From the NCBI RefSeq assembly GCF_947497285.1, contig NZ_CANMFT010000002.1:372001-436000 (forward strand): a stretch of 64,000 nt of DNA, read 5' to 3'. Source of the stretch: an uncultured Aliiroseovarius sp. (GTDB lineage Bacteria > Pseudomonadota > Alphaproteobacteria > Rhodobacterales > Rhodobacteraceae). Under the pieces are notes generated by a model. That model was not told where the DNA came from and ran no database searches. It saw only the letters and a list, made by a program, of their open reading frames with translations. Shown here piece by piece: positions 1 to 64,000 of this stretch; position 1 is the stretch's first letter, and the number at the start of each line of letters is the position of its first letter. Both the position numbers and the translations under genes were made by a program.

Positions 1-819
1 CGCAACGATGAAGGCGGGCTGGAAGGCTATGTGATCGCATTCGACGATGTCACGGATCTTGTCTCGGCCCAGCGCATGGCGGCATGGGGCGACGTGGCGC
101 GGCGCATTGCCCATGAAATCAAGAACCCCCTGACCCCGATCCAGCTTTCGGCCGAACGCATCAAGCGCAAATTCAGTCGCGTTGACGGTGTCGATGTCGA
201 AGCGTTGGAGCAATATACCGACGTGATCGTGCGCCAGACCAACGACCTGCGGCGCATCGTCGACGAGTTCTCCAAATTTGCCCGGATGCCTGAGCCAGAA
301 CGCCGCGCAACGGACATCGTTAGGCTGGTGCGTGATGCCGTTCTGTTGCAGCAGGCCGGTCAGGAAGGCGTGCAGATCACGTCTGAGCTTCTGGAGGGTC
401 CGATCAACGTCGAAATCGACGCAACCATGATCGGTCAGGCCTTGACCAATTTGATTAAGAACGCCGGAGAGGCTATTGAAAGCCTTGAGGAAAAGGGAGC
501 GCCAGAAGGGCACTCACCAGAAATTCGCGTCGTTCTGGCGCGGGTGGCGGGTGGCATCGAAGTCACCATTGCCGACAACGGAATTGGCTTGCCCGAGGAC
601 CGGGCGCGGCTGTTCGAACCCTATGTGACAACCCGTGAAAAGGGCACCGGGCTCGGGCTTCCGATTGTGAAGAAGATCATTGAAGAACATGGCGGGCGTC
701 TGACCCTTGAAGATGCGCCCGTCTTTAACGAGGGCGGCGCCCATTTCGGCGCCATGGCACGCATATTTCTGCCCAGTGACGACGGGCAGGCTGAGCAAGT
801 AGAAATGGTGGAAACATGA
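1..819 (+). CDS. ntrY: NtrY sensor histidine kinase, C-terminal part (5' end outside window)
   Basis: The reading frame is open from base 1, so only the C-terminal 272 residues are present. NtrY is the membrane-bound kinase that phosphorylates NtrX in alphaproteobacterial nitrogen and redox signalling. What is visible is the end of a PAS-like region, then a HisKA dimerisation helix with the phospho-acceptor His (codon 112-114, in RIAHEIKNPLTP), followed by a HATPase domain with the N box (NLIKNAGEA), G1 box (DNGIGLP) and G2 box (GTGLGLPIVKKI). It ends in an ATGA overlap with ntrX, which fits translational coupling of the kinase and its regulator. The N-terminal membrane segments and HAMP domain must lie to the left. 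Confidence 0.93.
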   Translation, partial: RNDEGGLEGYVIAFDDVTDLVSAQRMAAWGDVARRIAHEIKNPLTPIQLSAERIKRKFSRVDGVDVEALEQYTDVIVRQTNDLRRIVDEFSKFARMPEPERRATDIVRLVRDAVLLQQAGQEGVQITSELLEGPINVEIDATMIGQALTNLIKNAGEAIESLEEKGAPEGHSPEIRVVLARVAGGIEVTIADNGIGLPEDRARLFEPYVTTREKGTGLGLPIVKKIIEEHGGRLTLEDAPVFNEGGAHFGAMARIFLPSDDGQAEQVEMVET

Positions 820-2243
820 GCGATATTCTGATTGTCGATGATGAAAGGGACATCCGCGAACTGATCTCGGATATCTTGGAAGATGAAGGGTTCACCACTC
901 GATTGGCGGGCACGTCGGACGAGGCGGTGGCGCAGGTCAAGGCAGAGCTTCCTGCACTGATGATCCTGGACATCTGGTTGAAAGACAGCGCCATGGACGG
1001 GATCGACATCCTGAAGATGGTAAAACGCGAACACCCGGAAGTTCCGGTTGTGATCATCTCGGGGCATGGCAATATTGAAATCGCCGTCGCGGCGATCAAG
1101 CAGGGCGCATATGACTTCATTGAAAAGCCCTTCAACATAGACCAGTTGATGGTGGTGATCGGTCGGGCGATGGAAACAAGTCGGCTGCGGCGCGAAAACA
1201 CTGAACTCAGACGCCGTGACACCCATCCAACCGAGATGATCGGCACCAGTGCTGCGTTCAAGTCGTTGAAAAGCCAGTTGGATAAGGTGACGAAGTCGAA
1301 CGGGCGGGTGTTGCTGACGGGGCCGGCGGGCTCGGGCAAGGAAATGGCGGCGCGCTATGTGCACGCCAATTCCGATCGCGCATCGTCGCCGTTTGTCGTG
1401 GTGAACTCTGCCTCGATCGATGCGGAGCGGATGGAGGAGGTTCTGTTCGGCCGTGAAAGCGCGGATCGGGGCATCGAACCGGGACTGCTGGAAGAGGCGA
1501 ACGGCGGTGTGCTCTACTTTGATGAAGTGGCCGACATGCCGTCTGGAACGCAATCCAAGATCCTGCGTGTTCTGGTTGATCAGAGGTTCCAGCGGGTGGG
1601 CGGTGCCGACAAGGTGTCGGTTGACCTGCGGGTCATCACCTCGACCAATCGCGATCTGCAAGCCGAGATTGAGGCTGGAAACTTCCGCGAGGAGTTATAT
1701 CACCGGCTGAATGTCGTGCCGATCTCGGTGCCGCCATTGGGCGAGCGCCGCGAAGACATCCCCGAACTTGCGCGCTATTTCCTGGAGGTTTTCAACCGCG
1801 ATCAGGGCTTGCCTTTGCGCAATATGGCGCAGGACGCCGAGGCGATGCTGCAAACCATGCAGTGGCCGGGCAATGTGCGGCAGTTGAAGAACGTGATTGA
1901 ACGGGTTCTGATCCTTGGGGAAGGGACGGGCGACATTCTGGCGACCGAGCTTCCGGGGAACGATCACGGGGGCGAAGACAGCCACGATCAAGGTATTGTC
2001 GTGTCCGGGGCCCTTGCCATGATGCCGCTGCGCGAAGCGCGCGAGGCGTTTGAACGCGAATACCTGCTGACCCAGATCAACCGCTTTGGCGGTAACATTT
2101 CGCGCACGGCGAACTTCGTTGGGATGGAACGATCCGCCCTGCACCGAAAGCTAAAATCGCTGGGGGTCGTGACCGGGTCCAAAGCCGGGGCACGGGTCGC
2201 CTATGTCGCGGGCGATGAGGAAGAAGAAGAGGCCGACGCCTGA
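816..2243 (+). CDS. ntrX: NtrX response regulator lacking the GAFTGA motif
   Basis: 475 residues, partner of NtrY. An N-terminal receiver domain (about 1-120) carries acidic residues D8/D9, phospho-acceptor D52 and K104. A central AAA+ domain follows, with Walker A GPAGSGKE at 169-176 and Walker B VLYFDEVAD at 232-240. A C-terminal Fis-type helix-turn-helix ends near residue 450, before an acidic tail. The stretch between the strand after Walker A and Walker B reads LFGRESADRGIEPG, so the sigma54-contacting GAFTGA loop is absent. Loss of this loop is known in some alphaproteobacterial NtrC/NtrX-type regulators that do not work with sigma54. The start overlaps the ntrY stop by 4 bases. Confidence 0.93.
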   Translation: MSDILIVDDERDIRELISDILEDEGFTTRLAGTSDEAVAQVKAELPALMILDIWLKDSAMDGIDILKMVKREHPEVPVVIISGHGNIEIAVAAIKQGAYDFIEKPFNIDQLMVVIGRAMETSRLRRENTELRRRDTHPTEMIGTSAAFKSLKSQLDKVTKSNGRVLLTGPAGSGKEMAARYVHANSDRASSPFVVVNSASIDAERMEEVLFGRESADRGIEPGLLEEANGGVLYFDEVADMPSGTQSKILRVLVDQRFQRVGGADKVSVDLRVITSTNRDLQAEIEAGNFREELYHRLNVVPISVPPLGERREDIPELARYFLEVFNRDQGLPLRNMAQDAEAMLQTMQWPGNVRQLKNVIERVLILGEGTGDILATELPGNDHGGEDSHDQGIVVSGALAMMPLREAREAFEREYLLTQINRFGGNISRTANFVGMERSALHRKLKSLGVVTGSKAGARVAYVAGDEEEEEADA

Positions 2244-2352
2244 TCCACCGTGCACGCTGCACAACACTGGATTGCGGTCCTTCCCATGGGCAGGCATTGA
2301 CCCTGACATGGGCATCTGCCATGGATTTTGACGTGACATCAGGGAGAACCGG

Positions 2353-3729
2353 ATGAAGGTCATCATTTGCGGTGCAGGTCAGGTTGGTTGGCAGATTGCC
2401 CGACAGCTTTCCAGCGAAAAGAACGACGTGACCGTTGTGGACAACAACGCAGAGCTTGTCGCGCGCGCCACTGATACACTGGACGTGCAAGGGATTGCGG
2501 GACATGCCTCTTACCCGGACGTGTTGGGCCGGGCAGGCGCGCGTGACGCGGATATGATCATCGCCGCAACGCATTCCGACGAGGTGAACATGGTCACCTG
2601 TCAGGTGGCCCATTCGGTCTTCTCCATTCCACGCAAAATCGCGCGCCTCAGGGCGCAAAGCTATTTTGATGCGATCTATGCCGATCTCTATCGCCGCGAC
2701 CACCTGCCCATTGATGTGGTGATCAGCCCCGAACGTGAAGTGGCGCAGGCGGTTTTGAAACGCCTGCAAGCGCCCTCGGCCTTCGACATTGAGAATTTCA
2801 TGGATGGCCGGGTGCAGCTTCTGGGTATTCAGCTTGATGCGGAATGCCCGGTGCTGAACACGCCGCTCAGGCAGTTGACGGATTTGTTCTCGACGCTCAG
2901 CGCGATGGTGGTGGGCATCCGACGGGAGGGGTCGTTGTTTGCCCCTGAACCGAAAGACCAGCTGTTTGCGGGCGACCAGATTTACGTGTTCACCAAGGCC
3001 ACCGATCTGGACCGCACACTTGAAGTGTTCGGCAAAGTGACCAAGCGACAGGAGCGCGTGGTCATTCTGGGCGGTGGCAATGTTGGTCTGGCGGTCGCGC
3101 GCGAGTTGGAAAACCGCACCGACCGCATTCGAGCCAAGGTGGTCGAATTGAACCGCGATGTTGCTGAACAAGCCGCTGACGCGCTGGAACGCACGGTCGT
3201 CTTGCACGGCGACGGCATGAATATGGACCTGATGAAAGAGGCCGGAGTGCCCCGCGCTGACGCCATTTTGTCGGTCACAGATGACGACAAGGTCAACCTT
3301 CTGGCCTCGGTGCGGGCCAAATCGGTGGGCTGTTCGCTGTCCATCTGCCTGATCAACGATCCATCGCTTGCCAATCTGATGGAGCCGCTGGACATCGACG
3401 CCTATATCAACCCGCGCACTCAGACGGTCAGCTCAATCCTGCGCCATATCCGACACGGAAAGGTGCGCGAGGTGTATTCGCTGGGCGACGCCGAGGCCGA
3501 GGTGATCGAGGCTCAGGTGATGTCCACCTCGTCCATTGCGGGTAAGGCCGTGCGCAACATTGATTTTCCCGAAGGGGTGTTGATCGGCGCCATCCTGAAG
3601 GGGGACGAGGTCATCAAACCCACCGGCAAGACGCGTGTCGACGAAGGGGATGTGATCACGCTTTTCTGCATGGCCGCCGATGTCCCCGAAGTCGAACGCC
3701 TGCTTCAGGTGACAATCGACTTCTTCTGA
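2353..3729 (+). CDS. trkA: Trk system potassium uptake protein TrkA
   Basis: 458 residues. This is the cytoplasmic NAD-binding peripheral subunit that gates the TrkH potassium channel. It contains two consecutive RCK modules. The first starts with a Rossmann GAGQVG motif at residues 7-12, followed by the acidic end of the second strand (VVDNN). The second starts with GGGNVG at 240-245. Each is followed by a TrkA-C-like segment. Length is typical for proteobacterial TrkA. It is followed 27 bases later by trkH, so the two form a transport operon. The ntrYX-trkAH-hfq-hflX order is a familiar alphaproteobacterial arrangement. The RBS GGGAGAA lies just before the ATG. Confidence 0.95.
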   Translation: MKVIICGAGQVGWQIARQLSSEKNDVTVVDNNAELVARATDTLDVQGIAGHASYPDVLGRAGARDADMIIAATHSDEVNMVTCQVAHSVFSIPRKIARLRAQSYFDAIYADLYRRDHLPIDVVISPEREVAQAVLKRLQAPSAFDIENFMDGRVQLLGIQLDAECPVLNTPLRQLTDLFSTLSAMVVGIRREGSLFAPEPKDQLFAGDQIYVFTKATDLDRTLEVFGKVTKRQERVVILGGGNVGLAVARELENRTDRIRAKVVELNRDVAEQAADALERTVVLHGDGMNMDLMKEAGVPRADAILSVTDDDKVNLLASVRAKSVGCSLSICLINDPSLANLMEPLDIDAYINPRTQTVSSILRHIRHGKVREVYSLGDAEAEVIEAQVMSTSSIAGKAVRNIDFPEGVLIGAILKGDEVIKPTGKTRVDEGDVITLFCMAADVPEVERLLQVTIDFF

Positions 3730-3756
3730 TCCTGACGCCAGCGCAAGGTCGCCTTC

Positions 3757-5304
3757 ATGCTCGCTCAAATCGCCAAACTGCCACTGCTTGTGATTCTGAT
3801 GGGGATCAGTGCGCTGGCCATGCTGTTGCCGGCGGGATTCGGTTGGATGATTGGCGAGTTTTTCGAGGCGCGAGTGTTCCTTTACGGCGCGCTGCTGTTT
3901 GGCTTTCTGACCTCGTTTCTGGCCATTGCCATGGCAGACCGGCCGCGTTCAACGCGACCACGCCGACACCTTGTCGCGCTGTTGGGATTGTTTGTCCTGC
4001 TGCCGCTGATGCTGGCCGTTCCCTTTCATCAGGCGGTGCGCACAACGACCTTTCTGAATTCCTATGTTGAAATGGTGTCCGCCCTGACCACCACGGGGGC
4101 GACGCTGTTTGATGACCCGACGCGCCTTGCGCGGTCGGTGCATCTATGGCGCGCATTGGTGGGTTGGCTTGGCGGGTTGTTCATCTGGGTGGGTGCAATT
4201 GCCATTCTGGCTCCGATGGCGTTGGGCGGGTTCGAGGTGCGCGCTCGATTTGGTGCCCGCCGGGCAGGCGCCACATTTCGGGACGATCGGTTGGGGGCAG
4301 GGCTGAACCAGATTACCCGGGTTGCAGACATTTCAGAGCGCATCCGCGCCTATGCGATACGCTTGTTACCCGTCTATACCGGGCTGACGCTGGCCCTTTG
4401 GATATGCCTGATCATCGCGGGCGACGGGGCGTTCGTCGCCTTGTGTCACGCGATGTCCACCATGGCGACCAGTGGAATTTCTCCGGTCGGCGGGCCTGCT
4501 GGTGGAGGGGCGGGCTACGCAGGCGAAATGGTGATCGCGGCGTTCTTTATCTTTGCGGTGTCGCGGTTGACCTTCGCCTCTGACATGCAAGCCGGAGAGC
4601 TGCGGCGCTTGCACAAGGATCCCGAAATTCGCATGGCGCTGGCGATCGTGATAGTGCTGCCGCTGTTTTTGTTTTTCCGCCACTGGGTCGGTGCATTCGA
4701 AGTGGACGAGGAACAAAACCTTTTGGCGGGGATTGCATCTCTGTGGGGCAGCTTTTTCACGGTGCTTTCGTTCTTGACCACAACCGGGTTCGAAAGCTCA
4801 GCCTGGAGCGACAGCCGCGATTGGTCCGGGTTGCAAACGCCGGGTCTGATTTTGATGGGACTGGCCCTGGTCGGCGGCGGGGTGGCGACCACCGCGGGTG
4901 GGGCCAAGCTGATGCGGGTCTATGCGCTTTACCTTCACGGGCTTCGCGAGATGGAAAAGCTGGTCCATCCTTCCTCTGTCGGTGGGTCAGGGACTGACGC
5001 CCGCCACATGCGCGGTCGAGGCGCCTATATGGCGTGGCTGTTCTTCATGCTGATGTCGATGTCGGTGGCGCTTGTGTCTGCCCTGCTGACGCTGACCGGG
5101 CAGGACTTCGAAAACGCGATGGCGCTGACCATTGCGGCGTTGACGACCACAGGCCCGATTGCCACCAGTGCAATGGCCGAGCCGATTTCCTACGGCGCGC
5201 TCAGCGATACCGCAAAACTGGTTCTGGCCGGTGCCATGATCCTTGGGCGATTGGAAACACTGGCCATCATCGCCTTGTTCAGCCCCGAGATCTGGCGGCG
5301 CTAG
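3757..5304 (+). CDS. trkH: Trk potassium uptake channel subunit TrkH
   Basis: 515 residues, highly hydrophobic, with about ten membrane segments. It is the potassium-translocating subunit of the Trk system in the inner membrane. Several repeats of the selectivity-filter type are visible ([49 protein letters not shown]). These are the four pore-loop signatures expected in this superfamily. It lies directly downstream of trkA, its regulatory partner. The ATG at 3757 has a modest purine-rich AAGGTCG upstream. The frame is intact and full length. Confidence 0.94.
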
Positions 5305-5363
5305 GCCATTCCACCCAACGGCCGCCGCAATCGGTCCGCCATACCAAACACGGTGACTTGCAG

Positions 5364-5442
5364 CCCAAAATTTTGGGGTGGAAAAGGTGCAATTGTCGCG
5401 CCATAGTAACCAAAGCTATGAATCATGCCGGACCTGCCGGCA
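5364..5442 (+). promoter_or_regulatory. hfq upstream region: 14-bp palindrome, weak promoter and 5' UTR hairpin
   Basis: CCCAAAATTTTGGG at 5364-5377 is a perfect 14-bp palindrome in the 164-base trkH-hfq gap. Downstream are TTGTCG (5393-5398) and TATGAA (5417-5422), separated by 18 bases, a weak sigma70-like pair. A hairpin TGCCGG/CCGGCA at 5426-5442 would lie in the hfq leader. An independent hfq promoter is plausible. Which protein would bind the palindrome is unknown. Confidence 0.35.
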
Positions 5443-5468
5443 GCACGAGACAACAAAGGAAAAAAGCG

Positions 5469-5705
5469 ATGGCTGCCGACAAGCAAAACTTGCAGGACGC
5501 GTTCCTGAACCATGTTCGTAAATCAAAAGTTCCGGTGACGATCTTTCTGATCAATGGTGTGAAATTGCAGGGTGTGATTTCGTGGTTCGACAACTTTTGT
5601 GTCCTTCTGCGCCGTGATGGCCAGTCGCAGCTTGTCTACAAGCATGCGATTTCCACGATCATGCCCGGCCAACCCATCAACCTTTATGACGGCGAAGACA
5701 GCTGA
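5469..5705 (+). CDS. hfq: RNA chaperone Hfq
   Basis: 78 residues, the usual alphaproteobacterial length. It is the Sm-like hexameric chaperone that pairs small RNAs with mRNAs. The Sm1 region ([20 protein letters not shown]) and the Sm2 motif YKHAIS, with its conserved Tyr, Lys and His, are both present. The short C-terminal tail (LYDGEDS) is typical of this group. A good RBS (AAAGGA) precedes the ATG. hflX follows immediately, as in most proteobacteria. Its presence is consistent with Hfq-dependent small RNAs in this organism. Confidence 0.97.
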
Positions 5706-7012
5706 GCGACCTTCTTGAACGTGAAGAACAGCCCACGCGGGCTTGGGTTTTTCACCCGGAACTGACATCAGACAGGGACCGTCGTGATCCGGGTCCGGCG
5801 CTTGAAGAAGCCGTGGCTCTGGCGGCGGCGCTTCCTCATCTTAACGTGGTGGGCGCTGATATCGTGCGCTTGCCCACGCCTCATCCCGGCAAACTGTTTG
5901 GCAAGGGCAAACTGAAAGAGCTTGGTGACAAGCTGCACGCCGCCGAGATCGACCTGGTGTTGATCGACGGACCCGTCAGCCCCGTTCAGCAACGCAACCT
6001 CGAGAAGGAATGGAAGGTCAAGATCCTTGATCGAACCGGCTTGATCCTGGAAATCTTCTCAGATCGGGCACGCACCCGCGAAGGGGTTTTGCAGGTCGAA
6101 ATGGCCGCGCTGTCCTATCAGCGCACCCGTCTTGTGCGGGCCTGGACCCACCTGGAACGCCAGCGCGGCGGGCTTGGTTTCGTGGGTGGCCCCGGCGAAA
6201 CCCAGATCGAGGCTGACCGCCGTGCGATTGACGATCACCTGAACCGGCTGCGCAAGCAGCTGTCGAAGGTCGTCAAAACTCGCGAGCTGCACCGCGCTGC
6301 CCGTGCCAAGGTTCCGTTCCCGATCGTGGCGTTGGTCGGCTATACCAACGCGGGAAAATCCACCCTGTTCAATCGCATGACCGGGGCCAAGGTGTTGGCC
6401 AAGGATATGCTGTTTGCAACGCTGGATCCCACGATGCGGCAAATCGAACTGCCCGCGCTTGGCAAGACGCCTGCGCAGGGTGGCGGGCGCAAGGTGATCC
6501 TGTCGGACACGGTGGGGTTCATTTCCAACCTGCCGACCCAGTTGGTCGCGGCCTTCCGCGCGACGCTGGAAGAGGTGCTGGCCGCCGACCTGATCTTGCA
6601 TGTGCGCGACATCAGCCATGACAGCACCGATGAACAGGCACGTGATGTCGAAACGATCATGGCCGAACTTGGTGTCAGCGAAGACACACCGCAGCTTGAG
6701 GTCTGGAACAAGATCGACCTGCTGGACCCCGACGCGCAGGACGCGCGGCGCCATGAGGCTGCGCGCAATGACTCTGTCGTGGCCATCTCGGCTTTGACCG
6801 GCGAAGGGTTCGATGATCTGGTGAACGCCATCGACACCGCTCTTGGTGCCCCGCGCCAGACCGAGACGATGACCTTACCGTTTTCCGAAGGCCGCAAGCG
6901 CGCATGGCTGTTTGACAAGGGGATCGTCGAGGCGGAAGAGCCGGGAGACGATGGTTGGGTTCTGACGGTCACATGGACAGAGCGCGAGGCGGCTGACTTC
7001 GCCGCGCTTTGA
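5702..7012 (+). CDS. hflX: GTPase HflX, ribosome-associated
   Basis: HflX is a 50S-binding GTPase that rescues stalled ribosomes after stress. The HflX N-terminal domain is followed by a G domain with P-loop [13 protein letters not shown] and NKID. The first conventional in-frame start is a GTG at 5813. However, the frame stays open back to 5690, and the upstream codons encode a family-like stretch ([10 protein letters not shown]) that matches the beginning of other HflX proteins. The only start-like upstream codons are CTG at 5702, overlapping the hfq stop, and CTG at 5762. I give 5702 as the likely start, with about 436 residues. From 5813 the product would be 399 residues and would lack the first strand. 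Confidence 0.9.
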
Positions 7013-7040
7013 TTGCCTGTCGTCACGCTTTGAACAGAAC

Positions 7041-7066
7041 GAAGGCCGCCCCGAAAGGCGACCTTC
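7041..7066. terminator. Hairpin between convergent hflX and acylase genes, no T-run
   Basis: A 10-bp stem with one mismatch (GAAGGCCGCC / GGCGACCTTC) and a 6-base loop sits in the 260-base convergent gap 7013-7272. There is no T-tract on either side, so it is at best a weak terminator. A second long-range pair, CGTCGTCC (7085-7092) with GGACGACG (7122-7129), lies just beyond. I see no gene in this gap. Confidence 0.25.
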
Positions 7067-7272
7067 TGGCCGTGAGCGGCCTTACGTCGTCCCCAATGAG
7101 CTTGCACTCCACTGGCGCGATGGACGACGATCTGTGAGGTCGGGTTTTGATCCCGCCTTTCACGAACTGCTCGTAACGGTATGCTTGCTGTGAAAATCCG
7201 GTATTTGGCGCGCGCGGTTAAGGGGAAAACCCTGCCTGACGTCCCCATCAACCAACCGGCTTGCGTCGCAGA

Positions 7273-9747
7273 TCAGGGCGCGCGCGGCAGCAAGTTCGTA
7301 ACCCCGACTGACGCCGCACGCGCCAGTGCCGGGTCCAAGGACATCGGGGTATATTCACCACGACGCCATAGCTCGCCCAGATCGTCATAGTGCCGCGACA
7401 GTGGGTGGCCGGACTGTCCGGTTGCGATCACGAACAGGGAGCTGTTGGGATCTGAGAAATCATAAACGCCGCGAAAACCCGCGCCGTGGACATTGCGAAA
7501 CGGTTGCGATCCCGTGCCAGCGGTGCGCCCACGCTGCAGCGTGTTGTCCCCGCCAGAGGTCGATTGGCGAATGTTGACGAACCATTTCAGGAACGGAACA
7601 TCGCCCAGAACAGGGTGTTTGTGATTGGCTTCGTGGTGGTCGCCCCAACGCAGGCTTTCCTGCGCGCCGCGCGCGTGTTCCGACAACCACAACAGCGCGT
7701 CATCAAGGGCTGCGCGCGAAATATCGGTGCAGGTCTCCTTGGGCGCCGATTGGATGACGTCGCACCAGACACCGGCACCTTCGATGTCGCGAAAGACGCG
7801 TTCGATGAAGATCGGCTCCACATGTGCGATCTTTTCGGCCAGGGGGCCAAGCTCGTCGCGGATCAGCCGTTTTTGAAGCGCGCGCAGCCATGCGGAATAG
7901 ATCAGCGGCTCGGGCATGTGCTCGTTCATCTCTCCGTTCCAATTGGCCAGAAGCTCAAGCGCGCGCTGTCGTTCACGCTCTGGCGTGCCCTCGGGCGCTG
8001 CCTCGCCTGTGAACCACAGATCTGCCCCGACCAGCGGCAAAAGCGTGCGCGCAGTGACCGACACCGTATCCAGCTGCGCTTCGATGAAACTGTCGCGGGT
8101 GTGGACCTCGCGCGCTTGCATCAGGCGGGTCCAGCGTTGCACGCGCTGGCTGTCGCCCCAGTTGTAGCTCATATGGTTGGGGAAGGGCCGGTCCACCAGT
8201 TTGTTGTTGGTGTTGCCGACAATCCCGCCCGAGGGCTGCACGAACTCCGGGTTTGCCGCGAAACTGTTTATGCCTTTCCAGCGGTTTGTCGCGATCCAGC
8301 CGGGGCTGGGAATGCGTCCGCGGGTCTGGTGCTGCGGGTCGCGCTTTGGCATGGCGCCGATGACCTTCATCGCGATATTGTCGCGGTCCGCCATGGTCAG
8401 GGTCAGGCTTGGCGCCACATAGTCGGCGCTGGCGGCGATGCCTTGCATCACCGTCTTGGCCCGCATCAGCTTGATGGCGGCACTCATGGAGCGGTCACGT
8501 TTTGTCAACAAGGTCCAGCTCAGGGACATGACATGACCCGGCGGTGTGATGCCACCGAGGTTGAATAGATGACCGGGCAGGACCGGGCCGTTCTCGGACC
8601 ACATCAGATCGAACGTGACCGGGGCTTCATCCTTAATCTGCACAATCGACCCGCGTCTGGCCAATGCCTTGAACCCGTCCGGGGTTTTCAGTTCGTTGGG
8701 GTTGTCGGGGTTCAGCTGTTCGACATGCAAGTCCTGATCATCAAGATAGGATGCGGTGATACCCCAGCCAAAATCGTCTGAACGACCCAGCATCATTGCG
8801 GGCATTCCGGGGATGGTGCCGCCGATCACACCACCTGTCGAAAGCTCCAACCGGGCCAGATACCAGATCGACGGGGCGCTGAAGCCCAGATGCGGATCGT
8901 TGGCCAACAACGTGCCCCCCGCAGCAGACCGGTTCGCAGCCGCTGCCCATGCGTTCGACGCCCCAGCCTGTCCGCGATCGGGTGCGGGCCACAGGAAAGG
9001 CCGGTCGTTTGGGGCCGTGGTCTGGGCCGCGAATTTCTGGGCTGAGGTTTGATACAGCGCGGCATAATCGGGCAGGGCAGCCACCCCGGTGCCCGGAATG
9101 TCGGGCAGGATGTCACGCACGCGATCTTCGGGCAGGGCCAGAGAGACACGGGCGCGCATCACCTCTTCTTCCAGATGGCCGGAAAGCTGCACGCCCATCA
9201 GTTTGAGGATGGCGATACTGTCGGCGGGTTGCCAGGGCGAAATATCGTTGGAGAATAAGAAGAACTCTGGCGCTCCACGGCCCAGCGCCTCGTTGTTCAC
9301 ACGGCTCAGATAGGCGTTGACGCCCGAGCTATAGGCCTTCAGCGCGTCCAGTGCCTCGACATCCTGAAATTCGACCGCGCCTTTGGCCAATGCGTAAAGG
9401 TCCAGCCGGCGCATAAGCTCGTCGACATGCAAGGTGCGGCTACCGAAAATCTCGGACAACCGTCCCTGAACCGTGCGCCGCATCATCATCATTTGCCACA
9501 GCCGGTCCTGTGCATGGGCGTAGCCAAGACCGAAAAAGACGTCGTTGTCATTCTGGGCGAAGATGTGGGGGATATTGGCATTGTTGCGCACGATTTCGAC
9601 CGGCGCAGAAATGCCCGCGGTCTGGCGCGTTGCGCTGTAGTCGGGCAGGGATTGTGCGGCAAGATAATAGACCAGAAGAAGGCACAGCGCCGCAAGGACC
9701 ATCAGGCCAGAGACGATCCGAACCATCCAAAGCACGACCTTGCCCAT
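7273..9747 (-). CDS. Penicillin acylase family protein (Ntn-hydrolase)
   Basis: 824 residues with an N-terminal membrane anchor or signal segment (about residues 5-31), so probably periplasmic. The family is made as a precursor that cleaves itself to expose an N-terminal Ser. Here the GASNAW motif puts the nucleophile at Ser264, giving an alpha chain, a spacer and a large beta chain. Other family marks are NIPHIFAQND near 60 and LLANDPHL after the nucleophile. Substrates of environmental homologues include beta-lactams, N-acyl amides and acyl-homoserine lactones. The sequence alone does not distinguish these. It is monocistronic, divergent from the next gene. Confidence 0.9.
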   Translation of the reverse strand: MGKVVLWMVRIVSGLMVLAALCLLLVYYLAAQSLPDYSATRQTAGISAPVEIVRNNANIPHIFAQNDNDVFFGLGYAHAQDRLWQMMMMRRTVQGRLSEIFGSRTLHVDELMRRLDLYALAKGAVEFQDVEALDALKAYSSGVNAYLSRVNNEALGRGAPEFFLFSNDISPWQPADSIAILKLMGVQLSGHLEEEVMRARVSLALPEDRVRDILPDIPGTGVAALPDYAALYQTSAQKFAAQTTAPNDRPFLWPAPDRGQAGASNAWAAAANRSAAGGTLLANDPHLGFSAPSIWYLARLELSTGGVIGGTIPGMPAMMLGRSDDFGWGITASYLDDQDLHVEQLNPDNPNELKTPDGFKALARRGSIVQIKDEAPVTFDLMWSENGPVLPGHLFNLGGITPPGHVMSLSWTLLTKRDRSMSAAIKLMRAKTVMQGIAASADYVAPSLTLTMADRDNIAMKVIGAMPKRDPQHQTRGRIPSPGWIATNRWKGINSFAANPEFVQPSGGIVGNTNNKLVDRPFPNHMSYNWGDSQRVQRWTRLMQAREVHTRDSFIEAQLDTVSVTARTLLPLVGADLWFTGEAAPEGTPERERQRALELLANWNGEMNEHMPEPLIYSAWLRALQKRLIRDELGPLAEKIAHVEPIFIERVFRDIEGAGVWCDVIQSAPKETCTDISRAALDDALLWLSEHARGAQESLRWGDHHEANHKHPVLGDVPFLKWFVNIRQSTSGGDNTLQRGRTAGTGSQPFRNVHGAGFRGVYDFSDPNSSLFVIATGQSGHPLSRHYDDLGELWRRGEYTPMSLDPALARAASVGVTNLLPRAP

Positions 9748-9855
9748 ATGTCTTCTTCCACCGTTTGCTCACATTGCAGCCCGGCGCCGTTGACGTCGCA
9801 GCCTCTTGCGGTAACTACTGTGCATCACAAGGGAATTCAACGGAAGGGAAGCGTG

Positions 9856-10737
9856 ATGGCGAAATGCGCATTTTTGGGCTTGGGCGTGATGGGATATCCG
9901 ATGGCGGGGCATCTTGCGGCACAGGGTCACGACGTCACCGTGTTCAACCGCACCTCCACCAAAGCCGAGGCTTGGGCAAAGGCGCATGAGGGTCACTGGG
10001 CCGCGACCCCGCGCGCGGCGGTGAAAGACGCCGATTTCGTGATGAGCTGTGTCGGCAATGATGACGACCTGCGCAGCGTCGTTCTGGGCGACGACGGGGC
10101 GCTGGCCGGGATCAAGCCGGGTGCGGTTTTCATAGATCACACCACAGTGTCCGCCGCAGTCACGCGCGAACTTCATGCCGCGGCTCTGTCCAAGGGGGTT
10201 GCGTTTGTCGACGCGCCGGTTTCGGGCGGGCAGGCCGGGGCGGAAAACGGCGTGTTGTCGATCATGTGTGGCGGCGATCAGGCCGCTTTCGACGCTGCCC
10301 TGCCAGTGATGTCGGCGTTTGGGCGCACGGTGAAACGGCTGGGGGAAAGCGGTGCCGGGCAATTGACCAAGATGGTCAACCAGATCTGCATCGCCGGTCT
10401 GATGCAAGGCCTGTCCGAGGCGCTGCATTTTGCCGAGAAAGCCGGGCTGGACGGGCGCGCGGTGATCGAGGTCATTCAAGGCGGCGCGGCGGGCAGCTGG
10501 CAGATGGTGAATCGACATGAAACCATGCTGGACGACCAATTCGATCACGGGTTCGCGGTAGACTGGATGCGCAAGGATCTGGGGATCTGTCTGGCGACCG
10601 CAGAAGAGAATGGCGCCTCGTTGCCGGGAACCGCCCTGATCGATCAGTATTACAAGGATGTTCAGAATATGGGCGGGGGCCGTTGGGACACCTCTAGCCT
10701 GATCAAACGCCTCAGGGCGCTTGACGGCTCTGACTGA
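9856..10737 (+). CDS. NAD(P)-dependent beta-hydroxyacid dehydrogenase (3-hydroxyisobutyrate dehydrogenase family)
   Basis: 293 residues. The N-terminal Rossmann fold has GLGVMG at about 8-13. The substrate-binding signature DAPVSGGQAGAENG and the helix with the catalytic Lys (GQLTKMVNQ) follow. The family oxidises beta-hydroxyacids such as 3-hydroxyisobutyrate, tartronate semialdehyde or related compounds. The exact substrate cannot be read from the sequence. The ATG at 9856 is preceded by GGAAGGGAAG. The coding frame extends far upstream without a stop, but that part lies opposite the acylase gene and is not protein-like. The gene stands alone, divergent from the acylase. Confidence 0.88.
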   Translation: MAKCAFLGLGVMGYPMAGHLAAQGHDVTVFNRTSTKAEAWAKAHEGHWAATPRAAVKDADFVMSCVGNDDDLRSVVLGDDGALAGIKPGAVFIDHTTVSAAVTRELHAAALSKGVAFVDAPVSGGQAGAENGVLSIMCGGDQAAFDAALPVMSAFGRTVKRLGESGAGQLTKMVNQICIAGLMQGLSEALHFAEKAGLDGRAVIEVIQGGAAGSWQMVNRHETMLDDQFDHGFAVDWMRKDLGICLATAEENGASLPGTALIDQYYKDVQNMGGGRWDTSSLIKRLRALDGSD

Positions 10738-10798
10738 TGTGTCGCGCGGCGAAGGTGCAGGATCGCGTGGGGCGCATCGCCTCTTCGCAGATGGTCTG

Positions 10799-10833
10799 AA
10801 AAGCGCTTGCGCGGCTGAACCCGCGCAAGCGTT
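10799..10833 (-). terminator. Intrinsic terminator between convergent genes
   Basis: A perfect 11-bp stem (10804-10814 with 10821-10831) closes a 6-base loop. On the minus strand it is followed by four T residues (10799-10802), so it can terminate the SYLF lipoprotein transcript. It may also act on the plus-strand dehydrogenase transcript. Confidence 0.6.
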
Positions 10834-10846
10834 ACGCCGTTTTCGG

Positions 10847-11413
10847 TTAAGGAATGATCCGGGTGTATTTCGCACCCTCAATCGAGGCACCTGCAATCAG
10901 TCCGGCCTGACCAAAGACCACCGCCACCACCGGTGATGACGCGGTGATCGTGTCGGCCGTCAACCGGTCGCCTTCTGTCTGGAAGGCGTATTTGATATCG
11001 GCAGAGGCGACCCAACCGGCCGCCTGACGGAATTCCTGCAACGCCTGATCCGTCATGAAAAACAGAACATGCGCGTATTGCTGCGCGCCGATCTGAAGAC
11101 CCGCACTGGCTTGGGTCAGCAGGTAATAATCCACGGTTGTGTCATTGATCCGCAGCGCTCCGCGCCCGTAAGCGCCACCCAGACCAAAGCCAGCCTCGGT
11201 GACCAATGGCATCACCAGTTGACCTGACGATTTCGACGCCAGTTCGCGTGCACCGGGATAGCGGTTGTAAAGATAGTTGAGCGTGCTTTCCACACGCGCA
11301 TCGATCCGCGCACCGCTTTGCGACCCAACACTGTTGTCGCAGGCTGCAAGCGTAACGCCGACACCCCCCATACCGATCATGAACCCTCTGCGGGAAAGCC
11401 TGTTTTGTTGCAT
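10847..11413 (-). CDS. SYLF-domain (YSC84-like) lipoprotein
   Basis: 188 residues from the ATG at 11413. The N-terminus has a twin-arginine-like motif (SRRGFMIG) and ends its signal in a lipobox LAAC, so the product is probably a lipoprotein exported as a folded or cofactor-bearing protein. The rest matches the SYLF/YSC84 lipid-binding fold, with typical features such as GFGLGGAYGRGAL and a C-terminal GLIAGASIEGAKYT. The cellular role of bacterial SYLF lipoproteins is poorly known. It follows hemB on the same strand but has its own promoter-like sequence. Confidence 0.82.
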   Translation of the reverse strand: MQQNRLSRRGFMIGMGGVGVTLAACDNSVGSQSGARIDARVESTLNYLYNRYPGARELASKSSGQLVMPLVTEAGFGLGGAYGRGALRINDTTVDYYLLTQASAGLQIGAQQYAHVLFFMTDQALQEFRQAAGWVASADIKYAFQTEGDRLTADTITASSPVVAVVFGQAGLIAGASIEGAKYTRIIP

Positions 11414-11486
11414 CTTTTCGCCTCGTTCAACGCGCCGATGGCGCTGTGGTTTGCTCGCTTGCGGCTCTTTGTCCGCATTACCACAA

Positions 11487-11515
11487 GATATAGCGGACCG
11501 CGGCAGGCCTGTCAC
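11487..11515 (-). promoter_or_regulatory. Predicted sigma70 promoter for the SYLF lipoprotein gene
   Basis: Read on the minus strand, GTGACA (11515-11510) and TATATC (11492-11487) are separated by 17 bases. They match the -35 element at 5/6 and the -10 element at 4/6 positions. The pair sits about 75 bases upstream of the ATG in the hemB-SYLF gap. Confidence 0.45.
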
Positions 11516-11553
11516 CTATTACAAGCGTCAGTCGCGGAAACCTGCCGCTTGGC

Positions 11554-12651
<1,098 letters not shown>

Positions 12652-12669
12652 TCACAAGAGCGCAATCTG

Positions 12670-12693
12670 ACCCGCTTTAGCGCAAAAGCGGGT
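12670..12693. promoter_or_regulatory. Palindrome in the divergent hemB promoter region
   Basis: ACCCGCTTT (12670-12678) and AAAGCGGGT (12685-12693) form a perfect 9-bp inverted repeat around a 6-base centre. It lies between two divergently transcribed genes. There is no T-run, so an operator is more likely than a terminator. The binding protein is unknown. Confidence 0.35.
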
Positions 12694-12798
12694 GGTATTG
12701 CCGGAAACGCGCGGTTAATCTGCCCGAATAAATAAGTCGCCAGAGCAGGGGCTTTCAAAGGTTTTGTGCCTTGCAGCCTGAAATCAAAGGAATTGCAC

Positions 12799-13323
12799 GT
12801 GGATTGGTATTCCACCGTTTTCGAAATCATCGACATGCGTTCCTTTTCCAACCTGTGGTATTGGATTGCGCTTGCCGTGTCATGGTCCACGGTCAGCCAT
12901 TGGGTGATCGGGGTGCCCTTTGACATGATCCAGAAGGCCGCCCGCCTTGGCGGCGAGGCGCAAAGCGATCTTGAAGACATGGTGCGCATCAATTGCAACC
13001 GACTGCTCTATATCGCGGGAATGGCGGGGCTTTGGCTGCTGGGGTTTGCCTCGGCGCTTCTGACCTCTTTGGCCATTCTGGGCTTTTGGTATTGGGTGGA
13101 GTTTGCGCAGGCCGTGTTCTTGCTGCTGTTTCCCATGTCGCTTGCAGGTCTGATGTCGTTAAACACCGCCGCGATTATCCGGGATCAGGCGTTGGCGGGC
13201 GAAGAGCTTCGCAAACGCCTGCACCGTCACCGGGTGCAGACGCAGTTTCTGGGCATGGGCGCGATCTTTGTGACCTCGCTTTGGGGCATGTATCAAAACC
13301 TGTCGCTGGGGGTGCTGCGCTAA
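12799..13323 (+). CDS. Conserved membrane protein, Rhodobacteraceae 'component of SufBCD complex' family
   Basis: 174 residues from a GTG at 12799 preceded by AAAGGA. The start is inferred from the RBS, because the frame continues upstream to an unconvincing ATG at 12766. An N-terminal segment (WYWIALAVSWSTVSHWVIGV) and two further hydrophobic stretches suggest three to four membrane spans, with a charged loop rich in Arg and His near 135-150. I recall relatives in this family being database-labelled 'component of SufBCD complex'. I know of no experimental support for that, and the gene is 32 kb from the suf operon here. The function should be regarded as unknown. Confidence 0.7.
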   Translation: MDWYSTVFEIIDMRSFSNLWYWIALAVSWSTVSHWVIGVPFDMIQKAARLGGEAQSDLEDMVRINCNRLLYIAGMAGLWLLGFASALLTSLAILGFWYWVEFAQAVFLLLFPMSLAGLMSLNTAAIIRDQALAGEELRKRLHRHRVQTQFLGMGAIFVTSLWGMYQNLSLGVLR

Positions 13324-13332
13324 GGCGCACCC

Positions 13333-13360
13333 TTGACACCAGACCACAGGCCGATAACTC
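13333..13360 (+). promoter_or_regulatory. Weak promoter candidate upstream of mfd
   Basis: TTGACA at 13333-13338 is a perfect -35 element. The best -10 after a 16-base spacer is TAACTC, which is poor. The pair lies immediately upstream of the mfd start codon, so the leader would be very short. Confidence 0.25.
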
Positions 13361-13366
13361 CCCCTC

Positions 13367-16300
13367 ATGAACAAGCTTCTTCTCTCTGGTGCCCCCGAAG
13401 GCTATGACGCCACGCTTTTGGTAAAAGAGCTGGAGCGGTCCGGCGGACCCGTCGTTCATGTGGCGCGCGACGACAAACGTCTGGCCGCGATGGAGGCCGC
13501 GCTGCAGTTCTTTGCCCCCGACGTGGTGACCCTTCGGTTTCCCGGCTGGGATTGCCTGCCCTATGACCGCGTGTCGCCAAATGCCGACGTGTCGGCCGCG
13601 CGCATGGCCACATTGGCCGGGTTGGCGACGGGGCAGGTTGCGGGACGGGTCATTTTGCTGACCACGCTGAATGCCGCCACCCAGCGCCTGCCGGCGCGCA
13701 CTTTGTTGCAAGAAGCCGCCTTCACCGCCCGTGTAGGCTATCAGATCGACATTGACGCGCTAAGATCCTTCCTTGTGCGGATGGGGTTCTCGCAAGCGCC
13801 CACGGTGACCGAACCCGGTGATTTCGCCATTCGTGGCGGCATCATCGACATCTTCCCTCCCGGCGACGAGGGTCCGGTGCGTCTGGACCTGTTTGGCGAT
13901 GTTCTGGATGGCGCGCGGCGGTTTGATCCGATGACCCAACGCACCACGGATACGTTGAACAAGGTCGACCTTTCGCCGGTGTCAGAAGTGATCATGGACG
14001 AGGCATCAATCACCCGGTTTCGGCAAAACTACCGGATCGAGTTTGGCGCCGCGGGGTCTGATGATCCGCTTTACGAAGCGGTTTCGGCCGGGCGCAAGCA
14101 TCAGGGGATCGAGCATTGGTTGCCGTTTTTTCATGAGACGCTCGAAACGCTCTTCGACTATGTGCCGGGTGCCTCAGTCATCCTTGATGACCAGCTGACG
14201 CCCGCGCGGCTTGCCCGCTGGGACGCGATCGTTGACCAGTATGAGACCCGCAAGATCGCGATGACGGCGAAGAACCGGATGGACACGGTGTATAAGCCCT
14301 GTCCCCCCGCGCTCCTTTATCTTGACGACACCGCATGGGAGGCCGCGCTGGCCCAGACCCGCGTCGTGCAACTGGCGGCGCTACCACAGGCCACCGGGGC
14401 GGGGGTTTTGGATGGTGGCGGACGGATCGGTCGCAACTTCGCGCCAGAGCGACAACAGGAAAACATAAACCTTTTCAGCGCCCTGAAGGACCATATTGAG
14501 GCGAAAGAGGACCATGCTGTTATCGTTGCCTCCTACTCTGATGGGGCGCGCGAACGCTTGCAGGGGTTGTTGGCCGATGAAGGGTTGATTACCACCACCC
14601 TGATCCAAACCGCCCGCGACGTGCCCGATGGTAAAGGCGGCGTTTATCTGGCGGTCTGGCCGCTGGAACACGGGTTCGAAGGGCCGGACTGGACCGTCAT
14701 TTCCGAACAGGACGTGCTGGGCGACCGGTTGATCCGCGCGCCCAAACGCAAGCGCCGCGCGGAAAACTTCCTGACCGAAGCGCAAAGCCTGTCGGTGGGC
14801 GATCTGGTCGTGCATGTCGATCATGGCGTGGGCAAGTTTAACGGTCTGGAGACCGTCACCGCGATGGGCGCGCCGCATGAATGCCTCGCGCTGGAATATG
14901 CCGGCGGGGATCGCTTGTTCCTTCCGGTCGAAAACATCGAGCTTCTGTCCCGGTTCGGACACGACACCGGCCTGCTGGACAAGCTGGGCGGCGGCGCGTG
15001 GCAGGCCAAAAAGGCCAAGCTGAAGGAACGGATCCGCGAGGTTGCCGACAAGTTGATCCGGTTGGCCGCGGAACGCGAATTGCGCAAGGCACCGGTGCTG
15101 GACGCCCCGCATCACGCGTGGGAGGAGTTCTCGGCCCGGTTCCCCTATCAGGAAACCGACGACCAACTGGGCGCGATCGAGGATGTTCTGGCCGACCTAG
15201 CCTCAGGCCGTCCAATGGACCGTCTGATCTGCGGTGATGTTGGGTTTGGCAAGACCGAGGTCGCGATGCGCGCGGCGTTTGTTGCGGCAATGTCCGGCCA
15301 GCAGGTGGCGGTGATCGCACCGACCACCTTGTTGGCGCGTCAGCATTTCAAAAGCTTCGCGGAACGATTCCGCGGCTTTCCGATCCAGGTCGGGCAGCTG
15401 AGCCGCTTCGTGGGTCATCGCGAGGCGAAACTGACCCGCGAAGGCCTGTCGCGCGGCACGATGGATATTGTTGTCGGCACACATGCATTGTTGGCCAAGG
15501 ACGTGCGCTTTGCAAATCTTGGGCTGCTCATCGTGGATGAAGAACAACGTTTCGGCGTGGGCCACAAGGAACGGCTGAAGCAAATGCGCTCGGACGTTCA
15601 TGTGCTGACGCTGACCGCAACGCCGATCCCACGCACTTTGCAAATGTCGCTGTCAGGCGTGCGGGATCTGTCGATCATCGGCACCCCGCCTGTGGATCGC
15701 CTGTCGATCCGCACCTATGTCTCCGAGTTTGACAGCGTCACGCTCCGCGAGGCTTTGCTGCGCGAACATTACCGCGGTGGGCAAAGCTTCTTTGTTGTGC
15801 CGCGCATCAAGGATTTGCCGGAAATCGAGGCGTTCCTGGCCAATCACGTGCCCGAAGTCACCTATGTCGTGGCGCATGGGCAAATGGCAGCGGGCGAGCT
15901 GGATCGCCGGATGAATGCCTTCTATGACGGCAAGTTCGATGTTCTGCTGGCCACCACCATCGTGGAAAGCGGCATCGACATTCCGACCGCGAACACGATG
16001 GTGATCCACCGCGCCGATATGTTCGGGCTGGGGCAGCTGTATCAGATCCGTGGTCGGGTCGGGCGGTCGAAAACGCGTGCCTATGCCTATTTGACGACCA
16101 AGCCGCGCGTGCCGTTGACACCGACGGCGCAGAAACGGTTGCGCGTGTTGGGATCCCTTGATGCGCTGGGGGCGGGCTTTACGCTGGCCAGCCAGGACCT
16201 CGACATTCGGGGGGCGGGAAATCTGGTTGGCGAAGAGCAATCCGGCCAGATGCGCGAAGTGGGATACGAGCTGTATCAGCAGCTATTGGAAGAGGCGATT

Positions 16301-16831
16301 GCCAAGATCAAGGCGGGCGAACTTGAAGGCTTGAGCGAGGCCGACAGCACATGGGCCCCGCAGATCAACCTTGGTGTGCCGGTTCTGATCCCCGACACTT
16401 ATGTGCCCGATCTGGATGTGCGGCTGGGGCTTTACCGCCGTCTGTCCTCGCTCACGTCAAAGGTCGAGCTTGAGGGCTTCGCCGCCGAGTTGATCGACCG
16501 GTTTGGCCCGTTGCCGAAAGAGGTCAACACGCTGCTGTTGGTCGTGCGCATCAAGGGCATGTGCAAACGAGCCGGGATTGCCAAGCTGGATGGTGGGCCG
16601 AAGGGCGCGACGATCCAGTTTTACAACGACAAGTTCGCCTCGCCCGAGGGGTTGGTCGATTTCATCCACGCGCAGAACGGGCTGGCCAAGGTGCGTGACA
16701 ACAAGATCGTTGTGCGCCGCGACTGGCGCAAGACCGCCGACAAGATCAAAGGGGCTTTTGCGATCGCTCAAGATCTGGCGATCAAGGTGAAAGAGGCGAA
16801 GGACAAGGCGAAAGCCGCAACGCGCAACTGA
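13367..16831 (+). CDS. mfd: Transcription-repair coupling factor Mfd
   Basis: 1154 residues, normal length. Mfd removes RNA polymerase stalled at DNA lesions and recruits UvrA. The domain order is an N-terminal UvrB-like region, a CarD-like RNA-polymerase interaction domain ([16 protein letters not shown], around 480-500), and an SF2 translocase with Walker [10 protein letters not shown] (around 625) and DEEQ box (around 724). Motif VI reads QIRGRVGRS, and a C-terminal TRCF domain follows. All motifs are intact. It is convergent with the MFS gene at 16841 with only 9 bases between the stop codons. Confidence 0.97.
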
Positions 16832-16840
16832 GCTGGTGGA

Positions 16841-18061
16841 TTAGTCCGTATTGCCACGATCAAGCTGCATCAACGCGACCGCGAGCGCTGAACAGATCGT
16901 CACGCCGATCAAAAGCGGAAACGGTGTGTCGTTGAACGCCAATCCGACCGGGGCGGCAATGGCGATGGCTGCAATCGTGGGCACCGCGCCAATCACAGCA
17001 CTGGCCGTGCCAGCCACGTGGCCCAAAGGCTGAATGGCCAACGCGTTCAGGTTGCCAAAGCTCAAGCCGTTCAGGAAAAACAGCGTGGTTGCCCAGCCAC
17101 AGAACAGCCACAGCGCCCACGCACCCTGAGGCGCAAACACCCACCACGCCAACAGCGTCACCGCGGCCAGCACGGTCTGGACCGCAAACCCCGTGACCGC
17201 CAAGCGCCGCATGCCCAGGCGCATGACAAGTTTGGCGTTCAGAAAACCGGCGGCGGCGGAAAACACCGTCACCAGTGCAAAGTAGAGCGGAAAGCGGGTG
17301 CCCACGCCCAGCACGTCGACATAAATCTGTTGGGCCGAGCTGATGAACGACATGAGCTGACCGAAGGCCAGCGTGATGACGCCCATGTAGATCAGCGTGA
17401 CACGGGTGCTCAAGACCACTTTGAACGCCGCAAGGATGGGGCGCAGTGACAGGGCGCGCCGCCGTTCGGGTGGCAGGGTCTCGGGTTGGCGCAGCAAAAA
17501 CCAGATCAGAATGACCAGCGCCAGCAGGATATAGGCGGTGAACATCTGGCGCCAGCCAAAGGCCAGCACGATCCCCTGACCAATCATCGGGGCGACCGCT
17601 GGCACGAACACGAAAAACCCGAATGCCATCGAGTTCACCCGTGCCATTTCGCGCCCTTGATACAGGTCTCGGGTCATGGCCATGCCACAGGCGCGCGGGC
17701 CTGCTGCGCCCAGCCCTTGGATGAAACGCCAGAACAGAAGCGTTTCAAGCGTTTGGGCCCACAGGGCGGCGAAGGCTGCCAGCATATAAAGCAGCATCCC
17801 CATCGACAGAGAAAATCGCCGCCCCAACGCATCCGACAGCGGTCCGAAAAACAACTGGCCCGCACCCGCGCCGATCACGAAAGCGCTGATCAAAAGCTGC
17901 GCGCGGTTCACGTTTTCGGGCACCAAGGTCGAGGCGATTTCGGGCAGTGCCGGCAAGATTGAATCGATCGAGAACGCGACCATTGAAAACAATGCGGCGA
18001 CAAGCAGAACGTATTCGCCCAGCCGAAGCGGTTGGACTGGTGGAAAGGATCTGGCGATCAC
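16841..18061 (-). CDS. MFS drug efflux transporter, Bcr/CflA type
   Basis: 406 residues from a GTG at 18061 that overlaps the stop codon of the upstream DsbA-family gene (GTGA), implying translational coupling. About twelve membrane segments are visible. The family signature after helix 2 (FFGPLSDALGRRFSL) and the Bcr/CflA mark PLGHVAGTASAVIG near the C-terminus are both present. Members expel bicyclomycin, chloramphenicol-type drugs or amino-acid derivatives. The substrate here is not predictable. A longer reading from 18115 would run into the DsbA-family gene and is not needed. Confidence 0.88.
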   Translation of the reverse strand: MIARSFPPVQPLRLGEYVLLVAALFSMVAFSIDSILPALPEIASTLVPENVNRAQLLISAFVIGAGAGQLFFGPLSDALGRRFSLSMGMLLYMLAAFAALWAQTLETLLFWRFIQGLGAAGPRACGMAMTRDLYQGREMARVNSMAFGFFVFVPAVAPMIGQGIVLAFGWRQMFTAYILLALVILIWFLLRQPETLPPERRRALSLRPILAAFKVVLSTRVTLIYMGVITLAFGQLMSFISSAQQIYVDVLGVGTRFPLYFALVTVFSAAAGFLNAKLVMRLGMRRLAVTGFAVQTVLAAVTLLAWWVFAPQGAWALWLFCGWATTLFFLNGLSFGNLNALAIQPLGHVAGTASAVIGAVPTIAAIAIAAPVGLAFNDTPFPLLIGVTICSALAVALMQLDRGNTD

Positions 18062-18708
18062 TGTGGCGTGTCCGGCCCAAGCTGGGCGGTGATCTCGTCG
18101 ATGGCCTGCGTCCAAAGCTCGGTCGGTTGGGCACCGGCGATGACGTGCTGGTTGGCAACCACGAATGTCGGCACGGACTGCACGCCCTTGTGGCGCGCAT
18201 CCGCGTCACGCGCCCGGATGTCGTCTGCGTCCGCGTCGGTTTCCAAAAGCCGGGCGGTCACGTCGCCATCCATACCGATATCTGACGCGATCTGAACCAG
18301 TTGCGCTGGATCCCCGATATCCACACCGTCCACGAAATAGGCCCGAAACAGACGATCAACGGCGGCGTTTTGCTTCATCTCGATCCCCGCCCAATGGATC
18401 AACCGATGGGCGTTCAACGTGTTGGGCGTGCGCGTGATGCCCTCGAAATTGATCTTCAGACCCGAGGCTTCGGCTTCGGTCACAACCGGCAGATAGGCCT
18501 GAACAGCACCGGCTTGGCCTCCGAACTTCGCCTCAAGATAGGTGCGGCGATCCATGCCGGATGCAGGCATGTCGGGGTTCAGCTGGAACGGGTGCCATTG
18601 GACCTGAAACGGATGATCCGGCCGCGCGGCAAGGGCGCGGTCAAGGCGGGCCTTGCCGATGTAGCACCATGGGCAGATCGGATCGGAAAACACATCAAGA
18701 CGGATCAT
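18058..18708 (-). CDS. DsbA-family (FrnE-like) thiol oxidoreductase
   Basis: 216 residues, no signal peptide, so cytoplasmic. The thioredoxin-fold active site is C12-P-W-C15 (SDPICPWCYIGK), typical of the 2-hydroxychromene-2-carboxylate isomerase/FrnE branch of the DsbA family. The cis-Pro loop reads SVPTFVV near the C-terminus. FrnE-type proteins act in disulfide handling and oxidative stress. The RBS AAGGAG precedes the ATG. It is the first gene of a two-gene unit with the MFS transporter downstream. Confidence 0.87.
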   Translation of the reverse strand: MIRLDVFSDPICPWCYIGKARLDRALAARPDHPFQVQWHPFQLNPDMPASGMDRRTYLEAKFGGQAGAVQAYLPVVTEAEASGLKINFEGITRTPNTLNAHRLIHWAGIEMKQNAAVDRLFRAYFVDGVDIGDPAQLVQIASDIGMDGDVTARLLETDADADDIRARDADARHKGVQSVPTFVVANQHVIAGAQPTELWTQAIDEITAQLGPDTPQ

Positions 18709-18767
18709 GGCAAACTCCTTGCGCTAGGCTTTAGCCGGGATTGGGGTCATAGGAAAGGGCACGGGGA

Positions 18768-20300
18768 TCAGCCCGAAGAAAGCCCGCCACGTTCAAAGGC
18801 GGTGCGCAGGCTTGACCTGAGCAGTTTGTTGTTCGCCCCACGCGGTAAGGTGGTGACCGGAATGAACAGGCGCGGGCATTTGTAATGGGCGAGGGTGGCA
18901 TGGGCGTGGGCTGACAGGTCTTGATCTGACAGGGCCGCGCCTTCGAGGGTATAAAAACAGGCGATGACGGTGGCGTCAGCTTTGATGGCGACCTCGGCGC
19001 AGGCGGCTTCGTGGACGCCGGGGTGCAACGCCATTGCGGCCTCAACCTCGATCGGAGAGACACGAAATCCACCGGCGTTCATGATATCGTCTGAGCGTCC
19101 CTCAAAGGTGATGGCACCGTCTGGGTTCATGCTGACAGTGTCGCCTGTCAGGAACCAGTCGTTGCGAAAACGGGCTTTTGTGTCTTTTTCGGCACCAAGA
19201 TAGCCCAGCATGAGGCCGGGATCGGAGGCATGAACTGCCATGATGCCTGCCTCGTTACGGGCGACCGGGTGGCCTGTGTCATCGACAACGGCGATATGGC
19301 GACCGGGTTGAGGGAACCCCAACGTGCCTTCGGGCGCGGGGTGGTCTGGGGACCCGGACACGAAGGTTGAACATTCCGACATCCCGTAAGCTTCGTGGAT
19401 CGGGGTGCCGGTCGCGTCGATCCAGTGCGCGCGGGTGGTTGCCGGCAGTTTCTCGCCCGCGGACAGGCCGTGGCGCAGGTTGGGCAGGGCGGGCAGGGGC
19501 GCGCGCAACATCTGGCGATAGACACCAGGGGCTGCGGCAAAGATGGTCACCTGTTCGCGCGCCAGCAAGTGGCCCAAATCCGCGGCCGCCGCTCCAGCCG
19601 CCGGGATCAGCGCGGTTGCGCCAACCGTCCAGGGGTCCATCAACCCGGTGCCAAGCGTATAGGTCCAGTTGAACGCACCGGCATGCATCAGCCGGTCGTC
19701 GCGGGTAAGACCATACCAGCCGGTCCACATCATTTGCCGCGCCCAGATGGCACGATGGGCATGCACCACCGCACGCGCCTTGCCCGACGTGCCAGAGGTG
19801 AACACGATATAGGCGGGCCGCTCGGGATCGCCCATATGAAAGCTTGCGGGCGGGTGGTCGGCCAGACGATGAAGCATGTCCACATTCAAAACCGGCGCAT
19901 CGGTCCCATCTGGCAGCGCGATGCCCTCATCTGCGAAAATCAGCTTGGGGTCGACCATCGCGGCCATTTTGGAGATCTCGGCGCGGGTCAGCTGGGACGA
20001 GGTGGGAACCGGCACCGCGCCTGCCGCAATGGCCCCCAGAAAAGCCAGCGGAAAATCGACTGTGTTGCCGAGGCGGAGCAGCACACGGTCACCGGGGCGC
20101 ACGCCCTGCGCCGACAGCCCACCCGCAAGCCCGCACACGGCCCGTGCCAACTGCGCATAGGTCCAATGTGTTTCCCCAGCACCATTCGGCGTCACCACCG
20201 ACAAAGCGGTTTTCGTGCCCAGATCATCGGCATGGGTCAACACATAGCGCGCCATATTAAAGTCCGAAGGCGGCGGAGGCAGGGGGGCCGTGGGTGTCAT
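18768..20300 (-). CDS. Acyl-CoA synthetase, benzoate-CoA-ligase-like (ANL superfamily)
   Basis: 510 residues from the ATG at 20300. An alternative in-frame ATG at 20312 is possible. ANL adenylation motifs are all present: the P-loop (YIVFTSGTSGKARAVVH), EAYGMSE, the hinge region TGDTVSMNPDG...GRSDDIMNAGG, and a C-terminal catalytic Lys in ANNKLLR. The family activates carboxylic acids, often aromatic or short chain, to CoA thioesters via an acyl-AMP. Overall resemblance is to benzoate or 2-aminobenzoate CoA ligases, but the substrate is not certain. It is divergently transcribed from an XRE-cupin regulator, which probably controls it. Confidence 0.85.
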   Translation of the reverse strand: MTPTAPLPPPPSDFNMARYVLTHADDLGTKTALSVVTPNGAGETHWTYAQLARAVCGLAGGLSAQGVRPGDRVLLRLGNTVDFPLAFLGAIAAGAVPVPTSSQLTRAEISKMAAMVDPKLIFADEGIALPDGTDAPVLNVDMLHRLADHPPASFHMGDPERPAYIVFTSGTSGKARAVVHAHRAIWARQMMWTGWYGLTRDDRLMHAGAFNWTYTLGTGLMDPWTVGATALIPAAGAAAADLGHLLAREQVTIFAAAPGVYRQMLRAPLPALPNLRHGLSAGEKLPATTRAHWIDATGTPIHEAYGMSECSTFVSGSPDHPAPEGTLGFPQPGRHIAVVDDTGHPVARNEAGIMAVHASDPGLMLGYLGAEKDTKARFRNDWFLTGDTVSMNPDGAITFEGRSDDIMNAGGFRVSPIEVEAAMALHPGVHEAACAEVAIKADATVIACFYTLEGAALSDQDLSAHAHATLAHYKCPRLFIPVTTLPRGANNKLLRSSLRTAFERGGLSSG

Positions 20301-20316
20301 TTCGGATCTCATTTCC

Positions 20317-20347
20317 TTGATGTGCCAAGCTCTGCGGGCACTTACAA
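20317..20347. promoter_or_regulatory. Candidate operator between acyl-CoA ligase and XRE-cupin genes
   Basis: An imperfect inverted repeat TTGatGTGCC ... GGGCACttaCAA spans 31 bases in the 91-base divergent intergenic region. Its arms match except for a 2- versus 3-base internal gap. Its position next to both start codons suits autoregulation by the neighbouring XRE protein. Confidence 0.35.
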
Positions 20348-20391
20348 GGGCTAGCAGTTGCATTGATCCGGTTTCGGTGTATTCAGAGGCC

Positions 20392-21018
20392 ATGAAGAGC
20401 CTCAACCAACCCAGCTTGATCCGTCTGGCACGCGAAAGCGGCGAGGATGCGCCTGATCCAAGCCCCGTAAACCTTGGCGAACGGGTGCGTGACCTGCGCA
20501 AATCGCGCGGTTGGACCCTTGCCCAAGCGGCCGTTCAGGCCGGGCTGGCGCGATCCACCCTGTCGAAGATCGAAAACGGCCAGATGTCACCCACATACGA
20601 GGCGCTGAAGAAGCTGGCAGTGGGTCTGCAGATCTCGGTGCCTCAGCTTTTCACCGCGCCGAAGGCGGCACAGGTGTCCGGGCGCATGGCCGTGACCAAA
20701 TCGGGGGATGGCGCGTCCCATCCGACCGCCACCTATGAACATGAAATGCTGGCAGGCGCGTTGACCAAAAAGGCGATGCTGCCCTATCGCGCCCGGGTGC
20801 GTGCCCGCAGCTTTGACGAGTTTGACGGCTGGGTGCGCCATGACGGAGAGGAGTTCCTGTATGTTCTGACCGGCGCGATCCGGCTGATTACGGAATTCTA
20901 CGAACCCGTCGAAATGCGGCGCGGCGACAGCGCCTATTACGATGCGTCGATGGGCCATAACGTTGTGTCGATCAGCGATGAGGACGCGATGATCCTTTGG
21001 GTCACGTCGCTGACCTGA
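20392..21018 (+). CDS. XRE-family transcriptional regulator with C-terminal cupin domain
   Basis: 208 residues from the ATG at 20392 (RBS AGAGG). An HTH of the XRE/Cro type occupies about residues 25-80 (LAQAAVQAGLARSTLSKIENGQMSPT). A C-terminal cupin barrel follows (about 125-205), with HDGEEFLYVLTG and MGHNV motifs. Such HTH-cupin proteins usually sense a small carboxylate, amino acid or amine and regulate a neighbouring catabolic gene. Divergent placement makes the acyl-CoA ligase the likely target. An in-frame ATG at 20290 would extend through the intergenic region and is unlikely. Confidence 0.86.
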   Translation: MKSLNQPSLIRLARESGEDAPDPSPVNLGERVRDLRKSRGWTLAQAAVQAGLARSTLSKIENGQMSPTYEALKKLAVGLQISVPQLFTAPKAAQVSGRMAVTKSGDGASHPTATYEHEMLAGALTKKAMLPYRARVRARSFDEFDGWVRHDGEEFLYVLTGAIRLITEFYEPVEMRRGDSAYYDASMGHNVVSISDEDAMILWVTSLT

Positions 21019-21054
21019 CCCAAAGGATGATTGGGCCTACACGCCGAGAACCAG

Positions 21055-21075
21055 CGTCGCCAGCGTTTGGCGACG
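21055..21075. terminator. Hairpin between convergent XRE and peptide-binding-protein genes
   Basis: CGTCGCCA (21055-21062) pairs perfectly with TGGCGACG (21068-21075) around a 5-base loop in the 76-base convergent gap. There is no T-tract, so termination activity is uncertain. Confidence 0.3.
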
Positions 21076-21094
21076 TGCCTCGCCTGCGGCAATC

Positions 21095-22924
21095 CTATTC
21101 CTCATACCACCAAATCTCAGGCTGGAAGCCCAGATAATCGCCATACATCGGAATGCGCGCGGGGTATTTCAGTTCTTTGACATGAGCAATGTGGGACATT
21201 TCGGAGAACCCCAGCGGAATGACATAGCGGCCAGCGGTCAGCACACGATCAAGCGCTTTGGTGGCCGCGCGAAATTCGTCCTGCCCCTTGGCGTTCAGCA
21301 TGCGGTCGATCAGGCCGTCAATTGCCGCGCTTTTCACGCCCATCCAGTTGCGTGTGCCTTCTTCGTCTGCGCTTTCGCTGCCCCAATACAGCTTTTGTTC
21401 GTTGCCGGGGCTGAGCGACAGGCCGCGCCAGTAATAGGCCATGTCGAAATCAAACGCGTTGGTGCGTTCCTTGTATTGCGCACTGTCGACCGAGGTGATG
21501 GTGGGCGCGATCCCCATACGCTCAAGGGCGGCGGTAAAGATGTCGATCTCTTGCCGGTTCTCGGAGGCGCCGGTTTTCAACAGGATCTCGAAGGTGAAAG
21601 GCGACCCATTTGCGTCTTTCATCGCGCCGTCCTGCACGGTCCAGCCGGCGTCTTCCATCAGCGCCATGGCGTTGCGCAATCCGTCGCGGTTGCGCGCCGA
21701 GCCGTCAGACACCGGCAGGGCATAGCCCTCAAGCGCGCCCTTCGGCAGGTCGTCAAAGGCCATCAGCATGTCCTTCACCAAACCTTCCGCAGGCGCCCCC
21801 GGTGTCATTCCCAGCACCGAGTTGTGGAAATAGGACTGAATGCGCTTCTTGGCGCCGGCATTGATGGTCTGGTTGATAAACTCGAAATTGAAGGCGTGGA
21901 TCATCGCGTCACGCACGCGAATGTCCTGAAACGCGGGGCGGCGGGTGTTCATGACATACCCCATGATCCCGGTGGGGCGCTGATGGGGGATGTCCGACAG
22001 CACGATGTCGCCCGAAGTCACAGCAGGAAACGTGAATTGTGTCGCCCATTTCTGCGCATTCGTTTCGCGGTGTGTCGTTGCCTCGCCGGCCTTGAAGGCC
22101 TCGAAGATCACATCGCCATCGCCGTAATAGTCGAACCGGATCTCGTCCAGATTGGCTTGTCCACGCATGAAGGGCACGTCCTTGCCCCAATAGTCGGGAT
22201 TGCGCTTTAACGTCAGATGACGGCCGGCTTCGAAATCGGCGATCACATAGGGCGCCGACCCGATGGGGATGACGTCGATGCCAGAGGCTTCAAAGTCCTT
22301 GCCCTCCCACTGGGCTTTTTGCAGCACCGGGCGCATGCCAAGGATCAGCGGCAATTCCCGATCCTCGGTGTTGAATGTGAATTTCACCGACCGCTCGCCG
22401 GTTTTCTCCATGGAGGCCACTTTGCTCCAGGCGCCGTGATAGCGCGGATGGCCGAGGGTGCCGAGGGTCTCATAGGACCACATCACGTCTTCGACCGTGA
22501 CGGGGCTGCCGTCGGAAAAACGGGCCTCTGGTCGCAAGGTGTATTCGACCCATGTGCGATCAGGATCGGTATCGACCGATTCGGCCAAAAGACCGTAAAG
22601 GGTGAACGGTTCGTCATAACTGCGCCCCATCAGGCTTTCTGCCAACATAAAGCGAAGCTGCCACGGGGCGGACCCTTTGCGAATGAACGGGTGCAGCGAA
22701 TCAAAGCCGCCCGCCTCGGCGAAAATGATCTTGCCACCCTTGGGGGCGTCTGGGTTCACATGGGGCAGGGACACAAAATCAGGTGGTAGGGCAGGGTCGC
22801 CATACATAGCTATGCCATGCTGGGGCTCAGCATAGGCAAACTGGGCGGTGAGGATCGAAAGCGAAACGGCACCAGCAAGTGCGCGCAGATTGTTGAAGAT
22901 ATCGGATCTCATTGGCGACTGCAT
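21095..22924 (-). CDS. ABC transporter extracellular solute-binding protein family 5 (YejA-like)
   Basis: 609 residues with an N-terminal signal peptide ending in AYAEP, so periplasmic. The SBP_bac_5 fold is clear: LRPEARFSDGSPVTVEDVMWSYE, and the closing VRDAMIHAFNFEFINQTI segment that is typical of the YejA microcin C/oligopeptide branch. YejA proteins deliver peptides to the YejBEF permease. No permease or ATPase gene lies beside it, so it is an orphan or the transporter is elsewhere. The start may be 22924 or the in-frame ATG at 22912; neither has an ideally spaced RBS. Confidence 0.88.
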   Translation of the reverse strand: MQSPMRSDIFNNLRALAGAVSLSILTAQFAYAEPQHGIAMYGDPALPPDFVSLPHVNPDAPKGGKIIFAEAGGFDSLHPFIRKGSAPWQLRFMLAESLMGRSYDEPFTLYGLLAESVDTDPDRTWVEYTLRPEARFSDGSPVTVEDVMWSYETLGTLGHPRYHGAWSKVASMEKTGERSVKFTFNTEDRELPLILGMRPVLQKAQWEGKDFEASGIDVIPIGSAPYVIADFEAGRHLTLKRNPDYWGKDVPFMRGQANLDEIRFDYYGDGDVIFEAFKAGEATTHRETNAQKWATQFTFPAVTSGDIVLSDIPHQRPTGIMGYVMNTRRPAFQDIRVRDAMIHAFNFEFINQTINAGAKKRIQSYFHNSVLGMTPGAPAEGLVKDMLMAFDDLPKGALEGYALPVSDGSARNRDGLRNAMALMEDAGWTVQDGAMKDANGSPFTFEILLKTGASENRQEIDIFTAALERMGIAPTITSVDSAQYKERTNAFDFDMAYYWRGLSLSPGNEQKLYWGSESADEEGTRNWMGVKSAAIDGLIDRMLNAKGQDEFRAATKALDRVLTAGRYVIPLGFSEMSHIAHVKELKYPARIPMYGDYLGFQPEIWWYEE

Positions 22925-22991
22925 CCTTCACGTCCCTGATATGATTTGAGGAAAGCCTAGACCTGTCCCCGAGCCTTTTCAAACTTTTAGC

Positions 22992-23020
22992 TTGGAACGC
23001 GGCGCCAGACCGCTTATAAA
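22992..23020 (+). promoter_or_regulatory. Predicted promoter of a small RNA
   Basis: TTGGAA (22992-22997), 17 bases, then TATAAA (23015-23020) make a good sigma70-type promoter. The sequence CTTGGAA followed by CCGCTTAT could instead be read as a heat-shock-sigma (RpoH-like) promoter. Transcription would begin around 23027. Confidence 0.5.
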
Positions 23021-23026
23021 GAATTC

Positions 23027-23102
23027 ACTGCTCGATAGGTTTCTTGCCTGTATGAAACCTGCCTCAATAACTTAACGCCCGCTTCGTGCGGGCGTTTTTT
23101 TT
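23027..23102 (+). ncRNA. Candidate small RNA, about 76 nt, with two hairpins
   Basis: A promoter-like pair at 22992-23020 is followed within 80 bases by a textbook intrinsic terminator, with no ORF between. The predicted transcript begins near 23027. It folds a first hairpin AGGTTTC (23037-23043) / GAAACCT (23054-23060) with the 10-base loop TTGCCTGTAT, has an A-rich single strand (TCAATAACTTAA), and ends in the terminator stem with an eight-base T-run. This is the usual plan of an Hfq-type small RNA. The alternative is an attenuated leader of the 3-hydroxybutyrate dehydrogenase gene 180 bases downstream. I do not recognise a known family. Confidence 0.45.
23074..23102 (+). terminator. Strong intrinsic terminator (plus strand)
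   Basis: AACGCCCGC (23074-23082) pairs perfectly with GCGGGCGTT (23088-23096) around TTCGT, followed by an uninterrupted T-run to 23102. Upstream on the plus strand there is no protein gene for 2 kb, which is why a small RNA is inferred. Confidence 0.85.
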
Positions 23103-23282
23103 ATGGACCACTCGGGCAGCCTTCATACCGCGCACGTCACACCAAAGGTCGAGAGAATCGGTTGGCTCGGACCGCTCTGCATCGGTCCGCATGGGTGATC
23201 AGGCCGCCGCTCGGATATCCGCTGGCGTGCGGGCGGCATTCAGCTATGCTGCGGCGCAACATATTACGCAGAGGAGATCCCC

Positions 23283-24068
23283 ATGGCCATCACCACATCG
23301 TTGAACGGAAAAACCGCAGTCGTCACCGGGTCCAATTCCGGTATCGGTCTGGGCATTGCCCGCGAACTTGCCCGCGCGGGCGCAGATGTTGTGCTGAACT
23401 CCTTTACGGATACGGATGAAGACCACGCCCTGGCCAAGCAGATCGCCAAGGAATTCGGGGTCGAGGTGCGATACATCCAAGCCGACATGTCGGACGCCGA
23501 TCAATGTCGCGACCTGATTGCGAAAGCGGGCCAGTGCGACATCCTGATCAACAACGCCGGCATTCAGCACGTGGCACCGGTGGACGAATTTCCAGTGGAC
23601 AAATGGAATGCGATCATCGCGATCAACCTTAGCTCGGCGTTTCACACGACGGCTGCCGCTTTGCCCAAGATGCGCGCCGGTGGCTGGGGCCGGATCGTTA
23701 ACATCGCTTCGGCGCATGGGTTGACGGCGTCACCGTTCAAATCGGCCTATATTGCGGCCAAACACGGTGTGGTCGGGCTGACCAAGACGGTTGCGCTTGA
23801 AACGGCCGAAGAGCCCATCACCTGCAACGCGATCTGCCCCGGTTATGTGCTGACACCGCTGGTCGAGGCGCAGATCCCGGACCAGATGAAAACTCATGGC
23901 ATGGGTCGTGATGAGGTGGTTCGCGAAGTCATGCTGGCACGCCAGCCGTCCAAGGAATTTGCGACCGTCGAGCAAATGGGTGGATCGGCGGTCTTTCTGT
24001 GTTCGGATGCAGCCGCACAGATCACCGGCACAACCTTGTCTGTTGATGGCGGCTGGACTGCACTTTGA
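23283..24068 (+). CDS. bdhA: 3-hydroxybutyrate dehydrogenase (SDR family)
   Basis: 261 residues, classical short-chain dehydrogenase. The NAD motif TGSNSGIGLGIA is at about 16-27, the NNAG motif is in the middle, and the catalytic YIAAK is near 155. The sequence between (DILINNAGIQHVAPVDEFP) and the C-terminal SDAAAQITGTTLSVDGGW are characteristic of D-3-hydroxybutyrate dehydrogenases. The enzyme oxidises 3-hydroxybutyrate to acetoacetate when polyhydroxybutyrate or ketone bodies are used. A strong RBS (AGAGGAGAT) precedes the ATG. It overlaps the following patatin gene by 4 bases (TTGA), so the two are coupled. Confidence 0.9.
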   Translation: MAITTSLNGKTAVVTGSNSGIGLGIARELARAGADVVLNSFTDTDEDHALAKQIAKEFGVEVRYIQADMSDADQCRDLIAKAGQCDILINNAGIQHVAPVDEFPVDKWNAIIAINLSSAFHTTAAALPKMRAGGWGRIVNIASAHGLTASPFKSAYIAAKHGVVGLTKTVALETAEEPITCNAICPGYVLTPLVEAQIPDQMKTHGMGRDEVVREVMLARQPSKEFATVEQMGGSAVFLCSDAAAQITGTTLSVDGGWTAL

Positions 24069-25126
24069 GCACCCGACCCAAACCCAAACGCATCAATCTG
24101 GCACTTCAGGGCGGGGGCGCACATGGCGCCTTCACTTGGGGCGTGCTTGACCGGTTGCTGGAAGACGAACAGATCGAGATTGCCGGCATCTCGGGCACCT
24201 CGGCCGGGGCCCTAAACGGTGCGGCGCTGAAAGCAGGGCTGGTGGCGGACGGTAAGGGGCAGGACCGCGACGCCGCACGCGCCCAACTGGATGGGCTATG
24301 GCATAGCGTGGCGGGCGTCCATGATCTGCGCCTGACAACATGGTTTGCCCAGTTTGCCCCACATAACGAGTTTATCAGCCAAGCCATCGCAGCCTCGCCG
24401 GCGTTTGCCTGGGCCGATATGGCCAGCCGGGTGATCAGCCCTTATTCCTATGGGCCGTTCTACGCCAATCCGCTTAAATCGGTGGTCGAGAAGTTCGACT
24501 TTGATCGTGTCTGTGCCGATATCGGCCCGCGCTTTTGCGTGTCCGCCACCAATGTTCGCACCGGCAAGATCCGTGTCTTCGATGGGCACGAGATTTCGAC
24601 CGATGCAATCCTTGCCTCGGCCTGCCTGCCCACCGTCTTTCAGGCGGTCGAGATCGACGACCCAAGCACCGGGAATCGCGAAGCCTTTTGGGACGGTGGA
24701 TATACGGGCAATCCGGCCCTGTTCCCCCTGTTTGACCCGGCGCTGCCGGCCGACATTGTGGTGGTCAATATCAACCCGCTTTTCCGTCCCGATGTTCCAA
24801 CCTCTGGGGCGGATATCCAGAACCGGATCAACGAGATCAGCTTTAATTCGTCGCTTCTGCGCGAGCTTCGGGCGATCAATTTCGTCAAACGACTGATTTC
24901 CGCAGGACAACTGGCGCCCGGCCAAATGCGCGATGTGCTCGTTCACATGATCTCGGATGATGTTTTGATGCGCGACCTTAGCACGGCGACCAAACTGGTG
25001 CCCTCGGCGGTGACGTTGCAGCGGTTGAAATCAGCAGGGCGAGACGCCGCTTCGCAGTTTCTTGACCAGCACAGGGATGATCTGAACACCCGTGGCTCTG
25101 TAGATCTGGAAGAGATGTTCGGCTAG
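24065..25126 (+). CDS. Patatin-like phospholipase family protein
   Basis: 353 residues. The patatin catalytic dyad is complete. The oxyanion loop is QGGGAHGAF (15-23), the nucleophile is Ser46 in GTSAG, and the Asp is D210 in DGGYTG. The start is a TTG whose last two bases are the first two of the upstream stop codon, an unusual but convincing coupled start. There is no signal peptide, so a cytoplasmic lipid or polyester hydrolase is expected. Coupling to a 3-hydroxybutyrate dehydrogenase suggests a role in storage-polymer or membrane-lipid turnover, which is inference. It ends tail to tail with the LysE gene, sharing the tetranucleotide CTAG. Confidence 0.88.
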   Translation: MSTRPKPKRINLALQGGGAHGAFTWGVLDRLLEDEQIEIAGISGTSAGALNGAALKAGLVADGKGQDRDAARAQLDGLWHSVAGVHDLRLTTWFAQFAPHNEFISQAIAASPAFAWADMASRVISPYSYGPFYANPLKSVVEKFDFDRVCADIGPRFCVSATNVRTGKIRVFDGHEISTDAILASACLPTVFQAVEIDDPSTGNREAFWDGGYTGNPALFPLFDPALPADIVVVNINPLFRPDVPTSGADIQNRINEISFNSSLLRELRAINFVKRLISAGQLAPGQMRDVLVHMISDDVLMRDLSTATKLVPSAVTLQRLKSAGRDAASQFLDQHRDDLNTRGSVDLEEMFG

Positions 25127-25754
25127 CCGATCGTGCCGATTGCCACGCCTCGGATCAGCCCGATCGCAATCGCCCACATGGTCAATCCGATGATTACATC
25201 GAGCATCTGCCACGCCTTGGGGCGTTGCATGACCGGGGCCAGAAAACGCGCGCCATAGCCCAGCGAGAAGAAGAAAACAAAGCTCGACGTTACCGCGCCC
25301 AGCCCAAAGATGATCCGCTGCGTCCAGTCCCCGAACGAGGTCGAGATAGCCCCGATCAGCCCCAAAGTGTCCAGATAGACATGCGGGTTGGCCCAAGTGA
25401 ACGCCGCCGCGATCGCAATCGTGGCCAACAGGGGGCGGGACTGCCCGGAAAGCTCCATCGCGTAGTCGCCACGCACCGCGGCCGCAAACCGCATTGTTCC
25501 GTAGACGATCAAGAACCCCGCACCTGCCAGTGCCATCACCAAGGGCAAGCTGGGCCATGCTTCGACCATGGCGCCGAACCCGGCAACGCCCGCCATGATC
25601 AACAGCGCGTCCGAGGTGGCACAAAACAGGCAAAGCCAAAACACGTGCTGGCGCATCAACCCCTGACGCAGCACGAAAGCGTTCTGTGCGCCAATGGCCA
25701 GAATCAGGGAAAACCCGGTTGCAAAACCGGTTAGAGCGGGTGCAAGCACCAGGT

Positions 25755-25758
<4 letters not shown>
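25123..25758 (-). CDS. LysE/ArgO-family amino-acid exporter
   Basis: 211 residues with about six membrane segments. The N-terminus reads FSLILAIGAQNAFVLRQGL, the hallmark of the LysE/ArgO branch that exports basic amino acids. A second family motif (ANPHVYLDTLGLIG) is in the middle. The start codon overlaps the DUF502 stop (ATGA), so the two are co-transcribed. The end overlaps the convergent patatin gene by four bases. Confidence 0.9.
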
Positions 25759-28827
<3,069 letters not shown>

Positions 28828-28830
28828 ATC

Positions 28831-30921
28831 ATGGCGACGCGACCCGAAATTCTGTTTCCCCTGTTTGCCAAGCTTGAAACGCTGGGCGGCATTGGCGAAA
28901 AGACGGCCAAAGGTCTGGGAACGCTTGGTATTACGCTCCCGCGCGATTTGCTGTTCTGGTTGCCGCATGCAGGGATCGACCGCAAATTTCGCGCCTCGGT
29001 GACCGAGGTGCAGCTTGGCGAAATCGCCACGGTCGAAATCGAGGTGTTGAAGCACCGCCCGGGTCGCACACGAACCGCCCCCTATCGGATCGAGGTCAAA
29101 GACGCCCTGACCACCTTCGATCTGGTGTTTTTCCACGCAAATGCAAACTGGCTTTCAAAGCAATTGCCTGAAGGCGAAACCCGTGTGATCTCGGGCAAGG
29201 TCGAGGCCTTTGATGGTGCCTTGCAGATCGCGCATCCCGACTACATCCTGCCGCCAAATGATGTTGATGAAATACCCGATTACGAACCGGTATACCGGCT
29301 GACTGCGGGCATTACCGGACGCACCATCGCCAAGGGAGTCGGCGAGGTGCTGACCCGTTTGCCTGTGTTGAAGGAATGGATCGACCCGGAGTTGAAGTCG
29401 CGCGAACATTGGCCGGACTGGCACATGGCATTGCGACAGGCCCATACCCCACAAGGCGCCGATGACCTGTCGCCCCAATCGCCCGCGCGCCGCCGCTTGG
29501 CCTATGACGAGTTCTTCGCCCATCAGCTGACACTTGCGCTTGCACGCGCAAAGGTGCGCCGTGGCAAGGGACGGCTCAGCGTTGGCACCGGGCAGTTGCA
29601 GGAGAAGGTATTGGCGGCCTTGCCCTATGCGCCCACAGCAGCACAACGTCGTGCGGTCGAAGAAATTGCAGCCGATATGGCGTCGGGTCAAAGGATGAAC
29701 CGGTTGCTGCAGGGCGATGTGGGCTCTGGCAAGACGCTGGTCGCTTTGCTGTCGCTTCTGGTCGCGGTCGAGGCCGGCGGGCAGGGCGTCATGATGGCCC
29801 CGACCGAGATCTTGGCCGCTCAGCATCTTGAAGCGATCCGCCCGTTGGCCGAAGCGGCGGGGGTCGTGGTCGCACTGCTGACGGGGCGTGACAAGGGGGC
29901 CGAAAGGCGATCCAAGCTTGAAGCCTTGGCGCGGGGCGACATTCACATTCTTGTCGGCACCCATGCGGTGTTTCAGAAAGATGTCGTTTTCCAAGACCTT
30001 CGACTTGCCGTCGTGGATGAACAGCACCGGTTTGGTGTCTCGCAACGCATGGAGCTTGGGGCAAAAGGGCAGGCCTCGGACGTGCTTGTGATGACAGCCA
30101 CACCGATTCCGCGCAGTTTGGCGCTTGCCCAGTATGGCGATATGGATGTGTCGGTGCTGGATGAAAAGCCACCGGGGCGAAAGCCGATCAAGACCGTGCT
30201 TGTGTCCGACGGCCGCATTGACGAAGTGATCGAACGGTTGCGCCGCGCGATTGACGACGGCGCACAGGCCTATTGGGTTTGTCCCTTGGTCGAAGAAAGC
30301 GAAGTGATGGACATGACGGCCGCCGAGGAACGGTTCAAGCTTCTGCGCGCAGACCTGGGCGAGGGCGTGGTTGGTCTGGTGCATGGGCAAATGCCGCCCG
30401 CCGAAAAAGATGCCGCAATGGCCGCCTTCGTCGCTGGCGACACCCGGCTGTTGGTAGCAACGACGGTGATCGAAGTTGGCGTGGACGTGCCCAATGCCTC
30501 GATCATGGTGATCGAACGCGCCGAGCACTTCGGGCTGGCCCAACTGCACCAGCTGCGCGGACGGGTGGGCCGGGGGCAGACGGCGTCGACCTGTTTGCTG
30601 CTGTATCACCCGCCCCTGACCGAAAGCGGCGAGAAACGCCTGTCGGTGATGCGCGACACCGAAGATGGGTTCGTGATTTCCGAGGCGGATTTGGAAATGC
30701 GCGGGGCCGGGGACGTGTTGGGGACCGCGCAGTCCGGTCTGCCACGGTTCTGGGTTGGAGATCTTGAACATCAGGCGGCTTTGATGGCCGTGGCCCAGAA
30801 AGACGCGCGTCTTCTGTTGCATCAAGACCCCGATCTGACGACCGCACGGGGGCATGCGGCACGCGTTCTACTGTGGCTGATGCGGCAGGACGAAGCCATT
30901 CGTTTGATTTCAGTGGGTTAG
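28831..30921 (+). CDS. recG: ATP-dependent DNA helicase RecG
   Basis: 696 residues, normal length. It reverses stalled replication forks and branch-migrates recombination intermediates. An N-terminal wedge/OB domain is followed by SF2 helicase motifs: Walker A GDVGSGKT (around 295), DEQH (around 395), TATPIPRSLALAQYGDMD (motif III region), and QLRGRVGRG (motif VI). It starts 3 bases after the ligA stop, so ligA-recG form a repair operon. Its stop codon lies 8 bases before the first GTTC of the SOS-box cluster. Confidence 0.96.
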   Translation: MATRPEILFPLFAKLETLGGIGEKTAKGLGTLGITLPRDLLFWLPHAGIDRKFRASVTEVQLGEIATVEIEVLKHRPGRTRTAPYRIEVKDALTTFDLVFFHANANWLSKQLPEGETRVISGKVEAFDGALQIAHPDYILPPNDVDEIPDYEPVYRLTAGITGRTIAKGVGEVLTRLPVLKEWIDPELKSREHWPDWHMALRQAHTPQGADDLSPQSPARRRLAYDEFFAHQLTLALARAKVRRGKGRLSVGTGQLQEKVLAALPYAPTAAQRRAVEEIAADMASGQRMNRLLQGDVGSGKTLVALLSLLVAVEAGGQGVMMAPTEILAAQHLEAIRPLAEAAGVVVALLTGRDKGAERRSKLEALARGDIHILVGTHAVFQKDVVFQDLRLAVVDEQHRFGVSQRMELGAKGQASDVLVMTATPIPRSLALAQYGDMDVSVLDEKPPGRKPIKTVLVSDGRIDEVIERLRRAIDDGAQAYWVCPLVEESEVMDMTAAEERFKLLRADLGEGVVGLVHGQMPPAEKDAAMAAFVAGDTRLLVATTVIEVGVDVPNASIMVIERAEHFGLAQLHQLRGRVGRGQTASTCLLLYHPPLTESGEKRLSVMRDTEDGFVISEADLEMRGAGDVLGTAQSGLPRFWVGDLEHQAALMAVAQKDARLLLHQDPDLTTARGHAARVLLWLMRQDEAIRLISVG

Positions 30922-30928
30922 CCCATTT

Positions 30929-30963
30929 GTTCTCATAAGTTCACAAATGTTCTTAAAAAGTTC
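30929..30963. promoter_or_regulatory. SOS (LexA) box cluster, GTTC direct repeats
   Basis: GTTC occurs four times, at 30929, 30939, 30949 and 30960, with spacers of 6, 6 and 7 bases. The last pair (GTTCTTAAAAAGTTC, 30949-30963) exactly fits GTTC-N7-GTTC, the direct-repeat LexA operator described for Rhodobacter and rhizobia. A near-match in the opposite orientation (GAAC-N7-CAAC) is at 30988-31002. A -35-like TTTACA at 30964-30969 abuts the box. The -10 is not obvious. The downstream gene is the microprotein at 31058. Confidence 0.7.
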
Positions 30964-31057
30964 TTTACAAACCGCGCGCAAATATGCGAACAAAATAGCA
31001 ACAAAGGTGATGTGGTTCACGAAGACCCCACCGAAACAGAGCGCAGGAGAGTTTGTC

Positions 31058-31180
31058 ATGCTGAACGAAATGAAAGCTGTATTGTCCCGATCATCCGCCA
31101 CAATTTGGCAGGATGCCGTCGGTGGCATGTGCCTGTTGGTTGTTCTTTTTGGAGCGCTTCATCTGCCCGGGGCGATCTAA
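31058..31180 (+). CDS. 40-residue single-span membrane microprotein, predicted SOS-induced
   Basis: ATG at 31058 with a strong RBS (CAGGAG, 7-base spacing). The product is 40 residues: an amphipathic N-terminus (MLNEMKAVLSRSSATIWQDA), then one hydrophobic helix (GGMCLLVVLFGALHLPGAI) ending at the stop. The frame reads upstream to 30947 without a stop, but that part has no RBS and overlaps the operator region. The gene sits between an SOS box and a strong terminator, so it is a complete transcription unit of about 400 bases. The plan resembles SidA of Caulobacter (29-residue, SOS-induced, one membrane helix, blocks division). I see no sequence evidence of homology. Confidence 0.65.
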   Translation: MLNEMKAVLSRSSATIWQDAVGGMCLLVVLFGALHLPGAI

Positions 31181-31333
31181 CCCCAATCCAGTTTCTGCCT
31201 GCGGAGGGTCCGGACACTGCATCATGTCCCAAATGCGATGTATCATGACGGTTCACTGCCCGTCACTTGTCCCAAGACCCGGTGTGACTGCCTCTTTCCC
31301 ACACCGGACCCCGAAAACCCGTCCCGCTACCTT

Positions 31334-31369
31334 CCGCCGCCTCCCTGCCAGGAGTGCGGCGGTTTTTTT
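31334..31369 (+). terminator. Strong intrinsic terminator after the microprotein gene
   Basis: CCGCCGC (31334-31340) pairs with GCGGCGG (31356-31362), with an inner CTCC/GGAG pairing, followed by seven T residues (31363-31369). It overlaps the stop codon of the convergent chemoreceptor gene. The 150 bases between the microprotein stop and this stem show no convincing gene. Confidence 0.85.
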
Positions 31370-32798
31370 ATGCATCGGCCAAATAGGCCATGCGCAAGCC
31401 GCCCCAATGGCGGCCGTTCACCACGATTGGCGCCGACAGGTCCTTCATTAACGCGAATTGCCCGCCGCCCATGTCACGACGATAGACTTGCAGCAGAAAC
31501 GGGGCGGTGGATTGCCCGGCTTTCAGGCCGACACGGTCGTCAAAAATCCTTCGGTTCCGGCAATGCGCCATGTTCCAGACCGGATCGTCACTTTGGGGAT
31601 GCGAAAAGCACTTGTTGTGTGTGGGCAGGTAGCCGCGTTGATCGACCGCAGCACAAAACACAACGCGCGCGTCGCTGGTCAATGCGGCTTCCAGTATCTC
31701 GGGCAATATGCTGTCGGTCAGACGTGTGAATGGTGCCATCACCTGTTGTGGATTGCTTCCTGGGATCACGTGGTAGGTTTCTGAAAACAGCGCGGCTTCG
31801 GTGATCAACTGCGTGTCCAAAGCGTGCTCAAACCGTTTCGCAATTTGGCGCGCGTCGCTTTGGACCCGTTCGATGAATTGCCGGTCCCCGGACACCACAC
31901 CCAGCCCGACCGTAAGCTGGACCATCCGTTCAGACAGGTCGATCATACCATTGGTTTGCTGGCTGACATGGTGAACACCGGTGGCGGTTTTGGCCGCGCA
32001 CCCGCTGATACTTTCGAACGCGGGCAGAAAGTCGGAAACCAATGCGCCGACGGTTTCAGCCTCGGTCTTTATTTGGCGGGTCGCGTGCGCGTTTTTCGCA
32101 GCCCGTTCGGCCAGATCTTGACTTGCGGTCGTGATCGCGACCGAGCTTTCTATGACGCGCCCAGCCTCAGTCGCAACATCCGCGGATTGGCTGTTCAGGG
32201 TGCCTACAGTCCGTGTCAACGCATCCACATCCGAGAATATATTCTCGGCGGTTTTGGTTGTCTTGGCGGACAATTCGTTGATTGCTGCGGCGACAACCGC
32301 GAAGCCACGCCCCGCGTCACCTGCGCGAGCGGCTTCGATCTTGGCATTCACCGCAAGGATGTTGACCTGCGCGGCAATCGACGCGATTTGTTCGTTGCTT
32401 TTGTGGATGTTGCGCAAGGTGTCGGTCATCTGTGCCATCTGGTCGGCCAGCGCGTTGACCCATTGCGCGATGCCTTGTGCCTGCTGGGCGTTTGTTTCGA
32501 CCTGATCGGCTGTGGCTTTGGCGGATTGCGCGTTGGTTTGCGCACGGCTCATCAGGTCATGCAGCGTGGTTAGAACTGTCGCGTTCGATGCGAGAACGTG
32601 CTGGGACTGCCGGGTAAGTGCCTCGATCGACTGTTTTTGCTGGCCGGCCATCATATCGACATCTGCCAGAAATCCAGCAACATCGACGATCTTGAAGCCA
32701 AGTTCCGCCGCCGCGCGGGCGATGTCATCAAGGCCCTGCTTTGATGCGTCCGGAATTGGGAAAGCTTGGTTTTCGATCATGACCGCCACATGTTTCAC
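31368..32798 (-). CDS. Cytoplasmic methyl-accepting chemotaxis protein with C-terminal sensory domain
   Basis: About 476 residues (GTG at 32798; an ATG at 32780 is an equally good start). No membrane segment is visible, so it is a soluble chemoreceptor. The signalling hairpin tip is complete (IASIAAQVNILAVNAKIEAARAGDAGRGF), surrounded by long heptad-repeat helices from about 40 to 300. The sensory module is C-terminal (about 330-476), unlike classical receptors. It has a Cache-like ending (NGRHWGGLRMAYLA) and conserved Cys/His residues (NKCFSHPQ, NMAHCRNRRIF). Receptors with this plan occur in Roseobacter-group bacteria. No che genes are adjacent. Confidence 0.85.
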   Translation of the reverse strand: MKHVAVMIENQAFPIPDASKQGLDDIARAAAELGFKIVDVAGFLADVDMMAGQQKQSIEALTRQSQHVLASNATVLTTLHDLMSRAQTNAQSAKATADQVETNAQQAQGIAQWVNALADQMAQMTDTLRNIHKSNEQIASIAAQVNILAVNAKIEAARAGDAGRGFAVVAAAINELSAKTTKTAENIFSDVDALTRTVGTLNSQSADVATEAGRVIESSVAITTASQDLAERAAKNAHATRQIKTEAETVGALVSDFLPAFESISGCAAKTATGVHHVSQQTNGMIDLSERMVQLTVGLGVVSGDRQFIERVQSDARQIAKRFEHALDTQLITEAALFSETYHVIPGSNPQQVMAPFTRLTDSILPEILEAALTSDARVVFCAAVDQRGYLPTHNKCFSHPQSDDPVWNMAHCRNRRIFDDRVGLKAGQSTAPFLLQVYRRDMGGGQFALMKDLSAPIVVNGRHWGGLRMAYLADA

Positions 32799-32834
32799 GT
32801 GGCTCGGTGATACAGCAGAGGTCTTATCAGGTGC

Positions 32835-33281
32835 TTAACTGCTGCGCGCCTTTTCAATCGCTGCAAGCGTGGCATCCAGCGGTAGCAAGATCGAGGCATG
32901 GCGGTTTTTGAACTCGCGCGCGGGCAGCAAAGACTCGTAGCCCTCGAAGGGTGCGGATGGCACGGGGCCGTTCTTTGCCAACATCGCGTGCAATTCTTCG
33001 CGGCCCCGCGCAAGTGTTTGCGCATCAAGCCCGATCACAACCTTGCCCAAAACCGCCGCCGAGGCTTGCCCAAGCGCACAGGCTTTTACGTTTTGGGCAA
33101 ACCCGGTCACGATATCGTCCTTAAGAGTGAGCCCGACAGACACCATGGACCCGCACAGGGGGGAGCGTGCCTTAGCCTCGGCGTCTGGTGCGTCAAGCTT
33201 TCCAAGATGCGGAATGGCAGCGGCCAGAGCCAGTATCTGCTTAGAATAGAGCTTGATCAGGTCACTGTCGCTCATTGTCAT
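32835..33281 (-). CDS. Iron-sulfur scaffold IscU/NifU/SufU-like protein with only two of three cysteines
   Basis: 148 residues. The IscU-like fold is recognisable from LYSKQILALAAAIPHLGKL, SPLCGS (C43), KACALGQASA (C68) and HASILLPLDATLAAI. The third cluster ligand of IscU/SufU, in RIKCALLP-type sequences, is replaced by Ser130. Such proteins are annotated as iron-sulfur cluster assembly scaffolds in Rhodobacteraceae. Whether it holds a cluster or acts as a sulfur acceptor for SufS, as SufU does, is open. It is divergent from hisI. An alternative start is the ATG at 33275. Confidence 0.78.
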   Translation of the reverse strand: MTMSDSDLIKLYSKQILALAAAIPHLGKLDAPDAEAKARSPLCGSMVSVGLTLKDDIVTGFAQNVKACALGQASAAVLGKVVIGLDAQTLARGREELHAMLAKNGPVPSAPFEGYESLLPAREFKNRHASILLPLDATLAAIEKARSS

Positions 33282-33348
33282 CCCGCCTTTCGCCTATTGT
33301 TGTATCGGACTACATAAGGGGCAGGTGGAAGATTGGAAAGGACGGGCC

Positions 33349-33708
33349 ATGAAATTCGACGCGCGTGAATTGATCTATGATGCGACGGGTCTGATCCCGG
33401 CCATCGCACAGGATGTCGACAGTGGCGAGGTTCTGATGATGGCGTGGATGAACGAAGAGTCCGTGCGGCGCACGCTTGAGACCGGGCGCGTGACCTACTG
33501 GTCGCGATCCCGTCAGAGCTTTTGGGTGAAAGGGGAAAGCTCGGGCCATGTGCAAGAGCTGGTCGATTTCCGCCTCGATTGCGATCGTGATTGCCTGCTG
33601 GTTCAGGTGCGGCAGACAGGCCCTGCCTGCCATACAAACCGGCGAAGTTGTTTCTACACGGCCGTGAGGGATGGCGAAGCTGTCACGTTGATGGAGCCTA
33701 TGGCCTAA
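33349..33708 (+). CDS. hisI: Phosphoribosyl-AMP cyclohydrolase
   Basis: 119 residues from the ATG at 33349 (RBS AAAGGAC). It opens the purine ring of phosphoribosyl-AMP in histidine synthesis. Family marks are MMAWMNEESVRRTLETG, YWSRSRQSFWVKGESSGH, and the metal-binding DCDRDCLLVQVRQ with the Cys of CHTNRRSCFY. As in other alphaproteobacteria it is the single-domain HisI without HisE. It ends tail to tail with gluQRS, overlapping by four bases. Confidence 0.95.
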   Translation: MKFDARELIYDATGLIPAIAQDVDSGEVLMMAWMNEESVRRTLETGRVTYWSRSRQSFWVKGESSGHVQELVDFRLDCDRDCLLVQVRQTGPACHTNRRSCFYTAVRDGEAVTLMEPMA

Positions 33709-34568
33709 AGCCCAACCATCTTTCGGATGTCGTCCGGCGATTTGCCTTCAGCGCGATACATCGAAATCGCGCGCGCATCATCGCGTTTTGCGAGGCGCTT
33801 GCCTGTTTCGTCACGGATCAGTCGGTGGTGATGGAAGATTGGTTGGGGCAGGCCCAGAAGCTCTTGCAAGATCACGTGGATACGGGTGGCGGCGAACAGG
33901 TCCTGACCGCGAACCACATGCGTGATGTCTTGTGCCGCGTCGTCCACCACAACGGCTAGGTGATAGGAGGTTCCCATCGCTTTGCGTGCCAACACGATAT
34001 CGCCTATGTCGCGCACTGCGTCGTCGCCGCTGAAGGTGATGGACCCGGTCTCAGCGTCAGGACCTGCGCCGGTTTCGAAAAACCGATAGGTCTTGGACGC
34101 CGTCGCCCGCGCCATGTCGAGGCGCAAGGCAGTATCACGGGGCAACGGACCGGTGGGGGGCGTGGCCGGGCGGCAGGTGCCGGGATAGATCACCCCGTCG
34201 GGACCAATCGCCGGCGACGCACCTTCCTGAGGGGCACTGGCGGCATCGGCGATGTCGCGGCGCGTGCAGTGGCATGGATAAAGCAAGCCCTTGGCCCAAA
34301 GGGTCTGCAGGGCCGTATCATAGGCAGGCTGGCGATCTTGTTGGCGGATCGGGGGGGCGTCCCAGCGGACACCCAGCCACTGCAGATCATCAAAAATTTG
34401 CGTTTCCCAATGCGGTTTGGAACGCGCCCGGTCGATGTCTTCTATGCGCAACAAAAAACGACCACCCGCGGTGCGGGCCATCGAGAAAGCTAGCAACGCC
34501 GAGTAAGCGTGACCCAGATGAAGCGGCCCTGTGGGCGATGGCGCGAAACGTGTCGTGAATACAGACAT
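33705..34568 (-). CDS. gluQ: Glutamyl-Q tRNA(Asp) synthetase
   Basis: 287 residues, a truncated glutamyl-tRNA synthetase that lacks the anticodon-binding domain. It attaches glutamate to queuosine in tRNA-Asp. The HIGH motif reads HLGH (17-20), and a KMSKS-like KRLAKRDDA lies near the C-terminus. A zinc-binding set (CHCTRRD and PGTC) is present, as typical for this family. It follows trmFO by 19 bases, so tRNA modification genes cluster here. The stop codon overlaps the hisI stop. Confidence 0.92.
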   Translation of the reverse strand: MSVFTTRFAPSPTGPLHLGHAYSALLAFSMARTAGGRFLLRIEDIDRARSKPHWETQIFDDLQWLGVRWDAPPIRQQDRQPAYDTALQTLWAKGLLYPCHCTRRDIADAASAPQEGASPAIGPDGVIYPGTCRPATPPTGPLPRDTALRLDMARATASKTYRFFETGAGPDAETGSITFSGDDAVRDIGDIVLARKAMGTSYHLAVVVDDAAQDITHVVRGQDLFAATRIHVILQELLGLPQPIFHHHRLIRDETGKRLAKRDDARAISMYRAEGKSPDDIRKMVGL

Positions 34569-34587
34569 TTACGCTCCACACTTCATG

Positions 34588-35934
34588 TCAGTCAAAGGCC
34601 GAAAGCCAATCGGTCCACGCTGCTTTCGCGCGGTCCGTATAGGCTTTGTAGCGGTCTTTTCGACCGCGTCGCCCGCCTTTCAACCCGTCAACGGGGCGAA
34701 ACAGCCCGAAGTTGACGTTCATCGGCTGAAAGGTTTTCGCCTCAGCGCCGCCGGTGATGTGATGGATCAGGGCACCCATAGCGGTGTCTTGCGGCAGCTT
34801 CGGAAGGGGGCGGCCAAGGATCTCGGCCGCGGCCATGCGACCTGCCAGCAAGCCCATTGCGGCACTTTCCACGTATCCTTCGACCCCGGTCACCTGTCCC
34901 GCAAAGCGCAGGTTGGGACGCGACTTCAAGCGCATCTGGTCATCCAGCAGCGTCGGCGAATTCATGAAGGTGTTGCGATGAATCCCACCCAGACGCGCGA
35001 AGGAAGCGTTCTCCAACCCTGGGATCGTCTTGAATACATCGGTCTGCGCCCCGTATTTCATCTTGGTTTGAAAGCCAACGATATTATAAAGCGTGCCCAA
35101 TGCGTTATCACGGCGAAGTTGAACCACCGCATAGGGCTTGTCTTCGGGTTTATGGGCGTTTGTCAGACCAATGGGTTTCATCGGTCCAAAACGCAACGTT
35201 TCACGGCCACGCTCGGCCATCACCTCGATCGGCAGGCAGCCGTCGAAATAGGTGGCGGTTTCGCCGTCGTGAAATTCGGTCTTGTCAGCGGCCAGAAGCG
35301 CGTCGATGAACGCTTCATACTGCGGCTTGGTCATCGGGCAGTTAAGGTAGGCCTTCTGCTCTTCTTCCGTGTCGCCCTTGTCATAACGCGACTGCGCCCA
35401 AACCACGTCCATGTCGATGCTGTCGGCATAGACGATGGGGGCGATGGCATCGAAAAACGCCAACCGGTCCGTGCCGGTTTCGCGTGCAATCGCTTCGCCA
35501 AGCGCGGGTGAGGTGAGCGGACCGGTGGCGAAAATCCAGCTGCCGTCATCGGGTAGGTCAGTGATCTCGCCGTAATCGACCCGGACATTCGGCAGGGCGC
35601 GCAGCTTGGCGGTGACGGCTTGCGCAAAGGCCTCGCGGTCGACGGCAAGCGCACCACCGGCAGGCAGGCGGTTTTCGTCGGCCGTTGCCATGATGACCCC
35701 GTTGGCCTTGCGCATTTCCCAATGCAGCAAGCCCACAGCGTTTTGTTCGTCGTCGTCAGAACGGAACGAATTGGAGCACACCATTTCAGCGAAATCGCCG
35801 GATTGGTGGGCAAAGGTGCCAACGTTCGGGCGCATTTCATGCAGCACCACATCGACGCCCATGTGCGCCGCTTGCCACGCTGCTTCGGATCCGGCCATGC
35901 CGCCGCCGACAATATGAAGGGTCTTTTCAGTCAT
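34588..35934 (-). CDS. trmFO: Methylenetetrahydrofolate-tRNA-(uracil-5-)-methyltransferase TrmFO
   Basis: 448 residues from the ATG at 35934. It uses FAD and methylenetetrahydrofolate to make 5-methyluridine at position 54 of tRNA. The N-terminal FAD motif is [11 protein letters not shown] (10-20). Family marks are [12 protein letters not shown] and [26 protein letters not shown], the latter with a conserved Cys. The C-terminus has the typical [13 protein letters not shown] longer in-frame reading to 36045 would overlap the VOC gene and is rejected. Confidence 0.95.
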
Positions 35935-35977
35935 GTGCCGCAGATAGGCGAACGCGTGCGAAAAGGGAAGAGGCGCA

Positions 35978-36367
35978 TTAGCGTTTTGGTTGCAGCAGAT
36001 CCCAAAGGTTGCCGTGCAGATCTTCGAACACGGCGACAGTCCCATAGGGTTCGTGGCGGGCCTCTTCGCGGAAGGTGACGCCGGCCTTCGTCATATGGGC
36101 ATACATCGCGTCGAAATCATCTGTGAACAGAAAATGCCCGACGCGCCCGCCGGCCTGATTTCCGACGGCGCGCCGCTGATCACCTGTAGCGCGCGCGATC
36201 AGAAACGCGGTTTGTGCGTCGTGCTGAGGCGCCATGCGCACCCAACGCTTGCCGTGGCCCATGTCGGTGTCTTCCAGCAAAACGAACTGCAACGCCTCCT
36301 GAAACCAAGAGATCGCGCGATCATAATCGTCGGTCAGGAAGGCAATCAGGCCAAGTCTGTTGTTCAC
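35978..36367 (-). CDS. VOC-family (glyoxalase/bleomycin-resistance-like) protein
   Basis: 129 residues from a GTG at 36367 with GTGAGG upstream. The beta-alpha-beta-beta-beta repeat of the vicinal-oxygen-chelate fold is visible, with [22 protein letters not shown] and a C-terminal [17 protein letters not shown], whose Glu or His could bind metal. The chemistry is not predictable. It lies between gyrA and trmFO on the same strand, about 45 bases from trmFO. Confidence 0.82.
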
Positions 36368-36434
36368 GTGTGACCTCACTTCGCCGTGGTGCAAGGCGTG
36401 TCGCTTGAGAAAACGTCAAGCCAAGACGGCGGAG

Positions 36435-36483
36435 AAAGGACACCATGGGTCCGGTGACAATGGTCACGCGATCCATGGTGTCC
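36435..36483 (-). terminator. gyrA terminator: long two-tier hairpin
   Basis: GGACACCATGG (36438-36448) pairs perfectly with CCATGGTGTCC (36473-36483), 11 bp. The loop holds a second stem GTGAC/GTCAC. On the minus strand it is followed by TTTCTCC. It sits 18 bases after the gyrA stop and so probably ends that transcript. Confidence 0.6.
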
Positions 36484-36500
36484 TGAATGGTGCTGCGACG

Positions 36501-39269
36501 TCAGGTGTCTGTCCCTGCATCGCTTTCGCTCACGACCTCGGTGTCAGAGGCAAGCTCGTCGCTGGTATCCTCATCCGACTGCTCGGCAATCCGCGCGACC
36601 GACACGACCTCTTCGCCTTTGCCGGTGTTGAACACTTTGACGCCACCTGCGCCGCGTGACCGGAAGCTGATGCCGTCGACGGGGCACCGGATCGACTGGC
36701 CCTTGGACGTGGCCAGCATGATCTGGTCCTCCTGCGCGACCGGGAACGACGCCACAAGGGTGCCGCCACGCATCGCCTTGTCCATCGCGGCCACACCCTG
36801 ACCGCCGCGTCCACGCACCGGATAGTCATGCGACGAACTGATCTTGCCCGCACCGCCAGAGGTGATGGTCAGGATCAAGTCCTCGGCGGCTTGCATTTCT
36901 TCAAACCGCTCGGGCGTTATGTCGCCTTCGGGCTCGTCGGCACCTTCATCATCAGCCCCCGCCATGGCGCGACGCATCTTGAGGTAGGCGGCGCGTTCGT
37001 CGGCTGTCGCTTCGAAATGTCGGATCACCGACATCGACACGACCTTGTCGCCGTCGTTCACAAGCCTGATGCCGCGCACGCCGATCGAATCGCGGCCCTT
37101 GAACACACGCACTTCGGTGGTCGGGAACCGGATGGCACGCCCTGATGCGGTCACCAGCATGATGTCGTCTTCATCGGTGCAGATCCGCGCATCGACCATT
37201 TCGACGCCCTCGGGAAGCTTCATGGCGATCTTGCCGTTTGATTTCACATTGGTGAAGTCTGACAGCGCGTTACGGCGCACGCCACCGGCGGTGGTCGCAA
37301 AGAAGATTTGCAGATCGTCCCAATCCTCTTCAGGCGCATCCACAGGCATGATCGCCGCCACGGACACACCGGGCGGGATGGGCAGAATATTCACGATGGC
37401 CTTGCCCTTGGCGGTGCGTCCCCCTTGCGGCAGACGCCATGTCTTCAGCTTGTAGACCATGCCTTCGGTGGTGAAGAACAAAAGCTGCGTATGGGTGTTG
37501 GCCACGAACAAAGTGGTCACCACATCCTCTTCCTTGGTCTGCATCCCGGACAGCCCCTTGCCGCCGCGCTTTTGCGCGCGGAAATCGGCCAGAGGCGTGC
37601 GCTTGATATAGCCGGTTTCGGTCACCGTCACGACCATGTCTTCGCGCTCGATCAGGTCTTCGTCGTCCATGTCGCCGGACCAGTCCACGATCTGGGTTCT
37701 GCGCGGCACGGCGAAGGCGTCTTTCACCTCGCGTAGTTCATCCGAGATGATCGCCATGATCCGGTCGCGCGAACGCAGAATATCCAGGTAGTCGCGTATC
37801 TTGGCGGCAAGATCTTGCAGTTCGTCGGTGACTTCCTTCACCCCCATCGCCGTCAGGCGTTGCAGGCGCAATTCCAAGATGGCGCGGGCCTGTGCTTCGG
37901 ACAGGTTATAGGTCCCATCCTCGTTCATCTTGTGGCTTGGATCATCGATCAACTGAATATATTCGGCGATGTCATGCGCCGGCCATCGGCGTTCCATAAG
38001 CTTGGCGCGGGCATCGGCCGGATCATGCGAGGCGCGGATGGTCGCGACGACCTCATCCACGTTCGAAACGGCAACGGCCAGACCACACAGCACATGGCTG
38101 CGTTCGCGTGCCTTGCGCAAGTCAAACGCCGTGCGGCGCGTGACAACTTCTTCGCGGAACGTTATGAAATAGCTCAGGAAATCGTAAAGCGTCAGTTGTT
38201 CTGGGCGTCCGCCATTCAACGCCAGCATATTGCACCCGAACGAGGTCTGCATCTGCGTATAGCGGAACAACTGGTTCAACACGACCTCGGCGGTCGCATC
38301 GCGCTTCAGTTCGACAACCACGCGCACGCCGATCCGGTCGCTTTCATCCTGAACGCTGGAAATTCCCTCCAGCTTCTTTTCGCGCACCAATTCGGCGATC
38401 TTTTCGATCATCGAGGCCTTGTTGACCTGATACGGGATCTCGTCCAGCACGATGGCATAGCGATCTTTGCGGATCTCCTCGATCCGGGTCTTGGCGCGAA
38501 TAATGACGCTGCCGCGCCCCTCAAGATAGGCTTTGCGGGCACCAGAGCGCCCAAGCATGATGCCGCCGGTCGGGAAGTCGGGGCCGGGGACATACTCCAT
38601 CAACCCTTCCGAGCTCAGATCCGGGTTTTCGATCAGCGCCAGCGTGGCGTCGACCACTTCGCCCAAATTGTGGGGCGGGATATTGGTGGCCATGCCAACC
38701 GCGATGCCGCCGGCACCATTGACAAGCATGTTGGGAAAGCGCGCGGGCAGGACGGTCGGTTCAAGGTCTTTACCGTCGTAGTTGTCCTGAAAATCGACCG
38801 TGTCTTTCTCGATATCCGCCAACAAGGAGGCGGCCGGTTTGTCCATCCGCACTTCGGTATACCGCATGGCAGCGGCGTTATCGCCGTCCATTGAGCCGAA
38901 ATTGCCCTGACCATCCAGAAGCGGCAGCGACATCGAGAACGGCTGCGCCATGCGCACCAGCGCGTCATAGATCGCGCTGTCACCGTGGGGGTGGAATTTC
39001 CCCATCGTGTCGCCAACCGGTCGGGCCGATTTCCGATACGGTTTGTCATGGGTGTTTCCGGTGCCGTACATCGCATACAGGATGCGCCTGTGGACCGGTT
39101 TAAGACCGTCACGCAGGTCGGGAATCGCCCGGCTGACGATCACGCTCATCGCATAATCGAGATAGGAGCTTTTCATCTCCTCTTCGATCGAGATTTGCGG
39201 GCCATCATAGGTGGGGCGTTCAGGCGGCATTTCGCCTTCGTTTTCAGGTGCTTCAGGGGTATCTGTCAC
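36501..39269 (-). CDS. gyrA: DNA gyrase subunit A
   Basis: 922 residues from a GTG at 39269. A longer frame to 39416 crosses the promoter region. Gyrase A cuts and religates DNA to introduce negative supercoils. The quinolone-resistance region reads [17 protein letters not shown], with Ser and Asp at the two classical positions, that is the susceptible form. The catalytic Tyr is in MRYTEVRM (around residue 137). The C-terminal half has the six-bladed DNA-wrapping domain, including the GyrA box ([10 protein letters not shown]), and ends in a strongly acidic tail. Confidence 0.96.
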
Positions 39270-39291
39270 GTTGTCCGCCGTTTTGGTGTGG

Positions 39292-39317
39292 GTCACACAA
39301 TATATGGTTGTGCTGAC
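39292..39317. promoter_or_regulatory. Dyad-symmetric element in the gyrA/ctaA divergent region
   Basis: GTCACACAA (39292-39300) and TTGTGCTGAC (39308-39317) are inverted repeats with one extra base, around a TATATGG centre. On the gyrA strand CATATATTG in the middle could be a -10 element. The element lies 23-48 bases upstream of the gyrA start and may be an operator. No binding protein is apparent. Confidence 0.35.
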
Positions 39318-39464
39318 TATATCATCGGGGTTGAGACAGGGGCAACCAAAAGGACTGGACCTTTGGCGATAACCTTCGGATTTCCAACTTTTTCCTGCCC
39401 CTTGCCCCCTTGGCATTCGGGCTCAAGTAAAGGAATATCGCGCCGAAGCGATTGGGAGAGCCAG

Positions 39465-40613
39465 ATGACAAAGCCCCGCAGCATTTTTGAAGAGGTCGGC
39501 ACGGACACGCAAGGTGACCGAAAGACCGTCGCCACAGGGATGATCGAACGCGGATCGGGTGGCGGCGCGGCGCGCGGTGCGGTGCGGATATGGCTGTTGG
39601 TGCTGTTTGCACTGGTCGCCGCGATGGTCGTGGTCGGCGGGTTGACCCGGCTGACTGATTCCGGGCTGTCGATCACCGAATGGGCGCCGTTCACCGGCGC
39701 CATGCCCCCCACATCCGACGCTGCATGGGCGGCCGAGTTCGCAAAATACCAGAAGATCCCCGAATTCCAGTTGCAAAACAGCAGTATGGATCTGGCTGAC
39801 TTCAAGGCGATCTATTGGTGGGAATGGGGACATCGTCAGCTTGGCCGCTTTATCGGTTTGGTCTGGGCGATCGGTTTCTTCGGATTTCTGGCGGCCCGAA
39901 AAATCCCGAATGGTTGGACCGGACGATTGGCGTTGCTGGGCGTGCTTGGGGGGCTTCAAGGTGCTATCGGCTGGTGGATGGTATCCTCTGGCCTGTCGGG
40001 CGACCGGGTGGATGTGGCATCTTACCGGCTGGCGATCCATCTGGGTCTGGCGTTCATCATCCTTGGGCTTATCGCCTGGTTCATCTTGCTGCTTGGACGG
40101 CGCGAAGCCGACCTGATGACCGCCCGTCGCCTGCGCGAAACCAAGCTGTTTGGCATGGGCACAGGTCTTCTTCATCTTGCGTTTCTGCAGATCCTGTTGG
40201 GCGCGCTGGTCGCGGGCATCGACGCAGGGCGCTCGTTCGTGGACTGGCCCTGGATGGCGGGACAGATCTTTCCGCCCGACGCGTTCGACCTAAGCCCGAT
40301 CTGGCGAAACTTTTTCGAAAACGCAGGGCTTGTGCAGTTCATGCACCGGATTGTCGGCTACCTGCTGGTCATTTTTGCCTTCGTCGTGTGGCGGGTGTCA
40401 CGCCGGTCGGGCAACCAAATGGTGCGCACGGCTTACACTCTGGCGGGTCTGATGGTGCTTGGGCAAGCGGTGCTGGGGATCACGACGGTTCTGCAAGCCT
40501 CGCCCTTGCATGTTGCGATCACCCATCAGGTGGGCGCGATCCTGACCTGGGTCCTGATCCTGAACGCGCGTTTCCTGGCAGGCTACCCCGCCGAACAATC
40601 TATCCGAGGCTAG
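39465..40613 (+). CDS. ctaA: Heme A synthase
   Basis: 382 residues from the ATG at 39465 (RBS GGGAGAG), about eight membrane helices. It oxidises heme O to heme A for aa3-type cytochrome oxidase. The four heme-binding histidines are in the expected contexts: WEWGHRQLGR, ASYRLAIHLGLAF, QFMHRIVGYLL and HVAITHQVGA. The proteobacterial Cox15 type is indicated by the long N-terminus and VGGLTRLTDSGLSITEW. It precedes the M32 carboxypeptidase gene by 3 bases. That pairing is unlikely to be functional. Confidence 0.94.
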   Translation: MTKPRSIFEEVGTDTQGDRKTVATGMIERGSGGGAARGAVRIWLLVLFALVAAMVVVGGLTRLTDSGLSITEWAPFTGAMPPTSDAAWAAEFAKYQKIPEFQLQNSSMDLADFKAIYWWEWGHRQLGRFIGLVWAIGFFGFLAARKIPNGWTGRLALLGVLGGLQGAIGWWMVSSGLSGDRVDVASYRLAIHLGLAFIILGLIAWFILLLGRREADLMTARRLRETKLFGMGTGLLHLAFLQILLGALVAGIDAGRSFVDWPWMAGQIFPPDAFDLSPIWRNFFENAGLVQFMHRIVGYLLVIFAFVVWRVSRRSGNQMVRTAYTLAGLMVLGQAVLGITTVLQASPLHVAITHQVGAILTWVLILNARFLAGYPAEQSIRG

Positions 40614-40616
40614 GCG

Positions 40617-42101
40617 ATGACCATGACAGCATTCGACGACCTGATGCGTTTCCAGCGTGACACGCAGGCGCTGAGCGAGATTGCCGGGCGGCTTGGCTGG
40701 GACCAGGAAACGGTGATGCCAGACGGGGCAGGGGCGCAGCGCGCCGACGAAATGGCCGCCATCGAGAATGTGTTGCACGCCCGTCGGATCGACCCAAAGG
40801 TGCGCGACTGGCTGGCCGCCATCGACGCAAGCACCTTGTCGCCCACAGATGCAGCCCAACTGCGCGAAATCAAACGCGCCCGGGACCGTGCTGACAAGGT
40901 GCCCGTCGCGTTGTCGACCGCGATCGCGCGCGCAACCTCGGCCGCGCAACGCCGCTGGGCCGAGGCCCGCGCGGCCGATGATGTCGCCGCGTTCAAACCT
41001 GTGTTGGCCGAGATCGTATCGCTGCGCCGCGAAGAGGCTGCGGCGCTGGCCGCTGGCGGCGATCTTTATGATGCGCTGCTGGATGACTATGAGCCCGGCG
41101 CCTCGGGATCAGAGATACAGGGGATGTTCGACGCGATGCGCCCCCGTCTGGTCCGACTGCGCGACGCGGCCCTTGGGGCAGCTCACCCACCCCAGAAGGT
41201 GATAGGAGCCTATCCGGCAAAAAAGCAGATCAAACTGGCCCGCAAGCTGGCGAAGACCTTCGGCTATGACATGACCCATGGGCGGCTTGATACGGCCGTC
41301 CATCCGTTCAGCTCAGGCTCTGGGTTGGATGTGCGCATCACCACGCGCACCAACAAGCATGACCCGTTCAACTGCATCTATTCGACCATCCACGAGGTCG
41401 GGCACGCCTGCTATGAGCAGAATGTGGACCGCGCCTATCTGCTGACTCCGATTGGACGCGGTGCGTCGATGGGGGTGCACGAAAGCCAATCACGGCTGTA
41501 TGAAAACCAGATCGGACGCTCGCAGGCCTTCACGGGCTGGCTCTACGGGCAGATGGAACAGCGTTTCGGCTATGCCCCGGCCAGCGATGCGGATGCCTTC
41601 TATGGCACGGTAAACCGACTTGAGAAGGGGTTTATCCGCACCGAAGCCGACGAGGTGCAATATAACCTGCATGTGATGCTGCGCTTCGACCTTGAACGTC
41701 GGCTGATCGCAGGGCAGCTGGATGTAGCGGATCTGGAGGACGCGTGGAACGCGCGCTTCGAAGCGGATTTCGGCTATCAGGTCGATCGCGCCTCGAACGG
41801 GGTGTTGCAGGATGTGCATTGGGCAGTAGGGCTGTTTGGGTATTTCCCGACATATAGTCTTGGCAATGTGTATGCGGGCTGTCTTCACAGCGCCCTGCGT
41901 GCCGATCTGCCTGATGTGGATGCGCACCTTGCCGCAGGCGACGCCACATATGCCACGGCCTGGTTGAAAGACAAGGTGCAACGGCACGGCGCGCTTCATA
42001 CACCGAAACGAACGGTCGAACTGGCGACTGGAGCACCGGTGTCGGTGGAGCCGCTTCTGTCCTACCTCGAAGCCAAGTTTTCAGAGATTTACCGGCTGTA
42101 G
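40617..42101 (+). CDS. Carboxypeptidase M32 (thermostable carboxypeptidase 1 family)
   Basis: 494 residues, cytoplasmic zinc or cobalt metallocarboxypeptidase. The metal motif is STIHEVGHACYEQN (HExxH). The M32 hallmarks HPFSSG and MGVHESQSRLYENQIGRS follow, and the C-terminal YFPTYSLGNVYAGCL is also typical. It removes C-terminal residues from peptides. It starts 3 bases after the ctaA stop; an alternative ATG at 40623 is possible. Confidence 0.93.
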   Translation: MTMTAFDDLMRFQRDTQALSEIAGRLGWDQETVMPDGAGAQRADEMAAIENVLHARRIDPKVRDWLAAIDASTLSPTDAAQLREIKRARDRADKVPVALSTAIARATSAAQRRWAEARAADDVAAFKPVLAEIVSLRREEAAALAAGGDLYDALLDDYEPGASGSEIQGMFDAMRPRLVRLRDAALGAAHPPQKVIGAYPAKKQIKLARKLAKTFGYDMTHGRLDTAVHPFSSGSGLDVRITTRTNKHDPFNCIYSTIHEVGHACYEQNVDRAYLLTPIGRGASMGVHESQSRLYENQIGRSQAFTGWLYGQMEQRFGYAPASDADAFYGTVNRLEKGFIRTEADEVQYNLHVMLRFDLERRLIAGQLDVADLEDAWNARFEADFGYQVDRASNGVLQDVHWAVGLFGYFPTYSLGNVYAGCLHSALRADLPDVDAHLAAGDATYATAWLKDKVQRHGALHTPKRTVELATGAPVSVEPLLSYLEAKFSEIYRL

Positions 42102-42158
42102 GGCAGGGCGCGGGCATGCGCCGTCGGGGTCTTCCGCCTGGAAGAATCAGCCTGCCCT
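42100..42158 (+). terminator. Structured 3' region after the M32 carboxypeptidase gene
   Basis: AGGGCAGG (42100-42107, starting in the stop codon) can pair with CCTGCCCT (42151-42158). It encloses a perfect hairpin TCTTCC/GGAAGA with loop GCCT (42130-42145). No T-run follows, so it may be a factor-dependent terminator or 3'-end stabiliser. Confidence 0.3.
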
Positions 42159-42228
42159 GACCACCGCTCGGATTGAGGCAATCGCGCCCGAATGTGACAA
42201 CCGCTGCCACATTCTTTCCCAGTTTGAG

Positions 42229-42299
42229 CGGAACAAATGATGCACGCATGGCGGGTTTCGGCAGAATAATGCGCATGGAAAACGTGCGGAACAAGTGAT
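42229..42299. repeat. Pair of 13-bp direct repeats in a 400-base gene-free stretch
   Basis: CGGAACAAATGAT (42229-42241) recurs with one change at 42287-42299, 58 bases apart. The stretch between also repeats GCATGG. The stretch 42159-42502 otherwise holds no gene I can support. It must contain the promoter of the protease gene at 42503. Confidence 0.5.
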
Positions 42300-42502
42300 T
42301 TCGGCGGTAATCCGCGCTTAACGGTTCAGGCGTTAGGCTGTGGCGTGAAAATGATGCAGTTAAGTCCCACGCAGGCCAGCTTTCGGTCACTTTCGCCAAA
42401 TACGGTGTCTTGGCTACCCTCCCGTAGCTCGTGTCGAAACGCAGCTTCACTTACGTCTTGCCCCTGCAAGTCGATCGTGTGGCATAGATGAGGTGAACCT
42501 GA

Positions 42503-43120
42503 ATGACGATGATATCCCGTGTCCGAACGCGCCAAAGGACCGGCCGCACCACTCTGATGGGTGTCGCTGCCTCGTTGCTCAGTGCCTTTGTGCTGTTGGC
42601 TTCTGTGCCCACCACCGCCTCGGCGTCACCCTTCCTGGCCTCGAAGGGGCGGACGGCGGCACCTCCGGGTGCACAGAATCTGTGCCGGTCTTACAATTGG
42701 GCCTGCGCCAAGTCGCGGGCGTCAAAAGCCGTAACCTCGGCGCAGATCAAGCTGGCGCACGCGATCAACTTGCAAGTCAACCGGACCACCCGCTCTGTAG
42801 AGGACAGCCAGCAATACGGCGTGGCCGAACGCTGGACCATCCCGTCCAAACGCGGTGGCGATTGTGAGGACTACGCCCTTGCAAAGAAACGCGCATTGGT
42901 CAGCAAAGGGATCGATCCGCAGCGTCTTTTGATTGCTACGGTTCTGGATCGCAAAAGAAATTCCCACGCTGTCTTGGTGTTCCGCACCGATAAAGGCGAC
43001 ATGATTTTGGACAACATGACCAACAAGATCCGAAGCTGGAAAGAAACGCGCTATGTGTTTCTCCGGATGCAAGATCCCAACAGCCCGTCACGTTGGGTAA
43101 ACGTGTTTCTGGGCGGCTGA
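42503..43120 (+). CDS. Transglutaminase-like cysteine peptidase (DUF920/BTLCP, LapG-like)
   Basis: 205 residues with an N-terminal signal sequence (hydrophobic stretch about 17-41, ending TASAS), so periplasmic. The catalytic triad of the BTLCP family is visible: C121 in KRGGDCEDYALAK, H155 in NSHAVLVF and D170 in MILDN. LapG, the best-known member, cleaves a large adhesin under control of the c-di-GMP receptor LapD. No lapD or adhesin gene is adjacent, so that role is only a suggestion. The RBS GAGGTGA precedes the ATG. A strong terminator follows. Confidence 0.86.
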   Translation: MTMISRVRTRQRTGRTTLMGVAASLLSAFVLLASVPTTASASPFLASKGRTAAPPGAQNLCRSYNWACAKSRASKAVTSAQIKLAHAINLQVNRTTRSVEDSQQYGVAERWTIPSKRGGDCEDYALAKKRALVSKGIDPQRLLIATVLDRKRNSHAVLVFRTDKGDMILDNMTNKIRSWKETRYVFLRMQDPNSPSRWVNVFLGG

Positions 43121-43159
43121 GCCGCGCTCAGAATTGAAATACTTTCAGGTCTAACGAAC

Positions 43160-43188
43160 AAAGGCGCGCAATATTGCGCGCCTTTTTT
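43160..43188 (+). terminator. Perfectly palindromic intrinsic terminator
   Basis: A 26-base perfect palindrome (43160-43185, centre at 43172/43173, arms rich in GCGC) is followed by T residues to 43188. It ends the protease gene and, being symmetric, may also act on the convergent glycine-rich gene. Confidence 0.85.
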
Positions 43189-43223
43189 ACTTTGTAGCGA
43201 TCCAGTCTAAGACCGGCTCGGCG

Positions 43224-43940
43224 CTATTGCGGGTAGGATCCGCCACCATCGCAGCCTGAACGGACCCTGGCACGCACCAAAAGCTGTCCGCCACCATCGC
43301 CGCCACCGACGGAACAACCGCGGTCGCCGCCGTCACGCGGGCCGGTGTCACCACCTTCGCCGCCGTCGCCGTTGCCGCCGGTATCGCCGCCGTCACCGTT
43401 GCCGCCAGTATCTCCACCGTCATCGTTGCCGCCGCCTTCGCCGCCGCCGCCATTACCGCCGCCGCCGCCATTACCGCCGCCGCCGCCATTACCGCCGCCG
43501 CCGCCATTACCGCCGCCGCCGCCGTTACCACCGCCGCCGCCGTTACCACCGCCGCCGCCGTTACCGCCGCCGCCGCCGTTGCCGCCACTGCCAGTTACAC
43601 GCGCAATGACTTTCGCAACAATGCTGCTTACGCGATCACGGCCTTCGCCTTCCTCTGGCGCAATCGACGCCGTCGGCATGTTGCCTAGAACGGCAGCAAA
43701 GCCCGGACATTCCTCGGTCGTTTTCGAGAGAACGGACAGGAATTCATCCTGTCGCTGGATGTAGCTCAGCATGCCCGGTGTCACCACGTCGCAGGTGCAA
43801 AGCGTTTCTGTCTCCAGCGACGCTTCGGCCGTTGCGATAGTGCATCGAACCTGTGATTCAGCAAGCGCGGGTGCGCTGGCCATCGTTAGAAATGTGCAAG
43901 TTGATAGGAGCGCTGTCAGCGCTTTTCTTGTGGAAACCAT
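43224..43940 (-). CDS. Secreted glycine-rich repeat protein, function unknown
   Basis: 238 residues from the ATG at 43940 (RBS GGAGGGG). A signal peptide ends in ALAES. The mature N-terminal part (about 28-112) has four Cys residues and no recognised domain. It is followed by a low-complexity region of hexapeptides GGGGGN repeated eight times and then Asp/Gly-rich GDGGDTGGN units. The tail has two Cys residues (RGCSVGG and SGCDGGGSYPQ). The Asp/Gly part could bind calcium. It may be a surface or matrix protein. The DNA repeat could vary in copy number. Long ORFs on the other strand here are proline-rich shadows. Confidence 0.72.
   Translation of the reverse strand: MVSTRKALTALLSTCTFLTMASAPALAESQVRCTIATAEASLETETLCTCDVVTPGMLSYIQRQDEFLSVLSKTTEECPGFAAVLGNMPTASIAPEEGEGRDRVSSIVAKVIARVTGSGGNGGGGGNGGGGGNGGGGGNGGGGGNGGGGGNGGGGGNGGGGGNGGGGEGGGNDDGGDTGGNGDGGDTGGNGDGGEGGDTGPRDGGDRGCSVGGGDGGGQLLVRARVRSGCDGGGSYPQ
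43442..43593. repeat. 18-bp tandem repeat (eight units) encoding GGGGGN
   Basis: The hexamer CCATTA or its variant CCGTTA/CCGTTG recurs every 18 bases at 43450, 43468, 43486, 43504, 43522, 43540, 43558 and 43576, with GCC-rich filler between. The left four units use ATTA and the right ones GTTA/GTTG, suggesting block duplication. The unit length is a multiple of three, so slippage would change repeat number without a frameshift. Confidence 0.9.
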
Positions 43941-44270
43941 TTTGACCCCTCCGGCAAATTTTTCCAAACAAATGTGCAAGCAGTAGAGAGCAAACTCTCT
44001 TTATTTGGCTAAATTATTGACACATTTGAGACATGATTGCGAATGGGTTTTTCGAAACAGTCTATGCCGAGCGTGCACTTTGGGCGGAAAACCGCTTGGA
44101 AGTGGCGCATTTACAATCACTTAGTTTGGTGAGCACTATTTGCAACACTTGTTGTAAACTGTCGTGTTAACACGTTAAGGTTGTTATTTTTGTGCTGCTT
44201 TACAGAACAATAGGGGCGGATTCGTTCTTTTTGTTTCCATTGTTCGCAATAAACGAACCCATGAGTCGCC
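43941..44270. other. AT-rich 330-base intergenic region with two palindromes
   Basis: This is the least GC-rich part of the window and contains no supported gene. TTGCAACACTTGTTGTAA (44140-44157) is an inverted repeat with one mismatched pair. Six bases further on, CGTGTTAACACG (44163-44174) is a perfect 12-bp palindrome followed by TTAA. They lie about 200 bases upstream of the glycine-rich gene, which reads leftward, and look like tandem operators. The distance is long for a simple repressor site. Confidence 0.45.
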
Positions 44271-44492
44271 CTAAACGCTCATCTCTGACTTGATCAGCTG
44301 CTTCAGAAGATCACGACCACGAGCCTCTGCGCGGCGGATGCGGATGGCGGTCATGAAGGCTTCTTCCAGCGTCGTCGAAGACGATCCGACCGTCTTCTTG
44401 ATCTCGACCACCAATTCTTCGTTGCCGGTCAGCCGTTCGGCCTCCAGCACATCCTTGGCCAACGCGTCGGCAACTTGCTCCAGAAGATCCAT
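44271..44492 (-). CDS. Small conserved-looking protein of unknown function
   Basis: 73 residues, mostly alpha-helical, charged, no Cys and no signal peptide. Two helices of coiled-coil character (LLEQVADALAKDVLEAERL and AIRIRRAEARGRDLLKQLIKSEM) flank a Ser/Thr-rich turn (GSSSTT). It starts 11 bases after the hydrolase stop codon and has GAGACGACC before the ATG, so it is probably translated from the same mRNA. I recognise no family. Codon use looks like that of its neighbours. Confidence 0.65.
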   Translation of the reverse strand: MDLLEQVADALAKDVLEAERLTGNEELVVEIKKTVGSSSTTLEEAFMTAIRIRRAEARGRDLLKQLIKSEMSV

Positions 44493-44503
44493 GGTCGTCT
44501 CGT

Positions 44504-45157
44504 TCAGCGGCTCGTTTCGGTCAGGCGGCGGCGGACATATTCGTCCACATGCGTGATCATCGTATCCATGTGATCATCTTCAAAGAAGTGGCCGGACCCG
44601 TCGATTTCGGTATGGGTCACCGTGATGCCCTTCTGCTCATGAAGCTTGTTCACAAGGATATGCGTGTCTGCTGGCGGCGCGACGCGGTCGGCGGTGCCAT
44701 TGATGATCAGGCCAGAGCTGGGGCAGGGCGCCAGAAAGCTGAAATCATACATGTTGGCCGGGGGGCTGACCGAGATAAAGCCGGTGATTTCCGGGCGTCG
44801 CATCAAAAGTTGCATGCCGATCCAAGCGCCGAAGGAAAAGCCAGCGACCCAGCAATGCTTGGCGTTCTGGTTCATGGACTGCAGATAATCCAGCGCCGAG
44901 GCCGCATCGGACAATTCGCCCACGCCCTGATCGTATTCGCCCTGGCTGCGGCCAACGCCACGGAAGTTGAACCGAAGCACGTTGAAGCCCATGTTGTGGA
45001 ACGCATAGTGCAGGTTATAGACGACCTTGTTGTTCATCGTGCCACCAAATTGCGGGTGCGGATGAAGAATGATGGCGATCGGGGCGTCTTTTTCCTTTTG
45101 GGCGTGGTAACGGCCTTCAAGTCGGCCTTCGGGGCCGGGAAAAATCACTTCGGGCAT
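44504..45157 (-). CDS. Alpha/beta hydrolase (COG2945-type)
   Basis: 217 residues from the ATG at 45157. The family's characteristic HPHPQFGGTMNNKVV is near residue 32. RFNFRGVGRSQGEYDQGVGE follows, and the nucleophile elbow is GFSFG. Asp and His complete the triad further on (NGTADRVAP and DGSGHFFEDD). Members are small cytoplasmic esterases or dienelactone-hydrolase relatives of unknown substrate. It is followed by the 73-residue gene, and is divergent from iscR, with which it shares a 188-base regulatory region. Confidence 0.86.
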   Translation of the reverse strand: MPEVIFPGPEGRLEGRYHAQKEKDAPIAIILHPHPQFGGTMNNKVVYNLHYAFHNMGFNVLRFNFRGVGRSQGEYDQGVGELSDAASALDYLQSMNQNAKHCWVAGFSFGAWIGMQLLMRRPEITGFISVSPPANMYDFSFLAPCPSSGLIINGTADRVAPPADTHILVNKLHEQKGITVTHTEIDGSGHFFEDDHMDTMITHVDEYVRRRLTETSR

Positions 45158-45293
45158 GCAGTCTGAGCCTCTTTTTTCCAGTCGGATCCTGCGTCGCGCT
45201 GTCGTTGCCAGCTTTCTTGACGCGTCCGGACCCGCACCATAATACGGGGGTGGCTGTAATGCGGGCAAGTGGCCCGTGTTTGCCAGTCCTAAG

Positions 45294-45324
45294 TGACCTA
45301 GTGGTCAATGCCCGAAAGGTCAAT
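45294..45324. promoter_or_regulatory. Candidate iron/IscR operator upstream of the suf operon
   Basis: TGACCTAGTGGTCA (45294-45307) is an inverted repeat with 5-bp arms, and GGTCAATG is repeated directly at 45303 and 45317. The position, 40-50 bases upstream of the iscR start, suits autoregulation. The TGA-N8-TCA layout resembles iron-responsive motifs reported for Rhodobacteraceae. Assignment to IscR is inference. Confidence 0.5.
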
Positions 45325-45345
45325 GTTTTTGAGGGGGAGCACGCG

Positions 45346-45807
45346 ATGAAGCTGTCAACAAAAGGGCGCTATGCCATGGTGGCATTGGCTGACCTTGCGA
45401 TGCAGGATGAAGACGTCCTTTTGTCGCTGACGGATCTTGCGAAACGTCAGGACATTTCCCTGCCCTATTTAGAGCAATTGTTCGTAAAACTGCGCCGCGC
45501 CGGGCTGGTGGACAGCGTGCGCGGGCCCGGTGGCGGCTATAAACTGGCGCGCCCTGCGTCAGACATCCGGGTGTCCGAAATCCTGACCGCGGTCGATGAG
45601 ACGGTGTCGGCAATGCACAAAGGCGCCGGCGCATCGGGCGGCATGTCCGGGTCGAAAGCGCAGTCGATGACCAACCGGTTGTGGGAAGGGCTGTCAGCCC
45701 ATGTTTATGTGTTCCTGCATCAGACGCGCCTGTCGGACGTCGTGAAAAACGAGCTGACCCCATGTCCTGCTGTGCCAACCTTGTTCGCTGTGGTGGACGA
45801 GGATTAA
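45346..45807 (+). CDS. iscR: Rrf2-family regulator IscR, single-cysteine type
   Basis: 153 residues from the ATG at 45346 (RBS GAGGGGGAG). A winged-helix Rrf2 DNA-binding domain occupies about 1-80 (KLSTKGRYAMVALADLAM, and wing RGPGGGYKLARP). The three-cysteine cluster motif of enterobacterial IscR is absent; the only Cys is C140 near the C-terminus. Rhodobacter sphaeroides IscR is reported to hold an iron-sulfur cluster with a single cysteine ligand, so this is consistent with a functional sensor. It heads the suf operon and probably represses it when iron-sulfur supply is adequate. Confidence 0.92.
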   Translation: MKLSTKGRYAMVALADLAMQDEDVLLSLTDLAKRQDISLPYLEQLFVKLRRAGLVDSVRGPGGGYKLARPASDIRVSEILTAVDETVSAMHKGAGASGGMSGSKAQSMTNRLWEGLSAHVYVFLHQTRLSDVVKNELTPCPAVPTLFAVVDED

Positions 45808-45833
45808 CCGCCAACGCCCCAGCCAAGGGCGCT

Positions 45834-46910
45834 ATGAAATTCGTCTTACAACACGAGGTGATGCCGGTGGGCCGGACCTATCTAGATTGGAATGCGACAA
45901 CCCCGTTGCGACCGGAAGCCAAGGCGGCAATGGTTGCGGCGATGGATCTGGTCGGAAATCCGTCTTCCGTCCACGCAGAGGGACGTGCGGCGAAGGGGCT
46001 GATCGAGCAGGCACGTAAAGATGTGGCTGCCGCGCTCGGGGCCGATGGGGCAGACGTGATCTTCACCTCGTCCGCGACCGAAGCGGCGGCGCTGGCGCTG
46101 GCTGGCAAAGGGATCGCCTGCGCAGGGATCGAACATGATGCGGTGCGGTCTTGGTGTGACGAACGTTTGGCTGTGGATGGAAACGGGACGGTGACGGTCG
46201 ACGATCCCGCCACGTCGGCCCTTCAACTGGCGAACTCTGAAACCGGGGTAATCCAGACCCTGCCCGAAGGCTTGTTCCTGACGGATGCCACGCAAGCCAT
46301 TGGCAAGATCCCGTTCGCCTTTAACTGGTGCGGTGCCACGATGGCGGTTGTTTCGGCGCACAAGCTGGGTGGGCCAAAGGGGGTTGGCGCGCTTGTGGTC
46401 AAACGCGGCACCGAGATCGCCGCGCAGATCAAGGGAGGCGGGCAAGAAATGGGCCGCCGCTCCGGGACTGAAAACGTTGTGGGCATTGCGGGATTTGCGG
46501 CCGCCGCTCGTGCGGCTCAGTCTGATCTGGAGCAGGGTGTCGTGGGGCGCGTCGAAAAACTTAGAAAGATTCTAGAAAACACCATTGCGGAATCGGCAAA
46601 AGAGACTATTTTTGTCGGGAAAGACGCGAACAGGCTTCCCAACACCTCGTGCTTCGTTACTCCGGGCTGGAAGGGCGAGACACAGGTGATGGTGATGGAC
46701 CTGGCCGGTTTTGCGGTTTCCGCAGGGTCGGCCTGTTCATCCGGGAAGGTAAAAACCAGCGCGGCACTTGCTGCAATGGGCTTTGACCGGGAACAAGCGG
46801 GATGCGCTTTGCGTGTCTCGCTTGGCCCTGATACGAGCGAAGACGAGGCTTTGGCATTTGCAGATGCCTGGAGCCGTGAATATGAAAAATTCCGGGCGCG
46901 GGGCCGTTAA
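45834..46910 (+). CDS. Cysteine desulfurase, NifS/IscS type
   Basis: 358 residues from the ATG at 45834 (RBS AAGGG), or 349 from an in-frame ATG at 45861. It removes sulfur from cysteine for cluster assembly. PLP site VSAHKLGGPKG and the active-site loop AGSACSSGKVKTS (C301) identify a group I enzyme. It lies between iscR and sufB, so the operon encodes two desulfurases, with SufS at its end. It is somewhat shorter than E. coli IscS. Confidence 0.9.
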   Translation: MKFVLQHEVMPVGRTYLDWNATTPLRPEAKAAMVAAMDLVGNPSSVHAEGRAAKGLIEQARKDVAAALGADGADVIFTSSATEAAALALAGKGIACAGIEHDAVRSWCDERLAVDGNGTVTVDDPATSALQLANSETGVIQTLPEGLFLTDATQAIGKIPFAFNWCGATMAVVSAHKLGGPKGVGALVVKRGTEIAAQIKGGGQEMGRRSGTENVVGIAGFAAAARAAQSDLEQGVVGRVEKLRKILENTIAESAKETIFVGKDANRLPNTSCFVTPGWKGETQVMVMDLAGFAVSAGSACSSGKVKTSAALAAMGFDREQAGCALRVSLGPDTSEDEALAFADAWSREYEKFRARGR

Positions 46911-46937
46911 GGCGTGTGCGGTCGGTGAAAGGGTGAC

Positions 46938-48461
<1,524 letters not shown>

Positions 48462-48497
48462 AAACTCCCGGTCGGTGCGTCAGTCAGAGGAAAGTCG

Positions 48498-48710
48498 ATG
48501 GAACAGCAAAGCAAGATGAGAGCGATCCTTGAGGGTTTCGAGACCGTCATTCCATACGTGTTTCCGGCGATCGGCGGTTTAGCGGGGATCATCTATGTAA
48601 ACCTGCACAAATTGGACCAACTGAACCCGATGTATTGGGTCGGCGGGGGTATTTTCCTTGGCTGGCTCACGGCGCGCGGTGCGCTCGCTGTTCTTGATCG
48701 GTGGCGGTGA
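48498..48710 (+). CDS. Small membrane protein inside the suf operon
   Basis: 70 residues, ATG at 48498 with RBS AGAGGAAAG. Two hydrophobic segments (VIPYVFPAIGGLAGIIYV and YWVGGGIFLGWLTARGALAVL) give a helical hairpin in the membrane. Charged ends are present (LDRWR at the C-terminus). I do not recognise a family. It lies 36 bases after sufB and 28 before the UPF0145 gene and must be co-transcribed with them. Confidence 0.75.
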   Translation: MEQQSKMRAILEGFETVIPYVFPAIGGLAGIIYVNLHKLDQLNPMYWVGGGIFLGWLTARGALAVLDRWR

Positions 48711-48738
48711 TGCGGCAGGTTGAATTGGAGCACTTCGA

Positions 48739-49050
48739 ATGATTGTCACAACAACCCCCTCGGTCGAAGGCCATCCCATTGTGAAATATCACGGCATCGT
48801 CACGGGCGAGGCCATTCTGGGCGCCAACATTTTTCGCGATATCTTTGCACAGGTGCGCGACATCGTGGGCGGACGCTCGGGCGCGTATGAGGAAGAACTG
48901 GGCCGGGCGCGGCGTACCGCGCTGGCCGAGATGGAAGAACACGCGGCGTCCTTGGGCGCCAACGCGGTCGTGGGCGTGGACCTCGACTATGAAGTGATCA
49001 ACAATATGCTGATGGTGTCGGCCTCGGGCACGGCTGTCACTGTTTCGTAA
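48739..49050 (+). CDS. UPF0145/YbjQ-family protein
   Basis: 103 residues, ATG at 48739 with TTGGAG upstream. The family pattern is clear: [64 protein letters not shown]. YbjQ proteins form pentamers and are sometimes described as heavy-metal-binding domains. Their role is not established. Its stop codon forms part of the sufC RBS (TAAGGA), so expression is tied to sufC. Confidence 0.88.
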
Positions 49051-49060
49051 GGATATAAAA

Positions 49061-49825
49061 ATGCTGAAAATCAATAACCTGCACGTCAAACTTGAAGAAG
49101 AAGACAAGCGTATCCTGAAAGGGGTCGACCTTGAGGTGCCCGCTGGGTCAGTGCACGCAATCATGGGGCCCAATGGCTCGGGCAAGTCAACGCTGTCTTA
49201 CGTGTTGTCGGGCCGTGACGGCTACGAGGTGACAGAAGGCGGTGCCACGCTGGACGGCGAAGACCTGTTGGACATGGACCCCGAAGAACGCGCCGCCGCT
49301 GGCCTGTTTCTGGCGTTTCAATACCCGGTGGAAATTCCCGGTGTTGGCAACATGACCTTCCTGCGCACCGCCGTGAATGCGCAGCGCAAGGCGCGCGGAG
49401 AAGAGGAAATGTCGGCCGCCGACTTCCTGAAATTCATCCGTGCCAAGGCGAAAGAGCTGAAAATCGACGCCGACATGCTGAAACGTCCGGTCAATGTGGG
49501 CTTTTCGGGCGGTGAGAAAAAGCGCAACGAGATCCTGCAGATGGCGATGCTGGAACCCAAGATGTGCATTCTGGACGAAACTGATTCCGGTCTGGACGTG
49601 GACGCCATGAAGCTCGTGTCCGAAGGCGTGAATGCGCTGCGCAATGCAGGACGCTCGTTCCTGGTTATCACGCATTATCAACGCCTTCTGGACCATATTA
49701 AACCCGATGTGGTGCACATCATGGCGGATGGCCGGATCGTGAAATCTGGCGGTCCCGAACTGGCGCTTGAGGTTGAAAACAACGGCTACGCCGACATCCT
49801 TGCCGAGATGGAGGTCGAGGCATGA
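49061..49825 (+). CDS. sufC: Fe-S cluster assembly ATPase SufC
   Basis: 254 residues, an ABC-type ATPase that is not part of a transporter. Walker A is GPNGSGKST (around 33-41), the signature is FSGGEKKRNEI, Walker B is CILDETDSGLDVD, and the switch His is in LVITHYQRLL. It binds SufB and SufD and drives their rearrangement. Its stop overlaps the sufD start (ATGA). Confidence 0.97.
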   Translation: MLKINNLHVKLEEEDKRILKGVDLEVPAGSVHAIMGPNGSGKSTLSYVLSGRDGYEVTEGGATLDGEDLLDMDPEERAAAGLFLAFQYPVEIPGVGNMTFLRTAVNAQRKARGEEEMSAADFLKFIRAKAKELKIDADMLKRPVNVGFSGGEKKRNEILQMAMLEPKMCILDETDSGLDVDAMKLVSEGVNALRNAGRSFLVITHYQRLLDHIKPDVVHIMADGRIVKSGGPELALEVENNGYADILAEMEVEA

Positions 49826-51111
49826 ACACGGCCCCCAAAAAAGCACCTGCACTGATCAGTGCCGATGCACGCCCGGTGTCCGGCGCTTGGGCTGCGGAAG
49901 CTCGCGCTGATGCGGCCGCGCGGCTGGCAGATATGGGTCTGCCTACACGGCGCGACGAATACTGGAAATGGACTCGCCCTGACAGCTTGATCTCGGCCAC
50001 GCCCGACATGGCCGAGGTGTTCGACTATGAGGGCGAAAGCCTGGTTTTCCATGCGATTGACCGGTTGAAGATCGTCTTTGTGGACGGTGTGTTTGACGCG
50101 GACGCCTCGGACGAGCTTGACGGCGAAGGGCTTGAGATTGAACGCCTTGCCAGTGCGGCCGGGAAAGACATTCATTGGGCCAAAGACCTTTACGGGGTTC
50201 TGGAAACCAAGGGGCAAACCCCCGTCGTGCGCCCGTTGGCGGCCCATAACACCGCGATGGCCACCGATGGTGTGGTCATTCGTGTCACCGGCAAGGTGAG
50301 CCGACCCGTCAGCTTGATCTACCAGCACAAGGATGCGAATTCCGACGCGATCTTGCACAATGTGGTGCGGCTGGAAGAAGGGGCGAAACTGACGTTGCTG
50401 GAAAACGGCGCAGCAGCTGCGCGCCTTTCAAAGGTGACCGAGGTTGATATCGGCCCGGGCGCTGAATTTCACCACGTGCGCGCGCAGGGGCGCGACCATG
50501 ACCGTCAGGCGGTGACGCATATGTTCACGCGCGTCGATACGGGCGCTGTGTTCAAAAGCTTCACGATGACTGTAAACGGCAAGCTGACGCGCAATGAGTG
50601 CATTATCGACATTGTTGGCGACGATGCCATTGCACATGTGGCAGGGGCTGCGCTTGGCGATGGCGCGGCGGGTGATTTTCATCATGACGACACGGTTTTC
50701 GTGACCCACGATGCGGTGTCATGTGAAAGCCGTCAGGTGTTCAAGAAGGTCCTAAAAAACGGCGCAAAGGGCGTCTTCCAAGGCAAGATTCTTGTGAAGC
50801 CCGGCGCACAGAAAACCGACGGGTATCAAAAATCGCAGTCGCTTTTGCTGGACGACGACGCGCAGTTCTTGGCCAAGCCAGAGCTTGAGATCTATGCCGA
50901 TGATGTGGCGTGCAGCCATGGCTCGACATCGGGTGCAATTGACGAAGAGGCGCTGTTTTACCTGCGCTCGCGCGGCGTGCCGACGCATATCGCCACCGAC
51001 CTGCTTGTGCTGGCCTTTCTGGCCGATGCGATCGAGGAAATCGAGGATGAAGCGGTCGCCGCCGAGATCATCGACCGTCTGGACGCCTGGCTTGCGCGGC
51101 GGCGCGGTTAA
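49822..51111 (+). CDS. sufD: Fe-S cluster assembly protein SufD
   Basis: 429 residues. The SufB/SufD beta-helix core is recognisable (FHHDDTVFVTHDAVSCESRQVFKKVLKNGAKG and a C-terminal CSHGSTSGAIDEEALFYLRSRG). That last segment contains the conserved His implicated in cluster formation with SufB. It begins at the ATG overlapping the sufC stop. Confidence 0.95.
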   Translation: MNTAPKKAPALISADARPVSGAWAAEARADAAARLADMGLPTRRDEYWKWTRPDSLISATPDMAEVFDYEGESLVFHAIDRLKIVFVDGVFDADASDELDGEGLEIERLASAAGKDIHWAKDLYGVLETKGQTPVVRPLAAHNTAMATDGVVIRVTGKVSRPVSLIYQHKDANSDAILHNVVRLEEGAKLTLLENGAAAARLSKVTEVDIGPGAEFHHVRAQGRDHDRQAVTHMFTRVDTGAVFKSFTMTVNGKLTRNECIIDIVGDDAIAHVAGAALGDGAAGDFHHDDTVFVTHDAVSCESRQVFKKVLKNGAKGVFQGKILVKPGAQKTDGYQKSQSLLLDDDAQFLAKPELEIYADDVACSHGSTSGAIDEEALFYLRSRGVPTHIATDLLVLAFLADAIEEIEDEAVAAEIIDRLDAWLARRRG

Positions 51112-51129
51112 CCCGGCCCGGAGGCGCCC

Positions 51130-51618
51130 ATGTCAGTCATTCAGGACGTGCTAAGAAGCTACCGCGCGCCGCGTGCGGTGTTTCAACGCCGCTTGGGCAT
51201 TGGGCCGCGCGAAGATCGTGCGCTTGCGGTTCTGATGGGCGCCTGTTTGCTGGTGTTTGCGGCGCAGATGCCCCGATTGGCTCGTCAGGCTCATGAAACG
51301 GGCGAAGAGCTGAACATGCTGATGGGGGCAACCTTGCTGGCCTGGATCTTCATCATGCCGCTGGTGCTTTATGCTTTGGGCACGCTAAGCCATATTGCCG
51401 CGCGCGTTCTGGGCGGGCAGGGAAGCAGCTATGGCGCTCGGTTCGCGCTGTTCTGGGCTTTGCTATGTGCGACGCCGCTTTGGCTGCTGTGGGGGCTTGT
51501 GGCCGGGTTCATGGGGCCGGGTGTGCAGATGACCGTAACCGGTATCGCCGCGCTGTTTGCTTTTCTCCTGTTTTGGACGATAAACCTGCGCGAAGCAGAA
51601 CGCGGGGCTAAGGTGTAA
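51130..51618 (+). CDS. YIP1-family membrane protein, first copy
   Basis: 162 residues, ATG at 51130 with RBS GGAGG. About four membrane segments follow a short basic N-terminus (YRAPRAVFQRRLGIGPRED). The family resemblance is to bacterial YIP1-like proteins (RVLGGQGSSYGARFALFWALLCATPLWLLWGLV). The function is unknown. It is 18 bases after sufD and 3 bases before the second copy, so it belongs to the operon. Confidence 0.8.
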   Translation: MSVIQDVLRSYRAPRAVFQRRLGIGPREDRALAVLMGACLLVFAAQMPRLARQAHETGEELNMLMGATLLAWIFIMPLVLYALGTLSHIAARVLGGQGSSYGARFALFWALLCATPLWLLWGLVAGFMGPGVQMTVTGIAALFAFLLFWTINLREAERGAKV

Positions 51619-51621
51619 CCA

Positions 51622-52221
51622 ATGCGATTTGAACCCGGATATCTTTTCGGCATGGCCCTGCAAACGGTGCCCGAGCCGCGCAAGGTCGCCCGTGACCTGT
51701 TCAACCTCAACCTGCCGCGTGAAACCTTGTGGACGGCGCTGACCCTGATGGTCGTTCTGGCCACGGCGATCAGCGTTTTTGCCGGTCTGCTTTTCCCGGT
51801 CGATGCCGCGCAGATGGGGCCGCTTTTGTCCAGCCCGATCCTTCTTGGTCTGATCGAAGCGGTTTTCATGTTCGGTTTGGCATGGGCGATCTATCTGATC
51901 GGGCGCATGTTTGGCGGGCAGGGAACTCTGTCAGACGCCATAACCACAGTGGTCTGGATGGAGTTCATCTTTCTCGGTCTTCAGCTTCTGACCTTGATCC
52001 TGACCCTGTTCGCCCCCGGCCTTGCGATGATCACGATGCTGGGCTCTGCGATCATGTTTTTCTGGGTGCTGAGCCAGTTCACGGCCGAAAGCCACGGCTT
52101 TGCCTCGACCGGCTTGGTGTTCGTGTCGATCCTTTTGTTCATGACTGTCGCGATCTTTGCCCTGTCTTTCGTTCTGGTTCTTCTTGGCGTTGAACCTGTC
52201 ACTTTGCCTGCCCCCAATTGA
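51622..52221 (+). CDS. YIP1-family membrane protein, second copy
   Basis: 199 residues, about five membrane segments. It opens with the pattern PRKVARDLFNLNLPRETLWTALTLM common in bacterial YIP1 proteins. The shared motif with its neighbour is GGQG followed by a Ser/Thr-rich turn (MFGGQGTLSDAITTVVWM), suggesting an old duplication. It ends 14 bases before sufS. No role in cluster assembly is known, but the position is striking. Confidence 0.8.
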   Translation: MRFEPGYLFGMALQTVPEPRKVARDLFNLNLPRETLWTALTLMVVLATAISVFAGLLFPVDAAQMGPLLSSPILLGLIEAVFMFGLAWAIYLIGRMFGGQGTLSDAITTVVWMEFIFLGLQLLTLILTLFAPGLAMITMLGSAIMFFWVLSQFTAESHGFASTGLVFVSILLFMTVAIFALSFVLVLLGVEPVTLPAPN

Positions 52222-52235
52222 CCGGAGTTCCGCAG

Positions 52236-53456
52236 ATGTTCGACATCAATACAGTCCGGGCTGAATTCCCGATCCTGTCGCGTCAGATCAACGGTCAGCC
52301 GTTGATCTATCTCGACAACGGCGCATCGGCGCAAAAACCGCAAGTGGTTATCGATGCCGTGACCCGCGCTTACGCCGAGGAATACTCGAACGTTCACCGG
52401 GGGCTTCATTTTCTGTCCAACCTCGCGACCGAGAAATACGAGGCCGTGCGTGGCATTGTGGCAAGGTTTCTCAACGCCGGATCCGAGGACGAGGTGATCT
52501 TCAATTCCGGCACCACTGAGGGCATCAACATGGTGTCCTACGGGTGGGCTGCGCCACGCATGGGCGCGGGCGACGAAATCATTCTGTCGACGATGGAGCA
52601 TCACGCCAACATCGTTCCGTGGCATTTTCTGCGCGAACGCCAAGGGGTTGTGCTGAAATGGATCGACCCGGAACCGGATGGGTCGCTTGACCCAAGCAAG
52701 GTTCTGGACGCGATCACCCCGCGCACCAAGCTGATTGCCGTCACGCAATGTTCGAATGTGTTCGGCACGGTGGTCGATGTGAAAACGATCTGCGCCGGCG
52801 CGCGCGCGCGCGGTGTTGCCGTCATGGTGGATGGCTCGCAGGGGGCTGTGCATATGCCGGTCGATGTGCAGGATATCGGCTGCGATTTCTACGCCATCAC
52901 CGGCCACAAGCTTTATGGCCCGTCCGGGTCCGGCGCGATCTATGTGCGGGCTGACCGTCAGGCCGAGATGCAACCCTTTCTGGGGGGTGGCGACATGATC
53001 AACGAGGTGTGTAAGGACCGGGTGACCTATGCGGAGCCGCCGTTGAAATTCGAGGCCGGCACCCCCGGTATCGTGCAGACCATCGGGCTTGGGGCCGCGC
53101 TGGACTATCTGATGGATCTGGGTATGGAAAACGTCGCCGCCCACGAGGCGTCGCTGGCCGCCTATGCAAGCGAACGTCTGACCGGGCTGAATTGGGTGAA
53201 TGTCCAGGGCACCGCACCGGGAAAGGCTGCGATCTTTTCGTTTACGATGGAGGGCGCGGCGCATGCGCATGACATCTCGACCATCCTCGACAAAAAGGGC
53301 ATCGCCGTGCGGGCGGGTCACCATTGCGCCAAACCGCTTATGGAACATCTGGGCGTCTCTGCGACCGCGCGCGCCTCTTTCGGGCTTTATAACACCAAAG
53401 ACGAGGTGGACCGGCTGATCGAGGGGCTGGAGCTTTGTCACAAGCTGTTGGCCTGA
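52236..53456 (+). CDS. sufS: Cysteine desulfurase SufS
   Basis: 406 residues from the ATG at 52236 (RBS CGGAG). It is the group II desulfurase of the Suf system. The PLP lysine is in ITGHKLYGPSGSGA and the catalytic Cys is C364 in AGHHCAKPL, the same residue number as in E. coli SufS. SufS normally needs SufE or SufU to accept sulfur; neither is adjacent. The degenerate IscU-like gene at 32835 could be the partner. It is the last gene of the operon and convergent with tetR, 26 bases apart. Confidence 0.94.
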   Translation: MFDINTVRAEFPILSRQINGQPLIYLDNGASAQKPQVVIDAVTRAYAEEYSNVHRGLHFLSNLATEKYEAVRGIVARFLNAGSEDEVIFNSGTTEGINMVSYGWAAPRMGAGDEIILSTMEHHANIVPWHFLRERQGVVLKWIDPEPDGSLDPSKVLDAITPRTKLIAVTQCSNVFGTVVDVKTICAGARARGVAVMVDGSQGAVHMPVDVQDIGCDFYAITGHKLYGPSGSGAIYVRADRQAEMQPFLGGGDMINEVCKDRVTYAEPPLKFEAGTPGIVQTIGLGAALDYLMDLGMENVAAHEASLAAYASERLTGLNWVNVQGTAPGKAAIFSFTMEGAAHAHDISTILDKKGIAVRAGHHCAKPLMEHLGVSATARASFGLYNTKDEVDRLIEGLELCHKLLA

Positions 53457-53482
53457 CACCTGCGCGCCATGGCGTTTTCGCG

Positions 53483-54100
53483 CTATTCGTCGGTCTGGAT
53501 CAGTCCTAAGCCGCGCAGATAAACGCCAATTCCGGATTCCAGAAGATCCTCGGGTGGAAAGGGGCTTTTTTGCCCCGGACTGCCACGCCCGAACAGCTCC
53601 ACCACCCCGTGGCTCATTGCCCAGATATGGGCGCTGACCATACGTGACGGCGGGCGCCTGTCTTCGGGAATATTCTCGGTCAGCGTTGCTGCGGCTTTTT
53701 CAAGCACACCCATCGCACGCCCCGCAACCAACGCCAGATCGGGCGATTGATTGATCAAGACACCGCTTTCAAACATCGCAACATAATGGCCGGGGTACTT
53801 GCGGGCAAAGGCAAGATAAGCCCGCCCGGTTGCTTCGAAACTGGCAAGCGCAGATGGCTTGCCCTTGTCATAGGCATATTCCATCAGGTCTGCGAAAATC
53901 TCATACCCCTGCCGCGCCGCCTCGGCGATCAGATCCTCGCGGCCGGCAAAGTGGCGATAGACGGCTGCCGGCGTAACGCCCGCCTGTTTCGCCGCTTCTG
54001 ACAGGGTGAAACCGGTCGGGCCCTTTTCTTCGATCAAGGCCAAGGCCGCATCGACCAGAGCTTGGCGAAGATTGCCGTGATGATAGCCGCGTTTAGCCAT
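53483..54100 (-). CDS. TetR-family transcriptional regulator
   Basis: 205 residues from the ATG at 54100. The N-terminal HTH reads [32 protein letters not shown] and the C-terminal ligand domain is alpha-helical. The start codon lies 8 bases inside the 3' end of ppk2, so the two genes are translationally coupled. A longer frame to 54175 would lie within ppk2. The target is unknown. Because it follows ppk2, it may report on the same condition rather than regulate its own operon. Confidence 0.85.
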
Positions 54101-54962
54101 CCCAGATCTCGGGTCCGCCACAGATCTTGTCATCGGGCGCATGCGCGACGTTTCCATCTTTCGACGCATAATCAATATGTTGCAAGACGGACCGGATCGC
54201 CGCCAACCGCGCGCGTTTCTTGTCGTCTGAGCGGATCACCGTCCAGGGCGCGCGGGGACGGTGGCTGCGTTCGAAGGTTTCCTTGATCGCGTCCGAATAC
54301 TCATCCCAGCGCTTCAGCCCCTCGACATCAATCCAGCTCAGCTTCCATTGCTTCAACGGGTCTTTTTCACGCGACAAGAAGCGTTTCAATTGCTCGGCGC
54401 GACCGACATTCAGCCAGATTTTGAAAAGATGAATGCCCTCATCAACCAGCATGTCCTCAAACTCCGGCAGTTGCCGGAAAAAGGCCGCGCGCTGGTCGTC
54501 CTCGCAAAAGCCAAACACTTTTTCGACCACGCCGCGGTTGTACCAACTGCGGTCAAACAGAACGATTTCACCCGCCGACGGCAGTTCACGCACATAGCGT
54601 TGGAAATACCATTCGCCCGCCTCACGGTCCGAGGGCTTGGATAAGGCGACAACCCGCGCGACGCGGGGGTTCAGGTTTTCGCGAAACCGTTTGATGGTGC
54701 CGCCTTTGCCTGCGGCGTCGCGCCCCTCGAACACCACCACGACACGTTTGCCCGTGGCCTTTACGTCCGCTTGCAATTTCACCAATTCAAGCTGAAGCGC
54801 CTCGATTTCGTCCTCATAGTCCGATTTGGACATCAGCGTTTCATAGGGATAGCTGTCGGACAAGATCTGCTTCTTGCCAGCGCCCTTGATTGCCTCGCGC
54901 ACAGACGCCGGAGCGGTCTTTGTGTAGAACTCTGATATGGCACCTTCGAAGGGCAGGGACAT
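54093..54962 (-). CDS. ppk2: Polyphosphate kinase 2
   Basis: 289 residues from the ATG at 54962 (RBS AGGAG). It transfers phosphate between polyphosphate and nucleoside diphosphates. Walker A is [11 protein letters not shown] (79-89), Walker [11 protein letters not shown], and a lid-region Arg-rich segment follows. Length and motifs fit a one-domain, class I-like PPK2. It lies downstream of metA with a hairpin between, and is coupled to tetR. Confidence 0.93.
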
Positions 54963-54997
54963 GCGCAAACTCCTGATTTCACGACAGTATGGGACGT

Positions 54998-55028
54998 AGC
55001 CCTCGCAATGGCAATCGGTGCGAGGGCT
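54998..55028 (-). terminator. metA-ppk2 intergenic hairpin
   Basis: AGCCCTCGCA (54998-55007) pairs perfectly with TGCGAGGGCT (55019-55028), 10 bp with an 11-base loop, starting 9 bases after the metA stop. No T-run follows on the minus strand, so termination may be partial. Confidence 0.45.
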
Positions 55029-55036
55029 TGGTCACA

Positions 55037-55975
55037 TCACCCACGGCGATCTTCGACGCTGGACCCGATCTGGTCGATATCGAAGGGCGTGGTCAAATAC
55101 ATCTCGTTGATCCAGTTGGCATACAGCAAATGGGCGTGACTGCGCCACCGGTTGACGGGCATCCGGCTGGGGTCTTCATCTGGATAGTAGTTGATCGGCA
55201 CATTGATCGGCACGCCTTTGGCGACATCGCGGTCATACTCACCTTTCAAGGTGGCCGTGTCGTATTCAAAGTGGTTGAAGATATAGAGCGCGCGATGGGC
55301 TTTATCTTCGACCAGACAGGGACCAACCTCGTTCGACCCCAGAAGCGTGGTCAAACCGTTTGCGGCGTCGATCTCGGCCTGACGCATTTCGGTCCAGCGG
55401 CTAACTGGAACGACACAACTGTCTGAAAATCCTCGCAAATAGGGTGATGCCGGGTCCATGTTTCGCTGCGGAAAACAACCAAAAGCCTTGGCATCCAGTA
55501 TATGTTTCGCCACCCCATGGAAGTGATAGATCATCGCCATCGCCCCCCAACACACGCCGAAGGTCGAATGCACATTGGTCTGGGTCCAGTCAAAGATCTG
55601 GCTGATCTCATCCCAATAGGTGACCTGTTCGAACGGCATATGCTCAATTGGCGCGCCGGTGATGATCAGCCCGTCGAATTTCTGATCCTGCACCTCTTGC
55701 CACGGCTGATAGAAGGCTCCGATATGGGCCTGGCTGGTGGTCTTGGACGTGTGCTCGGACGGGCGCAAAAGCGTCAGTTCGATCTGCAGCGGGTGCGCCC
55801 CGATCAGGCGTGAAAACTGCGTTTCCGTCTCGATCTTCTTGGGCATCAGGTTCAAAAGTGCGATCCGCATCGGGCGGATATCTTGTTTGGCCGCCTGATC
55901 CTCTGACATGACCATAACGCCCTCTTCCGTCAGCACATCAGCGGCCGGCAGAGACGAGGGGATCTTAATTGGCAT
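55037..55975 (-). CDS. metA: Homoserine O-acyltransferase MetA, predicted to use acetyl-CoA
   Basis: 312 residues. It acylates homoserine, the first step of methionine synthesis. The catalytic set is C142 (FGVCWGAM), H235 and E237 (FNHFEYD). Residue 111 is Glu (ITGAPIEHM). In this family Glu111 has been linked to acetyl-CoA specificity and Gly111 to succinyl-CoA, so the product is probably O-acetylhomoserine. The ATG has AAGGA upstream. It begins 46 bases after an unassigned P-loop gene; a 10-bp palindrome TAACTAGTTA lies in that gap. Confidence 0.94.
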
Positions 55976-56021
55976 GGCAAAAGTCCTTGGAATTGCGTGT
56001 TAATAACTAGTTAGGTCCAGA

Positions 56022-56882
56022 TCAGGCAGCGTCAATGGCCGCGGCGATCATTCGATCGAAATCCTCGGGGCATTTGATTGCAGCAACCTCGTGGGCGCAA
56101 AGCGTGATGCCATAGCGCGCCATGTGCTGATACAAGGGCTGACGGTGTTCCAAGGCTTTCGCATAGGTCCAGCGGATAAAGGCGTCTGGATCAACATCGC
56201 TCGCTTCAAGCTTCATTTCATTGAGATAATCCGCCCAGGCGCGTTCCAGGAACGCGGGCTGATAAGCCATCGGCTTTGGCGCACGGTCAAAGCGGCGCAC
56301 CAATTCCTGGCTGTGGGCGTCGTCGCCGCGCAACCAGATCAACAGGCAATGGCGGCCAAGTTCTTCGAGCAGGGGATCATTCTCCCCCAAGGCGGGGTCA
56401 ATCCATTCGCAAATGGAGCCACCGGTGTCACAGATGAAATGGGGATAGCCATAAATCTTTTCAGCGCGTTCAATGAAGGCGGCCGTGTCCATCAGCGCCG
56501 AAATTTCGGCCTGCTTGAACTGGTCCTGCCTGCGCCGATACTCAGCAATCGGGACGCCGTCCTTTGCAGGGCTGCCCGGCTTGCCAAGGTAGGTCGCAAC
56601 GGGGCTGAGATTGTCAAAGCTGATCTTCGAGGTGATCCGAATGGAATCCGACAACAGAAGGTCGCGCAGGAACGGCACCTTCATAGCCTCGGCCTTGAAA
56701 TTGTCGGCGATGTGTTCGCCCATGTAGCGCGTGCCAATCCGGTAATCGATTGAATAGTGAAACCAATCACCCTGATCACGCAACATATTGGAAAGATAGG
56801 TTTTACCGAGACCGGACATACCAAAGAACAGCACCCGCTTGTGCGGGGCGTTATGCCAGTCGTCCGAGCTTTGATACAGCAT
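56022..56882 (-). CDS. P-loop ATPase/kinase-like protein of unknown function
   Basis: 286 residues from the ATG at 56882; GTG 56891 or TTG 56894 are alternative starts. A Walker A motif GMSGLGKT lies near the N-terminus (FFGMSGLGKTYLSNML). FICDTGGSICEWIDP further on may be the Walker B region. There is no signal peptide or membrane segment. The fold suggests a nucleoside- or small-molecule-kinase-like protein. I cannot assign a substrate. It is upstream of metA on the same strand, 46 bases away, so a link to methionine or sulfur metabolism is possible but unproven. Confidence 0.72.
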   Translation of the reverse strand: MLYQSSDDWHNAPHKRVLFFGMSGLGKTYLSNMLRDQGDWFHYSIDYRIGTRYMGEHIADNFKAEAMKVPFLRDLLLSDSIRITSKISFDNLSPVATYLGKPGSPAKDGVPIAEYRRRQDQFKQAEISALMDTAAFIERAEKIYGYPHFICDTGGSICEWIDPALGENDPLLEELGRHCLLIWLRGDDAHSQELVRRFDRAPKPMAYQPAFLERAWADYLNEMKLEASDVDPDAFIRWTYAKALEHRQPLYQHMARYGITLCAHEVAAIKCPEDFDRMIAAAIDAA

Positions 56883-56976
56883 GTCATTCACCAAGTTTCT
56901 CTTCGCCTCTTGGTAAGGGGCAGGAACGGGCGGGTCAAATGCTTCTCATCAGGAAACCGGGCGATGTGCTCTATGC

Positions 56977-57006
56977 AAAACGCCCCGCGACGAGCACGGG
57001 GCGTTT
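56977..57006 (-). terminator. Intrinsic terminator of the outer-membrane protein gene
   Basis: AAACGCCCCG (56978-56987) pairs perfectly with CGGGGCGTTT (56997-57006), 10 bp with a 9-base loop. On the minus strand the stem is followed by four T residues (56977-56980). It lies 24 bases after the stop codon of the gene that starts at 58086. Confidence 0.75.
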
Positions 57007-57030
57007 CAGGTCTTCTGTGGCGTCGTTCGA

Positions 57031-58086
57031 TTAGAAACGCAGGCCCATCTTCACACCGAAGGACACGGCATCACCATCGTCATAGACGACCGGCAGGCCG
57101 CCTGATGTGACGGTCTTGGTGTCAAATTTGGTGTATTGGACACCGCCCGAAATGTCGAAATTGCCTTGGGTGTATTTTGCGCCCAGTGCAATCGACGTGG
57201 CCGCCCCGGCAGGTGCCAGGAACGTGGTGCCGGTGTCCGAGCCATCAACATAGCCCAGCGAAGCCGAAACCGACCAGTTTTCGTTCAAGCGACGACCCAA
57301 GCCGAGCTTGTAGGAGGTTACGTCCTCGTCAAAGGTCACCCAGGTCGCGTCGCCAAGTGCGCCCGTGGTGTCGAGCGAGATACCGCCCCATTTGGCATGA
57401 CGGATCGACCCGAACAAAAGCGTGTTCTCGGCGATACCCGTTTGGAAGTCGAGGTTGATCGCCTCGGGCATTTCCACCGAGCCAGTGACCGGGTCAATGA
57501 AGCCCGGCACGGCGCGCACGCCGGTCAGTTCGTGATCAACAGCGGTGAAATAAGTCAGCGCGACGCGCAGGGCAATCTCGGGCTTTTCGTAAGCCACACC
57601 GACCAGGCCACCCCATTCGGTGCCGCTGGTTGCGGACAAAGCACCAAGGGACGAGATGATGTCGCCGGACACTTTCTGAGCACGCAAACCACCATGGACC
57701 GAGAAGCCATTGCCCATTTCATAGCGCAAGATGCCGGTCAAAGCCGAGCTGTCCACTTTCGCCATGCCCGGCGCAAGAGGGGCGTCAATATAGTTGATGT
57801 CGGCGCCGTAGGGCTGGTCCCAAATCAACGCAAGGCTGATCTGATCGTTCAGCTGGGCTTTGTAACCCATCGCGAACATCGAAAAGTCGGTTGCCGATTG
57901 CGAAATCGGAAAGACGCCTGCGCCGGTGCCTTCGATTGTCGGGCTGACATTGCCAAACGAGAACGACAGGTAGTTGCCTTCCTCGAACAGGATCGAGATA
58001 TCCTGATTGGACCGGTCAATCCCGGCATGCGCGCCCGTCGCTGCTGCCGTAAACAACGCGGCTGTCGTGAGTGTAAGTTTGTTCAT
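57031..58086 (-). CDS. Outer membrane protein, FadL/OmpP1 (aromatic and fatty-acid transporter) type
   Basis: 351 residues from the ATG at 58086 (RBS GGGAGGA; an ATG at 58089 is adjacent). A signal peptide ends in AHAG. The mature protein alternates short amphipathic strands and turns, as in a 14-strand barrel, and ends GLRF with the C-terminal Phe that BAM recognises. The pattern DISILFEEGNYLSFSFGNVSP and the later AVDHELTG fit the OmpP1/FadL family, which takes up hydrophobic molecules. It is a single-gene unit with its own terminator. Confidence 0.85.
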   Translation of the reverse strand: MNKLTLTTAALFTAAATGAHAGIDRSNQDISILFEEGNYLSFSFGNVSPTIEGTGAGVFPISQSATDFSMFAMGYKAQLNDQISLALIWDQPYGADINYIDAPLAPGMAKVDSSALTGILRYEMGNGFSVHGGLRAQKVSGDIISSLGALSATSGTEWGGLVGVAYEKPEIALRVALTYFTAVDHELTGVRAVPGFIDPVTGSVEMPEAINLDFQTGIAENTLLFGSIRHAKWGGISLDTTGALGDATWVTFDEDVTSYKLGLGRRLNENWSVSASLGYVDGSDTGTTFLAPAGAATSIALGAKYTQGNFDISGGVQYTKFDTKTVTSGGLPVVYDDGDAVSFGVKMGLRF

Positions 58087-58279
58087 CATTCCTCCCTGAG
58101 ACACAAACTGTCCTGAATGTAGCTGCTACATGAAATTTAAGCTATTTGGCGCGCCTGATCTTGGTCAATCGTTACCTTGGGTCAGATAAGGTTCAGCCGT
58201 TCATAACTTTTGAAACGATGTGGGAAGGACACGCTTTTTTGGGTCTGAAACACGCGGCAGGACAGTTCAGTTGGCCGGG

Positions 58280-59146
58280 TCAGCCTGAGGAGCGGTGCTC
58301 AGCGCGCAGATTGATCAGGTTCGCCCCGATGATGAAGCCCGCCCCGACGATCAGAGATACGCCAACGCTTTCACCGTAAAGCAAGGCGCCGATCACCGCG
58401 ATCACCGGCAGTCTTGCAAAGTCCATCGGAATTACAACCGAGGCGGGCGCAAGCGACAGGGCCGTCGTCAAGCAGGCATGAGCAAGCAGACCCGCCCCGC
58501 CGATCAACAAAAGCCAAGGGGTCAGGGCCAGCGTCGGCCATGCAATGTCGCCGTCGATCCCTGCCGTTATCACGCCAAACACCAGTTGGATGGCGGTCAG
58601 CCAGAACAGGATGGACAACGTCGTTTCCGCCCGCGTCAGTTTTCGCGTAGCCAGCGCGGTCAGCGCAAAACAGATGGCCGACAAGCCCGCAGCGGTCACT
58701 CCAACCGACAAACCGCCCGTCGCCCAAGGTTGGGCGATGATCAGGATGCCGACAAAACCGATCAGTGCTGTCAGCAACCTTGTGCCCGTCAGGCGCTCGT
58801 TTAGCAAAACCGGGGCGAGGGCGGCGACCCACAAAGGCGAGGTGAACTCCAGGGCAAAAACTTGTGCAAGCGGGATCAGCGTCAAAGCCAGAAACCAAAG
58901 GTTCTGCCCGGCGAAATGGGCCGCATTGCGCAACAAGTGCAGACGCAGATTGCTGGTTCTGACCTCGTGTTGTCGCCTTGTCGCCACGAGCACTGCCACC
59001 ACGATCACGACCCCGACGCACGACCGGTAAAGCATCACTTCGAATGTATCCAACGCGTGACTGACCGCGCGCCCGGCCACGGCCATCGCCGTGAACGATG
59101 CAATCGCCCCGGTCATCCAGAACGCGGCGCGCAGGGTCGGTGTCAC
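58280..59146 (-). CDS. EamA-family (DMT superfamily) transporter
   Basis: 288 residues with ten membrane segments arranged as two EamA repeats. The start is a GTG overlapping the stop of the upstream small monooxygenase gene (GTGA). Family marks are ALEFTSPLWVAALAPVLLNERLT in the first repeat and MDFARLPVIAVIGALLYGESV in the second. The substrate is unknown; relatives export amino acids or metabolites. Confidence 0.87.
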   Translation of the reverse strand: MTPTLRAAFWMTGAIASFTAMAVAGRAVSHALDTFEVMLYRSCVGVVIVVAVLVATRRQHEVRTSNLRLHLLRNAAHFAGQNLWFLALTLIPLAQVFALEFTSPLWVAALAPVLLNERLTGTRLLTALIGFVGILIIAQPWATGGLSVGVTAAGLSAICFALTALATRKLTRAETTLSILFWLTAIQLVFGVITAGIDGDIAWPTLALTPWLLLIGGAGLLAHACLTTALSLAPASVVIPMDFARLPVIAVIGALLYGESVGVSLIVGAGFIIGANLINLRAEHRSSG

Positions 59147-59427
59147 GAGACGACCTCTTCGATGTTATAATGACGCGGGATGTTCTTTGTGATTTTGGCC
59201 CAAGGGCTTGATGTCATGCGGGTTTGATGGGCGTCAAAATCCTCGCGTGAGGCAAACAGTTCGCTCACATCGAAACGGCCCGGCCGGGTTTCATCCTCGG
59301 TGACGTCGAAGGCCAAGCAACCCGGTTCCGCTCGGGTCAGAGCGATATGGGCGGGGAGCGCCGATCTGATCGCGGCAATCCGGCCCTTGGGGACTTCGAT
59401 ATGACCTGACAGGCGTATCTTTGGCAT
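59143..59427 (-). CDS. Antibiotic-biosynthesis-monooxygenase-domain protein
   Basis: 94 residues from the ATG at 59427. A ferredoxin-like ABM fold is suggested by KIRLSGHIEVPKGRIAAIRSALPAHIALTRAEPGCLAFDVTED and the ending VSELFASREDFDAHQ. These small dimeric proteins act as heme-degrading or quinol mono-oxygenases, or have no known activity. A -35/-10-like pair (TTGTCA and TATGGT on the minus strand, 59461-59434, 16-base spacer) lies just upstream. It is coupled to the EamA transporter by a 4-base overlap. Confidence 0.82.
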   Translation of the reverse strand: MPKIRLSGHIEVPKGRIAAIRSALPAHIALTRAEPGCLAFDVTEDETRPGRFDVSELFASREDFDAHQTRMTSSPWAKITKNIPRHYNIEEVVS

Positions 59428-59486
59428 GAGCGGACCATACCGAAGCCACATAGATTGACAAGAAGGGTCGTGACCGCGGCTTACGA

Positions 59487-60404
59487 CTATGCGCCTTGCG
59501 TCTTGGGTTCGAACAGGATGTTTTCATAGGGTTTTGTCGGGTCAAACATGGTTTTGTTTCCCGCGGTATCCAGCCCGAAAACGTCATATCTTTCGGCCAT
59601 CAAATCCAACGCCTGCGCCAGCATGTCACGCACCTTCGCACCTGCATCGACCCGGTATTCCATCAAGATGGGTGCTGTGTTTGACGCCAGAAACTTTTGA
59701 CCGCCCTTGATGACGTCAAGCTCGGCACCCTCGACGTCAATTTTGATCAGGGCGATCCGCGCCGCATACCTTGCGCCGTCAATATAGCGATCAAGCGTGG
59801 TCGCCGGAGCAAGCTCGTATGTTGCGTCCGCCTTTGACGGGTTCCAATCCGCGAGCAATGAATTCGCGCCGCGGTTGCCATCGCGCAAATAGAGCTTCAG
59901 AAATGCCCCGTCATCAGCCTGCGACGTCAACGCCACGATATCCACATGCGCCTTAATCTGGTTCAGCGCGATATTCTTGAGCAAGAGGGACGCCGTGTCT
60001 TTTGAGGCCTCGATCGCAGCAAGTTCACACCCGGTTTCTCGACAGATTGGCACACTCGCGGTGCCAATATTGGCACCGATGTCCAGAATGACGTCACCTT
60101 CGGTAATACCGATTTTCGTGGCGATGGTGTGGACCATCATCTCGAACGGTTCTTGGCGGATGAAGCTGCGAAAACCGATGTGATCGTTCACATCAACCCA
60201 CAACCGCGTTCCCTGCCAGGTCAACATGGCAAGCTTGGGTTGGTAGTGAAAGACGGAAACCTTTCGGATGTAATTTGGATCAAAAAACCGAGTGATCCGG
60301 TGCACCAAGGGAACGCTTTGATATCTCTGTAGAAACTTCAGAACCATCCGTCCCCGGAGTCGTGATGTGACAAAGGTGACGATCCTGGTCAAACGTGACT
60401 TCAT
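59487..60404 (-). CDS. FkbM-family methyltransferase
   Basis: 305 residues from the ATG at 60404. An in-frame ATG at 60347 has a better RBS (GGGGACGG), and 60485 is the longest possible start. The SAM-binding motif I is DVILDIGANIGTASVP, and FkbM marks include IALIKIDVEGAELDVIKGG near the C-terminus. Members methylate hydroxyls of sugars, lipids or natural products. No glycan cluster is visible here. It lies downstream of guaA on the same strand with a 93-base gap. Confidence 0.85.
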   Translation of the reverse strand: MKSRLTRIVTFVTSRLRGRMVLKFLQRYQSVPLVHRITRFFDPNYIRKVSVFHYQPKLAMLTWQGTRLWVDVNDHIGFRSFIRQEPFEMMVHTIATKIGITEGDVILDIGANIGTASVPICRETGCELAAIEASKDTASLLLKNIALNQIKAHVDIVALTSQADDGAFLKLYLRDGNRGANSLLADWNPSKADATYELAPATTLDRYIDGARYAARIALIKIDVEGAELDVIKGGQKFLASNTAPILMEYRVDAGAKVRDMLAQALDLMAERYDVFGLDTAGNKTMFDPTKPYENILFEPKTQGA

Positions 60405-60578
60405 AAGGGTTCTACCCGCGCAGAATGTTGCGTGCTTGCTGGTCTTTGCACATCCATCATGCCACCCGCGTGAAGCGAGTTGCAAGCAGTAATACTACTT
60501 TAGGACGATTATTGGAGTGTCGCGGGATTGCTTGGACAACGCAAATGCGGTCACTTTAACAGAGGCATACTTGCGGGG

Positions 60579-62138
60579 TCATTCCCACTCAATCGTGCCG
60601 GGTGGCTTCGAGGTCACGTCATAGGTGACGCGGTTGATGCCCTTGACCTCATTGATGATCCGGGTTGCGGTTTCCCCAAGAAATTCATGGCTGAACGGAT
60701 AGTAGTCCGCCGTCATACCGTCCACCGAGGTGACGGCGCGCAGTGCACAGGCATAATCATAGGTGCGCCCATCGCCCATCACACCCACGGTGCGCACGGG
60801 CAGGATCGCGACAAAAGCCTGCCAGATCTCGTCATACAAACCGTGCTTGCGGATCTGGTCGATATAGACAGCGTCGGCCTCGCGCAGAATGTCCAGCTTA
60901 GCGCGGGTGATCTCTCCGGGGCAGCGGATGGCAAGACCGGGGCCGGGGAAGGGGTGGCGCCCGATGAAGCTTTGCGGCAGGCCAAGCTCGCGGCCCAAGG
61001 CGCGCACTTCGTCCTTGAACAACTCGCGCAGAGGCTCGACCAGCTTCAGGCCCATCTTTTCAGGCAAGCCGCCGACATTATGGTGCGATTTGATCGTAAC
61101 CGACGGTCCGCCCGAGAAACTGACGCTTTCAATCACGTCCGGATACAGCGTGCCTTGGGCCAAGAACTCTGCGCCCTCGATCTGGTCGGCATGTTTCTGG
61201 AACACGTCGATGAACAGTCTGCCGATGATCTTGCGTTTGGTTTCCGGGTCGGATTGCCCGTCCAACTCGCCCAAAAACAGCTCCTGCTCATCCGCGTGGA
61301 TCAGCTGCATGTTATAGTGGTCGCGGAACATGGTGACGACCTCTTCCGCCTCGCCCTTGCGCAGCAACCCGTGGTCGACGAAAACGCAGGTCAGCTGATC
61401 GCCAATGGCTTCGTGAATCAGAACCGCGGCGACCGAACTGTCGACCCCGCCGGACAGGCCACAGATCACTTTCTTGTCACCGACCTGTTCACGAATGACG
61501 CGGATCGCCTCGTCGCGATAGGCATCCATGGTCCAGTCGCCCGTGAACCCGGCCAGTTTCACAAAATTCTCGTAAAGTTTCGCGCCCTTTGGTGTGTGGT
61601 GCACTTCCGGGTGGAACTGCACCGCATAGAAATGACGGCTGGCGTCGGCGGTGATCGCGAAGGGCGCGTTGGGCGAGGTGCCATAAACCTCAAAACCCGG
61701 AGCGATTTCAGAGACATGGTCGCCGTGGCTCATCCAGACCTGCTCAACGCCCTGGTCAAACCAGCCGTCCAACAGGTCGAGCTTGGCGCTGGGGGTCACA
61801 TAGGCGCGGCCGAATTCGGCTGTGCCGTGTCCGCTTTCCACTTTGCCGCCCAACTGGGTCATCATGGTCTGCTGACCATAGCAGATGCCAAGGATGGGCA
61901 CGCCATAGTCGAAAATTTCTTGCGGCGCGCGTGGTGACCCTTCGCGGGTCACGCTGTCTGGTCCGCCCGACAGGATCACCGCTTTCGGGGCCATCTCGCG
62001 CACGAAATCCATCGTGACCTTCTGGTAGGGGTGAATTTCGCAATAGACATTCAACTCGCGCAGGCGGCGCGCGATAAGTTGCGTCACCTGGCTGCCGAAG
62101 TCGATGATAAGAAGGCGGTCGTGGCTTTGATCTGTCAT
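60579..62138 (-). CDS. guaA: GMP synthase (glutamine-hydrolysing)
   Basis: 519 residues, complete. It converts XMP to GMP. The glutamine amidotransferase triad is C86 (GICYGQQ), H176 and E178 (FHPEVHH). The ATP-pyrophosphatase loop is SGGVDSSV (229-236). The C-terminal dimerisation domain ends PPGTIEWE, as in nearly all GuaA proteins. It is divergent from the MttB-family gene. The 186-base gap between (62139-62324) shows a T7 stretch at 62205 but no stem that would make it a terminator, and no riboswitch I recognise. Confidence 0.97.
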
Positions 62139-62324
62139 GTCGTCGGATTAGGGCAGGGGCCGGGGCAAAGCAAGTCCCGCACGCGTATCTACACCAACCA
62201 TCCGGCATTTTTTTGTGGCTTTCAGCGCCCGATGTCGCTTTTGCCCCCTGAAGGACGCTTGCGAGCGGATTTAGCGGGGGCCGCGGGATATTCACAAATC
62301 AACAGGACATTTTGGAGGATTACC

Positions 62325-63866
62325 ATGACCGAGGCACCCACCCGTCGTGGTCGCGGGGGCGGCGGCGCTGCTCGTCGCGCTGAACGCACCGCTGTTCGCA
62401 TCGAATGCGCGAAATTCATCACGCGCAACATTCCCAATCTCGAAATCCTCAACGAAGAGGCGATGGAGATCATCGAATACAACGCCGAAACGGTGCTTGA
62501 GGAAATCGGCGTCAATTTCGTCGAAAACCCGGCCGCGCTTGAGCGGTGGAAAGAGGCGGGGGCCGATGTTGACGGGGAACGGGTGCGCATTCCGCGTGGT
62601 TTGGCGCGTGAGTTGTGCAAAACGGCGCCCAGCCAGTTTACCCAGCATGCCCGCAATCCCGAACGATCCGTTGAAATTGGCGGCAACAATCTGGTGCTCG
62701 CCCCCGTCTATGGCCCGCCCTTTGTGCGCGACGCCGCCGGGGGGCGCCGCTATGCAACGATGCAGGATTTCCGCAAGTTCGTGAAGCTGGGTTACATGTC
62801 CAAATGGCTGCACCATTCCGGCGGCACCGTGTGCGAACCGACAGATGTGCCGGTGAACAAGCGCCACCTTGATATGCTGCTCGCCCACATGACCTTGTCT
62901 GACAAGCCCTATATGGGGTCGGTGACCGCGCCTGAACGCGCGCAAGACAGCGTCGAGATGTCCGAGATTCTTTTCGGCAAAGACTTCGTGCAGCAAAACA
63001 CGGTGATGACGTCGCTCATCAACATCAACTCGCCCATGCAATATGACGATGTGATGATGGGCGCGATGGAGGTGTTTGCCGCCAACAACCAAGCCTCGAT
63101 CATTTCGCCCTTCATCGTGGGCGGCGCGATGGCGCCGGTGTCTGTGGCTGGCACGCTGACACAGGTTCTGGCCGAGGTGCTCGCGGGTGTGGCCTATAGC
63201 CAGTTGGTGCGCAAAGGCGCGCCGGTCATTGCGGGGGCGTTCGTGTCCTCGATCGACATGAACTCTGGCGCACCAACCTTTGGCACACCCGAAGCAGCCC
63301 ATATCACATATGGGGCCGGGCAATTGTTCCGCCGGCTAGGGTTGCCATACCGATCGGCCGGGTCGTTCAACGGATCGAAACTGCCTGACGCACAGGCGGC
63401 GTATGAAACGGCAAACAGCTTGAACACGGGGCTGCTGTCCGGCGTGAATTTCATGCTGCATGCGGCCGGCTGGCTGGAGGGCGGTCTGGTCGCCAGCTTC
63501 GAGAAATTCGTGATGGATGCCGACCAGCTGGGCACCTTGCACCATTTGGCCCAGGGCATTGCGGTCGATGAGAATGCGCAAGCGATGGACGCCATCCGCG
63601 AGGTTGGGCCGGGCGGACACTATCTTGGCTGCGCCCATACGCAGGCGAACTTTAAGTCAGCGTTCTGGCGCACCGAACTGCTGGATTACAAGCCGTTTGA
63701 AACCTGGGACGAAGAAGGCGCGCGCGACACGCAAGCGCTGGCCTCGATCCGCGTGGAGAAGTTGTTGGCAGACTATCAACAACCCGCCCTTGACCCCGGT
63801 ATTGCCGATGGGCTTCGCGACTACGTTCAGGAAAAAAAGGACTCGATGCCCGACGCCTTTAGCTGA
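62325..63866 (+). CDS. Trimethylamine methyltransferase (MttB) family protein without pyrrolysine
   Basis: 513 residues from the ATG at 62325 with a strong RBS (TTGGAGGA). It belongs to the MttB superfamily, TIM-barrel enzymes that move a methyl group from a quaternary or tertiary amine to a corrinoid protein. Family patterns include VPVNKRHLDMLLAHMTLSDKP and GAPTFGTPEAAHITYGAGQL. There is no in-frame amber codon, so the pyrrolysine of archaeal MttB is absent. Non-pyrrolysine members can demethylate glycine betaine or related compounds. No corrinoid protein gene is adjacent. The far longer upstream frame crosses guaA and is not coding. Confidence 0.9.
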   Translation: MTEAPTRRGRGGGGAARRAERTAVRIECAKFITRNIPNLEILNEEAMEIIEYNAETVLEEIGVNFVENPAALERWKEAGADVDGERVRIPRGLARELCKTAPSQFTQHARNPERSVEIGGNNLVLAPVYGPPFVRDAAGGRRYATMQDFRKFVKLGYMSKWLHHSGGTVCEPTDVPVNKRHLDMLLAHMTLSDKPYMGSVTAPERAQDSVEMSEILFGKDFVQQNTVMTSLININSPMQYDDVMMGAMEVFAANNQASIISPFIVGGAMAPVSVAGTLTQVLAEVLAGVAYSQLVRKGAPVIAGAFVSSIDMNSGAPTFGTPEAAHITYGAGQLFRRLGLPYRSAGSFNGSKLPDAQAAYETANSLNTGLLSGVNFMLHAAGWLEGGLVASFEKFVMDADQLGTLHHLAQGIAVDENAQAMDAIREVGPGGHYLGCAHTQANFKSAFWRTELLDYKPFETWDEEGARDTQALASIRVEKLLADYQQPALDPGIADGLRDYVQEKKDSMPDAFS

Positions 63867-63906
63867 GCCTCAACCGTTCCGGTTTTGTTCAGCAACATTA
63901 AGAACA

Positions 63907-63936
63907 CGGTAAGAGGATTTAACGATCCTCTTACCG
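63907..63936. terminator. 12-bp perfect hairpin between convergent genes
   Basis: CGGTAAGAGGAT (63907-63918) pairs perfectly with ATCCTCTTACCG (63925-63936) around a 6-base loop. It sits between the MttB-family gene and a leftward gene. There is no T-run on either strand. Confidence 0.45.
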
Positions 63937-63948
63937 GTCTTGGGGCGT

Positions 63949-64000
63949 TCAGACCGCCCGTGGCCCTTTTGGCAGCAGACGCATTTCGGCCATCAGCGCG
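63949..64000 (-). CDS. C-terminal fragment of a gene extending past the right edge
   Basis: On the minus strand the last 52 bases read ALMAEMRLLPKGPRAV followed by TGA at 63951-63949. The residues look like ordinary coding sequence and the position after a hairpin suits the end of a gene convergent with the MttB-family gene. The identity cannot be determined from 16 residues. Confidence 0.45.
   Translation of the reverse strand, partial: ALMAEMRLLPKGPRAV

Follow-up and report, generated by a model that had tools for sequence, protein, structure and literature searches.

How Rhodobacteraceae halt division after DNA damage is, to our knowledge, an open question, and SidA is known from Caulobacter. 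A short interval behind recG, in the 64-kb stretch of DNA analyzed here (hereafter the window), bears on this question. An original prediction, made from the letters of the window, placed in it an SOS-controlled membrane microprotein of 40 residues that might inhibit division. Is the open reading frame (ORF) a gene, what else does its transcript carry, and does LexA control it?

Results

Anatomy and conservation of the microprotein gene

The interval contains what the original prediction described (Table 1): four GTTC repeats that include a perfect GTTC-N7-GTTC, a 40-codon ORF with a strong ribosome-binding site, a hydrophobic C-terminal half in a protein for which AlphaFold2 predicts one helix, and a strong intrinsic terminator, all placed behind a recG gene that is found upstream in nearly all loci checked. 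The boundaries of the interval were also drawn correctly, and they enclose a structured RNA that had been overlooked, in a 3′ untranslated region (UTR) with about 150–170 nt between stop codon and terminator. Facing the terminator on the minus strand is a frame (31368–32798) that reads by eye as a methyl-accepting chemotaxis-type protein.

Table 1. Features of the unit and its upstream neighbor, in window coordinates
Feature	Position	Strand	Basis
recG, usual upstream neighbor, outside the unit	28831..30921	+	ORF list
GTTC array, starts 30929/30939/30949/30960, spacings 10/10/11	30929..30963	+	sequence
Perfect GTTC-N7-GTTC box	30949-30963	+	pattern match
Putative -35 element TTTACA	30964..30969	+	column table; putative function
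Second LexA-like element GAACAAAATAGCAAC	30988..31002	+	GAAC-N7-NAAC in 110/111 loci
Shine-Dalgarno AGGAG	31045..31049	+	sequence; SD-like in 117/126 loci
Predicted membrane microprotein, 40 residues, MLNEMKAVLSRSSATIWQDAVGGMCLLVVLFGALHLPGAI	31058..31180	+	conserved ORF
Conserved structured RNA of the 3′ UTR	31188..31333	+	R2 match 31188-31369 including terminator
Intrinsic terminator CCGCCGCC..GCGGCGG + T-run	31334..31369	+	hairpin 31334-31362, fold z -3.79

The ORF is conserved throughout the genus and in most of the family genomes searched. Protein profile searches found a homologue in 21/21 genomes of the genus (for one of these, 56% complete, the match is confined to a fragment at E 6.4e-4) and in 308/394 family genomes drawn from 393 genera. 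The latter figure is an undercount, because the RNA model described below recovered diverged ORFs in genomes that had lacked an ORF match. A single match is the rule in almost all family genomes that have any; among the matched genomes listed, only G362 and G402 depart from it, with two matches each that may reflect duplications. Within the genus, dN/dS has a median of 0.21 over 128 pairs, with identities of 0.75, 0.90, and 0.56 at the first, second, and third codon positions. Among 126 ORFs, 97 are exactly 40 codons long and 120 begin with ATG. The check proposed with the original prediction, conservation of ORF and box near recG in relatives, was run and found both conserved and the ORF under purifying selection. 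Together, these comparisons argue strongly that the 40-codon ORF is a real gene. Shortened ORFs of 31–36 residues stand behind the same promoter in five loci (L122, L174, L196, L226, and L228), some of them Paracoccus by title.

The protein is predicted to be a short single-span inner-membrane protein. Across the 97 homologues of 40 residues, D19, G22, and P37 are invariant and R11, T15, L26, L30, L34, and L36 are retained in 92% or more; the most divergent loci break constant residues, for example L321, which has E instead of D19. In these homologues the net charge of the N-terminal 18 residues is about +1.2 and the remainder is hydrophobic (median best 19-residue hydropathy 2.11), and AlphaFold2 models residues 2–39 as a single helix with a mean pLDDT of 85. 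Neither Pfam nor NCBIfam holds a family that matches members of the microprotein family beyond chance, PHROGs yielded one chance-level match among 33 members, and the best PDB match has an E-value of 0.19.

A structured RNA in the 3′ UTR

Behind the ORF, a recurrent RNA architecture comprises a long closing stem, hairpins with CUGUCCC, CUGCC, or UUGCCUC-type (CUGYC-type) loops, and the terminator. An intrinsic terminator is present in 117/121 loci, at a median distance of 175 nt from the stop codon. The terminator expression GCCGC..GCGGC, sought within 260 bases, was found in 108/126 ORF loci, which left 87 UTRs after removal of near-duplicates. With the terminator excluded, these 87 have a median fold z of -2.53, with 64 below -2 and none above 0, and the copy in the window scores -2.13. 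At least six long-range pairs are predicted in 86/87 UTRs vs. 413/870 shuffles. Two hexamers recur far above expectation, CTGCCT in 81/87 UTRs (9.8 expected) and CTGTCC in 73/87 (10.5 expected), and in the predicted folds they are often single-stranded or in loops.

Covariation strongly supports a conserved RNA structure in the 3′ UTR. We built a covariance model, R1, from nine related sequences and refined it to give R2. R1 matched 92 of the 100 loci searched (out of 128) at E 3e-4 or better, eight of the 92 coming from its training set; of the 109 match rows, 94 fall immediately after the ORF and on the same strand, and 15 lie elsewhere or antisense. Two-sided changes occur in 25/31 pairs among 60 full-length matches, with 264 two-sided cells vs. 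69 in shuffles and 36–49 with the partner slid. The 60 were picked from 100, leaving out poor matches and long inserts, and this result therefore leans toward good fits. Across all 109 matches, 28/31 pairs show two-sided changes (396 cells vs. 101 in shuffles). Since the alignments were fitted to the structure, the covariation figures as a whole lean toward it. A MAFFT alignment (A3) was dropped, as two-sided changes occurred in just 4/27 predicted pairs. Against Rfam 15, the sole match in positions 30700–31500 of the window (31280–31367) scores 15.3 bits vs. a gathering score of 45 (E 0.42), and 10 loci gave eight matches, none in the 3′ UTR and none near the gathering score. Given its size and conservation and the lack of an Rfam 15 match, the RNA would be a new RNA family.

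Such an RNA might be the main product of the locus, as a 3′-UTR-derived or dual-function small RNA (sRNA) whose C-rich loops pair with mRNAs, with the ORF secondary. The recurrent hexamers and the strong covariation favor this view, as does precedent in R. sphaeroides, where several 3′-UTR-derived sRNAs are described, for example UdsC, 67 nt long and RpoHII-dependent (PMC8625941, PMC9779115). In both cases the mRNA of a hypothetical protein carries an RNA element at its 3′ end, putatively functional here; unlike UdsC, the present RNA measures about 150 nt plus terminator and has a multibranched predicted fold. Purifying selection on the ORF, however, is clear, and 6/6 loci found by RNA alone (below) contain it; we consider a primarily RNA-based function rather unlikely.

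Co-occurrence of ORF and RNA

Protein and RNA travel together. A search of 385 Alphaproteobacteria genomes with R2, run under stricter filters, gave strong matches (at least 76.7 bits) in five, each of them one of the Rhodobacteraceae; a single copy was matched in the genome of the window. Outside the family 46 genomes matched at 34.2 bits or less, and the four loci inspected among them (L298, L300, L301, and L302) showed no recG match. The five Rhodobacteraceae strongly matched by R2 were also picked out by the protein profile, whose only other match was a weak one within a long frame. Of the 86 family genomes in which no ORF was matched, 20 were sampled, and nine of these matched R2. Six of these nine loci lie directly behind recG, each with a diverged ORF of 39–40 codons that was picked by eye; L324 and L325 are not the real locus, and L326 matched in the terminator only. 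R2 matches are weak (14–20 bits) at the short-ORF loci L196, L226, and L228, and L221 and L229 gave none. Within the searches made, the unit appears to be one coding-plus-structured-RNA transcript confined to Rhodobacteraceae.

A small hydrophobic peptide on a structured transcript also recalls TisB/IstR-1 of E. coli, in which a LexA-controlled hydrophobic membrane peptide, an SOS-induced toxin, is made from a structured mRNA. A TisB-like unit would produce a damage-induced peptide that lowers membrane potential and growth, its mRNA being silenced by structure or antisense RNA, and the LexA-like boxes examined below would fit as well. Here, in contrast, the structured part lies 3′ of the ORF and the gene is conserved across the whole family. 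Its single match in nearly all matched family genomes, its near-constant place, and the constancy of D19, G22, and P37 among the 97 homologues indicate a specific partner and make a TisB-like toxin distinctly improbable.

A dedicated promoter

The comparisons indicate that the unit has its own dedicated, conserved promoter. We scanned GTDB species genomes with a pattern blind to both ORF and neighbor (GTTC-N7-GTTCTTTAC-N16-20-GAACAAA), which returned at least 117 sites. Among the matches listed, the ORF lies downstream in 114/114 testable loci, called at E 0.01 or better with four calls below 25 bits, part of the loci having served to build the ORF profile; L139, L194, and L213 end 32–130 bases behind the promoter site and are not testable. 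For 80 of the at least 117 matches, the record title refers to a genus that we assign to Rhodobacteraceae, to the Roseobacter group, or to nothing narrower than Rhodobacterales or Alphaproteobacteria. Within the genus of the window, 19/21 genomes carry the exact upstream half of the promoter, one copy apiece and solely at the microprotein locus; G006 has one mismatch there, the incomplete G018 has no copy, and no other exact copy was found in the 21 genomes. The downstream element has two other exact copies (G001:C9 and G000:C4), both in front of unrelated frames and attributed to chance. The -35 position reads TTGACG in L319, L320, L321, L346, and L378, and TTGCNN in some relatives.

The same searches define the relation to recG. 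Its C-terminus lies directly upstream in 20/21 genus loci (the 21st is cut by the contig), in 28/28 family loci, and in 6/6 loci found by the RNA model. Among the promoter matches listed, recG is upstream in 114/116 testable loci, 2–544 bases away in 113; L199 has the recG tail at its cut edge, and L217, which starts 22 bases before the site, is uninformative. L204 and L229 have promoter and ORF with other genes upstream, pepA- and holC-like frames in L204 and a homoserine-dehydrogenase-like frame in L229 (named by reading of the frames). Promoter, ORF, and structured RNA (77.6 bits) occur together in L204 without recG, and the unit can therefore stand alone. The recG neighborhood by itself is no evidence for SOS control.

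LexA-like elements and possible SOS control

By count, the box named in the original prediction is not enriched: GTTC-N7-GTTC occurs three times in the window vs. 2.55 expected, and 127 times in the genome vs. 168 for the reversed pattern. We therefore used conservation as evidence. The counts would suit an ORF and a box that arose by chance in the gap downstream of recG, but conservation, coding selection, and an arrangement repeated in more than 100 loci refute that explanation and leave it next to no probability.

Two half-site pairs, GTTC-N7-GTTC and GAAC-N7-NAAC, bracket the promoter in nearly all relatives. We compared 111 loci found without use of the promoter (20 from the genus, 28 and 57 from the family by protein, the set of 57 leaving out one region near a contig start, and six by RNA). 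The first pair lies upstream of the ORF in 107/111 loci vs. 0/347 recG-coding windows and the second in 110/111 vs. 2/347, coding windows being an imperfect control for both. The final half-site of the second element is CAAC in 98/111, GAAC in nine, and TAAC in three. It forms a perfect GAAC-N7-GAAC in eight divergent loci (L319, L321, L322, L323, L329, L338, L366, and L383), and a ninth match, in L334, sits elsewhere. Three of the most divergent loci lack GTTC-N7-GTTC; of these, L320 has a spacing of N6, whereas the GAAC box is perfect in L319 and L322.

Comparison with lexA and recA places the two elements differently. GAAC-N7-GAAC in gene orientation precedes lexA in 30/30 and recA in 26/31 family loci examined. 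The second element resembles these operators in its eight perfect copies and differs from them in its mostly CAAC second half-site and in the extra GTTC array upstream. The upstream GTTC box has the opposite orientation and an A-rich spacer unlike theirs. At 16/26 recA promoters, GTTC-N7-GNTC lies upstream of the GAAC box, and recA may therefore have a second, flipped LexA-type element. Many recA promoters (L083 and L261–L290) share TGTTC-N4-TTTG upstream of the LexA box. Most lexA promoters examined (L084 and L232–L260) have TTGACACAAA or a near variant immediately before the box, and 12/30 have a second GAAC-N7-GAAC in tandem with the middle half-site in common.

Position weight matrices (PWMs) rank both elements low relative to known sites. 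These were made from 56 lexA and recA boxes, without flanks or with one flanking base per side; they represent two orthologous promoters, and their background was drawn from the loci themselves. Median scores without flanks are 10.1 for the upstream box, 10.0 for the downstream element, and 20.2 for known sites; with flanks they are 15.3, 11.3, and 22.8, the 5% level being 14.1. This level is reached by 54/104 upstream boxes and 24/105 downstream elements, and scores of at least 14 are common by chance (132 per Mb, both strands, in background loci). The perfect boxes of the eight divergent loci score 14.2–21.1 vs. the 5% level of 14.1; in the window the upstream box scores 12.9 and the second element 5.8 vs. 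the known-site median of 22.8. The GTTC box is conserved, and its flipped orientation, its A-rich spacer, and its low scores count against a role as a LexA operator. The second element, a perfect box in eight divergent loci, is the better evidence for LexA.

The promoter is conserved beyond what LexA needs, and the genus yielded no other exact copy of its upstream half, which makes another regulator possible. An unknown regulator, not LexA, would then read the GTTC array beside the -35 element, and the unit would have an envelope or growth role unrelated to damage. GTTC-N6-GTTC-N7-GTTC is kept in 94/111 loci, the array has a 10/11-bp spacing that we take to be response-regulator-like, conservation of its spacers exceeds that seen in lexA and recA boxes, and the predominance of CAAC over GAAC in the second element points the same way. 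On the other side, divergent loci carry perfect LexA-type boxes, L319 and L322 even without GTTC-N7-GTTC. Of published candidates, the motifs of CenR (TGA-N8-TGA; PMC9275681), ChvI (TTGC-N3-GCAA; PMC9731502), and DriD (ATACGAC-N7-GTCGTAT; PMC12340889), in the form given in the cited passages, do not match by eye. Regulation by a protein other than LexA is unlikely, though a real contender, and we lean toward SOS control of the unit. Titles and abstract openings listed from the literature searched, which lay mostly outside subscription journals, neither name the locus nor describe it as induced by damage or by loss of lexA. Three of 41 family genomes (G048, G049, and G053; 86%, 97%, and 74% complete) have no LexA domain match, and G048 still carries the microprotein.

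Discussion

We propose that the interval is a LexA-controlled two-product unit that yields a membrane brake microprotein and a folded 3′ RNA, a reading to which we assign a probability of roughly one half. The promoter, lying between two LexA-type half-site pairs, would probably be repressed by LexA and released by DNA damage. The transcript, about 380 nt from a putative start site, would comprise the microprotein ORF, the folded RNA, and the terminator. The microprotein may serve as an inner-membrane brake while DNA is damaged, with the septal or envelope machinery as its most likely target, much as for SidA and DidA; this role is suggested by its size, topology, presumed regulation, and recG neighborhood. 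The folded RNA would most likely stabilize or control its own mRNA, or be freed as a base-pairing sRNA that acts through its C-rich loops.

Like SidA and DidA, the microprotein is a small membrane protein, here by prediction, in an alphaproteobacterium; unlike SidA, which has 29 residues, it has 40. In Caulobacter crescentus, SidA and DidA are small inner-membrane proteins that block late division via FtsW/FtsI/FtsN, and SidA is SOS-induced; unlike the unit here, neither has a structured 3′ RNA in the passages describing them (PMC4211646). A division or septal target, argued from this likeness, is speculative.

SOS membrane peptides and small-ORF mRNAs with functional 3′ ends are kinds already known. 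Their combination and the protein and RNA families are absent from the libraries searched. The most far-reaching version of the proposal, a family-wide damage-controlled dual-function transcript that joins a membrane checkpoint microprotein to a multibranched regulatory RNA of a new class, marked by recurring CUGYC loops, is in our estimate quite unlikely.

The Rhodobacteraceae are an abundant marine bacterial family with tractable strains, among them Ruegeria pomeroyi, Phaeobacter inhibens, and Dinoroseobacter shibae, and most of the family genomes searched contain this candidate division-stop gene. Whatever its function, the coupling of a structured RNA to a microprotein is an unusual design. 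If the most far-reaching version of the proposal is true, a division brake and a riboregulator would be induced together after DNA damage throughout the Rhodobacteraceae.
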